Of a DNA stretch of 64,000 bases, positions 1 through 64,000 are shown one piece after another. Source of the DNA: Camellia lanceoleosa (taxonomy: Eukaryota > Streptophyta > Magnoliopsida > Ericales > Theaceae); NCBI GenBank assembly GCA_025200525.1, contig CM045761.1, positions 77,033,551 through 77,097,550 on the forward strand. Reading direction: 5' to 3'. Under the pieces are notes generated by a model. It was not told where the DNA came from. It made no database searches and saw nothing but the letters and a program-made list of their open reading frames with translations. Within the stretch, counting starts at the first letter, position 1. Each line of letters begins with the position of its first letter. The translations under genes and the position numbers were made by a program.

Positions 1-181
1 ATAATCTCTTCGATCAACCATTATCCTCATAATCTGCAACCATATTCTATCAATTAGATTAGTTATGGACAATTGTCAAGCTTCCAGAGTCCATGAATTG
101 AAACACTCCACAACATTTGAGTATATTTCTCCATACCGTTTTCTTTCAAAATATATATCACTCTAATGTTTTTTTTTTTTT

Positions 182-1820
182 GATCGGCAAAGAAAATAAA
201 CTTTATTGATGAAATAAAAAACTATTACAACAATAAAGAAAGAGAATGATGAGTGCAAAAAGTATCATAGCGAACCTAATCAATCCCAACTAGGTTGGCA
301 CCAATAAGACTGTCCAATCATATGCTAGCACACCATCACAAGTTGGTGAGGAACCAACCACAAAACCAAAACAACCTCACCCAGAAAACTAACCAAAACA
401 TATCAAAAACAGAACAAAACAACATTCCATATTTTAGTAGTAAGCTCCAAATTAGATCAGCACTCCTCACTACAGGGCAGAGGCGAGCTCAAGCCTCAGA
501 ATACCTCAGAAGCAGAATTAGCACAGATAGGACAACAAGTCAATCAGCAATAACACAGTAATACACATAGCATACACAGCTTCAAACCATTGAGTTTCCA
601 TCAGGCCCAAACACCATTTTATCACCACCATTTTATCATCCCATAGAACCTGCACAGACCAGAACTGCCAGAGACAGAAGTAGACCAGAACAGAACAGCC
701 AAACTTACAGCAGCTCTTCAGGCCTGTACATAGCAGCATACATAGCAGACCCCAAACAGCCAAAACAGCCACCAAGTCAAATAATAGGATTCTTGGCAGA
801 CCAACAGATCAAACAGAGATCAGCACAGGTAGATAGACAAGCCAATTCAAAAAACAGCCACCAACTTGCAGCTAATTGCTTCCAAACAGAATATGGATTA
901 AAAGCAGCAGCAGCAGGATAAGTGATCTATTATCAGTTCATCCTTCCTCATAAAGCACCAAAACAGATAGCCTCAAGACCATATATCAGTTCAGCCTTTG
1001 AGACATATATAGCAGAGTATAGCAGACAGAAACTGGAGCAGAATGATAACAATAGTTGTGTTATTGCCTACTGAGACATCAACCATAGCAGCAGCCCATA
1101 TTGGTGGAGGATGAGCTCACAGAAATCAACCATAACACAGAGGCATATCTCGGCTTCCAGAATGAATGCAATACTGAACCACCAGGAGCAGCCTTATTAC
1201 AGCAGCTCAAATCAGCAGCACACAGCTCCATTTCTGAACCATTAACAGCCCATATTAACCCTCTACACCTAACCTCTGTTACATGCCACTAGACTTGAGA
1301 CCAATGATTCACCTCCATATCTGATACAAAATTTCACCAAAACAGAATAGCAAGAAACCACCAGTATAGTAGGCATCAACACCAGCACCAGATAGGCATC
1401 AAAACCAGCACCAGCATACTTAGCAGCAATACAGCTTCTATATGACCCAATTTCTAATTCAATACCAGCTCCCAACCAAAGAGCTTCCAACAACAATAAA
1501 GCAATTTTTGACTATAGGCAACCTCAGAGTATTTGCACAGACCAGAACAATCTCATTTAACAACAAGCCAAGCAGCACTATGCCTCGGAACCACCATATA
1601 CAACAACAGCAAATAGCAGGACAAGATAGCAGCAAAAAAGCAGCAGACAAACTCAGAACATCATCGAACTTCAGCAGGCCTCCCAAGCCATACCACCCAA
1701 CCCTGCAGTAGCAATAAGCAATACACCAGCTAAACAGAACAGCAATCACAAACAGATCAGTAGCAGCATCCCAATGTTCCACAGACCTGAGACAGTCAAG
1801 ACCCCACTGCTCACCAGAGT
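182..1820 (-). other. LINE 3' non-coding region, CAGCAG-rich
   Basis: This is the stretch between the ORF2 stop and the poly(A) tail. No protein match is seen on either strand. It is strongly enriched in AGCAG/AACAGC/ACCAG-type words on the plus strand, which produce short spurious ORFs. At about 1.6 kb it is long for a plant LINE 3' UTR, so part of it may be a separate insertion or an expanded low-complexity tract. Confidence 0.5.
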
Positions 1821-4421
1821 TCACACATTTACATTTCCACCAATACAAACTCTAATTTGATTCATGTTAAAAATAAAACCATTCGCAAAAAACTGGGCTA
1901 AATTAGATGATGACCTAGCCCAAATAGCAACTCTAGTTTTGATCAACTCAATAACTTCATCAAGGTTAGGATTTGAGTTCTTGAATTTACACTCATTTCT
2001 GAGCTTCCAAATAGACCACAACACTGCTAGAGGAATACTTTTCCATATCACTTGCTCTGGTTTCCTAACTTTGGCTCCATTCCACCAGAGAAGCACCTTT
2101 TCCACTACATCTGGCAATGCCCTAGAAAAACCCCACCACTTTAACATAGCAGCCTAGATGTGCCAAGAAAAAGGACACAGGACAAGGGCATGGCGAGCAG
2201 ACTCAGGCTCAGCTTTGCAAAGAACACAATTAATATCTGAATTGCTACTCAAGACCCCAATTTTTTGTAGAAACTCAGCAGATTTAATTTTATTCTTCCA
2301 AGCCAACCATCCAAAGAATTGAGCTTTGGGTGGAATAGGCTTGAACCACACCAACTTGCAACCCCAAACTAAAGAATCGAAATTATCAGAACAGAACTTA
2401 TACACAGAAGAGGTGGAAAACACTCCTGAGGATTTCGCAGCCCAACAAGGGACATCAGCAAGACCAGGTCTGCGGGAAGGAGCTGCTGCTAGTAAATTAA
2501 GCAATCTTGATGCTTCCAACTCCTCCCACTCATACAAAGCCCTTCTGAAAGGTATCACCCATTTTATTGAACTTTCTTTCAAATCAAAATAATGCTTAAC
2601 AAAACCTTCCTTAGTTTGAGCGAGGCTGCACAGACCAGAAAATTCTCTCTTGAAACATACATTCCCACACCACTTATCATACCAAAATCTGGTTCTAGAT
2701 CCATTCCCAACTTGAATCTGAAAATTCTGCTCAAAAAACTCAACCAAATCCCATCTCTGATCAACAATGGCAATGATGTCCTTCCAAATGCTAGAATATT
2801 TACTGGTGAGATTAAAATTAGGACTCCATTTGTCAATCCCAATTCTATATTTACTACAAAGCACTCTCCTCCAAAGAGCACCTGCTTCAAGACCAAATCT
2901 CCATCACCATTTGATGAGTAAACAAGTGTTCACCTCCCTAATTCTCCTAATCCCCAACCCACCTTGATCAATCCTTTTTGTGATCTCCTCCCATTTCACC
3001 ATATGAATTTTCCTTTTCGGATCAGAGCCACCCCATAAGAAAGATGCTTGAAGCCTTTCAATCTTCTTAGTTACTCCCTCTGGTATTCTAAACAGTGACA
3101 GGTAGTACACACGTAGGCTAGACACAACTGCTTTGGTCAATGTGAGCCTACCTGCAAATGATAGGAGCTTCCTCTTCCACCCTGCAAGTCTGGATCTAAC
3201 CTTCTCCAAAACAGGTTGCCATGTTGCTTTTCTTCTAGGATTGGCCCCAAGAGGTAGCCCAAGATACTTGATGGGCAAATTCTGGACAATGCAATTTAGC
3301 AGAGAAGCAAAGTTTGCTAGATTGTCATTAGGTACACCAACACCACACACCATACTCTTGTGATAATTAATTTTCAGCCCAAATAATATCTCAAAACACC
3401 TTAGAATCCTCTTTAGATTCACCACTTCATTCTCTTTGGCTTCACAAAATAGAATTGAATCATCTGCAAATTGTAAGTGAGAAATTAGAAGACCATTGGA
3501 TCCAACCTTTACACCTTTAATCAGACCCATATGGAGAGCCCTTGATAACAAGATGTTCAATCCTTCAACCACTATATTAAATAGGAAAGGGGACAAGGGG
3601 TCACCTTGCCTCAACCCTCTCTGTGGACAGAACTCCTCAGTTGGGGAACCATTGACAAGTATAGATAATTTCACAAAGGTCACACACTCTTTAATCCAAG
3701 AGATCCATTTGTGCCCGAATCCAAAACTTGAAAGAATGGAGAATAGAAATTCCCAATTGACAGCATCATTAGCTTTTTGAAAGTTCAGTTTGATGATTAA
3801 CCCCTTCTTCCTTGATTTCTTCCAACAATCCACTACCTCATTGGCAATCAAAACTCCATCAAGTATATTTCTACCACCTAAGAATGCTGATTGTGCCTCA
3901 TTGATAATTTCAGGTAAGACAGCCTTCAATCTATTAGTAAGTACCTTAGCTAGAATCTTATACAGTGAGCCCACCAAACTTATTGGTCTAAAATCTGCTA
4001 GATCCACAGAGTTCTTTTTTGGAATCAAAGTTATGAAAGGGTTATTGATGCCTTTTACCAGACAACCATTTCTATGAAAGTCCGGCACAAATTGAACCAC
4101 ATCACCCCTCATAAGTTTCCAAGACTTCTGAAAAAAGAATAAATTAAAGCCATCTAGTCCTGGAGCTTTGTTGCCATCACACTCTTTGATGGCTGATAGG
4201 ATCTCAAGTTCTGTAAACTCTGCCTCCAAACCATCAAACATAGGGCTATGACTGACAAGTTTGAAATCTCCATCCAGTGTAGGTCTGCATTTCCATGATT
4301 CAGAAAATTGCTTAACAAAATGTAATTTCACTTTTTGCCTCACCCTTAAAGGATCATCAACTACCTCTTCATTTTCACTGAACGAACTTATCATGTTCTT
4401 ATTCTGCCTGCAACTAGCCAT
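1821..4421 (-). pseudogene. LINE ORF2 reverse transcriptase, 5'-truncated, two stops
   Basis: Read on the minus strand, this is the C-terminal two thirds of a plant L1-type ORF2 protein. The RT domain runs from about 4300 to 3400, with NKAPGLDGFN near its start, QRGLRQGDPLSPFLF in the middle and the catalytic FADD box in LQFADDSILF. It is followed by the thumb (KYLGLPLG) and a zf-RVT-like C-terminal region (CVLCKAEPESARHALVLCPF). One reading frame runs from 4421 to 1821. It is broken only by a TGA at about 2904-2906 (context IKW-stop-WRFG) and a TAG at 2154-2156 (context SWHI-stop-AAM). Both fit single G-to-A changes of TGG. The product would have copied LINE RNA at the insertion site; this copy cannot be functional. 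Confidence 0.85.
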
Positions 4422-4440
4422 GATATGGAAAAATCTAGAT

Positions 4441-5189
4441 AATGTTGAAATGGTATTGTACGAAGAAAAGGCTTGACAACATCTTTCTTTTTGTTTTTCA
4501 ATTCTATTAGCTTGCGATGGAATTTATACTTTGTTAGAGCATAAGCACCGTTCATAACACTTAAAAATAATTCTCCCTAAATGAATTGCTATAATCACTT
4601 TTGAGTATTTGTCCTATAAATTTCTCTTTTTAAGTGTTGAAGACAAAAAAAAAAAAAAAAAAATGATAGCAGTTAGGAAAAATACTTCGAATTGCCTCTT
4701 TAAGACCAACATTCTAATCCGAAATAAATGTCAAAACTGTGTCTAGTGTTAATATTCTAGCAAGATGTTGGAAAAATCAAAACCAATTATCTTCATTTCG
4801 AATAAACAACCACAAAAGCAACTGAAAAAATGGCTACATCACGCAATAATAAACAATAACATCATAAAATAGGTCCAAATCTACTGTAACATAAATAGAA
4901 ATTTCACTGTATTACATAGAATAAAATTTCAAACTCATGAGCAATTAGACAGAGATAGTGAAATTTCACAAACTTAAATTGCACAAAATCAATTTAATTT
5001 TAATGTATTGACTTCCAATCAGATAGAGAAATTTCAATATGTTACAGGCAGCGAAATTTCATTGACTTATATTGCACAAAATCAATTTAATTTTTATATA
5101 TTGACTTTCCAATAACACATATTAGTGAAATTTCTCTGAAATAAATTAAACCCAATAATATGTAACAACTAACAAAAGTACATCATATC
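4441..5189. other. AT-rich DNA with poly(A) run and a direct repeat
   Basis: No coding sequence is recognised. An A-run at about 4645-4663 could be the tail of another retro-insertion, but nothing upstream identifies one. A segment beginning TTGCACAAAATCAATTTAAT occurs at about 4979 and again at about 5074, each followed by a near-copy of TATTGACTTCC, so there is a short direct repeat with ~95-bp spacing. Confidence 0.4.
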
Positions 5190-5915
5190 CAGATTTTCCT
5201 GTCGTGGCAAGTAAAGTTCCTTTGTAATGCCCTTTCAAAAAAGGTTCATCAAGAAATAAATGGGACAAAAAAAGTTGAACCCATGTACACAAGCATGAAA
5301 TGCAACAAACAACCCTTTGAAATTACTAGTATTCTGCTCAAATTCAACTCAAATCAACTTCCAGAATTCTTACTCGAAGCTTCATCAAGATACCATCGCA
5401 ACCAGTCAAACAACAAAATTGGTCACCATATAGCTAAACTTTTTCCTTTTCAACTCCAAACCATCCACGTTAATAACTAATAGATAAACCATAATTTGCT
5501 TTCATATATTTAATAACATCAATCGGATGAACCTGTTCAACGACCAAATTCGAACTCACCTTAGAATTCTTACAAGTATGAACATCAACTCCACAAGTGT
5601 GCTCATTATTTAAAATCCTAATGTATGAAGCAAAAAAAATCATTCACTTTTTCAACAAAAGCATGCACAGGTCACTTGCAACCCATTGAAGCTCTATTTT
5701 GCACATTCTGCCGTCATCTTTATCTTATCATTTTTGACATAGTTAAACTCAAATCCTTGTTCAATTGCATTCTTGCACAAAACACTATGAAATTGAACTG
5801 CACCACCTTCAAACGCTTGACCCACATGTTTAAGATTGTTTCCCCAACCAAAACTCAACAGTACCTTTTCTTCAAGTGCACAAAACTTGGCACTTGAACT
5901 TCTGGACAACAACAA
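5190..5915 (-). pseudogene. MULE transposase fragment (MuDR N-terminal region)
   Basis: On the minus strand, 5694-5915 encodes HVGQAFEGGAVQFHSVLCKN and then FNYVKNDKIKMTAECAK. This aligns in order with the N-terminal domain of the MULE transposase at 29347-30057 in this window (GQCFDGSANEFREVLCKYA, YVKNDSVRITIVCK). Lower coordinates (about 5215-5400) align at DNA level with the next part of that transposase, including the ACAAGCA segment and the histidine-arginine-rich region. The piece is full of stops and has neither DDE core nor C-terminus. It looks like a deeply decayed relative of the 24-31 kb MULE. Confidence 0.6.
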
Positions 5916-6046
5916 AATTGTTTAGCTTTCTTAATCCGAACAAAGTCTAATTGACGGAGAAAAGATTTTATTTATTTTATTATTATTTTTTTAATGTATT
6001 TTGGGTTTTGTGGGCATGTAATTTGAATGGTATTGTTTTTAATATG

Positions 6047-6994
6047 TTTTTTTTTTTTTTTGATCAGCAAAAAAAAAATTATTAATGAAAAAACATACAT
6101 TTCATATGAGAATACAACAATAAAGAGATGGAAGTGCAAAGAGCATCAAAGCGACAGTACCCCAATCCCAATTAGGTTGGCACCAAGGAGAGCGCTCAAT
6201 CATCTGTTAGCATAACCCCCAAAAGTTGGTGAGAAAGCAACATAACACCAAGGAGAATAATAAAAGAAATAACCACCCATCAACCTAACAGCCAACCCAC
6301 GACTTACCGCAACCTACACGATTGCAAGCTGCAAACCAAATCAAGCCTATATGCAGAATTACACTAGCTGCAGGTTAGACACAAACAATTACAGAGCAGT
6401 TCAAGGAAAGGCAAGAAGACCGTTACCACAATTCAAGCCTAAACTTGATGACAACATACCACTCGTCAAGGTCCACCCCTAGCAGACCACCACCCACGGT
6501 TTAGCTAGATAGTAACCTCAGCCAAGGCAGACTATAACCTGTTGAAGGTGATGCACAATATCATTGACTGAGTACAACACAACTGGGCAAGAGGATTTGA
6601 TCCACAAAGCAATCCTCACCTTGATGGAGTCACACAAACCTTCAATATCAACCTGAGCACTATTGAAAAGACAGTCATTCCTCTGCTTCCAGATGGACCA
6701 GAGCACAGCCAAAGGAACAACATTCCAGATTAACTTTAGCTGCTTTGATAATTTCCAACCAGGCCACCAATTGAGTAGGCTGCTCATAGACCCAGGCGTT
6801 GCCCATTGAATACCCACCATTTGATAATATTAGACCAGATCCTCCATGTAAAGGGACAAAGCAACAACACATAAAAACCACTTTCCGCCTCCCCATTACA
6901 GAAAATACAATTAACAGTTGAACCAGCATTGAGAACACCAATATTTTGCAGATAGCTAGATGACTTGACTCTACAATTTTTTCCATATCTCCAA
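6047..6994 (-). mobile_element. Second, short 5'-truncated LINE of the same family
   Basis: The T-run at 6047-6061 followed by TGATCAGCAAAAA is the minus-strand tail. The next ~120 bp match the tail region of the LINE at 169. Coding remnants match the extreme C-terminus of LINE ORF2. The left flank reads TTTTTAATATG (6036-6046) and the right flank TTTTTAAATATG (6995-7006), so a probable 11/12-bp target-site duplication brackets the element. It is under 1 kb long, a severe 5' truncation. Confidence 0.75.
6518..6986 (-). pseudogene. LINE ORF2 C-terminal remnant
   Basis: The minus strand encodes NVVPLAVLWSIWKQRNDCLF, which matches the equivalent segment of the first LINE (KSIPLAVLWSIWKLRNECKF, about 2030). 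The upstream zf-RVT part lies in another frame at 6675-6986, so at least one frameshift is present. Only the last ~150 codons of ORF2 remain, with no RT motifs. Confidence 0.7.
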
Positions 6995-7136
6995 TTTTTA
7001 AATATGTTTATGGATGTTTTGTTGTAGTTGATGGAACAATTGGTAACAAAGTAATTAGCAAAAATAGTAGAAACATTTAAAAATATATTCTCGAATTAGT
7101 CCAATTTGTTTGGACAGAAGTTACCAAACTAATATA

Positions 7137-7561
7137 GACAAATATCATTTTTCCCACAAAACTATCACTTAAAAATCAATTCAACCCATGTTCTTTTAAT
7201 AATATCAATTTTACACCTAAATTATTTGATTTTGAATCAATTTTACCCCTACTGTTAATTACCATTTATCAAACGAAGTTGACGTGGCATTGAAATTTCG
7301 TTTGAAATTTTATTTTACTCCCAAACTATCTTTAAAGTATCAATTAGACCTCCAAATTTTATTTTGTTCAAGGGATAAAATAAAATTTCAAATGAAATTT
7401 GGGTGTCACATCAATAATTTATGTTTGATCATAGATGGCAATTGACGATGGGGTAAAATTGATGCAAAATCAAAATAGTTGTAAATAAAATTGATATTAT
7501 TAAAAGAACAGGGATTGAATTGATTTTTGAGTAATAGTTTGGGAGGTAAAATGATATTGTC
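7137..7561. mobile_element. Foldback MITE, Mutator type (9-bp TSD)
   Basis: This 425-bp element is almost entirely an inverted repeat. The left end GACAAATATCATTTTTCCC matches the reverse complement of the right end (GACAATATCATTTTACC), and similarity continues through AAAAATCAATTCAA and TTCTTTTAATAATATCAATT on both arms, about 200 bp each. Perfect 9-bp copies of ACTAATATA lie immediately outside (7128-7136 and 7562-7570). A 9-bp duplication with long terminal inverted repeats is the Mutator-superfamily signature. There is no coding sequence. Confidence 0.85.
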
Positions 7562-7732
7562 ACTAATATAATATGTTCGGATATGTACACCGGAAAAATC
7601 TATTTTGTTTGGTACTGAAAAAACAATGTTTGTAAAAACAAACTTATAACATGTTGAAACTGAACAAAATATATACATTCTCTATCATAAATGACTTAGG
7701 AATATCTATTTCGTTGTCTTGCTAACTTTAAT

Positions 7733-8179
7733 TGTTAGGATCAAACACACCCAAAAAATTATCTCACACACACACAGAACACAATATTTACGTGGTTCGG
7801 CCTAATGCCTACGTCCACGGAGTAGAAATGAGAGTTTCCACTAAAACAGGGCAAAAATACAAAACGGGGGAGGAGGAGTATCTCACTCTCTCTACTCAAC
7901 TCAGAGCTCTCATATACTTCTCACAACTCTCTCTTTTTCTGATACCATACATCCTCTCCCTCTCGTCTCTATTTATACACAAAGATGAGAGAGAGAGAGG
8001 AGGAGAGAGACCCACACAATTTCTACATTCTTTAATGGTGAGGGTGAGTGTCAACAATGGCAACAATGTGAAGAGAAGAGAGAGCTGCCCAACTCAAACT
8101 TCCTTCTCTTGAGGTGGAAGTCTTCCTACGCCATCTTCTTTGACCCTCTGCTTGCATGCATGTGTGGTTGGAGCTAACA
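7733..8179 (-). repeat. Copia 3' LTR
   Basis: 447-bp LTR with TG...CA ends. On the minus strand it carries a TATA box (TATAAATAG, about 7967-7976) and GAGA-rich DNA. It aligns along its whole length with 14859-15309, with scattered substitutions and small indels, mostly in the GA-rich segment. Confidence 0.95.
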
Positions 8180-8180
8180 A

Positions 8181-8200
8181 TTCTCCCCCTCCATACCCAC
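8181..8200 (-). promoter_or_regulatory. Copia polypurine tract
   Basis: On the minus strand, GGGTATGGAGGGGGAGAA directly precedes the 3' LTR. This is where the plus-strand primer for reverse transcription would be cut. Confidence 0.85.
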
Positions 8201-8216
8201 ATGCATGACTGACTTC

Positions 8217-9887
8217 TCACTTGAAGTCCATCCCTACAATGTCTCTGCAGATTTCGAGTTTGTCCCTCGAGACCACCTTTGTAAGCATGTTAGCTGGATT
8301 CTGATCTGTGTTGATCTTGATCAGTTCCAATAACTGCTTGTCCATCACTTCGCGTATCCAATGATACCGAACATCAATGTGCTTTATGCGAGAATGGTAC
8401 ATTGAATTCTTGCTCAGGTCTATGGCACTCTGGCTATCACAATGTACCTTGAACTTTTCTTGCTTTAATCCCAACTCTTGGAGAAACTGCTTCAACCACA
8501 ACATCTCTTTCCCAGCTTTCGCTGCGGCAATATACTCTACCTCAGTTGTGGATAAAGCAACACATTTTTGCAGCTTAGATTGCCAAGACGTAGCTCCCCC
8601 TGCAAAACTGAACAAAAATCCCGATGTAAATTTTCTACCATCAAGATCTCCTACCATATCTGAATTAGTATAGCCATCCAAGACTAGTTTTGCTCCTCCA
8701 AAGCACAAACACATTCTTGTCGTACCCTTGAGGTACCTCAGAATCCACTTGACTGCTTTCCAATGCCCTTTTCCTAGATTGGAAAGGAATCTGCTTACTA
8801 CTCCAGCAGCATGAACAATATTTGGTCAGGTGGACACCATTGCATACATCAAACTCTCTGCGGCGGATGAATAGGGAATAGCCTCCATCTCTTCTCTTTC
8901 TTTTGTAGAGGAGAGACAAGAACTCTTGCTCAGCTTGAAATGATTAGCCAGCTGAGTACTGACTGGCTTGGCATCTTTCATGTTGAACTTCTCAATCATC
9001 CGTTCAACGTACTTCTCCTATGACAGCCACAACTTCTTGGCTTTCCAGTCACACACAATTTTCATGCCCAAAATTTGTTGTGTAGGGCCTAGGTCCTTCA
9101 TGTCAAAGGACTGTGATAACTCTTTCTTTAGTGATCGAATTGTTGTGGCATCTTGTCCAATGATCAACATGTCATCAACATAGAGCAGGAGTATAATGAA
9201 GTTTCCATCGGGAAATTTTCTGACATATACACATTGGTTTGCAACAGTTCTCTTGTACTCATGACCCACCATGAATGAGTTAAACTTTTTGTACCACTGT
9301 CTTGGCGCTTGTTTGAGGCCGTAGAGACTCTTCTTCAATCTGCAGACTAAGTTCTCTTTCCCTTTGACTTCAAAACCTTTTGGCTGCTCCATGTAAATTT
9401 CTTCCTTCAGATCACCATGGAGAAATGTCGTCTTCACATCAATCTGTTCAAGTTCCAAATTCAAACTGGCCACTAGTCCGAAAACTACTCGAATGGATGT
9501 CATTTTCACAACTGGCGAGAAGATTTCATCAAAATCAATACCTTTCTTCTGTCTAAACCTTTGACAACCAATTGGGCCTTATACTTGACTAGCTTCCCGC
9601 TGCCATCTTTCTTCAACTTGAACAACCATTTGTTCTTCAATACTTTTCGACGCTGGGAAAGTTTTACCAAATCATAAGTCTGATTTTTCTGCAAGGACTG
9701 CATATATTCTTGCATAGCTTGTTGCCAGTTATTCTTCTCCTTATGATTCTGAGCTTCTTGAAAACTTTCTAGCTCCCCCTCACTAGTAAGAAAAATATAC
9801 TCAGAAGCAAGGTATTTTGATGACGGCTTAGACTCTCTTGTTGATCTTCGCAACTGTCGACTAACAGTCTCTGGTGGAGGGAGTTGT
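8217..9887 (-). pseudogene. Copia reverse transcriptase and RNase H, broken
   Basis: On the minus strand, the order is a linker with RRSTRESKPSSKY, the RT start KNKWLFKLKKDGSGKLVKYKA, the RT core VKTTFLHGDLKEEIYMEQP and SLYGLKQAPRQWYKKF, and the active-site box LLYVDDMLIIG (about 9170). RNase H at 8217-8714 has GFLFSFAGGATSWQSKLQK and VALSTTEVEYIAAAKAGKEM. A frameshift lies near 9506-9540, and more breaks between 8665 and 9018. It reads continuously from the linker at 11806-11999 once the nested solo LTR is disregarded. Confidence 0.9.
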
Positions 9888-11800
9888 TGTAGTGATCCCG
9901 GTTTCGATCCTTCTTTCATGTTTTGCCACTTTGACTGGGCCGGTCGGGGGTGGGGGTCCAGGGGGCAGCGCCCTGGCGAGCTTGAGGTGCAGCGCCCCAA
10001 AAACAAAAATGCAAAATGCATTCGAAGTTGCTTGTCCGCTCGAGCGGCCGTTTATGCACTCAAGCAGAGAACGTTTGGTTTTAGAAGTTTGACTTGTCTG
10101 CAAAAGTACTGGGTTAGTGTATTTGACCTTCAAGCAGGACTTTCCACGCTCGAGCGGACTATGTTATATCAGTTCATAAATCTGATATTTCAGATCACTT
10201 TTCAATCTTCTCTCTCTCTAAAACTCTCCAGAATTCCAGATCGGGAGCTTCTCTCTCTAGAAGTCATCTTCTCTCTTTGATTTCTCCAAATCCATTGGGA
10301 TTTAGACCTAAGTTCTTCACCAAAGTTGGTTATCATCTCAAGGGTTTCGTTGTGTGCGGTGAAGATCAAGTTTCGACACCGTTGATTTTGGGAGTTTCAT
10401 CTCATTTCTTCTTTAAAACTTGAGGTAGGGATTTTCTTAGAGTTATATATATATATATTTTTGCAAGATCTGTATGATTTTCGAAATCATCTTTCGATAG
10501 TTTTGAAAATTGATTGTTAATTCAAGAAGTTGAGTGATTTTGAAAGTGGGTTTGTCTCTTGTTCTTTTAAAATGATCTTATGAGTTTTGATCTTCATTGA
10601 TTGAAGAAAAGATGATTTTGAAAAGTTTTCTTTCAAAGGATTTGAGTTATATAGTTTTGGTGAGAAAACCTAGAATTTGGGAATTTTTTTTAAAAGAGAC
10701 TGAAAATCCATGAATGTTACTGTTGTATTTATTTTGTGTGTCAAAATAAATGGATGTTTGGAAAATTTCTAATTTATATTTATATAAATGATGAATTTTA
10801 GGGAATACGAGAGTTGTTGTTCATTTTGGAAATTATTGTTCAAAACGTTGAAATAATCTTGAAATGACTAATTGTTGAGGATACTTGAGAAGAGGGAATT
10901 GTGTTAATTCTTTGGATGATGAATTGGAATAAAATTATTTATATTCATCTTGTGTTATTGGCATAACAATTCATTTGATTACATTAAACTTTGAAAGTTG
11001 ATTTGAAAACTTACATTAAGAAAAGAATGTTAAGAAACAATTTTTCATGAAATGGTTTTGGGGTAAATACGTTGATAAGTCTTGATAGGTGGTGTACATG
11101 ATATTGAATAAGTTGGCCTGAGAGTCCGAGGTGAAAGACCGAAAACCTGCGCGGATAGGTGTGGAGCCTTCCAGTTAATACCGGTAAAAATGACAATTTG
11201 GTAGTACTTGCATAATCTACTTGCAGACACCAACCTAGGTGATTACCGGAGTCATATTTACCGCCCTTGAAATAAATTGTTAAGTTTTGAACAATTGAAA
11301 TTGCATGACATCATTGAGCATGATAGTTTTCAAAAGATGAAAATGTGATTTATCTTCAAAAAGAGGCATAGCATGGCATGTGCATTTCATCTCTTGAGAC
11401 TTGTACAAAATGTATATACTTTGTTAAGGATTTTCTACTGAGCTTTATGCTCACCCTACGGGATTTTGGTGCAGGAAAAGATGTGATGATGCCGCCTAAC
11501 TAAAGGCCAGGAAATGTGTGTTGAGAGTACGAGACTCTCATATTGCTGTGACTCTGTGTGTAAGCCAAGGGCTGTATGTGTATGGGTTTGAATAACCGTT
11601 TTGTGTAACCAGACTCAAGCCTTGGAAACTTGTAAACCCTTGGGGTATTTATTTGTTATTTACTTATTGTTGGATTAATGTATTGTTATATGAAGAACTA
11701 TTGTACCATATAATGTAAGTTTGGAGATTTATATTCGATTTTCCTTGAAAGAGCCATGATTGTTGTATTATCATTTGGGCTATAAATTTGGGGCATTACA
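9888..11800. mobile_element. Solo LTR nested in copia pol, probably Ty3/gypsy
   Basis: A 1,913-bp non-coding block begins TGTAGTGATCC and ends GGGGCATTACA, so its ends are a short inverted repeat (TGTA.TG...CA.TACA), as in many plant gypsy LTRs. It interrupts the copia linker. Flanking 5-mers are GTTGT (9883-9887) and ATTGT (11801-11805), a TSD with one mismatch. The copia reading frame continues across the two flanks. There is no primer site, polypurine tract or coding domain, so this is an LTR left by recombination between two LTRs. Orientation is uncertain; GAGCTTTATGCTCACCC at about 11440 resembles the 3' part of Tekay-like LTRs and favours plus. Confidence 0.75.
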
Positions 11801-11805
11801 ATTGT

Positions 11806-13382
11806 GGCTCTTCCTGCTCAACACTCTCTGCTTCTGGATCTTCTTCTTCTGGAAATCCATCTTGCAATTCTACATCATTGGTTGCATGCTGCGGTAGCGC
11901 TTCTTCATCAGTAGCATGCTATGATGGTACAAGATTGGGAATAATTTCTGAAACATCATCAACTTTGGGTTTGGCTGGTTACCCGAAGTCTTCTAAGGTC
12001 TAGCCTTCTTGAAACACCACATCTTGGCTTCGAATGACCTTCTTGTTTTTCGAATCCCACAATCTGTATGCAAATTCTTTATCTCTATAGCTAATAAAGA
12101 TGCATGGAGTGGCTTTATCATCCAACTTCTGTTTGTGCTGCTTGGATACATGTACAAATGCTTTGCACCCAAACACTCTCAAGTGAGAGTAGGAAATCTC
12201 CCTTCCAGACCATACTTCTTCTAGAATCTAAAAATTCAGTGGAATGGATGGCGATCTGTTGATCAAATAGCAAGTAACACAAATAGCTTCTCCCCAAAAT
12301 GGCTTTGGCAGCTTCGCCATTTTAAGCATACATTTGACCTTCTCCACAATGGTCTGGTTCATTCTCTCGGCTACACCATTGTGTTGTGGGGTTCTAGGAA
12401 CAGTCTTCTCATGTTGAATACCGCAAGTAGCATAATAGGCTTCAAACTCCTTTGACATGTATTCGCCTCCATTTTCTGTTCAGAGACACTTCAGCTTCTT
12501 TTCAATCTCCCTTTCCACCATGGCATGGAATGTCTGGAAATGCCGGAACGCCTCAGCTTTGGTCTTTAGGACATAAGCCCATACCTTCTGTGATGCATCA
12601 TCAATAAACGTCAAGAAGTATTTTCTGCCACCGAAAGATTCCACTTCTCTGGGACCGCAAACATCAGAGTATACTCTACTCAACAACTTTGATTGTCTTC
12701 TAGATGATGAGTAAAAAGTGACTCCATGATGCTTCCCAAACAAGCAGTTGTCACAAGGATTCAATTTTGCATCTTTGGCAAAGGGAATAAGAGACTTCTT
12801 TGCCAGAATTTGTAACCCTTTCTCACTCATGTGACCCAGCCTTTTGTGCCACAAATTTGGTGACGCCTCATCTTCTGTTGCGTTGAGGCTATCTGAATTC
12901 ACCTCTACATGAGTCTTATATAGTGTGCCAATTGCTTGTTCTCTAGCTACCACCAGAGATCCATTTTTCAACTTCCATATGCCTTTGCCGAAGTAGTTCT
13001 CATAGCCTTGTCAATCTAAGGCTATCCCTGAGATAAGATTCAGGCGTAAATCAGGAACATGCCTGACATCTTTCAACACCATTGTACACCCAACTTTGGT
13101 TTGGATGCGAACATCACTGATTCCCTCAATCTTTGACAAACTGGAGTTACCCATCTTTACTGTACCAAAATCTTCAGCTTGGTACGTACTGAAAAACTCT
13201 TTCCAGGATGTAGCGTAGTAGGAAGCTGTTGTATCTACCACCCACTCGATGTCATTGTCTGACATATGCAGGCATTCTTCTTCTTCAATAGAGAATAATG
13301 CAATATCCTCCGAGACGGTAACTGTAGTGTTCCTATCTTCGGTCTTTGGCTGTCTATTGCCTTGTTTTTGTTCTCCTTTCAA
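11806..13382 (-). pseudogene. Copia protease and integrase, broken
   Basis: The protease region (13011-13382) keeps WVVDTTAS where copia proteases usually have D-S-G, so the catalytic triplet is altered. The pre-integrase segment shows LWHKRLGHMSEKGL and CDNCLFGKHHGV, the HHCC zinc-binding pair. The integrase core has aspartates in YSDVCGP and FIDDAS, and the glutamate in NGVAERMNQTI (12228-12458). The integrase C-terminal part (GCKAFVHV, RDKEFAYRLWD) is at 12000-12182. Stops separate the segments. At 11806-11999 the acidic linker towards RT ends exactly at the nested solo LTR. Confidence 0.9.
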
Positions 13383-14295
13383 GGCATAGCAATATTTCTT
13401 TATGTGACCCTTCTAGCCACAATGATAACACTTGAACCTTGGTTCGCTCGTACCATCTCTGGATTTCCCTCTGTCTTGAGATCTTTCTCTACTGCGTCCT
13501 CTGCTTTTGCTTTTTCCTCTACCTCTGCCTCTGCCTCTACCTCTGCCTTTATTTTCTGTGACAAGGGCATGGGACAGATCTCCACCCATGTCTTTTTTTC
13601 TTTCTTGCCTCTTCACTGAATAAAGCATCTGTAACCATGCTTATGGTCAGTCTTTCTTCAGGTGCAAAGTTGCTAAGGGACACCACCAACGTCTCCCAAC
13701 TGTCTGGTAAAGAGCTGAGCATCAATAGGGCCTGTATCTCATCATCCAACTCCATTTTGACAGTTGCCAGTTGGTTCACCAGATTTTGAAACTCATTGAT
13801 GTGTTCAGCAACAGAGATACCGCCTTTTAGCTTCAAATTTACAAGTCTTCTTATCATGAGGGCTTTGTTCCGAGCAGTCTTTAACTAGTACATGCCTTCT
13901 AACTTTATCCAGAGAGCATAAGCACCAGTCTCCTAGGCGACATGGTAGAAGGCACTGTGATCGAACCATTGTCTGATCTGGCCAATGGTCTTTCGGTTCT
14001 TCCGCTTTCAGTCTTCATCAGTTTCTGTTGTTGGTTTAACTCCATTAAGCTCAATGGGGTCAAACAAATCTCAGCAGTACAAGACATCTTTTATTTTGGG
14101 CTTCCAAATGGCATAATTGGATGCATTCAGCTTGATCATGGATCTTGAAGTCGATGTTGATTCCTCTATCGTACAGAAAATGATCTCTGTCTGAAAAATA
14201 AGCTTCGCTGTGGAGTCGAGACTAGTCAAATTAGCCCGAAAAGCACTTTGGATTGCCAAAATAAAGACTGCAAATTTTTTAAAGCTGATTTGCAA
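13383..14295 (-). pseudogene. Copia gag (UBN2 type) with zinc knuckle, broken
   Basis: On the minus strand, the N-terminus has the copia gag signature (KLNASNYAIWKPKIKDVL at about 14095). The UBN2/gag core at 13549-13857 includes GGISVAEHINEFQNLVNQLA and IQALLMLSSLPDSWETLV. A basic, RGRGRG-rich linker follows, then a CCHC zinc knuckle (CYHCG, then KGHIKKYC) at about 13390-13430 with a TAG stop inside it. Several stops and frameshifts interrupt the reading frame. Gag would have packaged the element RNA into virus-like particles; this copy cannot. Confidence 0.85.
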
Positions 14296-14843
14296 AATCT
14301 GACCATACGAATGTGCCTGGAATATTCCAATTAGTTGGAAACAACTATTGGATCATAAAAAATGGACTCAGAATGGCTCAAATCAAGCCAAAACAGGTTG
14401 AACGGTTCAAAACTGCAGAATTTGGTGCGGCTGAGAAGCACCGGATAATTCCTTCAGATTGGCTGACGTCAGCCTGACGTCATTGGCTCATCAACGGTTG
14501 GTCAATGGCTCCGGCTTGGCTTGGTCAGCAGTTGATAGCTTGGTCAACGGCTCAGATCCGGCTAGGATGATGTCATCAGCCGTCGTATGACATTAGTTAA
14601 CGGGGGTGGATGACGTCAGCACCTATCTTGCTGGGGACGACGCGTATTGCACGTGGTTGCGGGTCAGAGCGCGGCGTGATCACGCGGCGTCCTCCAAAGA
14701 TCCTTTTTTGACGTGGTTTTCACCGCTATCATCATCTCGTTGAGTGCTTCAAGCTAATGTGATCAAAAGTAGATTTTGACCATTTTGATTTCTGGGCAAT
14801 TTTTGAAAAACACGCTCTGTTTTTCTGCAAATGCACAAAACCG

Positions 14844-14855
14844 GCTCTGATACCA
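14844..14855 (-). promoter_or_regulatory. Copia primer-binding site (tRNA-iMet)
   Basis: On the minus strand, TGGTATCAGAGC lies 3 bases inside the 5' LTR. This is the standard plant copia primer-binding site, complementary to the 3' end of initiator methionine tRNA. Confidence 0.95.
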
Positions 14856-14858
14856 CTT

Positions 14859-15309
14859 TGTTAGGATCAAACACACCCAGAAAATTATCTCACACACATA
14901 GAGAACACAATATTTACGTGGTTCGGTCCAATGCCTACGTCTATGGAGCAGAAATGAGAGTTTCCACTAAAACGGAGCAAAAATACAAAACTAAGGAGGA
15001 GGAGTATCTCACTCTCTCTACTCAACTCAGAGCTCTCATATACTTCTCATAACTCTCTCTTTTTCTGATACCATACATCCTCTCCCTCCTGTCTCTATTT
15101 ATACACAAAGATGAGAGAGAGAGAGAGAGGGGGGAGAAAAACCCACACAATTTCTACATTCTTTAATGGTGAGGGTGAGTGTCAACAATGGAAACAACGT
15201 GAAGAGAAGGGAGAGCTGCCCAGCTCTCCCTTCTCTTCTTGAGATGGAAGTCTTCCTACGTCATTTTCTTTGGCCCCCTGCTTGCATGGATGTGTGGTTG
15301 GAGCTAACA
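14859..15309 (-). repeat. Copia 5' LTR
   Basis: 451-bp partner of the left LTR, with the same TG...CA ends. A TATA box on the minus strand lies at about 15096-15105 and would drive the genomic RNA into the element, towards lower coordinates. The segment upstream of the TATA box is slightly longer in GA repeats than in the 3' LTR. Confidence 0.95.
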
Positions 15310-15314
15310 TTAAT

Positions 15315-15762
15315 ATGTAAGAGAGTAGGAGAATGATCGATTGAAGGATAGTAGGGTTGAGTATAAAGATGTAAGATGAAGAGAACAATAGAATAGAGAA
15401 GAGAGAAGGGAAGAGAGGTAGTGTAGTGTATCATATTATGAAATGGGTGTCGAAAACTACTTCAATTTGCACTTTTTATAATTTCAAATACTTTTTAGTC
15501 ATTTTGAATAGGGGTGTCATATTAAAAGAATTTCATTAAGTTGGGGTGTACAACTAAACTTTTGGGGTGCATTTAGAGTGACCCTATGTTTGGACTTACC
15601 AATCAAGAAGTGTCATGTGTGTATTGTCCTTATAACTAACAAAGATCAAAACGCAAGCCTCTGGCCTAAAACACTTCGTGTAGTGGACTTTTCACTCGTT
15701 CTTTTAAGAAAGAATAAAGAGTATTGTTAGTTTTATGAAAGATAATTGTTTAAAATAAGAAA
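15315..15762. other. Spacer between copia and CACTA
   Basis: AT-rich DNA with GA-rich patches near its left end. I see no coding sequence, RNA gene or transposon end in it. It separates the copia TSD from the CACTA TSD. Confidence 0.5.
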
Positions 15763-16888
15763 CTTCACTACAACATTTTCTTAGTTCAGCGACACTTGAA
15801 AGTGTCACGAAACTATTCTTTTAGTGACATTTTTTTAGTTTTGTGGTATTTTAAACAAGTGTCATTTATATCGATACCACAGTAGATACTAGTGGTACTT
15901 GTAAGTGCCACTACACCATGAAGGCTAAAAACTTTTAATGACACTTTAATGTCATCACAGATACTATTCATGACACAACCAAGCGCCATTAAAGAAGACT
16001 TACAATTTAAAAAATGCCACTATATACTTTTTTAATGGCTTTTCTTATGCCATAATTAATATTTTTAACAACTCTTATAAACGCTGCTAGATCCAACTTT
16101 TAGTGACAGATCAAAGTGGCAATGCTTCACCATTCATTTGTGCCATAAATGGTGATACATTGAAAAACAAAACAAAAATAAATAAATAATTGTTTCACAA
16201 CGTTCACTCCATTGATATTTTGGTTTGTAAGATAAAAAAATAAAATTTCATTTGTTAAATGTAATTACAATTGACACAAATATAGCAATATTATTCTTTA
16301 CTAATAAAATAAAATCAAAACATTGTTCCTGCTTTAACAAAGTCAGTATCATTATCATAATATCAAAAACAAAAATTAAACAAATAGATATTTACATATC
16401 CAAAAAAAAGTTAATCTTCATATCCATGAAAAAAGTGTATCGCTATAGTACTTCAATCATATTTGTGGAAGTCAATGCCCAAATCAAGTTCTTTAAGTTC
16501 CTTGTAATTGCTAGAATCGGCCTCATTGAATTGTCTATACAAACTAGAATGGAGTCTCATAAATATACTCTTCAAATGCTTTGATGATGACGCACTGCAA
16601 TACAAGCAAAAATCAGCAAGTAAGAAAAAAAAAACACTCTCTAAAAAGCGAAATTAAAAACAATTAGAGAGAGCTCAACATATCACAAGTAAATCCCTTC
16701 TATTGAATTGATAGTAATCATTAGTGGATAGTATAGAAGATACTTTATAGTAACTCACCAACATTAGTATATAAGATACTTTCCAATTATGTTGCAAATT
16801 GATATATGATAAAACAATGAAATGAAAGAAGCTAATAGCATCACCACAAAATGAATAGTACATAAGGAAAAAAGAGAAAAGGAATTAC

Positions 16889-16945
16889 ACTATACTCTGC
16901 TTTTGGTTTTTCATTTTCTTCCCATGCTTGAATCAAAGCTAGTTT
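16889..16945 (-). pseudogene. Remorin-like exon fragment inside CACTA
   Basis: On the minus strand, this encodes KLALIQAWEENEKPKAEYS and is followed by GTAATT, a plausible splice donor. It resembles the start of the remorin C-terminal domain, where plant remorins read approximately ALIKAWEE.EK.KAEN and often have an intron just after. Remorins are plasma-membrane nanodomain proteins. The upstream frame continues for a few codons to an in-frame TAG (context YYDKK-stop-KK). Only about 19 codons match, so chance cannot be excluded. If real, this is host sequence captured by the CACTA and read in the direction of its presumed promoter. Confidence 0.45.
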
Positions 16946-18623
16946 CTTCTATTTTTTGTCATAATATGAAGCAGATGTCAAAGGCTTTGGAGTGAATCAA
17001 AGCTAGTTAATATAGCATTATAGATTATCCCTTAACCTTAAGAAAAAAATTACCTAAATCAAGGATCAATAGAACATGAAGGCTTTAGACACACAAGTAC
17101 ATATATATAGAGAGAGAGAGAGAGTTCATACATTTTAAGAAATTGTTTTGAATCTATATTTTCCATGCTTTGATGATAACATAATGTCTCTGTTTTCCAT
17201 ATATATTTTGAAAGGGAAAGCAGAAAAAAGAAAGAATCAAATAAACAAAACAAAAGCAACATAAATTAATAAACCAAACACCCAAAGATTCAAATTCATG
17301 TGAACCAAATACTTATCCCAATTGTTTCACGAAACATAACAGAACAAGTGCTTCACCTTCTTTGTTAAAAAAAAAAAAAAATACAAAAACAAAAAATTCA
17401 CCTTCTTTACAATAAAAATAATAATGAAAATGAGATTTATAAGTCTTTCAGGTTTCTCATCCCCAGGTATAATTTGGTTATTGTGATAGAGCAGAGAAAT
17501 CATTTAAGATAATACCCATTAATGAAAAAATACACTAATTACTTCTGAAGCACTTGCACCAAAGTCAACTCTACCATTAATAAAAAAAATTCATGAGTAA
17601 AATAATAAAGAAATAGATGGAAAGGAAATGCATTACCTGAACAAGGGATCTATTTTTGCTAAATTTTGACAAGTTACTTTAATCACAACCATCATTTATT
17701 ACCCTTTGCTTAAACATGTCATTATCTGGGAAACCATGATTGATTTTCTTTAATTTCTCATGGTAATTTACATGATAAATTTTCAATATCATTAACCTCT
17801 GTTTTACACAAATGTTTTCCTCAAAACTAGTTTACGATTTTTGTTAGTTGTTACTATTATGACACTTCAGGCAATAAAGTGTAGAGAACAAGAGAAAAGA
17901 GACTTGCTCACCCGAGAAACAATTATTGGGTGTCATGTAGGGTATTGCTATGTGTTACATTACTCGAACATGATTAGTTTACATCATGGGGCTGGCCATA
18001 ACATTTATGTTAATATTTTGGCTAACAACATGAGGATGGCAATTAGTGATTGGTGTTTGATCTCACATGGCAATGCCATGTGGCACTACCTAATAATTTT
18101 TCTTGACCGAGGATGACTACTACTAACAAATAATAAAGTAAATTACTTTCCTATTAGTCAAACACATTCATCCATTTGCAAGATAGACTCATTGGCACAT
18201 TCTATCAAACACTTGCAAGACAACTTATGCACATACAACCATCAAGCCCATGAAACCGATGTGCATGAAACTACCATTGATACTTACATGAACAATTTTG
18301 GTAGCCAAATGAAGAATACAAACTTGTTGGAAGTAGAACCTTTTTGGGGAAAAAAAAAAGAAAAGAAGGTGATGTTTAAAAATTAAACAATCATATTTGA
18401 AGAATGAAAAAAAAAAAAAAAAAAAAAAATTTCTATAAACAATGGTAGCTATATAGATATCCTACCATTATTAATCAGCCTAGTAATCATAAATATTCAA
18501 ATGTTTCTGATGCTGTATAGATACACATTCAAAATTGGGTTGCTCAAAACTTGTATATATCTATTCATCAACATTTATAAATGGATATCTACACACACAC
18601 ACATATAATAAGCAATAAATATT

Positions 18624-18751
18624 TTAAGTTTGCTTGGTTTTATGCTTTTCTCTTGATTGAAGAGCACAACTATTCATTTCATCAAGAATAGATTGAAACT
18701 GCACAGCTTTAGAAGGTGACAGATGCTCCAAGTAAGATTGTAGTGTTGCTA
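18624..18751 (-). other. Unidentified coding-like segment inside CACTA
   Basis: On the minus strand, after a TTACCAG acceptor-like site, an open frame encodes about 42 residues including LQSYLEHLSPSKAVQFQSI and ends at TAA (18624-18626). Composition and codon pattern look protein-coding, against stop-rich surroundings. I do not recognise the family. It may be another captured exon or a relic of the original CACTA gene. Confidence 0.3.
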
Positions 18752-19599
18752 CTGGTAATCAAAATGGTAGGGCATTAGTATTAGTAGTATTATATATAAC
18801 AATCAAGTTAGTTGCTAGATGGTAGGCATGTTAAGTTGTAGTACTATAGGTAACAGGGCATTTAACACTATCACTATTCAACATCATACTCTAGATGACT
18901 TGTTAAAATATTAGGACATTATCACCATGGCCTGAGCTAATTCTCCAATGGAACATTCACAAGTATGCCCTGCATATTTAGGGGGAAAAAAAATCAAAAT
19001 TTTATTTTGATGAAACAAGTAGTAAGTATAACTATTGACAAAACAAATGGTCTATACAAAATACAAAGACACAAATTAAAGTAAGAAGGAAGATGATGAG
19101 TGAATGTGAAAATTACTACTATGATAAGGACAACAAATACCCAAGAAGTATGGAACATATACAATTTATAACAATTTTTACTGTCTCAAAGAATGTGAAG
19201 GGCCTACCTTGCACCCTCAAATGCTCAAACCATAGAAAAATAATAATTTGAACAAATCAGAGCTTTTCTGGAGTCCAATCCCTAATTTTTTTTTTTTTTG
19301 GGTGTGATTCTACTTCCTTCAATAGAATAAAGAGTCAATGGTTTATGAATATATGTATGTGTACACACACACACACACACAGAGTAATTACCTGATAGAG
19401 CAAAGGTGAGTCAGAACTGTGAGAAGAGTGGGAGTTACTGATTTTGGGGGTGATGTCAATGTCCGATCGAGAAAGAGAGAGAGTAGAGAGAAGTCAATTT
19501 CATTGAAACCCAAACCTTAGGATTTTCCCCGAACATAAGCACTTGCCAACCCTAGGATTTTTCCCCTTCTTTTTGTGAGTTAGTTCAGTTTTAGTTTAG

Positions 19600-19646
<47 letters not shown>

Positions 19647-19771
19647 TAAAAAAATTAAAAAGTTAATAAATTAATAAAATTGCACAAATTTTTTTTCTTT
19701 TTTCTTTTTTTTTTTTTTTTTTTTTATTTTTTTTTTTATTTATTTATTAAAAAAAAAAAAAAAAAAAAAAA
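19600..19771. repeat. Long A and T homopolymer runs
   Basis: An uninterrupted A-run of about 43 bases (19600-19642) is followed within 70 bp by T-runs and then another A-run of over 20. The arrangement A-T-A can fold back. Such tracts are also error-prone in sequencing and assembly. Confidence 0.8.
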
Positions 19772-20361
19772 ACATCTATATTTTCTTCCTTAATTTTTTA
19801 ATAAAAAAAAAACAAAAAATATACTTATTTAGGACATCCCAAACAACCCCTTAGTCCCAAGGGAAACTCTAATGTTGGGATTCCAATGGCAACGTTTAAT
19901 GGACTTTTATATTTTTTGTTTTTAATTCTAAAATGCCATTAAATTTTATTTGTGCTGGCAACCTTAAATAAATAAAATGTCACTCAATTTTATTTTAATT
20001 TTAAAAATTGCAACAAAATTTATTTCTACTGACAGCCTTAAATAATAAAATGTCACTCAAATAGTGGAATAGATGTATGGTTAAATGACATTAAAAAAAA
20101 AAATGCCATTAGATGTATTTGTAATAACATTTTTATAAAAAAAAATAAAAAAATACACTGAAATGATGCGACTAAATAATGTTTTTGTTGTAGTGTTGTG
20201 GCACTTGTTTATTGAAATGTCACTAGAACTTTTTATGTTTGTCGTTTTGTGACATTTTTTTAAAAACGTGTCACTAAATATTATTTTTATGACATTTTCT
20301 AAAAAGATGTCACTAATATAGTGTCACTAAAATGTGTTTTTGTCGTAGTGCTTGTATTTTA

Positions 20362-20707
20362 GGCTCTATTTATTTTGATATAAAATATTTTACATTTGAA
20401 AATATTTTTTAAGTAAATTAATTGTGCTAAAAAAAATATATATTCTGGTGTTTGATTGATTATTGAAACAAAACTTTCTATCATGAGTTGGGTAAAAGTT
20501 ATGAAGAGTCACGTTTTCACATTGAAATTATCAATATGTTGAAGTGCCAAACTAAAAATAAACATCTTAGAAGTAAACTTATGAAAATTTTAATATTAGT
20601 CATTTTGGAGGCTATGACTAGAAATATTTTTTTGTTCAACTAAATAATAAAAAATATGTAAAATAAATTTAAAGAAAATATTTTACGTGGAACCAAAATA
20701 GAGCAAT
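20362..20707. mobile_element. Probable small MITE
   Basis: GGCTCTATTTATTTTGATAT at the left matches, inverted, the right end (CCAAAATAGAGCA). Both arms continue into AAAATATTTTAC. The ~345-bp length, AT richness and lack of coding fit a MITE. A clear target duplication was not found, so the superfamily is not assigned. Confidence 0.35.
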
Positions 20708-20784
20708 AGGTAAAATTCGTAGACAGAATATGGAGGTTCGTTGGAGTTGTTCCAACATTAACATTCAGTTTTACCTCCCTTATA

Positions 20785-20815
<31 letters not shown>

Positions 20816-21686
20816 GTTATTATGAACTCTTTTGAAGGCCCTTGTCATTAAATTAATGAAAACAAAATAACTTGCCATCTTGTTTTAGCTATGTCAAATT
20901 GGTATTGTTCAAGAAATGTCAATTACCAACTCAGATTTGCAAGTTGGGTGGAACACAATTTAATTCTTATTTTTACTGTTAAAGGTGTAACTAGGGTTCT
21001 CCAAAATATTACCTAATTAGCATCGATCTGCCCACTAATTGCAAGTTAGTTTGTTTCGTGATTTGAAATTTATAATTTGTCCGCTATAATTTAATACATA
21101 TATTTTTTTTACTTGCAATCAAATATTAAAGTAAAAATCAGTGTGAGAGAGATTTAATATATAAAATTTATTGCAAATTAGTGTTATATATATGAAAAAT
21201 ATTATATAAAATTAGTTAGTGTTATATATATATATAATATTATATAAATTAATGTTATATATTATGCAAATGCTCAATAATTGTTTAAAATTAATTTTCA
21301 ATCAACTAACAAATTGAAACTGCCTAAACTGCCCAAACCACGATTTGCTTATTTATTAATTTATTATTTGATTTATAATTTTACTCGCAAATCACACCAA
21401 ACTGCACCTTGCACACCCTTAGGTGCAACCTCATAAATAGTCATTTGAGTAGAGATGCTCTTAAGGCAACATTTTAAATTGTGATCTTGTCATATTTAGA
21501 TATTAATTTTAATGAAAATTTATAATTTTTTATATTATACTTTTTTAACTAAAGTTTATTTTTCTTGTGTTTTGATATGTAAAATTGCTAATTAAAATGT
21601 TTGTGATCAAGTTTGTTTAACACATTTTTTTTTCAAATGATAATATAACTAATTCACTTAAATTTTTGTGACATGGTGGATCTTTG

Positions 21687-21738
<52 letters not shown>

Positions 21739-22340
21739 TCTTCGTAGGTCTTTTTATTTTTAAATAAAAAATGTCCATTTTTTTTACCTTTATCAAGGAA
21801 AATTATTTGTTACTCATTCGTAACAATTGCTCATTCCAAAAAATTAAAAAAAAAATAAAATGAAACAATGAAAATTTAAAATAATTAATTCAAAATCAAA
21901 ATTATAAGAAATATGATATACAAATCTACTATCTAAACCTAATGATATATAAGGGAGATGATTGACTGATGATTATAGGGGGAGAGAGAGAGAGAGAGAG
22001 AGAGAGCGCTTAAATATTCAAGTTCGTTTGGGATGTGGGTTGATTTTTTGAGTATTTTAGCCTGGGGCTAAAAAGCCACTTTTGGGATAGATTTTTTGAT
22101 TTTTTTGACTTTTGTGAGAGAAAAATAAAATGATTATGGTTTGAATGTGACATTTTATCTTATTGATTTTTTAGTTTATTTTATCTTTTTATGATTGTTT
22201 TAGCCCAAAAGAGGTATGCCAAACGAGTGCTATAAATTGCAACTTTATTGAGATTGAATAATAGGTCTAACTTTTAGTTATTATATTGATCTAAAATATA
22301 ATTAAATTAAAATTAGATTAACATGTTAGGAATAATTAAG
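20708..22340. other. AT-rich DNA with microsatellites
   Basis: No coding sequence is recognised. It contains (ATT)n at about 21688-21736, (TA)n-rich patches at 21180-21260 and (GA)n at about 21980-22006. A similar (ATT)n tract lies near its left end at about 20783-20815. Confidence 0.6.
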
Positions 22341-24190
22341 GTTGTGTTTGGTAGAGTTTTGTAAATGTGATTTAAGAATTGAGTTGTATTTTGAGTTTTT
22401 GAGTTTTAGAATTATGATTTGAGTGTAGAAAATTTGTTTGGTTATGATTTTTGAATAGAGTGTTGAAATGAGATTTGAATTGAAGCTGGAATTAAGATTT
22501 GAAAGTTTGATGTGGCATGTAAAAGAAGAAAATGTGTTTGGTTATGAATTTTGGAAATAGTTTCAAACTGTAATTTAAATTGTTATAACCCATAATCAAA
22601 CACATAACTCGTAACTGTATTGAGCCTATTCATCAACATTCATAACCAAACTCTTTTTTCAATACAAATCAATAAATTAATTAATAATTTTGCTCCCAAT
22701 TATTAATTCGTTTTAATAAAAAAAAAATCGAATGAAAATTTTGTTCGTATAATTTGGCTCCAAATAAATTTTTGATTCAAATAATTATGACCCAATTCTT
22801 TTTTTCTTGTTAATTTTTTTTCATTTCAATTTATGTTTTAAATTAATTTATTTTCCAATTACATTTGTTTGCAAATAATTTTTTTTTCCAATAATTTTTT
22901 GGCACTTAGTTTCGATTTATTCCATAAATTTTTTTCCAATGCATTTATTTTCATTTAATTTATATTGTCACTCCCTAGTTTGCATTGTATTATTGTTTGT
23001 AAATATTTTTTTTCAACACCATCATGGACTTGTTGTTGGTCATATGCACACACCGTCTACCTACTTCACCTACCCAATCTACTCGCCTAATTCATTCCCT
23101 CCATCACCTACCTCATTGCAACACCCATCTATATACACTTCGTCCTCCTCTATATACACTTCGTCCTCCTCCACCAAGGCAGCACCAAATACACTTCCTG
23201 CTCCTGAACCAAGGCACCAGCCAACATACAAGATCAACATAATTGATATTCCCCTCCCAACACAGTCTCTATCCACTAAACATTCAAACTTCTACCTTCA
23301 AAAGACTTATATCCACTGGATGTCTGACTGAGCAAGGCAACAACACAACCAGCAAGGCGGCGACAGAGGGCAGCAGCCAAATACAGCAACAGGGGGCCGA
23401 CCGGTGGGTTGATCGGCTGGTCAACCGATTTCTGTATTTTTTTTTCCTTCCTCGCAATGTCCATATCTCACTTCATACCAGTTTAGATGGAGCGGGGGTT
23501 CACAGACATTGTTGCGATTTGCGGGCCTTGCACACTTCTGATCTAAGAATGGGAAGAAGACGACCCGTAAATACAACTCATGAAGGCTGAATTTCAAAGT
23601 TCAGAGAACGCTTTTCAGAGAATGCTTTTTAGAATTTCAGCGTGCTTTCCCGTGAAGGTATTTAGTGTTAGAATTATTGCTGATCCATATTTTGGACCGT
23701 TGAAATTGTGTGCTGCAAAGAAACGGGGGGAAATCGTTGCTAAAAAATAAACAGAGTTGTATTTTGAATTGTGTGCTAGAATTATGATTTGAGTTCTGTA
23801 TCCAAACGTGAAGTGCAAAACGTGGTTTGAAAATATACTTCCAGAACACTTCCAAACAAAGCGTAAGAATTTATGATTAATTATGATCTAAAATATAATT
23901 AAATTAAAATTTAAGAGTTATGGTAAATAATTAAGGATTTAGAATTAATTGTGATCTAAAATATAATTAAATAAAAATAAAAAGTTAAAGAATTACAATA
24001 AATAACTAAGAATTTATGATTAATTATGATTTAATTGAATTAATATTAAACATTACAAATTTTGTGAATGAAAGAGAAAAGAGAAAAAAAAAATAATAGA
24101 AAGGTATTAGATTCAATAATATTATAGTCATTTCATATCTATAGTTAGCAACGTTAAGGGATGCACTTTAATCTAAAATTATATAAGAAC
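22341..24190. other. Repeat-bearing AT-rich region, MITE-like pieces
   Basis: Words such as GTGTTTGGTTATGA and TAATCAAACACATAACT occur in inverted orientation at 22345-22640, typical of hAT-like MITEs. A ~65-bp AT-rich unit around GATCTAAAATATAATTAAAT occurs at about 22292, 23884 and 23951, so an older tandem repeat seems to be split by an insertion of about 1.5 kb. The proline/serine-rich open frame at 22939-23331 (YTSSSSIYTSSSS, from a repeated CTTCGTCCTCCTC word) matches no known family and I do not call it a gene. Confidence 0.35.
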
Positions 24191-24285
24191 TTGGGAGATG
24201 CACCAATAAATCTCAGATTCTAATCTTTTGATCCATTTAGTCCTAACTTTAATTTGTAAACCAACAAGTCCCATCCCAATGTTAA

Positions 24286-26190
24286 AGACTAAGTTACCCA
24301 TGTTTTATGATGCAAAGTAAGGGTCATTATGGGTTTTGTTGATGTTGAATTTACGTGAATGCCCCAAATATGCTCCAAAGTGAATATTGGTTTCCCTCCG
24401 AAGCAATCGAAACAAAAGAGACGTAATAGGAAATTTGTGCTTTGTTTCGATGTTAATGGGATATTGGTTGGTGTGTTGATGATCTATGTGTAATGGGTAT
24501 ACGTTGATTAGGTGTGGATTGGTACTCTGAGTTGAGCATTCCTTTTCTTCATAAACCATAGGAACATACAAAGCCTCCCATTTTGGCCAGACGTTTACGT
24601 TGTGAATTGGGAGAGGCCGTCGCGACGTTGCATAGTAGTGTGAAAAGAAAACAACCTCCAGTCGTTGTCACCAGTGATTGTGACATCACAAATGACGTCG
24701 GGTAAGTTGTTTCATTGTGTATGTAAAGTAAATGATATATTCGGCGTTGTTCAGATTGAGTTCTGGAAGTGTTTTGAAGTGTATTATACTTCGTTGAAAT
24801 GTGTAAAGTGTTGATGTTATTGAGTAGTGTTGATGGTCGGGACAACGAAATGTGGGTTGAATGTAATGGGGCTTGGGTGCAAACGTTTGTTACATAATTT
24901 TTTTCTTTTTAATTCCACATGAAATGTGGTAATTGTGTTTTGGATTCCTTTATGTCGTTGTTGTGTTTTGTTAACTGGTTATGTTAATTTGTGATTGGGG
25001 TTTGTTGGTATGGGGGTATGTACATATGACGGTATTTACACATTAATGGTTATGGTAATTTGTTAACAATTCCTCTGTTTTTTATTTGATGTACATTAGA
25101 TTATGGTAATGTGTTCTGACTATGTCATTTGTAGAATTAGGAGTTTTGCGTAGTTTACAGTGTTGTGCAATGTTGGTATGTGATCACGTTCTGGATCGTA
25201 ATAGTATTAGGAGGTTTGAGGTGTGAGGTTGTAGTAGTTGATTGTGTTGTGGGGTTATGCCGTTCATGCGTGGTTGTTGTGATGTTTGTAGGGTTGGATT
25301 TGATTAGTACTAGTTTATGAACATTACTTGTTTTGAAAATACATGATGTACATACATGCTATTTGAATGCAATGTGACGGCCTTACAATAATCTACTGAA
25401 AATTATTACACGAAATACGGACTTACGATATGCAATGCTTTGCTATGTGTTGAGATTCTGTGGAGTAGGTAGTAGTGGACGTATTTGTTTGTGGAAGTGC
25501 GTATGTTGTTGTGTGCACAAGATTGCCCTTGCATGAACATCGTTCTATCCTTTTAAATGTTGTTGTCATTTAGATTGAATGTGTATAATGTGGTTGTTAT
25601 TTTAAAATTTAAATCTTTGCTATGTGAGCGTAATGTTCTTGGAAAAAGTCATGCTGATATAAGGATGTGTATCTATTGAATACAATATTGGTGATGTGTA
25701 TATCAAATTGACACACATAAAATGTTATCAACATTTGCACGTAAAGAAGGAGATTGTCATAGGCTCTGTAGGCACATTCTGGGACCGGGCTTCAAAAACA
25801 TATGCATTATGTGACCAAAACAATGTAATGCGTGCATGCTTGAGGAAATAAAAATTATAATGTAACACTACAATACACAATGGTAATACTTTGTACATAC
25901 ACACAGTTACAAAGAGATACTTATGGATGACATATGATGTAGGTAATCTATGCTTACACCGATGTCTTGATAGAAGTGCAGAGGAACGTGGCTGGAAGAA
26001 CAGAATATGGGGACATGACATACGTGTTTAGTAGTGTGTGTTCGGTACGTAAACACCCCTTATGAAAATAGACGTTGACAACATTGCAAAACAAGTGACT
26101 AAATTGACATATAACATATGTGCAAGACATGATGAGGAATATGAGCGCGTTATCGAGGACTAAGTGCTTAAACATTCAAATGAAGGCAGC
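24286..26190. other. Non-coding interior of the MULE
   Basis: The composition is TG-rich on the plus strand, with many GTTG/TGTG words. No domain was recognised in any frame. It probably represents intron and leader sequence, or decayed N-terminal exons, of the plus-strand Ulp1-type gene. Confidence 0.35.
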
Positions 26191-26203
26191 AAGAGCTTGT
26201 AGG

Positions 26204-26869
26204 TACACAATGTACCCGATATACCATGCAAACCATTGGACTGTCATGGTGTATGATGCAGAAAGCGGTGAATGGAAACATTACAATTCCATGAGGTGAA
26301 GACGTGGGGTTCGAGATGAGCATTACAACGAGGCTCTAAAAGTGGTAAGTGTGCCAGTGGTTTTTGTTAGCTGAATATGTTTCCATGTTTGACACGTGAG
26401 GGTGTGTTTGTTTTGTTCATACATGTCGAACATTAATTGATTGACAACAGACTAACATACCAAAAAATTGAATGCCAGAAACAATGGGTGGCCAACCACT
26501 ATACCAATTTTGTGAAGCCTAGGGTTGGAACGAAAGATATTCAGGTGGATCACGTTGATGGCACTCTTGTGTCAATTGTGGATTGCTCGCAACAAGTGCC
26601 GGAGTCGCAAGTGTTGTTTGTTCCACTTTGTATTTTTTTGTGTTAATAAATTGGTTAGTGTGATGTTGTGGTGGTCATGTGCCTGTAGGTTAGACTGCGG
26701 AATTGTTGTGTGTTTCATTGTCCAATAGTACATTCACAGGATGGAAATCAACGGCATGATGGATGGGGTCACCTCTACTGGTCTACGCGCTGCAGTAGTT
26801 AAGATGTTTTTGAACGAACCAACAAGAGGACTTCGTGCCGGGATGTTAAGTGTTGAGAATCACCATTAG
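26204..26869 (+). pseudogene. Ulp1-like (C48) cysteine protease, MULE-borne
   Basis: Exon-like segments on the plus strand encode IYHANHWTVMVYDAESGEWK, with the catalytic His of the HW motif and the Asp in VYDAE. After a GTAAGT donor and a TTGACAACAG acceptor comes a segment ending in DCSQQVPES. After another intron (acceptor CCTGTAG), LDCGIVVCFIVQ supplies the catalytic Cys in D-C-G. The His-Asp-Gln-Cys order is that of Ulp1/SENP SUMO proteases. MULE-borne copies are common in plants; their role in transposition is unknown. An in-frame TAG after FIVQ and a TGA after YNSMR disable it. The upstream half was not found. Confidence 0.6.
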
Positions 26870-27972
26870 CAACACCCCCAATCACTCCTTCCCTTCCTCT
26901 CCCCCCCCCAATTGTTCATTTTGTTTTGTTGGTAATGGCGTAAATAATTATTTTTTGGTTAGTAACTAGTATTCGTTGATGTCGTATATGTGGTAGGTTA
27001 TTTTATTTTGTGTCGAAAAGTCTTGGTTTTCGTCGTGTTGGATTAATTGTTTGAACATTTTGGAGTCGTTTATCTGGTTTTGAACAGTTATCATTATTTT
27101 TGAAGCACCCTAATGTGGGTTGATTAATTTGGTTTCAATACCTTTTTTTTTTTTTTTTTTTTAACATTGATGTGCATATTTCAATTGCATTGGTTAGTTA
27201 CTTGTTTCATGACTCGTTGATCGGTTCGGAGATGTTTTTTCATGGGTTTGTTATGGTAATAGATGAACACAATGGTTGTTTTGTTTTGATAATAGACGGT
27301 TCTAGGTTCGGTTTTAAATAGTTGGTTTGCTGGTGTTAGTATGTTGTTTGGCTGATGTGGAGTGACTTGGAATTGTAGTTGACGGATACATCCTAGGTTG
27401 GTTTTTTGATATAGCTAATCATCAATCTTGGGCTGTTAACGTAGAGTCAATAACATTGACTGTGAGATGAAGAAAAAGATTAATTTATGCTCGAATTGGG
27501 AACACATGGTAATGTTACTGAATGGCCAGTCAAGGAAAAAACAAACCAGCCAACAAAATAATGGGCCACCAAGTTTCAATGTGGAACTTAACCCATCAAA
27601 CAAAACAACATACTGGCATAGTGTAAAAAGAGCTACGTCATTCAGGTTACAACAAAAACCTGGTATCGTAATAAATTCAATTAATGTGTTTTCGATGATG
27701 TTAGCTACTGTAATTCAGAATACCAACATGGAGTATACCATAAGTGTGTTGAAAATCGTGAATGGGCAACAATTACGCAGTGTATGGAATGGGATAAATA
27801 TGAAAGGGAATGGTGTGCATTTGGACATCATGTTGTCAAAGCACATTTATTAACATTGTAAACACAATCAGTGTTTCCCCAAGCAAACAAACATTTAAAA
27901 AAAATTGACACCAAAATGGGCTTTGTAACAAACCCAATTTTTGGGCCAATAAATTAAGGAAACACTGGCCAT
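26870..27972. other. Spacer between the convergent MULE genes
   Basis: Mostly TG/T-rich non-coding DNA, with a T-run at about 27147-27162. A 128-codon open frame on the plus strand at 27467-27853 (CSNWEHMVMLLNGQSRKK...) has no family I recognise. I treat it as unassigned. Confidence 0.35.
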
Positions 27973-30559
27973 CTATATTGGCTCTTTACATGTCTTCATA
28001 TTATGGTTGCCCAACTTTCCGCACCGACCACACTGAATACACTGAACTACTTCGTCCCTTGATGGAATCCTCTTTCTTTTGGGCCTACCTGGCGGATGCT
28101 TAACTATTGGCGACATAATCATGTAGTCAGCTGTTGTGGCAGATGGCTTGTCCATAGTTGGAATAGGATATTTCATTCCACTGGACGATGATTTGAATGT
28201 TTCAATGTGAAAAGCATGGTCTATCGATTCATGAATGTCTAGCTCACTATTACGAAATGCGATGACGGCATGGGAACATGGGAACTTGTTTATCTGCCAC
28301 TGAAAACAAGAACACGTTTATTTGGCCACATCCACCAACACTGACGGATGAGAGTGGACTTCGTACACATTGTCATTAGCCTGGCTAACACACCACGACC
28401 TGCTATCATTGTATGTCATTGCTAGTTTGCTATCCCATTTTGGACATATTACACCGGCTCATTTTGTGCATCTAATTTTGCGTTCTACCATCTGCTCCAT
28501 GATTTGCCCCTTACCATATCAACCAGTCTAGTGATAGGAAGATGTCAAGCATCGCTAACCCAAATGTTAAATGACTCAGCAGCGTTAGAACACATTTCAC
28601 CGTACCGTTGGCCCCTGTGAAATAACCAATATGGTTGCAAACAAAGAACAGAAATAGCAACAAACACACAGCTAATTAACACAACACATTGGCCAAAGTG
28701 TAAACTACCTGAAATATGCGTTGGCCTAGTGTTTGGGATGCAAGTCTTTCTTAAAATCATTAATCTCAACCGGGCTGCACTTCTTTAATACCTCCAATTT
28801 CTCGTTGAAACAACTAACAGTGGGTGCGTAAGCACATTCGCGTAATTTGCACAGCAAGCCAATTTTGTGTGAAGCATTAACGTATTTTATTCGGTCTTGT
28901 AATTTCATTTGAAGGTGAAACAAACAATATCCATGATGTGCAGAGGGGAATATGTTGGGCATAGATTGCAACAACCCAATGTGGCGGTCAGATATGAACA
29001 TAAGCGTCCAGACATCACCGATAACTTCTTTCAAATTCCGAAGAAACCATTCCCAGTTAGCTGAATTTTCGGAATCAACAATAGCAAACGCAGCAGGAAA
29101 CAAACCTACAGACATAGCATGAAACCATATGGTATAACAAAAATATGTTATAGTCAAATTTGCAATGTGTCATTTTTTGTAACTATCTGTACAATGCATA
29201 TGTGATCAACTATAACAAACCTGCAATAAGCATGTCAATATGTTTTAAATTACCATTTGCTGTCAATCTCATGGCATCCCATTAGTACATGGGGTAATTT
29301 TGCGGCAAATTTACATTGTAAACATATTAGATGGGCCACCATGTGACTAGTTACACATGGGACAAAAAAATAAATACACAACGGTACCTTGATTTTTGTC
29401 TTTTTCGGTAGCGGCAAGCAAATTACCCTTGAACCTGCCTTTGAGGAATGTTCTGTCCAGGAAGAGCAAAGGCCGACAATAATTGAACCCATCTATACAA
29501 GCACGGAACGATATGAAATACTGAACGAACCTCTCACTTTTTTTATCAACTTCATGAGTAATGTAACTGTTTGGATTTTTTTCCATAATTGATTCCCTGT
29601 GCCACCTGAGTTGGTCGAACGACATAGTGTGATCCCCATAAACTTCATCCCTCACTTTCTCGACACCCAACCATGCTACCCGGTAACTAATGCCCAATCC
29701 ATAGTCCTTTTTTAAATCAAACTCCACATCTATGGGACGTACCAACGGCTGTCTACGCACCCGATCTACCACAACAGAAGACACCAACTCAGACCCCATA
29801 CACGGGTTCCTATAAGTCGACACTGCTGCACCACAAGTATGCACACCATCAAACCTCTTAACACATAACACCCCGCTCAATGGTAGCACCCTCGCATGAA
29901 CTGACCAAGCGCAACCCATATCCGCTGCAAACTTGCACACTATAGTAATACGAACCGAATCATTTTTAACATACTTGAATTGGAATCCATGTTCCACAGC
30001 ATACTTGCATAGAACTTCACGGAATTCATTGGCACTTCCGTCGAAACATTGACCCACATGGGTAATCCCATACGCCCGTTAAGCGGACAAAAAATATCTT
30101 TGACCTATTAGGGCAATATGTTGGTAACAAATCCGTTTCATCTTCCACATCGAAATTCAGACTACCATGGGAACTCACACCATCCTCTGCGTAATGAACC
30201 ACCCCAACATTGCCCCCCGCCCTAACACTTCGTGCCTGAATTAGGACATTAATGTGATTTAACCCAAATGACTTACCAAGACACAACATATTTTGAATAT
30301 TGTCATCGCTATCCACCTTAAACTTCTTATACCCGGAAACGTCAAACAACATACACACCGCCCCCAGTACCAAACCATCAAATTTCCTGCAAATATGATC
30401 AATCAACTGTGCGAATGTCAACTCATATTGCAATCGAACAATAACATTGGTTTGTCCGTACGTGCACACCAACAATATACCATCCTTCATACCTGCAACA
30501 CCAACATTTCTGATCCGGTTACGTAAAATACAACACAACAAAATGCATTTCAGGTGCAT
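27973..30559 (-). pseudogene. MuDR-type transposase, multi-exon, broken
   Basis: The order on the minus strand is as follows. An N-terminal PB1-like segment (30026-30559) precedes the MuDR N-terminal domain (GQCFDGSANEFREVLCKYA, YVKNDSVRITIVCK). The DDE core has Asp in FLDRTFLKGRFKG, Asp in MFISDRHIGLLQS and Glu in CSNAAESFNIWV. A SWIM zinc finger (CSCFQWQINKFPCSHAVIAF, about 28250-28313) and a CCHC knuckle (CGRCGKLGNHNMKTC) complete the family layout. Introns at 29106-29387 and 28615-28708 keep GT/AG borders and phase. Stops include TAG after HPKH, TGA after WVSDA, two more before the SWIM finger, and frameshifts near 30060 and 28510. It would have cut and joined the element ends in the nucleus. 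Confidence 0.85.
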
Positions 30560-32050
30560 ACACGTAAAACCAACAATACATATGTGATATTAACATCGTC
30601 GAACACACCCACACACACAAAACACACCGGCGTAAAAACCCAGCAAAAACAATACCACACACCAACCTAACAGCGGCACAAAGCCAACATCATCCACACA
30701 AAAAAATCAGTATAAAACACCAACACAATAAAAGTACTAACTTGTCACAATACAATTGGCGTCAACAGCACCTGATTAACCACAATAAACACCGCCGGAA
30801 ATGAACACATCCACGGATTACAGCCAACGATGAAAAATATGGCCAAAACCCCAGACAATATCCCCACACTCTCTCTCCACAAACAAATGAGATCAATGTT
30901 AACCAATTAACCCGGACTCCCCCACGATAACATTTCCTTATCCCCATAAAAACAGAAACAGTCAATTAGGAAATAACAATCACATAAAGGATATACATGT
31001 AAAATCGAATAGCATCCAACCCATCTAAATAAATCTTACCAAAAAAAAAAAAAAAATAGGACTAACTGGTGTACAAGAAAACTCTCAGGACCAAATGATT
31101 TAACTTTCCTCCATATAGAACTTATGAGTAATTTTTTCTAAGAAGTTTCTAATTATATTTGAATTATACACTGCTGGAAAATTCATTTTTAGCGGCGTTT
31201 AAAAAAGGCCCCTAAAAGTATTAAAAACGTCGCTAATTCTTTTTGCGACGTTAGTATCAAACGCCGACGATGCGACGTCTATAGCTTTATGGTGTTTGAG
31301 AAACGTCGTTATAATAGTATAGGCGGCGTTTTTAAAAACACCGCCAAATGTCCTACCCTAACTGTACTATGACGCCACCATGACATTTAGCGACGTTTTT
31401 GAAAACCCCGTCATAGACATTTGTACATTTTAAAAATTTAGCCGTTGGGGTGGGATATAGTGACGTGTTTTAAACGCCGCCATAGCCTTTTTTTAATTTT
31501 TAAATTGTGCTAATTTTATATGGTTGAACAAAAAAATGCCTGTCAAACAATTATTAAGAACTAATAATTGATGTTTATTAAAATAATAAATAAACTAAGC
31601 TGGAAAACAAAATTAAAAATAAGAAACAAAATTAAAGTTTGAACAATTCATGTTCAGACTTTAAATACATCAATTAAAATCAAAATGGTCTAGAAGTGTA
31701 ATTTGCCCAAAAAAATTAAAAAGGAATAGAAAGCACACTAATATGGCTTATAATATTAAAAATACCACTTGTCTTCCAACTATATCCAAAGATGAGCCTA
31801 AACTATATGCAACAGATGATACATTTGGAACCATGCAGTACACTATAATCCAATTAAACAAGATAAAAAAAATTAGAGGGGGGAAAAAAGTAAAAGAACA
31901 AGAACAAATAAAAAAAGCTTCATCATATTCCCTCCAGTGGCTTTTTCCCTCTCCTCTCACATAAATTCTACATGTAGCAACTTCATATCCATCATGATAA
32001 TCATTCGGAGTTAAATAGCTTCTCACAATCAAAGAGAGTTGGGTTTCAAA

Positions 32051-33761
32051 TTATTCTGTCTTGTCTTCTTCCAAATCACCGTTCGATACCCCGTTGTTTC
32101 CACTGGCTACTAATCCGACTTCAAATGGACTTCGAATATCCTTTGAAGGCATAAGAGATGGTTTTATGAGTGTCAAAGTATTATCATCCTTGTCAAACTC
32201 TTCACTTGCTTCTCCTGAGTAAATATAGCTGCCACATGTGAAAATATTCAATGTGGAGACAAGAAAATAATTGACAACTAATTTTTATAACATAGAATAA
32301 GCCCTCTGCGAGGAGTTTGCAGCTAATTTCTATGTTCCACCATAAAATTGATCGACAGTTGGGGAGATTTTTCCTGGACACTCAAGTCTCTATGAGTTAT
32401 TATGACCTAATGTGACAACAATCATAATACTCACAAATTACGACCTCAAGAATTAGTGATTAGAATAACAATATCATAAATTACAGTCCAATTGTCTAAA
32501 AAAATACCATAACACTTTGTTTGGATTGCGGGTGAGAAAAGAAATGAAATGATTGTGGTCAAACATTTAGGTTAGAAAAGAAGAAATTATTGTATTTTCT
32601 TACTATTATGTTTGGATGAGTAAGACAACAAAATAGGTGATACACGGATATGGGTGGGATTTCTTTTCCTTCCTTCGTATTTTAATGGGCAATCTTGGTA
32701 TTATAGAAATACAATCAATCAGTTTGCTTATCACCAAATCACGCAAGTTTTAGTGAGAAATGAAACCCCTATAAAATAAGCTCTCCCCCTCCCTCTCCCT
32801 CTCTCTCTCACACACACACATAACTTATAAACCAACACAAGAAAAGAGTTTTCTCTCTCCTCATTTCTAATTATTTCTCACCAAATCATCCCATCCAAAC
32901 AGGCTGTAAATGAACGATGATGATAAAAGAATGGTGAATTATAATTGCCAGATACACATGGACATTGTATGAATGATAATGGTCATTATAGAGTGTAAAC
33001 TCTCTTTTCTTCACTAGTTCCCCTTTGAAGCAAAAGGGAACATACGTGCTAAAGACATCATAATAAAAAGCAGTGCACACAAACATATATGCATCATATA
33101 ACTAGAAGCAAGGGTTTGTACCGCATTGAATTCTGAGATGGTGCCCAAAGAGCACAGATGACGCAGAGCAGAGAGAGAGATAGGACTTGCCAGAAGGCAG
33201 GGATGATCCAAGCTTTCTGCCATTGCTCATTATACACTTCCGATGACTTGAAGTAAAGCTGCACAAACAATGTTATACTATAGTGATTACATTGCCAAAG
33301 CTGAAACAGCAAATGACTTAACAAATGGTTGACCATATCTTAAAAACTTCAATGAAAGAAATTGACTGCCAATTGCAACAAATTTTAACAAAGAAGTAGA
33401 TAATGACAGGCCTTTAAACCATTTTTTTCTCCACTGGGATTTTCATCTTGGTCCTCATTCTTGCATTCTACATGGTTCAAATGCTAATAATTTTGTTTGG
33501 TCTCAGCCAGACACTATGTTATTGAGACCTTTTCATCGCAGAGGATGGTTTTTAACAGACCCTTTGTGCTTTCCACTGTCGTATAGTGGTTCATGTTAAA
33601 CACTTGACATTTCTTAACACATTTGAAGATTAATTAAGCCTTATTTCCCAGACAAGAAAAATTACCTCATAGCATATCCAACCTACGGACACAATAACAG
33701 CTATTGCCAAAGCATTAGTGAACTTCCTGTAAATATCTAGTTTTGCCAACATGCGTCGAGC
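32051..33761 (-). pseudogene. Captured C-terminal exons of a lung-7TM receptor gene
   Basis: Three exons lie on the minus strand. Exon A, 33666-33761, contains LDIYRKFTNALAIAVIVSVG. Exon B, 33122-33258, contains QKAWIIPAFWQVLSLSLLCV and CALWAPSQNSM. The last exon, 32051-32228, contains EEFDKDDNTLTLIKPS and ends DLEEDKTE-stop. Each intron has AG and GT borders, and splice phases match (0, then 2). The frame is open to a natural TAA. This is the end of a plant lung-seven-transmembrane-receptor/GOST (TMEM87/GPR107-like) protein: the last two membrane helices and acidic tail. Such proteins work in the Golgi/endomembrane system. The N-terminal luminal domain and first helices are absent, so this is a fragment, not a gene. 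Confidence 0.8.
32515..32903. mobile_element. Probable hAT-like MITE in a captured intron
   Basis: CTTTGTTTGGATTG at the left pairs with CATCCAAACAGG at the right, and GTGAGAAAAGAAATGA pairs with TAATTATTTCTCACC further in. The ~390-bp non-coding block lies in the last intron of the captured lung-7TM fragment. TIRs of this form are usual for hAT-type MITEs. No exact 8-bp target duplication was seen. Confidence 0.4.
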
Positions 33762-35276
33762 CTGCCACATCACATCAATAAACAAATGTTACTTCGGTGG
33801 ATTTTTTTAGAATTCAGGCAGCAATACTTATATCACATATCAATAAAAATAGCAACGTAGGTGTCATTTCAGAATGCAGCGCAACATAAAAGGAAAGTTT
33901 TTTCCCCTCTCTCTGCAGACAGTGAGGCCAATTGAAGCTCAAGCTTACTCCTATAAATTCCAAGGCACAAACAAAAAAATATGCACAAAACAGTTGATTC
34001 ATTACATTGACATTGGCACTATAAAACAGTTGATTCATTATCGTTGCCCCGATTACTGCCTAATCTAGAAATAACTAGAGCAAATCATTGTTTTATTTCA
34101 TTTGAGATCAAATCAGAAATCAGCTTACTACAGAGGGCATGCCAAGGTTCAAACTCATCTATCATCGACACAAATAACATAATAAATAAATAGGGAATGT
34201 GGTTATCACTAGCACTGTATCTGATTGTAGACATGTTTATAAGGATTTATGGAGTTCATAATTATAGGAGTATTCTACTACCAGTGTCAATCTCCACCAT
34301 GGTTTTAGATAACATTTTAGAAGTTTTTTGTTTTTTGGCTTTTTAAGAGTTTTCTTTCCAAATGTTGGAGTCTTTTAGTTATACTTTGTTTCAATTCAGT
34401 TTATTTTACATTTACAGGAATTAAAATGCCCACCAAGCACTTTTTTATTAAGTAGAACTTATCTTCACATTTTTTTTTTCTTCCTATAGAGTATGTTTAA
34501 CCTGATTAAAATACCATATGATATATAGACTAATAAACAAAAATGTTTGACTCCTATTGTTAACAGACAGGAGGGACAATCAAATATTTTTACCCAATGC
34601 AGTTGTTAAATTTGATTAGTGCAAAGGTTGTAGATATTTCCTTCGATTACAGCTTATATACATACAAAGGATTGATTTCACAAACACACACTCGAGTGGA
34701 ATACAAATGAAGGAAGCTATTGTTTGACAATAACACAACTAATGGCAGGTGACTGAGTACTAAAATAATTTGAAAATGAAAATAAAAGTAAGCATATACA
34801 TAAGACAATTATATATAGGAGGAAATATGTGTATCCTGTGTTACATAAAGTCAAAATGAAAATACAACAACACAATTCATCAAGCATTCACATTCAATTT
34901 TCTGACAAGCCCATACTACGGAGGTTAGAGTTACAACCACCAATCAACAAGAAGATTTATTCCTATCCCAGTAACAATGAATAAGAAAAATTGTCAACTA
35001 CAGATTCTAGAACTATAATAGGAGTATGGACATAAATAAAGATATATCAACTACATATTCTAGAACTTAAAAATAACATAATAATAAAGTAAAAACTCCA
35101 GGTTATCCTTACATGAAAAACAGGTAAAAAGCAATGCAAAAGTAGTAGCAGCAACATAAAATAATATACATTTAATAGTAGGATTGTTCTTGCTGCAGTT
35201 GATTGTGGTGGTGGTCAAATAAATAAACAGAAGTACAAAAGGCACATAGATATCTAGAAACATCAAACAAACTTAC

Positions 35277-35362
35277 ATTTGCCAGTCGGAAGGGACAAAA
35301 CTTAGGCTTCCCCCTTCTTCCATACTTGAGCAAATATGCCCTTTCTTGAGAGCAGTAATGGC
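35277..35362 (-). pseudogene. Captured exon of a PRAF (PH-RCC1-FYVE) gene
   Basis: An 86-bp exon on the minus strand is bordered by ACAACAG at its 5' side and GTAAGT at its 3' side. It encodes ITALKKG, then in the next frame AYLLKYGRRGKPKFCPFRLA. This is the opening of the PH domain in plant PRAF/RCC1-FYVE proteins, an unusually conserved stretch. A single missing base after the GG of the glycine codon separates the two parts, so the exon would be 87 bp in an intact gene. Only this exon of the large gene is present. It is embedded in the CACTA between the START and lung-7TM fragments, on the same strand. Confidence 0.8.
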
Positions 35363-37259
35363 CTGTTGTAAAGATCAGCCAAAAACCTAAATTAAACAAG
35401 TTCAGCACTTTTGCAGAAAGAACTACTAGCTATCTACGTTCAAGGTAAAGTCACAGTAATAGGTTAAAGATAAAAAAAAGTAGCAAAATTTTATTCAGAT
35501 GGTAGGGGAAAATTTGTAGTTACAAAGACCGTAGATGCAGGAGGAACTTGAAGTTATATTGTATATCTTGTAAAATCTTCATGGTTACTCATGCAGGTGA
35601 TAGAGCAAATATCCATAGGATTTTAACATCAACCTCCAAGTAACATTATTCTATAAGAGGCTTAAGTTGTATAGTAGCTCACCTATCTGATCATAACCCA
35701 AGATAAGATCTAACCACGTAGTGAATAAATAGCTTCTCAATCATGCTGAGGAGGGTGTACATTGAATTGTTGAGAAATTTGAGATTAAAAAAAAAAAAAA
35801 ATTCCTTCTACCTTCACTCATTTTTCCCTCCTCATATCAATTCACAAATGATAGTAGAATCACAAACAAAAACACAATCAAACACAAGCTATTTCATTAA
35901 TTCATTAACCATTCTACAAAACCTGTGCATTCCAAAACCAAATGTATAAGCATACAACAATCACTTAAGCATTAAAGTAATGCTAAAATCAGTACACACT
36001 ATGCTTGTCATCACTTAAGCATTAAAGTAATGCTAAAAATATGCCACCAAAACACATATTTCCTCTAGTGAAAAGGGTGATGTAGATATTGTTTTTTTGC
36101 AAAACAAGGTACAAGAGAAGCATAAATGAACAACAATGAATTTGTAACCTTTGTTTATTTTATGTTATCTAGTTTTAAATGTCAAAACCACCTTTCATAA
36201 GATAATATATCTTTTGTCAAATAATTTGTAAGAACCATTAACAAAACTAGAATCCTGATCATTGCAAGTAATATTCTTACTTCAACAAATCCTAAAATTA
36301 AATTTTTTGACAGAGAACAAAGATCTCATTTTATATATATAAGACAACATTATAATGAACTTGACCCATCCCAAACTCGTAAACTAATTATTAAATATCT
36401 TATCTCAAATCATCTAAGACCATCTCCAACCACTGTTGGAAATCAAGGTTTTAAATCATTTGAACAACATTAAGGAGTCACCAAAATAGGATGAGCCAAA
36501 ATAGGAATCTGAGTGCACCAAAATTGGAATATGAACATTTGAGCCAACTTGATATTCATATTCCCATTCACAATAACCACATTCACACACAAATCCTTTT
36601 CCTACCATATCAACCTAGTTCACCAAAATAGGATGCCCCTCCATCTTTGTCTCCAATGCACTTTTTCCATTTATCTTTGTTCCCTGAACTTAAAAACATG
36701 TATACAATTGGGGGGAGAGAGCGAGAGAGAGAGAAGTTGATATCAGTAATCATAAACAATAGAAAACAATTATCCATAAACAGTTAATTCTCAACAAAAG
36801 ACTAATTCTCAACAGGTAATTATAATAGTGAAATGGAAACATAAGCTACAAAGACTAATTCTCAACAAAAGAAAATTTCATAAAGAAAACAATCATCAAT
36901 CCATATTGATAAAGAAAACACATATTATTGTTTAATTAGTCAAGCTGTGTAATCCATCCAGTTTTCCATAGAAAAACAAAATGGATGCATGTGTGAACTG
37001 TGATTATTATCCCATATCCATATCCAATTCAATTCATATTTAATATAAGAATTTTTCTTCTTTAAAATTTATGTCCCCTATTACTAATGAAAAACTCTAA
37101 TTAAACTACAATGCAAATGCCAAGACTTGGGCCTACTTTTCCAGCACTTGAAAGACAATACCTACATCAAACAAAGGTCAAAATCCATGTAAGTAATTCC
37201 CACAGATTTCTCCAGCACATAGAAAATACACATCTTACAAAGTCAAGGTCAAATTGTAC

Positions 37260-37918
37260 CTCAAGATCATGGCGCCAAGCTTGATATGTCAAGTTTGAGG
37301 TGGAGTGTCCCATCTTACTCTGCCACTCCATTTTCCCACCCTTGTTTTCAATAAGTTATCATAGATTTAGTTGCATTATTAACAAATAAGGTTTCAGAGC
37401 ACAGTCGCTAATCAATTCAAGACATCAAATTGCATACAATCACCAAGAAGCCTTATATCAAAAACCCTAAATTAATTCTCATAACAGACACACAAACAAA
37501 TATGCATATATAAATAAAGTCATTAATAAACAATTCGATAAATGAAAAACCAAATTTCAAAACCGTTCTCACCTGACGTCACTGCCACTTTCAACCAGCT
37601 GTGCCGCCGCCGTTGGAGAACCGTCCTTTCCCTTCCAAATGAACCTGGGCCAAAGTCTCCGACCAACCGAAAATGCCGGGAAGGCGAGCCAGAACCTCCG
37701 AGCCCTAAACCCTGGCGGTAGCAGTCGAGTGACCGGAGCTTGGAGCGGAGACCGAGATAGAGCAGACCGGTCCACCTAGGACGCCAGGACCGGCCGATAA
37801 CAAGGCCGATCATGATAGCGAGCCAAATCGGGACTGAGGAGAGCAAAACGTCGAGGAATGTCTCGGCGAGGCCTGGGCAGTGTAGAAAATAGATAAAATC
37901 GAAGAAGCTCTGCTCCAT
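37260..37918 (-). pseudogene. Captured 5' exons of a START-domain lipid-transfer-like gene
   Basis: Exon 1 (37573-37918, minus) begins at an ATG at 37918. It encodes a signal-anchor-like helix (VPIWLAIMIGLVIG) and SWRPRWTGLLYLGLRSKLR. After a frameshift it continues LPPGFRARRFWLAFPAF in another frame, ending at CAG-GTGAGA. A second exon (37260-37340) encodes MEWQSKMGHSTSN and YQAWRHDLE, and ends GAG-GTACAA. This matches the N-terminus and START-domain onset of the plant PCTP-like family (Arabidopsis At4g14500/At3g23080 type). Only the start of the START domain is present and the frame is broken, so no lipid-binding protein can result. Confidence 0.75.
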
Positions 37919-38460
37919 TATCGATCGGTGTCTATACAGATATGTGTATGTACATGAGAGAATCGATAAATATACATATATGTATATGTATACACAAAGT
38001 GGAAGAGATAAGGAGATGAGGTGCTAAACTATGGAAGCTTGCATAGATGGTGGTGGCGGTGGAGCTTTGAAATCGAGAGAGAGAGAGAGAAATCGCTCTG
38101 AGATGAAATCAAAGATGAATCTCTGAGAGAGAGATCTAGAGAGAGAATCGAAATCAGGGTGGCAGTGCAGACCGATCTGAATCGAAATCGCGATGGCAGT
38201 GTAGATCGAGCTGAAATCGGTGAATCTGTGAATCGGTGAATCTCGCTACCTCGCCGGTGCAGATGGTGGTGGAGGTGGGGCTTCGAAATCGGTGAATATG
38301 GGAGATTCAAAATAAGGGTTTAGAGAGGATTGAGAGAGAGGCGACGTGAGGATAAGGGTTTAGAGAGGATTGAGAGAGAGAGGTGACATGAGGATTCAAT
38401 GTTTATGTCTGAAGAGTTGAGGGTTTGCAAAGGCTTTATTCTCAGATTCAAAATAGCACG
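37919..38460 (-). promoter_or_regulatory. GAGA/TCTC-rich putative promoter of the Pack-CACTA
   Basis: Between the right subterminal repeats and the ATG of the START exon lies DNA rich in TCTCTCTC (minus strand), with TATATACATATATG-type sequence at about 37940-37990. It sits where a CACTA promoter/leader would be and all captured exons point away from it. It could also be the original START-gene 5' UTR carried along. This is inferred from position and composition only. Confidence 0.35.
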
Positions 38461-38633
38461 TGTGATGTACCGCATTTGGAGGCGCTTTTAAACGCCTGTG
38501 ATCATAAAACGGTGTCATTTTAATTAAATAAATATGCGATGCTTTTAAAACGTCGTTAAATATTAATAAAAATGACGTTTAAGAAAACGCCGTTAAAAAA
38601 ACGTCGCAAAAACCCTTATTTTCTGTAGTGATA

Positions 38634-39310
38634 GAGGGTAAAATTCTTTAGCTTCAAACTATAAGGATAAAATGAATTTGCTCTAGTATTTAAACATCAC
38701 AATGGCTCCATTTAGACTGTTGCCTTTTGTCCCAAAGTTTTTTATTTAATTTTTTTTATCAATTAATAACAAATTATTTAAAATTACATTCAAGTCCAAC
38801 AAGCTAAAAAAACCCCAACCACCCACTCAACACTATACTCCAAAGGCTGCGCCGCTCCTTATCATATTTATCCAGTGGTATTTAGTGCGTTTGATATTAT
38901 TTTTTGAATTCAATTTTTAAAAAATTGAGTTTTTTATTTTTCGTATTTTTTTATTTTTAGTGAATATTTTTAAAATTTTAAGTATTTTTTATATTTTTTT
39001 AAATGCACCTTACTTAAATATATCTAAAAAGTAAAATATTTGTGAAAAAAATATTTTAAAAAATTAATAAATACATAACAATATGAAAAATATACTGAAT
39101 TTTGATTTTTTTTTTTGTATTTAGTGAATTTTTTTAAAAGATTTTTTTCACAAAAATTATACTTTTTAATTGTATTTATGTTAAGTGTGTCTAAAAATTA
39201 AAACAATTGCTTAAAATATTAAAAAAATTCAGTAAAAACAAAAAAATACAGAAACAAGAAAGTAAAATTTTTTAAAAGGTGAATTCTAAAAACTGGAAAC
39301 AAATATGCTG

Positions 39311-39366
<56 letters not shown>
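38634..39366. other. AT-rich spacer ending in (ATT)n
   Basis: No gene is seen. It is dominated by TTTTT/AAAAA and TAAAATATTT words, some inverted. It ends with a pure (ATT)n microsatellite of about 54 bp (39312-39366), into which the next foldback element is inserted. Confidence 0.6.
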
Positions 39367-39794
39367 GAGTTAGGATTCTTTCATGTTAAGATCTCAATAT
39401 GATAGGATTTGAGGAGCTTATAAGATTCATTACGGGTCATATTTTGATAATCTGAATTGTTTATTTTGTAGGGTCATCAATATATATTATTCATGAGAAA
39501 AATTAGTTGGATCCAATAATTGTAACTTTTTATTTTATTGCATTTGTCCCGAAAAAAATTGATGATAAATATATTTTTGAAATAGACCATCCACTGTTTT
39601 AGAAACAAATGCGATAAAATGAAAATGTTACAATTATTGGATTGATCTAAATTTTTCTATGGATGATATACATTAAGTACTTTACCAAAATAAAAAGTTT
39701 AGATAATCAAAACGAAACCTGTAACAGCCTTTCGGGTCCCTCAAGTTCTCTCATGTTAAGATGTTGAGATCTCAACATGAGAGAAGTTTAACCC
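39367..39794. mobile_element. Foldback MITE inside an (ATT)n tract
   Basis: The left arm (GAGTTAGGATTCTTTCATG, then GATCCAATAATTGTAACTTT and TTTTATTGCATTTGT) matches the right arm inverted (GGGTTAAACTTCTCTCATG, CAATCCAATAATTGTAAC, TTTTATCGCATTTGT). Each arm is about 200 bp, so the element is nearly a hairpin. Nine-base copies of TATTATTAT lie on both sides but, being in a microsatellite, are weak evidence for a target duplication. The layout resembles the Mutator-type foldback at 7137. Near the right end a smaller palindrome, TGTTGAGATCTCAACA, is present. Confidence 0.65.
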
Positions 39795-41228
39795 TATTAT
39801 TATTATTATTATTATTATTAAAAATTGTTAGTATGTTAATAATTAAAAACATTGCTATTCAAGATAATAAATAAATAAAAAAAAAAACCATTTTTTAAGC
39901 TAAATGATGTGCTAATTAATTAGGATATTACAGATAACACTCTCTCACAATTTCTATAATCATCAACCAATCATATCACTTACACATCATTTAGTCTAAA
40001 AAATTGGTCTAAAAAGTAGGCTAATATATCATTTTCCATAATTAAATTATAAAGCAGGTCAATATACGACATTGAAATCCTACTCTAATACTTAAATGCA
40101 CTCTCCGTAACTACTTGGGCTACAGTTTGGATCAAGTCATCATACACTGTAGCAGAAAATTTATAGGAGGACTTACGTGTAGGTCTTAGTAAGTGAACTT
40201 ATTATCTAACCTGTGAGAATTAAGCGTTTTTCATCACCATCCTAAACCGACGTACTCATCTTCAATGAAAAACATTTGAAACTACCTAATCAATTAACAT
40301 TTTGTTCGGTAGTTTCAAATGTGTTCGGTATTCCAAATCAATTAACATTGCAAACAATCCTATTACAGCTTCCGAGTTTCTACATTTGTATTGTTTTCAT
40401 CATTCGTTGATACTTATAAAGCAATGAAGGACGATAACAACAACTTTGATAAGGCTGGCATTGCATTGGTAAATTTATCTATCTTGCATTACGATTCTGG
40501 ATCATTTTCGGTTCGGTACTAGTTGCCGATTGTTAAAGTTATGATCAGTGATACAATACTAAACATAAACATTTAGTACAGTAATACAATGCTGAATATA
40601 AAAATTTTGTTCGGCACTGGAATGTCGAACGGTAAATTTGTAGGATTTTTTTTCCCTATTTTTGTTTTTTCTGAGGGTTTTTTCCTCTAACCCCTTGTGT
40701 CAATAGTTTTACCCTAAAATAAACAAAACAATATATATGTAATAGGGAGTTGAAGATTACCTGAGAGAAGAAAAGAGAGACCGTTGAAGAGATTTTCAAT
40801 TGAGATACCGTCACTCACGGTGACAAGGAAAAAGAGACCATCATTTATGAGAGAGGGAGAATGGAGAGACAGTCGATTCGTTTATCAATTGTTTGTTATT
40901 CTCAATCGCCACTCAATCATTCATCGTCGATTCATCTCTCAATCGTTTGTTATTCTCAATTGTCTCTTAATCATTCATCGTTTATTGAGATAAGAAGAAT
41001 AGAGGGTGTGCAAAATTATGTGGGTGTGCACTTAGGGGTGATGATATTATAAATATTGGTAAAATTGGTATTAAGTGAAGTGTTCAAAGAAATTTTATTA
41101 AAATTTATGATTTAGGGTGGGTGTTCAAAGAAATGAGGGTTCAAAAAAATTAGATAGGTGCTAATAGCAACCCTTATGTTTATTTATTTTTATTTTTTTT
41201 ATTTTATCGAAATGATTATTTCCTTCCA
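39795..41228. other. Spacer upstream of the UGT pseudogene
   Basis: AT-rich, no gene recognised. A 57-bp unit ending CAATCATTCATCGT is duplicated in tandem at about 40873-40985 (shared core GTTTGTTATTCTCAAT). The segments TGTTCGGTA/TTCGGCACTGG and GGTGTTCAAAGAAAT recur nearby and may be decayed MITE ends. Confidence 0.4.
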
Positions 41229-41352
41229 TTGGAGAATAATTACCCACCAATATGTGGTGAACGATTCAGACACTTCATTTGTTACTTTACCACTTTGATA
41301 AATACAACACAAAGAGAGCTGAGAGACTGGGTGTGTTTGTGTGTCCAACAAA

Positions 41353-42039
41353 ATGGAGAAGCACAAGAGAGATTACAAAGCTCATTATTTGGTATTTCCA
41401 TTCCCAAGACAAAGCCACATAAACCCAATGCTCCAATTCTCAAAGCGTTTGGAGCACAAGGGAGTCAAAGTCACATTAGCCACCACCCACTTCATATTCA
41501 ACAAAACCATGAATGGCATCTACTCTAGTTCCATCGCCGTGGAGACGATTTCTGACGGCTACGACGAAGGCAGTCCTACAACGGTAAGTAGCCACGAGGA
41601 ATACATATTGTGATTCTGAGAGGTTGGCTTGGAGACTCTGGCAGGGCTGGTGGTGAAGTTTATGAGCATAGGGTGCTCAGTGGACTGTATTGTGTACGAT
41701 GCCTTCTTGCCTTGGGGTCTTGACGTGGCTAAAGAGTTTGGATTGGTTGGAGCAGTGTTTTTTACATAGTCTTGTTCTGTGGACAATATATACTACCATG
41801 TCTACAATGGACATTTGAAGCTTCCTCTTGCTGAGAGGACTAAATTTATGGTTCTTGGATTGCCACCACTTGAGCTCTCAGACATGCCATCATTTGTTAC
41901 TGCTCCTCAATCATACCCTTCTTGGTTGGAAATGGTTGTAAATCAATTTGCAAATGTGGGTGATGCGGATTGGGTCCTTTGCAACACGTTCCATGAGTTG
42001 GAGGACGAGGTTAGTACCGCAGATCCTACAATCTTGTGA
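41353..42039 (+). pseudogene. UDP-glucosyltransferase, UGT74 type, truncated pseudogene
   Basis: The ATG at 41353 follows a plausible leader. The frame encodes the conserved UGT N-terminus with PRQSHINPMLQFSKRLEHKG and TISDGYDEGSPTT, then stops at 41611-41613. A short deletion/frameshift follows. Family sequence resumes at 41622 (CIVYDAFLPWGLDVAKEFGL), is interrupted by TAG at 41767-41769 where CAG is expected (context FFT-stop-SCSVDNIYYH), and ends after ADWVLCNTFHELEDEV. UGT74 enzymes glucosylate small acids such as salicylate or auxins from UDP-glucose in the cytosol. The C-terminal half with the PSPG UDP-sugar box is missing, so it is inactive. A gypsy element lies 100 bp downstream. Confidence 0.9.
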
Positions 42040-42139
42040 GAAATTTGTTTATGTATTACCTTATGTTCTCAAATATTTGATATGTTTTTTGAGTAATGCT
42101 AAAGTTAACAATGAACAACAATATTATAATGATCATAAT

Positions 42140-42300
42140 TGATGATACTACGGATTCCTAGAGGGCGAGTCGGGTTGACCCACGCTTCCTACACCTTTCA
42201 CCAGTCACTAAGCTCACTGGAGTACCTGCAAAAGTGTCCAATGGGAAACGGGAGTCCCCCAGCGGACCCTTTGACGATCAAGTCAGGAGTGAATGAAGAT

Positions 42301-42338
<38 letters not shown>

Positions 42339-42715
42339 TGAGAGCTTAAACCTTTTGTGTGTCTTGGAAGCCTCCTTATATCCTTTGTTCATCATTTCCT
42401 TATCCACTCCAACCTATCATGTTGGCTGAAAGTCTATGCTCTAGCTTGCCTTGTTCATGGTGAGGCTGCTCGTTCCGACATGAAGGGTTTATCGCATTTA
42501 ATGCCACAAGAGCCACATTAATGGCTGATGTACGGTGCAATAACTCTGCAAAATCTTTGTTTGCTTATGTAGCTGGTTCCTTGCTTGACACGTGTTTGGA
42601 TGCCATTGGTTCCTAATTCAGCTTTGGGTTCACAACGGTGTTGGGCTTTAGTGCTTGAGTTGTGAGTTGGGCTCTAAATGGTGGACCAAAGCCATTTGTG
42701 GGCTAACCGGTATCA
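42140..42715 (-). repeat. Gypsy 3' LTR
   Basis: 576 bp, aligned over its length with 50400-50981. It includes a (GA)n tract at 42303-42336 and, on the minus strand, a GATATAAGGAGG TATA-like box at about 42370. It differs from its partner at many positions by eye, including GA-tract length. Confidence 0.93.
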
Positions 42716-42734
42716 GTAGTGCCCCATTCCCAAG
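42716..42734 (-). promoter_or_regulatory. Gypsy polypurine tract (degenerate)
   Basis: On the minus strand, CTTGGGAATGGGGCACTAC adjoins the 3' LTR. It is purine-rich but interrupted, in the position expected for the plus-strand primer. Confidence 0.5.
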
Positions 42735-43216
42735 TGCACCTTCAGCCCAACGAAGGGAATAAGAAGGAGGATGGGGAGGGTGTGGGGTAGAGTGAGAGAG
42801 CCGACTGTGTGGAGAGTCGACCACGAAGGGGGCCGAGCCAGAGAACCGGCCGAGTGGAGGGGCGACCACGAGAGTGAGCAGAGGGTGAAAGGAGGGGCAA
42901 CTGAAGGGGCCAAGAGAGATGACCGGGGAGAGTCGACCGCGAAGAGGGCCGAGCAAGAGGACCGATCGAGAGGTGGGCCGACCGCGAAGGGGGCCGAGCC
43001 AAAGGACAGACTGGGAGGAAGTTCGACTGTGAAGGGGGCAGAGCCAGAGGTGGTGATAGCTCGCGGGGCTCGAGGAGTGATGAAGCACGTGATGATGTGA
43101 AATGGAATAGACGGGGAAGGGAAAAGGGTGGTGAATCATGGTTGTACACATGGCATGATCCGGCGATAAGGGAAGTGATGCATTAGCAGGAGGTGAAGGG
43201 TTAGAACTAAGATGGG

Positions 43217-45823
43217 ATGTGCAAAAGGCGGGGTTGGAAACCTTTGAAAATTTTCAAACTGGCGAAATTTAATCTCAATCCTTGGAATATAGGCAAATCA
43301 TGGGCATTTGGAGTTATTTGTTTTACATACCTCTTTGCGAAAAACCAACATGTCCCAGAGTTGAACTCATTTGTTTCATGTGATACGCCTCTCCAATATT
43401 TTGCGAACTTCCTTGTGCCAGCGTCTAAAGCAATACACAAAAACGTAAAAGGGATGGCTCGAGATGAAGTGCTATCCATAAGGCTAGAGGCACTGGGTGA
43501 AGACAATGCAGTAAAGTTGGCAAAACAATATAAAGTAGAAATGCGGGAAAAAAGAGGGGCGGAGAAAACAACGCGAGCTCGCCCATCTACAATGATCATA
43601 GCTGCAAGACCAATTAGCCAAGTGGAGCAGGACCATTAGCACACCAAGGTCGACAAGTCAACGTTCACGGCGGAGGAGTTGGAGGAGGTACGAAGGAAGT
43701 ACCAAATTCCAGCCAAGATAGAGCTGAAGTTGCCCACGTCTAAGGAGAGGGCGCCAGATGCACGACCGACGAAATTTACGTTGTACAAGCGTTGCAGGAA
43801 GAGTTGAGGCTACTGCTCCCCCAAATAGTGGTGGATGTACTGAACCGACTGGATGTGGAGCCAGGGCAGCTGATGCCCAATGCATGGAAAATAATAATGG
43901 CCTGTGCGATCGCATGGCCACAGGCGACTGGGGGGGCAATGATGACAGTGGAGGAATTTTTTTCTTGCTACAAGGCCTCCGGTCAGCAAGAGATGTGGGT
44001 GACCTTACAGGTGGTGGCGGACAGAGGACTAGTGGCGGGCTTACCATCATCGATGAAGGAGTGAAGACCGAGGAGGTTTTGTGTATCAGTAAATGGTGAG
44101 AGGGGGGTGCGCACAACGTGGAAAGTCCCCACGAAGTCGGCGGAGCCAAGGCTAGAAGCAGATGCGGAGAACAGGGTGAAACGGGGTTAAGGAGTAGAAG
44201 GAGAAGGAGGGTGTGAAGTGAGATGACCTGAGTCTGGGGTCGCAGCCGACTGAGAAGGATCCTGCACAGAAGGAGTTGGAGGCAAGGAGAAAAACGCAAG
44301 AGATAGAGGAGCGGAAAACGTTTGCTAAGGCAGACGAGTACAAGGAATCACAGTTGGGGCCTGCACCTAAGCTAATGATGAGGGAGCGGGTCGAACCATG
44401 GCCTAAGCCGTTGGGAGTCAAAGATCTGACTGATTTTGCACCACTGTCGCCCCCAGTGGATCTGCTAAAGGAGAGGAGCAAACAAGAGGTGGAAACGGTG
44501 TTAAAGAAGACGAAGAAAAAGAAGGCGGTGGTAGAGGGGAGTAAGGGTGCCCCTGTTTCAAAGAAGACGAAAAAGGGGAGGGCGGAGGAAGCCCTAGAAG
44601 GAGAGAATGCCCAAGTGGTGAAAGAAGCCATGGGCCCAAATGCCCAAGTGGTGACGAGAATGGCAGAGTCAAAGCAGGTGGCAATAGGTGAGAGGTTGGA
44701 GCCGCAATCACTCAAGTTGGCGCCTGTGCCAGAAGTGTCCCCCAGTCCTGGTGAAGGGAAAGTTGGGGTTAGCAAATCAGAGATGAGTGCCCCGTTGAAG
44801 ACCGCCATGTTCCACGTGGGCGCGGTGGCAGGTCAGTCGGTAGAAGAAGGGGGCGAAGCCAAGGTCCCTGCCAACCGTCTCGTTGGGGTATTAGAGGATG
44901 CAGTCGTGTGATTGATGGTGCGATTAACAAAGGCCGACCTCCTGAGAGGGTTTCGCTCAGCGCAGATGGAAGCGACGACCATGGTGGCTGCCTTGATGAA
45001 TAAGGTAGCGCGCACAAAGGTAGAGGCAGAAGGGGTGACAGCGTAGCTACAACACCTAAGGGTTAAGACAGCGGACTAGAGGAAAGCCGCTCGGAGTGCA
45101 TGTGCAAATGGGCTGGAGTATGCGCAAAGGGCAAAGAAAATGGAAATACTGGTGGTGGTGCAGAGCTACTTGGCAGAGCGTGCTGCCGCCAAGCTCGTCA
45201 TAACCAAATCAGAGCTGGAAGCGGTGCGTCACAAGGCGATATCGCTGGAGTTCAAGTTGGCGAGTGAGCAGAGGAAGCTAGGCGTGGTCCAACAGGCCTA
45301 CACCACTGCCAATGAAAGGTTGGAGGAGGCCTTTGCCAACAACAAAGATCTGCGTGACCAAGCAATTAAGGACAAAGAAGAAGCAGATGGTCGAATTGCA
45401 GAGTTTGAGAAGTCATTGGCAGAGGAGAGGGCCAAATTGGCAACTGAAAGGGCGGCGTACCCCGACTTTTGTATGGCGGCTATGGAGCAATTTAAAGGGT
45501 CCGCCAAATTCCAGATGGCCATCGACGCCGCAGTCACTCAGAGCTTGGCGAAGGAGAGGGAAGAGGGTGCTAGGCCGTCGGGAGCAGCTGTTGAAGGCTT
45601 GAGCGAAGAAGAAGTGATCCAAAGCTTTCAACGGTATGACTTCTACAAGCACGAGATGAGTCAGTACTAGGACAACGGCTGGATGTCCTTCAAATATAAG
45701 GCGCAAGAGCTGTTCCCAGATGTGGACTTCAGTCTCGTCAAGGTAGGAGAAGACAATGTTGCCCAGACCCCCTTGGATAAGGGAATTGAGGAGGAAGATC
45801 TCGCGTCAAGCAAGGGGGACTAA
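43217..45823 (+). pseudogene. Antisense ORF of the Tat-like gypsy element, broken
   Basis: Open segments on the plus strand, opposite to gag-pol, fill the space between pol and the 3' LTR: 43217-43639, 44276-44911 and 45140-45823. The last part is an alpha-helical, heptad-rich coiled coil (LEFKLASEQRKLGVVQQAY, RIAEFEKSLAEERAKLATE) and continues past one TAG (45668-45670) in frame to TAA at 45821-45823. The middle part is Lys/Glu-rich (KKTKKKKAVVEGSKG). Several stops look like CAG-to-TAG. Tat-lineage elements (Grande, Retand and relatives) are known to carry such an antisense ORF of unknown function. I assign it by position and coiled-coil character, not by a definite domain match. Confidence 0.6.
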
Positions 45824-46109
45824 GTGTAAAAAATTGTTTTTTTTGTACATATAATATCTGTAATGAATTGTATAAAAGTGCAAGTTTGTTAATAAAACGA
45901 CAAGTTCTGTTATTGTTGTTATTGTCATTGATTTGATTTGTAAAGTTTAAATGGTAAAAATCGCTGAGTAGAATTGGATAAAAATGGGTAAGAAAATTTG
46001 GGAATATGAAATTTGATAAGTAACCTATCTTGTAAAAATGGTAAAAATGGGCAAGCAGGCTAACTTGTATGAATAGTAAAAATAGATGATTATGAACTGG
46101 GATTTTAAC

Positions 46110-46530
46110 TAAGTTTCGCTGAGTTCTTCGTGCTTAGTCTGGTTGAGACTTGAAGGGCATAGTCGGGCTGAGGCTTTAGTTAACTCAGTCTGGCTGAGTT
46201 CTTCATGCTCAGTCTGGCTGAGGCTTGAAGGGCTCAGTCGGGCTTAAGCTTTAGCTAACTTAATCTGGCTGAGCATTTCTTGCTTAGTCTGGCTGAGACT
46301 TAAAAGACTCAGTCGGGCTGAGGCTTTAGTTGACTCAGTCTGGCTGAGTTCTTCATGCTCAGTTTGGCTGGTGGTTTGGTTAACTCAGTTTAGCTGAGCT
46401 CTTCGTGCTCAGTCTGGATGAGGCTTTAGTCAACTCAGTCTGGGTGAGCTCTTCGTGCTCAGTCTGGCTGAGACTTTAGTTAACTCAGTCTGGCTGGGCT
46501 GTTCATGCTCAGTTTGGTTGAGGCTTGGTC
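46110..46530. repeat. Minisatellite in the gypsy 3' region
   Basis: Variants of CTCAGTCTGGCTGAG alternate with TTCTTCATG/CTTTAGTTAA spacers. Units recur about every 48-50 bp in the right half and about every 75-80 bp in the left half, so there are two length variants of one family. It lies between the antisense ORF and truncated pol. Tandem repeats in this part of Tat elements are known and can seed satellite DNA. Confidence 0.8.
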
Positions 46531-46739
46531 AAAAAGTTGTTATTGAAACGCAACACATATAATGGAGATGTCAAATTGTTGTCATTTAAGGCACAACCTG
46601 TTGATCACAAGTTTACACCATGTATGGAAAGGGTGAAAATAAACAAGTGTGCAGATCGGCAAAACGAACATACAACAATTGAACAATACAAAAATAGGAG
46701 ACACCATTTCACTAGAAATAACACTTCAAGTGCTCGACA

Positions 46740-47778
46740 TTCCATAGATGGGGGAGGTCTCTGCCTTCTATATCTTGGAGACGGTAAGTGCCCGGCAACA
46801 CACGGAGACTATGACCAAGGCAAAGGCCATTTTCTCTAGCGAGGATAGTTACATTACGCTCGAGCGCCAAGCAGCCTAATGTAGTAGACTAGACGTTGTC
46901 TTGGTTTGTCTTCCCTGATGAGGCTAGCACTGACGGCATTGTTTGATATGGCTAAGTAGAGGAAGAGGGTTTCGCCAAGGAGCGCTTGAGAAAGGAGGGG
47001 GGGTTGGCCATACACTACTTCAGTTGTTGAAATGCCTTTTCAAATTCGGTGTTCCACTCAAACGCCTATCGGAGGACTTTGAAAAATAAAAGACACTTAT
47101 GCATTGCGAGAAATAAAATGGTTGAGGGCGGCGACTCTGCCCTGTGAGCCATTGAACCTCCTTGACCGTTCTGGGAGATCGCATTTCTACCAGGGCCTTC
47201 ATCTTTTTGGAGTTAGCCTCGATGCCCTGTTGGCTGACCATGAAGCCCAGGAACTTCCCAGATCCTACACCGAAGGCGCACTTCTTTGGGTTCAGCTTTA
47301 TCTGATATTTGTGTAAGGTTTTGAAGGTTTTTCGCAGATCTGCCAAATGATCAGAGGAGAGTTTATTCTTGACTAGCATGTCATCGACGTAGACTTCCAT
47401 GTTGCAGCCTATCTGGTGTTAAACGACAGCATTGACCAGACGTTGGTAAGTTGCTTTGGCATTTTTCAAGTCGAAGGGCATAACACAATAGTGATAAGTT
47501 CCTCTGTCTGTGATGAAGGAGGTGTGTTCTTGGTCGGCCAGGTGCATCAAAATTTGATTGTAGCCGAAGAAGGCATCCATGAAACTAAGCATCTGATGTC
47601 CGGCAGTTGCATCAACCAACAGATTTATCTGGGGGAGGGGATAGCTATCATTGGGGCAAACCCGATTAAGGTAGGAATAGTCGACGTAGAGTTGCAATTT
47701 ACTATTGTTTTTACGAACTAACACTACATTGGATAGCCACCTGGGGTAGTCTACATTTTTTATGAACTGTGCTTTCAA
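46740..47778 (-). pseudogene. Gypsy reverse transcriptase and partial RNase H
   Basis: On the minus strand, RT begins SNVVLVRKNNSKLQLYVDYS and continues DATAGHQMLSFMDAFFGYNQ and ITDRGTYHYCVMPFDLKNA. The catalytic box follows in MEVYVDDMLVKNKL (about 47390), with KLNPKKCAFGVGSGKFLGF after it. Breaks occur near 47410 and 47130. Past 47020 an RNase-H-like segment (PPLLSQALLGETLFLYLAI) is readable with stops and frame changes to about 46740, where homology ends. No integrase follows, so a deletion removed the end of RNase H and all of integrase. Confidence 0.88.
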
Positions 47779-47786
47779 CAGTTTGT

Positions 47787-48215
47787 TTATCTTAGAGGCG
47801 ATGAGGGCATTGCGTTCCGGGTGAAAGATACACTGCCTCTGGCGGAAAGGAAGTGGGGCTCGATGCTGAAATGATAAGTGATGAAAGAGGGATCAATGCC
47901 TGGTATGTTTGAATGGGTCCAGGCAAACACATTGTTATGCTCGGCTAATAGAGCTGTGAGATCAGCCTTGGCATGAAAGGATAGTTGGCTGCCAATCCTA
48001 GCTGTTTTGGCTGAGTTGGTAGGATTGATAGAGACTTCGACAAGTTCTTCTACTGTTTCCCCTTTGACTAATTCTTCTTCATCTCTGACGTCTAGTCCTT
48101 CGATGATCATAGCCTCCTTCAGCTTGACCTCTTTTAGTGAGGCGACGTAGCATTCTCTGGCCATCGTCTGCTCGCCCCTCATAGTGCCAACCCAGAGGTC
48201 GGTAGGGAATTTCAT
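47787..48215 (-). pseudogene. Gypsy pol leader upstream of RT
   Basis: On the minus strand, MKFPTDLWVGTMRGEQTMAR, ARECYVASLK and IEGLDVRDEEELVKGE match the conserved segment between protease and RT in Tat-type pol. It runs on to NNVFAWTHSNIPGIDPSFIT just before the RT domain. Frame changes separate it from the RT part. Confidence 0.8.
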
Positions 48216-48332
48216 GGCTAGATGATATGTGGATGTGACAGCTTGGAAAGCATTAAGAGTTGTGCATCCAAGGATTATGTTATAAGCAGAAGGACAGTCG
48301 ATGACATGGAAAGTGAGTAATTTGGTGGTCTG

Positions 48333-48707
48333 TCATGGATATTCTCCAATGGTGATGGAGAGATCGATGGAGCCTATGGAGGTCACCCGGTCGCCAGTGA
48401 AACCGACTAGCGGGGTTTGGAGAGGGGACAATTTTTCTTCTCTGACTTTGAGTTGGTGATAGGTGTTCAGGAAGATGACGTTTGAAGAGCTGCTGTTGTC
48501 AACAAGCACCCGTCTGACTTTGTAATTGGACAGGAGAGTAGAGATAACGACTGGGTTGTCATGGGGGTAACAGATGCTTGTGCAGTCGGCCTCCGTAAAG
48601 GTGATAGGTTCAGTCCATTGCTTGGGGTGTTTGAAGGGGCGATCCAATGTCATGACTTCTTTATCGGAGCCTCGCCTGATTTTTCTGAGTTCGACTCGCT
48701 GGGCCAA
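48333..48707 (-). pseudogene. Gypsy aspartic protease domain, altered active site
   Basis: On the minus strand, VRRVLVDNSSSSNVIFLNTY matches the Tat-type protease motif, which usually reads D-N-G-S-S; here Gly is Ser. It is preceded by ITFTEADCTSICYPHDNPVV and followed by PLVGFTGDRVTSIGSIDL. The stop at 48333 falls before the pol leader. It would have processed the polyprotein; the glycine loss suggests inactivity. Confidence 0.8.
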
Positions 48708-50379
48708 TCGGGATGGACCGCCGCATGCGAGCCCGCCAGCGATGACTCTGATCTCGCCGACTGGGGGGACAAGATTGTCTTGTGCTCGGGGAGGTGGTGG
48801 TGGCCGATCATTGTCTCGCTTAGGTGATGCGGGTTATCGGGCAAGGGTATGGCGGTGGTGGCCTCTCGGCGGGTCAGTCCTTGGTCGTTGCTAGGGTCGG
48901 GCTGCCGTGAACTGACTGAGGCGTCCCTGGCGTATCAAATCCTCTACCTGGTCTTTGAGGTTGACACATTTCTCAGTGTTCTGGCCGTAGTCCTGATGGA
49001 AACGACAATACTTGGATTAATCTCGTTGGTTGGAGGGAGACTGTGATGGTTGAGGCCATTCCAGGTTGTAATCTCGTTGGATTTGGTTCAAGACTTGTTC
49101 CATGGGGGAATTGAGGAGGGTGTATTGCTCGAATAGACCGGGCGGCCGGGTAGGTTCCGGTCGGTCGGCTCGAGCGAGTCGATCCATATACTGAGGGGCT
49201 TGTTAGGTATAGTGGGAGGGTCTGGTTTCGGATTCCTTTCTTTTCTCCCGAGGGGTTGGGTTTTTAGTGGTAGTATCTTGGCGGGCTGCCAAAGAATCTT
49301 TGGCATTCATATATTTTTGGGCTTTGGAGAGGAGGGTGGCCATGGTGGTTGGAGGGTTCTTAGAAAGGGAGAAAAGGAAATCAGACGGTCGTAAACCGGC
49401 CATGAAAGCTGTGAGGATGACCCTGTCGTCATTTTTTGCCACCTGTAGGGCCTCAATGTTGAAACAAGTGACATAACTATGTAGTGACTCCTTTTCTGTC
49501 TACGGATGTTAAGCAGTTGAGTTGCCGGGCGCCGCTGGCACTGAGCATTGATGAAATGGCTCAGGAAGGAATCACTTAGGATTTGGATAGTAAAGACAGA
49601 GCCTGATGGCAGTTGAGTAAACCATAGCCGAGCTTACCCCTTAAGCGTCACGTGGAAAGTCCGACACATGATCTCGTTAGGAAAAGCATAGAGGATCATG
49701 AGGGTCTTGTAGGTCTCCAAATGGTCAACCGGGTCCGTTATGCCGTCAAATAAGTCGATCGAGGGCATTTTAAACTTGGGGGGTAGGGGTTTGTCCCGAA
49801 TGGAGGTGACAAACGGGGAGTTGGCTATTGTGAAGGGTTTATTCTGTATGTTCTACATGACCCCTTGGGGCTGGAGTTTCATGGCTCGGAGTTCCGCATC
49901 CCAGATAGGAACATTGTTACCTCTAGAGTGCAGTAGGGGTTGAACACTGCTAGACTCTCCTTCAGGAGCAGGTGCTTGAATTGACGAATGAAAACCCCCA
50001 GGTGGCGGGTTCATGTCTTGAGGTGGAGGCTACAGACCCTCTAAGTTTGAGAGGTAAGCTTGTTGCAAAGGATGGCTCGGGGTTCGTTCTTGATTGGAGG
50101 GGATATCTTGTGGTGGTGGAGGAGGTATAGAGAGGTTTCGCTAGAGCAAGGCACTGATCAAGACCTAGTTTTGCTCGGCTAGGCAGTTGATGCTGTTAGT
50201 GAGTTCTGTGAAGTACTGGGGTGGGTTGGGAGGGTTGAGAGGGTCGGCTTGAGGGTCGACGATGTTGTGTTGAGAAGCCGTGGATCTTATTGTGACCATC
50301 CACCTTGATGGTTGACGAGGAAGAGTTATTGGGAATGGGTCTCCGGCAACAATGAGCACAACTGTTACCTAGAGTGGCG
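48708..50379 (-). pseudogene. Gypsy gag region, broken
   Basis: The best part is 49203-49442 on the minus strand. VILTAFMAGLRPSDFLFSLS, then MATLLSKAQKYMNA, is the conserved gag (retrotrans_gag C-terminal) signature of Tat-like elements. Around it the frame shifts and stops repeatedly (for example the TAG at the CKNVE region and a basic PREKRKESETR linker). Gag starts soon after the primer site near 50350. No CCHC knuckle is clearly legible. Confidence 0.75.
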
Positions 50380-50397
50380 TTCCCACAGACGGCGCCA
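50380..50397 (-). promoter_or_regulatory. Gypsy primer-binding site
   Basis: On the minus strand, TGGCGCCGTCTGTGGGAA begins two bases inside the 5' LTR. This sequence is the usual primer site of Tat-type plant gypsy elements. I do not assign the primer tRNA. Confidence 0.88.
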
Positions 50398-50399
50398 AT

Positions 50400-50564
50400 T
50401 GATGATACTGCGGATTCTTGGAGGACGAGTAGGGTTAACCCACACTTCCTACACCGTTCACCAGCCACTAAACTCACTGGAGTACTTGCAAAAGTGTCCA
50501 ACGAGAAATGGAAGTCCCCCAGCGGACCCTCCGACGATCAAGTTAGGAGTGAAGGAAGATGTAT

Positions 50565-50601
<37 letters not shown>

Positions 50602-50981
50602 AATTGAGAGCTTACACCTTTTGTGTGCCTTGGAAGCCTCCTTATATCCTTTGTTCATCATTTCCTTGTCCACTCCGACCTGTCATGTTGGCCGAAAGTC
50701 TATACTCTACCTTGCCTTGTTCATGGTGAGGCTGCCGGTTCCGACGTGAAGGATTTATCGCATTTAATGCCGCAAGAGCCACATTAATGGCTGATGTGTG
50801 GTGCAATAACTTTACAGGATCTTTGTTTGCTTATATGGCCGGTTCTTTGCTTGACACGTGTTTGGATGCCATTGGTTCCTAATTCAGCTCTAGGTTCATG
50901 AGAGTGTTCGGCTTTAGTGTTTGAGTTGTGAGTTGGGCTCTAAGTGGTGGGCCAAAACCATTTGTGGGCCAACCGGTGTCA
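50400..50981 (-). repeat. Gypsy 5' LTR
   Basis: 582-bp partner of the left LTR with a (GA)n tract at about 50565-50601 and the same minus-strand TATA-like box (about 50648). Transcription from it would run towards lower coordinates through gag and pol. Confidence 0.93.
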
Positions 50982-51090
50982 ATAATATTTTAGGGAAAGT
51001 ATAGTTGCACAAAATATTTTCACATATGTGACAGATCATAAAAGAGACACCATGAGTGAGACTCACATGTAAGACTCACTTTCTTTATGT

Positions 51091-51790
51091 TACTACAAAA
51101 AAAATCACTTTTAGCGACTAAATATTTAGTTGCCAAAAGTTAATTTTTAGTCGCCGAAGGGCTTCAGCGACTAAATTATTTGGTCGCAAAAGTAGTCATT
51201 GAAGAATTGTCGGCAAAGGTCATTAGCGACTAAAATTATTTCAGCCGCCAAAGGTATTCAATTTCCGACTAAATTTTTAGTCGCCAAAAGGTTGGACATT
51301 AAATTAAATTACTACATTTTCGGCGACCAAACTTTCAGTCGCCTAAAGTCCCACATTTTTAGCTACTAAAATGTCAGTCGGTAAAGAGTTCTTCTTTTGG
51401 CTACTAAAAATTTGGTCGCCTAAAGTTCCACATGTTTGGCTACTAAAATTTTAGTCAGCAAAAAAGTTCTTTTGGCTACTAAAAATTTGGTCGCCTAAAG
51501 TCTCACATTTTTTGCTACTAAAATTTTAGTTGGCAAAAGTGTTTTTGTTCTTTAGCTTTTGTTTTTAGCTACCAAATATTTTAGTCGCCAAATGTTTGAT
51601 TTTCTTTTGGCTACAAAACTTTTAGTCACCAAATGCCTTTTTTTTTTTTTTTTTTTTTTCTACAAAACTTTTAGTTGCCAAATGTCTATATATATATATT
51701 TTATACAAAACTTTTAGCCGCCCAAAGTATTTTCCCAATTTCTTTTTAGCTACTAATTGTTTAGTCGCCAAAAATATGATATTATGTTTC
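51091..51790. mobile_element. Left end of a third CACTA family
   Basis: TACTACAAAAAAAATCAC at 51091 is a CACTA terminus with its first base changed (C to T). The next 680 bp hold well over a dozen copies of TTTTAGTCGCCAAA/GGCGACTAAA-type words, both orientations, the dense subterminal repeats of CACTA elements. The word set differs from both other CACTAs here. No matching right end or 3-bp duplication was found downstream, so the element is truncated, rearranged or extends past what I can recognise. Confidence 0.7.
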
Positions 51791-52350
51791 ATCGCAAAAT
51801 TTCTCCATAACTCGTCTCCATAACTCGTCTATATTCCATGCAACCTGTAATACATATATAAACAAAATGATACATACTATCAATCATTTCACAATCTGCA
51901 TCCATATACAAAAAATAAATAACTTTAAATGTCAAAGTCCATATACAAACCAACTATTGTCTAAACTAAAATAATAATTCCATACAAAATATGTTATATA
52001 AAAATCAAAGTCCTCCTTATACAAAAAAATACATTTACTACCAAGCGAAATTACCATTTAGCATGGTATAAATTACCATCATAATCTATATCACAACAAA
52101 AGGTGATATATGTATCACGACAAAAGTTTTTTTATAGACCATGACAAACGGTCATATATGTACGCTAACAAATGGTCATATATGTACCACGACAGAAGGT
52201 GATCTATATACTATGGCAGTTATTATCTGTTGATTGCCAAAAGTTTTCTGTATCAGTAATAGTGAACTACACAAAATCTGAGGACGACAAAAGTATTATG
52301 TTAGTACTATACAAAAGTGTAAATTCTTCGCCATACACCAATATGGATTT
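51791..52350. other. AT-rich interior between CACTA end and tandem array
   Basis: No protein-coding match. Short irregular repeats of TATGTACCACGACAAAAGG/GGTCATATATGTA occur at about 52085-52215. It probably belongs to the CACTA that starts at 51091. Confidence 0.4.
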
Positions 52351-53990
52351 TTTCAACTAAGTTTAGTGCGTTTTTGGCTCTAACTCCAAGCCTACCGATC
52401 CGAATTACATTCCGTCAGTTCTCACAAGTCCTATTTGTCATGGAAAAACTGTCCATGTGAGCCACACGGTCATTCGGGGGCTGTTATGAATTTTCGCTCC
52501 CGAAATGCTATTTTTCGACTAAAATTAGAGCGCATTCGGCTCTAACTCCCTACCTACGGGTCTGAATTACATTCCATCAGTTCTCACAAGTCCTATTTGT
52601 CATGGAGAACCTGTCCATGTGAGTCACATGGTGGTTCGGTGGCTGATTTGAATTTTTGCCCCAAAAACACCCTTTTTCGACTAAGTTTAGTGCGTTTTCG
52701 GCTCTAACTCCCTACCTACGGGTCCGAATTACATTCCGTCTATTCTCACAAGTCTTATTTTTCATGGGAAAACTATACGCGTGAGCCACACAGTGGTTTG
52801 GGGGCTGTTATGAATTTTTTCCCCTGAAACGCCCTTTTTCAACTAAGTTTAGTGCGTTTTCGGCTCTAACTCCAAGCCTACTTGTCCGAATTACATTCTG
52901 TGAGTTCTCACAAGTCCTATTTGTCATGGGAAAACTGTTCGTGTGAGCCACACGGTGGTTTGGGGGCTGTTATGAATTTTTCCCCCTGAAACGCTCTTTT
53001 TCAACTAAGTTTAGGGCATATTCAGCTCTAACTCCCTACCTATGGGTCCGAATTACATTCCGTCAGTTGTCGCAGGTCCTATTTGTCATGGAAAAACTGT
53101 CCGTGTTAGTCACAAGGTGGTTCAGGGGTTGTTATGAATTTTTGCCCCTGAAACGTCTTTTTTCGATTAAGTTTAGGGCGTATTCGGCTCTAACTCCCGT
53201 ACCTACGAATCTAAATTACATTCCGCCAGTTGTCACAAGTCCTGTTTTTCATGGAAAAACTATCTGTGAGAGCCACACGGTGGTTCAAGGGCTGTTATGA
53301 ATTTTCTCCCTCGGAAAGCTCTTTTCGAATCAGTTTAAGGCATATTCGGCTCTAACTTTCTACCTACGGGTCTGAATTACATTCCGTCAGTTGTCACAAG
53401 TCCTATTTTTCATGGGGAAGCTGTCTGTGACAGCCACACAGTGGTTCGGGGGCTGTTTCGTTGTTTCACCCCCTTAACGCCTTTTTCGATTAAGTTTGAG
53501 GTGTTTTTTGCTCTAACTCCCAACCTATAAGTGCAAATTACATTCCATCTATTGTCACATGTCCTATTTGTGATGGGAAAACTATTCATGATAGCCACAT
53601 GGTGGTTCGGGGGGCTGTTTTGTAGTTTCACCCCCTTAACGCCCTTTTTCGGTTAAGTTTGAGGCGTTTTTGGCTCTAACTCCTAACCTACAACTGCAAA
53701 TTACATCCCGTCTGTTGTCATAGGTCCTATTTGTGATGGGAAAGCTGTTTGTGACAGCCACACGGTGGTTCAGGGGCTGTATCATAGTTTCGCCCCCGAA
53801 TGCCTTTTTTCGACTAAGTTTAAGGGATTTTCGACTCTAACTCCCAACTTACGTGTCCTATTTACGTACCGTCAGTTCCTATAGGTCATATTTGGCACGG
53901 GAAAGCTCTCGATTACATCACAACATTGGTTAGGGGGCTATTTTGCTTTTTCGCCCCCCGAACGCATTTTTTCGACAAAGTTTAACACAT
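52351..53990. repeat. Satellite-like tandem array, ~162-bp unit, 10 copies
   Basis: The anchor TTTTTCGACTAAGTTTAG (with variants) recurs at about 52351, 52511, 52673, 52835, 52997, 53158, 53320, 53482, 53645, 53805 and 53967, a spacing of 160-163 bp. Each unit carries GGCTCTAACTCC, GAATTACATTCCGTC, CACAAGTCCTATTTGTCATG and GCCACACGGTGGTTCGGGGGC. Copies diverge progressively towards the right end. The unit has no long open frame common to all copies. Confidence 0.93.
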
Positions 53991-55023
53991 TGTTTAGTAA
54001 TTATTTTCAAATAAATTTTTTTTTTCATATTTGGTTGCGTCCTTAAAGCTAGTGCACTAATGGTTGCATTAGTGGTGGTGGTGGCGGCGGGGCAAAGGTG
54101 GAGGTGGTAATAATGTAGTGACATTAGTAAGACTTAGTTCGGAAAACTTTTTCTAACTTTCAAAAGTAGAAAACATTTTTTGCACTAATAGGTTCATTTT
54201 TCATTGATCCATGATAAACATTTTTTGTTGACTTTTTTTTTTTTTTTTTTTTTATTGTACCAAACGTTAGAAAATACAAAAAGCATTTTCTAAAAAATGT
54301 TTTTATCCAAACAAATGGAGTGTTATTTCCCCTTAGGAGGAAAGAAACGGTTTCTATATCACTTGAAGAGGAAGGATTGATATCTAACTAATGCCTCTAT
54401 TAATAATGAATAGGTCTTGATAAAAGGCTAATAGGGATTGATATCTAACCTAATGCCTCTATTTAAGGGGACAAATTATCTCTTCCTTCTCTATGATATA
54501 TATTTTTGGGTTGCTATGTCTAATTTTTATATGCAAAAATGCTTTGTACCCAATTTACACCTCCCAAAACCCAATCCTATGTGGACTAAACAATGCAATC
54601 CAGACCTAAATAGATGCTGCAAATGCTGTGAAACAAGGCCAATGGTCTGTAATAGGCCCTTGAAGGGTAATAGAGAGAACAACAGTCTCTAAAATAGCTA
54701 TTTAAATTTAACATAGATTGCATTACTTTAGCTGTGCACCAACTTATGTAGACCTAATTCTAGGATACAACTGGTACATTGCATGTTTACTAAATCACCA
54801 CTTTAACTAACATATTTAGTACTGGTTGATTCCAAGGTTTATGTATCAAAGTCATATAAGACTATTACTTAAGCACAAAATTCAAACAAAGACTCTGATA
54901 GATGGTCCAAAAACACAAATAATTTCAGATTTTGAATGTGCAGGAAAAATAGATAGAAATTGGCTGCATTACTAAACTAGGCGAAAAAGCAATGTAATTT
55001 GCACTCCACGAATTGTTACATAG
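53991..55023. other. Spacer with T-run and short duplicated segment
   Basis: No gene is recognised. A GGT/GGC-rich patch lies at 54070-54120 and a T-run of over 20 at about 54233-54253. The segment GGATTGATATCTAAC.TAATGCCTCTATT occurs at 54375 and 54435. Confidence 0.45.
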
Positions 55024-55565
55024 TGTGGGGATATATTTTTTGAGTACCAACACGTGGCAAGGTGACGCCGACGTGTCAGCCGAGGTGCCACGTGTCCTGG
55101 TCGTGACGCCGAGGTGATCTCGGCAAGGCCGAGGTTATCTTCGAAGATATCGGAATCCAAGATAAGTGGATAAGGGACAAGAGTCCTAGAATGAGAGAAG
55201 ACTTCAGTTTGTTTTAAGATAAGACTCTTAGAGAGTTTATCCTAATCTTACTGGGAGTCCAAGATTAGCAGTAATCCTGAGTCCATAGAAGTTAGGCTTC
55301 TATTGGGACTAGGTTTATGTTGGCTATAAAAGAGAGGCACCCCCATGGGTCTAAGGTATGCTTTTTATGCTCAAGCTTGTGAGTTGAATAATGGATTATC
55401 TTTGAGAGATATTGAGTACTGACTTGATCGTCGGAGTACCCCCGGGTGGCGAACCACCGCGGGATTCTTATATTTCTGCTGCAGGTTAGTCAGGTGCCAT
55501 CTATTCTGCCGGTGCTCTCCAGCTGGATACTAAGCGGGCAGTGTGGTCAGAAAATTACTCACACA
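55024..55565 (+). repeat. Ty3/gypsy 5' LTR, plus strand
   Basis: It starts TGTGGGGATA and ends TTACTCACACA, directly followed by a gypsy-type primer site. It contains a TATA box (CTATAAAAGAG, about 55324) and a transcribed-region-like downstream part. The 542-bp length and ends fit a Tat-like LTR. No second copy is in the window, so the 3' LTR is lost or lies elsewhere. Confidence 0.75.
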
Positions 55566-55568
55566 ATT

Positions 55569-55587
55569 TGGTGCTGTCTGTGGGAAA
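55569..55587 (+). promoter_or_regulatory. Gypsy primer-binding site
   Basis: TGGTGCTGTCTGTGGGAAA starts 3 bases after the LTR. It is the plus-strand counterpart, with two differences, of the primer site at 50380-50397. Confidence 0.75.
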
Positions 55588-55652
55588 GAAAGAAGAATAG
55601 ATGGCCAATGAAAGAAAGAAGAATAGATGGCCAATGAAAGAAAGAGGAATGG

Positions 55653-55952
55653 ATGGTCAATAACGGACAGAAGGATCAGACTGGAGACAACACTCCTGTT
55701 GGGAATGGGAGACCTATCAACCTCGACGTTGAAGGGGACAACCGCAACACAGAAACTCGTGACCAAAGTCACGGAGTGAATGACACCGGCCAAGAAGGTG
55801 ACGCACCAAAGACAACAGATCGAAGCGGATACTACAACGAAGATGACCTCCAGGTATGGAAGGATAGATACTTACGAAGGAACGAAGACCCTTCCAGAAG
55901 GGATGCAAAGACAGGGGGCATGAACGCTCCCAAGGAGATAACATTCAAGTAA
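55653..55952 (+). pseudogene. Gypsy gag N-terminal fragment
   Basis: A 99-codon frame soon after the primer site encodes a polar, acidic protein (NGRPINLDVEGDNRNTETRD, RSGYYNEDDLQVWKDRYLRR). Position and composition fit the poorly conserved N-terminus of a Tat-type gag. No gag core, protease or RT follows, so the element is truncated or is a non-autonomous derivative. Confidence 0.45.
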
Positions 55953-55964
55953 AGAAGAACTCAT

Positions 55965-56235
55965 CCTGAGTGAGCAGATCCCAGATTCCAGATCCTAGAT
56001 CCCGGATCTGAGAAGACATGATCTCAGCCTAAGCAAGTAGGCCCGAGAAGACGAGAGCTCAGCCTAAGTGAGTAGATCCCGGATTCTAGATCCTGGATCC
56101 TAGAAGACATGATCTCGGCCTAGATGAGTAGGTCCGAGAAGAGAAGAGCTCAACCTGAGTGAGCAGATCCAAGATTCTAGCAGACAAGATCTCACAACTT
56201 AGTAAGCAAATCTCAGATCCCAGAAGATAAAAAAG
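55965..56235. repeat. Imperfect ~90-bp tandem repeat after gag
   Basis: Units beginning GTGAG[C/T]AGATCC and containing GATTC.AGATCCT, GAAGACATGATCTC and GCCTA occur at about 55971, 56069 and 56158. Inside each, shorter words (AGATCCCGGATC) repeat. About 2.5 copies are present. Confidence 0.7.
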
Positions 56236-57392
56236 AAAACACACAAGGTTAGACTGCAGTTAGCTAGATTGTAGAGATGCTTAGAGGTGAACACAAGTGT
56301 GGAAAACTAGAAATAAATGCCATCAACTCAAATAGGTTGGTGGTTAAGGCCTAAACCACAAAGCCTATGAGGACCATTACACTACAAGCATGCAATACAA
56401 ATCATAAATGAAACTAACACATAAAAAAAGCCCTAAATTAGCTCAAAATAGTGCCGGAATTATAGCAAAAATAGCTAAATGAGTAAGCTAAAAAAACATG
56501 GAGCAATAGCTAATAAACAAGCACAAGCAGGAGAGGCTACCCCCTCTATTTTTGGGACTTCAAAATATGATTTTAGCCTCTAGAAAACTCTGAAAACCAG
56601 TGGTAAAAAGGGAAAAAAAGGTTGATAAGAAGGTGGGAAACACAAGGGTAAAAGCCTATGAAACAAGGTTCAAAGAAGGGTGATCCACCCTTTACCTTTA
56701 ATTGCTTTAAACCACAAGTTTCAGCCCAAAAATATAGGTGATAAACAACTCAAAAACAGCAAGAAAAGATGAGAACGAGATGATACAAAAGAACTAGAAT
56801 GTATACCTTTTGAAGAGGAATGATCCCTTGAATTCGCAAACCACTAATTTCACACTCTCAAGTGCTAAAATGCAAGCTTAAGCACCTCAGCAAAGATTCC
56901 TCAAGGTTTGGTTTAGAGTGTCTAGGCAAATGTTATGTAAGTTGTAAGGGAGAGAGAGAAATGTAGAGAGAGAAATATTTTCCAAAACTTTTGCTCTCCA
57001 AAATTTTCTAACCCTAAAAAAATGAGAGGGAGTCATCTATATATAGAAATATGTGAGACCACCTCAGAAATATCTATACAGACAAAGTTAGTGCAGTGCA
57101 TGCATCTGTGGAGGCAGCTGGCACAATTGGCAAAAAGATCTGAAAATTTACACAAGTGGCCGGCAGGCCATTAATGGTGGGCAGCAAGCCACACTAGTGG
57201 GTCTGTAGGTCCCTGGATAATTAGCCTTGAAAAACTACTATTCTGGTCCAAAACAAGGCACAAGGTTTGTGGGTAAAAAACTGAGGTTTCCTGCTGAGGA
57301 AATCAAGCACTTGACAAGTGTACACATTTATCATTGAATGATCAATAAGTGGCACCCAAGTCTTAAAAGTCATCAAAAATGGGGTGTCTACA
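56236..57392 (-). mobile_element. Candidate 3' LTR of a minus-strand Tat/Ogre-like element
   Basis: At 57392, the minus strand starts TGTAGACACCCCATTTTTG, a form typical of Tat/Ogre LTR beginnings. It is directly preceded on that strand by a purine tract (AAAGAGGGGCAAT, 57393-57405). A TATA box (TATATATAG, about 57037-57046, minus) is followed by CT-rich leader-like DNA. The left limit is not defined; it probably abuts the plus-strand gypsy fragment near 56236. No second LTR copy was found in the window. Confidence 0.5.
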
Positions 57393-57747
57393 ATTGCCCC
57401 TCTTTAACAGAGCTCGGAGTTATGAAATGACATGAGTGAATGTCAAAGCTTGAAGACGACCTATTTTGACAAGACCATAAGTCTTGGGCAAACAATCAAG
57501 ACATAAATTAAATTGGTTGAACTCGCAAGTTGCCTACATATCCCTCTACAAGGAATCAAACCAGCGTAGTTCAGGGGCAAGATACACATGCTATGCACAG
57601 GGAAAATACTTTGAAAGCTGGACTCACACGCTTCACGAAGCTGATTATTCTGAAAACCCATGAAAATACGAAACAATGCAATAAGCAATAACAGGCTCAT
57701 AATAATCACAAGATACACTAACCATGCTGAAATCGTGGAAAGAGAAG

Positions 57748-58091
57748 AAAAACCGCTAAGGGTCACGTTTCACGCATCTTGAGATAAGATAAAGAACCGC
57801 TTAGGGTCGCGTTTTACGCGCCCTAAGAAAAGAGAAAAACCACTCAGGGCCGCGTTTCACGCATCCTGAGATAGAAGGAAAACTGCTCAGGGTCTCGTTC
57901 CACGTATCTTGAGATAGAAGGAAAACTGCTCAGGGTCGTGTTTCACTCGTTCTGAGATAGGAGAAAAATTGCTCAGGATCGTATTTCACGCGTTCTAAGA
58001 TAAGAGAAAAACCGCTAAGGGCTACGTTTCACGCGTCCTAAGATACGAGAAAAATCACTCTGGGTCGCGTTTCATGCGTACTAAGACAAAG
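57748..58091. repeat. 43-bp minisatellite, 8 copies
   Basis: Eight consecutive units of about 43 bp follow the pattern AAAACCGCT(A/C)AGGGTCGCG, TTTCACGCGTCCTGAGATA, then GAAG/AGAG. Starts are near 57748, 57791, 57834, 57877, 57920, 57963, 58006 and 58048. Variation is mostly C/T and G/A changes. Confidence 0.92.
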
Positions 58092-58183
58092 CCAAAAAGG
58101 CAAAAAGTATGAAAATATGCGATAGACGCACAAAGTGAACAAGTGCGATAGATCCACAAAGTAAACGAGTGAATATAAGTGAA

Positions 58184-58505
58184 TGCACAAAACAGTGCTA
58201 TGCGAGTGCACAAGACAGAGCTATATAGGTGCACAAGATAGTGCGATACAAGGTGAGTGCACAAAACAGTGCGATACGAGGTGCATAAAACAATGCGATG
58301 CAAGATGCAAAAGACAGCGAGATACAGGGTGCACAAAACAGTGTGATGCAAGATTCATAGGATAGTGCGATACAGGGTACACAAAACAATGGGATACAAG
58401 GTGCACAAAACAGTGCGATACAAGGTGAAATGAACAAAGTAGTGCGATGCAAGGGGCACAAAGTAGTGCAATACGAGGTGCACAAAATAGTGTGATGCAA
58501 GTGAA
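58184..58505. repeat. ~24-bp minisatellite, about 13 copies
   Basis: Units of the form GCACAAAACAGTGCGATACAAG repeat head to tail, with occasional 28-29-bp units that insert GTGA. This array follows the 43-bp array after a short gap and has an unrelated unit. Confidence 0.9.
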
Positions 58506-58519
58506 GGTAAATGAATGCA

Positions 58520-58760
58520 AGTAAATGACAGTGCATGTTCCATGCGACACAAGATTACACTCATAAGGTGCCATAGATATTCCATGCAAGTTAATCAAAA
58601 ACATATTCTATGCAAGATAATGAGCATGCAAATCCCATGCAAGATAACAAAAAATCGACATACGATGTTAATTGAAAGCACGTTCCATGCAAGAATTGAA
58701 AGCATGTGCGAGTCCACGTTCTATGCAAGATAATCGAAAGTATGTGCTGTGTAAGGGAAG
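58520..58760. repeat. Irregular ATTCCATGCAAGATAAT repeats
   Basis: Loosely spaced copies of TCCATGCAAGATAA/TTCTATGCAAGATAAT (about 58580, 58606, 58636, 58685, 58718) continue the repeat-rich tract at 57.7-58.8 kb. Spacing is irregular. Confidence 0.6.
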
Positions 58761-59530
58761 ATAATAGAGACATAAATTGACAAAATGAAAAAGTGACATT
58801 TGACGACTACCTCCAACTTACCCCTCCCACCCCCCCCCCCGGCGGAGTCTTTGCAAAATAATCAAAAGGATACAATTTGCTCCTCTTTGAAATTGGGGCG
58901 CATTCGCACGATGGAGTATAGCAGGTTTTGAAACGACGCGACTAGGACACTTTCCAGCTCCTCAAAAATCAATCCAGACCCAAAATAGGACCTTCCATAC
59001 ATTGCGAGAACAAAAAGGCCAACAAAACCAGCACCCGGCTACAAAGGAAGACTGCCGGCCACAAATGGGCTTGCCAGCCACTAATAGTGGGCGGCAGCCC
59101 ACTTTTACTGGCCTGCCAACCACTAATGCAAAATCGAGGAAGATTTGTCTTTTTAGTTGCGGGTCTTTTTAAACACATCACCACACCTCATTTCCTCACA
59201 CACTCAAGGCCAAAATCCCTCTCCCTCTCTCTAGGTGCTTTCTCTCTCTAGATTTGTGCTTTGTACGCATTTTCCAATACCCCACGCAAACTTTATTTAT
59301 AAACCCTCTTTGATCCTCTACACTTTGAACTGTTCAAATTTTGTTTTCGTTGATTTCTCGAGTTTTCAACACTTTGGGTTTGTTTCCCTCGAGTTTCTCT
59401 CAGGTTTTGTGAACTTTTCTAGGTTTTGACTTTTTCTTCCATTTTCTCTTTTCTATGGTTGACTTTTTCCAAGTTTTCCCTCTTTTCTCTGTATTTTCTC
59501 CATTTTCCCCAGTTTTCACCCACTTTTCAG
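58761..59530 (+). other. Upstream region of the mobile-domain gene
   Basis: It contains a C-run at about 58829-58840. Then comes a plus-strand segment with CACTCAAGG, CTCCCTCTCTCTAGG and T/C-rich DNA up to the ATG at 59531, resembling a plant promoter and 5' UTR. GGCCTGCC/GGCCGGCAG words occur nearby at 59040-59120. No other feature is seen. Confidence 0.35.
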
Positions 59531-61069
59531 ATGACAGACGACATTCCTCATGATGATGCTCCTCCCGAGGTTCCACCTGCACTTCTCCACCCTGCCGAGA
59601 CCATGGAGCCAAAGGTTGCTAAGGTCGGTAGGGCGGCAAAAGACATTAACGGCCAGGGATTGGTACCGCGAGCTTTCCTCCAGAGTCTGCAACCTTGTCA
59701 ATGAGGCTGGCTTTGGCCTATTCTGCACTAGCCTTACATGCCATATGGCCAACCGAGCCTTACTCGGAGCATTAGTGGAAAGGTGGTGGGACACCACCAA
59801 TTCCTTCCACCTTTCTTCCACTGGGGAGATGACGATGACCTCTTATGACTTCTTGATGATCACAGGCTTAGGAGTAAGGGGGATCCGATCCCCTTTGATA
59901 TGGATATGGGCTAGTAGGAGGTGGCCTAGGCCTACCTGCTTAGAGCGAGCCCACCTTTATCTGAGCGACCATGGTCAGATACAATTGGTTCTCCGAGCAT
60001 TTTCGCAAGAGTCAGCCCAAGACGTAGGAGGAGATAGAGCAGTATGGCTAGGGCTTCTTGATGTTCCTTTTTGGTACCACCTTGTTCGTGAACAAGTGGA
60101 ACACCATGGGTTTGTACCTACTGAGCACCCTTGTGACCTTGCCCTGGGTCCGATTCTACGACTAGAGTGGAGCCGGCCTGGCTGCACTCTATGGCTATAT
60201 GAGTTCAACTTCCCGTATGAGGGAAGAGTGGGTTGGAGGCTACTGGAGAGCCTGGGAGGTATGCACTGCGACTTCAATTCTGTTACTTATGCTTTTTTCT
60301 TTGAATTCTCTGTTAAATATATATTCATGCACTGTGCTTTCTGCTTTGTACTTTCTATTTACTTTATGGTCATGCATTGTTGATCTTTTCTTGTAGCTGT
60401 GGGTTTATGCCTACTTCTCGGCCCTTGCTCCGGAGTAAGTAGAGGAGATTGCTCCGACTGTCCCCTACTTGCGGCGATATGATGGCCGGTGCCGGCGCTG
60501 GCACTAGAGCCGCAACGATATGGCATTCGCCTTCTACCACCGATACATTGATACAATGGTTGCCCACAAGGTAACCCAAAACTCACAGTTATTTCTGCTT
60601 TTATTTTCATTGCTACTATTCTAATTTCTCTTGACAACTGACAACAGCTAACAACTCGTACATCCTCTTATCTGCAGATCACCTAGAAGCCCTGGGCGAC
60701 GATGCCAGACAGAGTTAGAGACCAGTACGCCAGGGCTCGAGGCACCTACCAGTTTCGAATCTTACAAGAGGGTTTCGAATCTTACAAGAGGGCCCTTTTT
60801 GCCGAGCCTGGTTCTTAGGCAAGCGCTTTGTACATCAGATCGTGGGCTTGCTTACACTAGGTGTTCCTATGCCTCCTCCAGCATCTATGAAGACAGCTGA
60901 TAGCCTCCCAGCCGAGGCTGTTATCCAATTCATGGTAGGATTGGATAATGACTATTTCCGAGGAGACGGTGATTATATGACCTTCATCCGGACTCATCTT
61001 ATGTCACCCCTGATCGGAGTTCGTGCGGGCGACGCAGGAGACATTCCTTTGGTTGGTGAGGCTACTTAG
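59531..61069 (+). pseudogene. Plant mobile domain (PMD) gene, transposon-associated, broken
   Basis: The ATG at 59531 opens an acidic leader. After a frameshift near 59680 the PMD begins: LVERWWDTTNSFHLSSTGEM and DFLMITGLGVRG. A second frameshift leads to YGYMSSTSRMREEWVGGYW and RAWE, then a GT donor at 60259. Exon 2 (60397-60570) has LWVYAYFSALAPE-stop and IAPTVPYLRRYDGRCRR. Exon 3 (from 60678) has a TAG where TGG is expected (IT-stop-KPW), an ~18-bp tandem duplication around TCTTACAAGAGGG, then FLGKRFVHQIVGLLTLGV. PMD proteins related to MAIN/MAIL1 and PP7-like phosphatases occur both as host genes and in transposons. This degenerate, repeat-flanked copy is surely transposon-borne. Confidence 0.75.
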
Positions 61070-62000
61070 GAGGCCAAGGCCAGCATTGGAGGGGCCCTTC
61101 CCATCAGACAAGTTTCCAGTTGGCCAGCGATTCCTACCGTGCTTACATCTTTGGCGGTCGACTAGATTACTGTTAGATTCGATAGAGCCACTAGGCGAGC
61201 GCTGAGATATGTCGAGCTCGGCGCACCTCGGTATAAACGATTTAACAATTTGCATTTCACACTTTCCCTCCCCAGATGTTGATTATTGAAATGCACTTAC
61301 AAGCACCCACAGAGTACATAGAGGGCGTCCTCCATCTGGTTGCTTCTCTGGTTGGCATGGTATGGACGCGCCCCGCGTGACGGCCTCACCCCACAGTTTG
61401 GACTCGATTTGTGTCACGGTTCTTAATCTGAACCAAAGAGTCCAAATCTGGCAAATCGTTTTGAGAAAACAGATTTTTTTGTAAAGAAGTGCCAAACATG
61501 GACTGCTTTGCCAGATACAGAGTCGCCACCTAAATATTTTTTAATGAGGGAAATTTAGGAAACCCTGACTCGGTGCCAAAGGCCACGTGTCCGTCATCAC
61601 CAAAGTTGCCTCGGCTCGGGAGCTTGGGTACGATTTGGAAAGGTCAGCTATGAGCACCCCCTCTCGCCCGATCTAAAGATCGGCCTCTACTAACCGTGAT
61701 ATTTTTTTTGAAAACATTACATGTCCTTATTTTGGTTATTAGCCTAGAATTACTATGTTATGCGCACAGCAAACAAGTATAGACCAAATCGCCCAAATTG
61801 GAACAAAACATTTCATGTCTGTTTTTTTGGAAAACGCTTTGGAATTTGCTATTCGCAAGTAGGCTAAAAAACACGGATTTCAACGAGTTGCTCCAACTCA
61901 AACAATCCAACCTTCACCCACAGGCATTCAGGCAGTTTATAACACATAAGCATTTAGCCACATGGTAAGCATGCTGTCATGTTAACATTCACACTCATGC
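61070..62000. other. Candidate LTR/primer-site junction of a minus-strand element
   Basis: A possible further PMD-gene exon follows a CCTCCCCAG acceptor at 61274 but is short. On the minus strand, TTTAGGTGGCGACTCTG at 61519-61533 resembles the LTR/primer-site junction of Ogre-type elements (TGGCGACTC primer sites), but only about 11 bases match. The TAAATATT...GAGGGAAATTTAGGAAACC segment to its right would then be the LTR end. I see no gene here. Confidence 0.3.
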
Positions 62001-64000
62001 AAGATGCTAAAGCATAAAATACTTACAAAGTACTCCGTGCCAAGACAAGAACATATTAGTAATCATGCATAACCCTAGTTCATGTTAAGTGGCTAATGCA
62101 TCGCATACAAAATGTCACTAGAGTAGGCTCGGCTAATCTAGGAATGGCATGTGAAATGCTGCAAATAACAAGTACTCAACTTGGAATTGAAATGCAAGTG
62201 CAGTTAGCATGATGTCAGAGCACGGTGCATGCAATCTTGATGAATGAATGCAAACATCACGAAGCATAAGTATGCTATTTGAAATATGCCCTAAATCTAA
62301 CCATTGCGGCGGTTAAATAAAAGGAAGAAAAGGCGTGAGGTGGGAAGACATACCGCACTCCGTACACTTATTACAAATTTGCCCTTGCACGGAGGGACGA
62401 AAGAATATCTGATTAACTAACTCGCAAGCTAACCAATATTATAAACCACCTGATTAATTAACACATTAATTAATCTAATTAAGCAGTAAACAATCTCGGG
62501 ATGAAGACCCAATGCAGTGCGCGCTCGGTTTTGCTCAGAAATCCGCCACCATGCTCAAGTTGCCTATGTTTTCCCCACTATGCTTCTCTGATGACTGCCA
62601 AAGTCTCCGGGTTGCTTCTCTGAGTGCTGTGGAACACCACCGGTTGAGGGGATTGGCCACCGACCATGGATAATGGTCACCGGCCATAAAGTTGTTTCAT
62701 CGGCCGAAAATGATGGTCGGTCGGCACTGAAGATGGCCGGCCGGCCAAATCTTCCTGCAAAAATTGGTTTGATAGCAGCAGAGGGCAGAACTTGGCATGT
62801 CAATGCATTTCAAGCAATGTATGCACCAATCACACTCTTATCATATTTATGACTCAAAGGGACATGATCCTCGATTCTCGGACCACCAATTGCGCATTTC
62901 CATGCGTGATGGCCCAAAGAATCAAGTGTGCATTTTGATATGGAATGCAATGCACATAATCAAACAAATTGAACTCAACCTCTATCACAAGCAATTCAAG
63001 AGGTAAAGCATGTATGCCAATGAGATGCAAGCCTAAGCATGCTGACTAGTATGCAACATGGACAATGCTAAGAAGCATACAAGACATACAATAATCATGC
63101 AAGGCATGGAACAAGCATTTTAATGACAAGCATGCAAGATGTAATCTAAACATACAAGTATGCAAGGGATGAAACATCGCATCAATGGGACCAAGCATGC
63201 AATAACACACAAGGCAAGTATGCAACACATGCAAGAATGGACTTAGACTAACATGGATAGCTCACAAGCATGCCAAAATCAGTGGCCACTGCTATGGAAA
63301 TGAAGGCTAACATGCACACAAACATGCATGCAAATGGGCCAACACTTAAGCATAAAGAGACAACTCTCAAGCATACTCAAGAGGATGCAAACATGGACAA
63401 TTAGCATGCATGAAAATCTCTGAATATGTATAAAATAGAGGTGCCAAACCTACTAATCAACACAAGCAAAGCATGCAATTATGGTCCAAAATTCAAGGTA
63501 AACCAAGGAGGCTTAAACCAAGGCTGGGTCAACCAAACCTCACAAGGCTAAGGGGACTTAAAATAGGTCCAATGCAGACCTAAACAAGGCTAAGGGTGTA
63601 CCTAGATGGCATCTAAGTGGTCTAAATATGCAAGCATACAAAGAAGCACATTCATGGAGCATAAGGCAACAACCTTTAAACACATTGAAGGGGCATCAAA
63701 TGCAAGCATATAGGCACATTATGAGGTCTGAAATGACATGCCAAGTGGTTCCAAACCACTGAAATAATGCAAGGATGGCATGCTAGAGGGGCCAATGCTT
63801 AAGGCATACAAGAGGGATTACATGGTGGCTATACAATGCAAAGCATGGATGACCCAAACAACCAAAAAAAGTCCTCAAGCACACTAAAACATGCATACAA
63901 GCTTCACAAAGCTTGGCCAAAATACATGAGCATGATAGTCTAAATGCTATGCATGTATTGAGGCAAATCATGGCATTACAAGGCATGTATGCTCAGCAAG
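62001..64000. repeat. GCATGCAAG-rich degenerate repeat tract
   Basis: From about 62000 to the window end, words such as AAGCATGCAAG, GCATACAAG, CATGCATG and CAAGCATGC recur at irregular spacing, densest at 63020-63480 and 63780-64000. A GGCCGGCCGGCC patch with CACCGGCC lies at 62640-62750. There are no coding matches on either strand. It may be part of a long LTR or 3' UTR of the element to its left, and it continues beyond the window. Confidence 0.5.

Follow-up and report, generated by a model that had tools for sequence, protein, structure and literature searches.

A Camellia Pack-CACTA element with fragments of three host genes and terminal exons that recur in its family

How did pieces of three unrelated host genes come to lie in one orientation between the ends of a single transposon, and could they together make a gene? 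The question is raised by a locus in the window, the 64,000-nucleotide stretch of Camellia lanceoleosa contig CM045761.1 that was analysed and whose positions are used here. The initial annotation had described this locus as one CACTA element bearing exons of START-domain, PRAF and lung-seven-transmembrane receptor genes.

Termini, copy number and coding content

The element occupies positions 31169-38630 (7,462 bp). At its left boundary (31169) ATA precedes CACTGCTGGAAAATTCA, and at its right boundary (38630) TTATTTTCTGTAGTG is followed by ATA. The CACTA termini are inverted, with CACTGCTGGAAAATTCA at the left and CACTACAGAAAATAAGG on inward reading from the right end, and subterminal repeats are present at both ends as a direct pair (D19) and two inverted pairs (I5, I11). 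The outer features are as follows.

31166-31168 (no strand): left target-site duplication, ATA
31169-31692 (plus): left arm, with the CACTGCTGGAAAATTCA terminus and subterminal repeats
38049-38630 (minus): right arm, with a GA-rich leader (putative promoter), subterminal repeats and terminus
38631-38633 (no strand): right target-site duplication, ATA

With up to three mismatches allowed, the left-end pattern was found genome-wide in 314 copies (149+165), whereas the same pattern reversed, which served as the control, gave none (0+0). The left 501 bp of the element had at least 45 scored matches and the right 351 bp (38280-38630) at least 50, own window counted in both. Matching 3-bp flanks at other loci, as expected for target-site duplications, were seen in two more both-ended elements (ACA/ACA on C6, AAT/AAT on C5), but not in locus L070, whose flanks differ from each other, nor exactly in the sister copy described below (TAT/TAA). 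The ends, the flanks and the pattern counts together confirm that the locus is a single CACTA element. That the ends are chance matches around ordinary neighbouring host genes is scarcely conceivable: the control count and the two further elements with matching flanks argue against chance ends, and the closest host loci of the exons lie on three separate contigs (C9, C11 and C15), which rules out neighbouring genes.

The element contains no frame as long as 140 aa, and the frames of at least 50 aa, inspected by eye, include no transposase. Transposase_21 is abundant in the genome, and with 150 scored out of 2827 candidates no link of any transposase to the element's ends was found. A genome search with PF16457 gave zero matches, as did its controls, and is therefore uninformative.

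Captured host sequence

The minus strand of the element bears fragments of a GOST/TMEM87, a PRAF-type and a START-domain gene, with other segments between them, one of which belongs, in other family members, to the interior of the left arm. From left to right, the interior contains the following.

31693-34562 (minus): 3' part of a GOST/TMEM87A gene (lung seven-transmembrane type), with introns and four internal interruptions; 88-96% to C15:129091608-129095389
32051-32228 (minus): GOST last exon, through the native stop codon
33122-33258 (minus): GOST exon B, native splice sites retained; Pfam GOST_TM, 8.4e-14
33666-33761 (minus): GOST exon A, native splice sites retained; Pfam GOST_TM, 1.9e-9
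34564-34691 (plus): 128-bp segment; 98% to C14:123410789-123410916
34695-35654 (minus): PRAF-type gene fragment, chiefly intron, with internal deletions; 91-97% to loci on C11 and C5
35277-35362 (minus): PRAF-type PH-domain exon, splice sites retained, 1 base deleted in the alignment to C11
36071-36429 (plus): segment; 95% to the C11:7512682-7513008 region, locus L031
36453-36911 (plus): left-arm-interior sequence of other family members, about 430-460 bp inside their left ends; matches in L059 and L063
36923-38048 (minus): 5' part of a START-domain gene, with exon 1, partial intron 1, the end of exon 2 and partial intron 2; 92-95% to C9:167997891-168000184
37260-37357 (minus): START exon 2 remnant, 5' splice site retained and 3' splice site lost in comparison with C9
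37573-37918 (minus): coding part of START exon 1, with ATG and 5' splice site; 346 nt against 350 nt in the host exon, frame-shifted

The search for donor loci located the closest host genes on C15 (GOST), C11 (PRAF-type) and C9 (START), and the claim of three unrelated host genes in one orientation was thus borne out. The receptor exons proved to be GOST/TMEM87, and the C15 gene is itself GOST_TM by domain match. The PRAF-type exon aligned to its C11 locus over 131 columns, of which 130 were identical and one was a 1-base gap; Pfam gave weak PH matches for the exon and a BRX match for the host locus, which we take to be of PRAF type. Both this exon and START exon 1 are frame-shifted relative to their host loci.

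The presence of partly retained introns indicates that capture was from DNA and rules out capture from cDNA. Retention of the intron borders, also claimed initially, stands for GOST exons A and B and for the PRAF-type exon. START exon 2 has lost its 5' half together with its acceptor site, so some borders were not kept; of the START exons first placed at 37260-37918, exon 1 is present as described, but exon 2 is only a remnant.

Recurrent left and right modules

A sister copy at C4:186773285-186778051 carries the same chimera without the PRAF part, and its START exon 1 is interrupted by stops. The search for further copies otherwise returned many copies of each arm. Host gene fragments between CACTA ends (GOST, PRAF-type, START) and repeated copies, in one case of the whole chimera, are features of a Pack-CACTA element.

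The two arms recur separately: the left arm with the GOST fragment is found in some relatives, and the right arm with the START first exon in others. The GOST junction was common to six of the seven left-end loci L002-L008, while none of four elements drawn from the left-end pattern list had a GOST remnant; the START junction (C9 position 7185) was common to 11 sequences, window and sister counted. The segment at 36453-36911 matches L059 in two parts (36453-36640 at 88%, 36636-36911 at 97%), and L063 matches part of 36453-36676; in these relatives it is placed 433 bp (L059) and 456 bp (L063) inside the left ends. The element thus looks like a hybrid of separately recurring left and right modules, and its three-gene combination belongs to a larger family that is modular in build.

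We consider it probable that this is a non-autonomous Pack-CACTA formed by the joining of related elements of one Camellia family, which provides mobile raw material for chimeric genes. The left arm brings the GOST/TMEM87A 3' end and the right arm the START 5' end, the PRAF-type and other DNA lies between, and a piece of the left-arm interior of other members is stranded inside. Neighbouring insertions would have lost their inner ends and then moved as a single unit, presumably by a transposase encoded elsewhere. No unfused tandem of related elements was seen, so the fusion step remains inferred. The separate modules and the stranded left-arm interior agree with it.

Alternatively, repeated rounds of abortive gap repair could have built the patchwork within a single element, with switches of template to unrelated loci once the element had excised and no fusion of two neighbours. 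In favour of this, short overlaps or fillers mark the junctions, and there are several internal deletions within the GOST, PRAF and START fragments. On its own, however, it explains neither why left and right modules recur separately among other elements nor how the relatives' left-arm interior came to lie in the middle of this one, and we regard it as unlikely.

The joining of related elements has a counterpart in the Pack-TYPE literature, which proposes hybrid elements arising from neighbouring insertions (PMC8903248, PMC13317346). Pack-CACTA and Pack-TYPE elements have CACTA ends, 3-bp duplications and host gene fragments and lack transposase, features that the Camellia element shares; unlike it, the accounts given there, as far as drawn on here, do not describe recurrent terminal-exon modules or sense-oriented cargo. 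Chenopodium CACTA elements also capture host gene fragments, but those described carry transposase coding sequence, mostly with one captured gene upstream of it, and not three genes without a transposase (PMC8978399). Gene-capturing Helitrons of maize, as reported, similarly acquire several fragments stepwise but differ in transposon class and termini (PMC3288121). Within the literature searched, no paper was found on this CACTA family or on any Camellia Pack-CACTA.

Predicted message and bookend exons

A chimeric spliced transcript, suggested initially, is possible on paper: through native splice sites, START exon 1, the PRAF exon and three exons of GOST would form a single frame of 280 aa. 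Transcription would run leftward from the right arm, START exon 1 would be spliced on to the exons of PRAF and GOST, and the GOST stop and 3'UTR would close the message. The captured exons do share a single orientation facing away from the GA-rich putative promoter, but that stretch also occurs in the right ends of L069 and L070 (about 79%), which have no adjoining START, and it is therefore the element's own right arm. START-derived DNA ends 130 bp above the ATG, and the putative promoter would consist of the transposon right-arm leader plus these 130 bp. A captured START promoter is ruled out by both observations.

Could the chimera be a working host gene, whose 280-aa protein, or the 243-aa chimera modelled at the same locus in the public annotation as 'Transmembrane protein 87B', is made and kept by selection? 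The single open frame across five exons and the annotated name speak for it. The frame is weak evidence because two of the nine indel-phase combinations preserve it, and stops interrupt START exon 1 of the sister copy. Coding differences were 13 nonsynonymous and 4 synonymous against the C15 gene, and 16 and 2 against the sister; judged from the C15 comparison, the captured coding exons show no protein constraint. We consider a working gene very improbable, and the element is best viewed as mobile raw material.

Taken as a single copy, the element is a Pack-CACTA resembling Tgm-Express1 of soybean, a 5.7-kb non-autonomous CACTA element described as carrying exons and introns of five unrelated host genes with splice sites kept (PMC1947982). 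The two are alike in class, in similar size and in unrelated host genes with exons, introns and splice sites. Chimeric transcripts of Tgm-Express1 were shown by RT-PCR and initiated at the promoter of the gene hosting the insertion (PMC1947982), whereas the Camellia chimera is predicted from splice sites and frame and its putative promoter lies inside the element. The unusual part, by comparison with that account, is the recurrence of first-exon and last-exon modules, or 'bookend' exons, through the family.

Among annotated Camellia proteins, many other genes are found fused either to this START exon 1 or to this GOST last exon. Five additional captures in relatives have the same orientation, with the frames of L066, L067 and L002-L008 sent to Pfam picked by eye and the PP2A match obtained from a PDB search with the sense frame only. 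Six elements were picked for an end, irrespective of cargo: four (L065-L068) came from the left-end list and two (L069, L070) from the right-end list. Tool-supported host fragments were found in two of the six, L066 and L070. Peptides that we read as DRM2-like and HAD-like (L066), kinase-like (L002) and LRR-kinase-like (L070) had no Pfam support and were left out of the count; the L002 peptide had no match in PDB.

Reuse of the same captured first and last exons may make the family a mobile exon trap. More tentatively, this Camellia CACTA lineage could be a two-sided trap, in which the right arm supplies the leader and START first exon (start codon, 5' splice site) and the left arm the GOST last exon with its 3' splice site, stop and 3'UTR. 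Between these bookends, cargo would be swapped by element fusion and kept in sense orientation, so that the family would keep generating spliced fusion genes with a common N- or C-terminus genus-wide.

What is new here is the 280-aa predicted frame with its 243-aa public model, the bookend-exon fusions in annotated Camellia proteins and the five further captures that face the same direction. As relatives can be aligned within one genome with partly intermediate forms and with the candidate host genes, the fusion model of capture is testable. Named C. lanceoleosa genes such as 'Transmembrane protein 87B', 'Kinesin-like protein KIN-13B' and 'CYP90D1' should be treated with caution, for they may be transposon cargo. 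If the bookend-exon reading is true, many of the fusion proteins annotated in Camellia would trace back to one transposon family, which would be a natural device for exon shuffling.

Anatomy of the element and its host loci

The window lies on contig C4 (C4:77033551-77097550) of the 3.0-Gb genome. The initial annotation described a single CACTA element between ATA duplications, and the ends and flanks at 31169 and 38630 bear this out. The left-end pattern, looked for genome-wide, gave 149+165 matches at ≤3 mismatches; the reversed-pattern control gave 0.

31169-38630: CACTA element, 7,462 bp, flanked on both sides by ATA duplications
31693-34562, minus strand: GOST/TMEM87 fragment (3' part), 88-96% to C15:129091608-129095389, with four interruptions in the alignment
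34695-35654, minus strand: PRAF-type fragment, 91-97% to loci on C11 and C5
36923-38048, minus strand: START fragment (5' part), 92-95% to C9:167997891-168000184
C4:186773285-186778051: sister copy, 4,767 bp; left arm and GOST to 33627, a jump to 36316, then START and right arm

The donor-locus search thus located host loci for GOST (C15), PRAF-type (C11, C5) and START (C9). The product of the C15 locus, a GOST seven-transmembrane protein, carries the annotation Transmembrane protein 87A (P0002), and the exons of the C9 locus match a START-domain protein annotated in Camellia (P0085). The PRAF-type exon, which we take to belong to a PRAF gene, gives only weak PH matches in Pfam, and additional exons and a BRX domain are present at its C11 locus. 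The left end was not found in 6.8 kb of the C15 locus; one right-end-like match with six mismatches within the GOST gene in this DNA was taken as chance.

By eye, the minus-strand frames directly beside the element's left end (28726-30559) resemble Mutator-type transposase pieces, those at 2154-4421 and 8217-12971 resemble LINE-type reverse transcriptase and fragmented copia-type polyproteins, and a plus-strand 277-aa frame at 59550-60383 resembles a plant mobile domain protein.

Splice sites and reading frame

Intron borders had been described as kept. This holds for GOST exons A, B and last, which keep native splice sites and frame, for both sites of the PRAF-type exon (one single-base gap vs C11 over a 131-column alignment), and for START exon 1, which retains its ATG and 5' splice site (346 nt vs 350 nt in C9). 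It fails for START exon 2, where the loss of host positions between ~5327 and ~6484 removed the 3' splice site.

Native-site splicing of START exon 1, the PRAF-type exon and the three GOST exons is predicted to give one 280-aa frame from START ATG to GOST stop, so that the chimeric spliced transcript proposed earlier is possible on paper. All four exon-skipping versions tried break this frame. The open frame by itself is weak evidence, because it survives in 2 of 9 indel-phase combinations. A public 243-aa model at the locus, 'Transmembrane protein 87B' (P0001), is identical to the predicted protein at 243/243 residues but does not include PRAF or the initial 8 residues of GOST exon A. The GOST coding exons give no sign of protein constraint, since the three show 4 synonymous and 13 nonsynonymous changes relative to C15, and exon B plus the last exon show 2 and 16, respectively, relative to the sister. 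START exon 1 of the sister contains stops.

Shared junctions and probable modular origin

The sister has small gaps in both arms relative to the window element, and it probably lost 33628-36315, because GOST sequence past 33627 is present in both the window and C6. The GOST junction (C15 position 5281-5282) is common to 6/7 loci fetched by left-end similarity (L002-L008) and was found in 0/4 loci taken from the left-end pattern list (L065-L068). The START junction (C9 position 7185) is common to L035, L036, L038, L040-L044, C238, the sister and the window. PRAF also adjoins START in C238, C12 and C13; the latter two have a different terminus, CACTACTAAAAAAA, and the window-type right end was not found in their examined DNA. 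Two PRAF-START relatives (L053 position 1081, L057 position 4006) have another terminus in common, CACTACTAAAAAAAACACTT; this sharing suggests that CACTA subfamilies have exchanged modules.

Segment 36453-36911 sits 433 bp inside the left end of L059 and, in part, 456 bp inside that of L063. Because the GOST and START junctions recur separately and this segment lies inside left ends, the element combines modules of different relatives with a left-arm interior. Such a make-up fits the neighbouring-insertion model of Pack-CACTA, as set out in PMC8903248 and PMC13317346; the fusion itself and its order are inferred. Most likely, the element was moved by a transposase encoded elsewhere, would have grown by joining of neighbouring copies, and would have been trimmed by deletions whose junctions show short overlaps or fillers.

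In a relative of 5,714 bp flanked by ACA/ACA (C6:141026378-141032091; L055, L022, L011), GOST is accompanied by pieces that match P0079, an annotated C. sinensis chimera; this GOST combination may therefore predate the C. lanceoleosa/C. sinensis split. L063 with L052 (C5:186075996-186086259) forms a 10.3-kb relative with AAT/AAT flanks; besides START exon 1 it contains exons of the reductase and, nested within it, a copia-like element. L025, L026, L027, L029 and L032 belong to a repeat family (copies 96-99% alike) in which a piece of PRAF intron occurs together with a U2AF35-like fragment.

Bookend exons and cargo orientation

START exon 1 and the GOST last exon, at the right-arm and left-arm sides, recur in annotated proteins. 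The GOST last exon was searched under a length limit that excluded full-length GOST proteins; 21 proteins matched at E ≤ 1e-8, of which 16 are from Camellia (the window's own counted; several near-duplicates, e.g. P0122/P0123). The exon forms the C-terminus in 14 of these 16; P0090 and P0130 extend further. Pfam identifies its partners as MIF4G, carbonic anhydrase, caleosin, eIF-6, WRKY, ARMT1-like and P450 and, below the cut-off, as HAD hydrolase and kinesin; no partner domain was found in P0121, P0124, P0127 and P0130. P0096 (COG6) and P0097 (LSM and P450) likewise terminate in this exon. With START exon 1, 28 proteins matched at E ≤ 1e-10, 12 from Camellia, and by our reading the exon is fused to other sequence in eight of the 12: PRAF (P0091, P0153), pyridine-nucleotide reductase (P0154-P0157), GOST (P0001) and no named partner (P0092).

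When 23 bookend proteins were compared with 24 DNA sequences, 21 of the 24 sequences had matches, all on the minus strand in left-to-right orientation; L065, L066 and L067 had none. This protein set is orientation-biased, because gene predictors join sense exons only. From DNA frames, five of five further captures outside the window face the same direction as its three genes (chance 1 in 32): PP2A catalytic subunit (L066; PDB search, 3e-5), His_Phos_2 (L066; 2.7e-4, below cut-off), HCO3_cotransp (L008; 8.6e-6 and 6.2e-4, below cut-off), class II tRNA synthetase (L070; 4e-15) and a U2AF35-like piece (L025 and L026; weak in Pfam, linked to an element end solely via L042). In Pfam, 23 sense-strand and 27 opposite-strand frames were tested, and the best result among the latter had E 0.044. 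Since frames were partly picked by eye, sense orientation is a lead, not proof. It may stem from the founder modules, from transcription or from selection that removes antisense cargo, any of which would fit the data. From a putative promoter, transcription would read from the right arm through START exon 1 and any cargo to the GOST last exon, with splicing along this path.

Soybean Tgm-Express1 is a multi-gene CACTA element with spliced exons and thus a direct precedent (PMC1947982); maize Pack-CACTA elements often carry several loci each (PMC8903248). Because these already show multi-gene cargo, one copy of the window element is a known sort of multi-gene Pack-CACTA. No description of a Camellia CACTA family with bookend exons was found in the open-access literature searched, and the recurrent first-exon and last-exon modules are the new part of this family.
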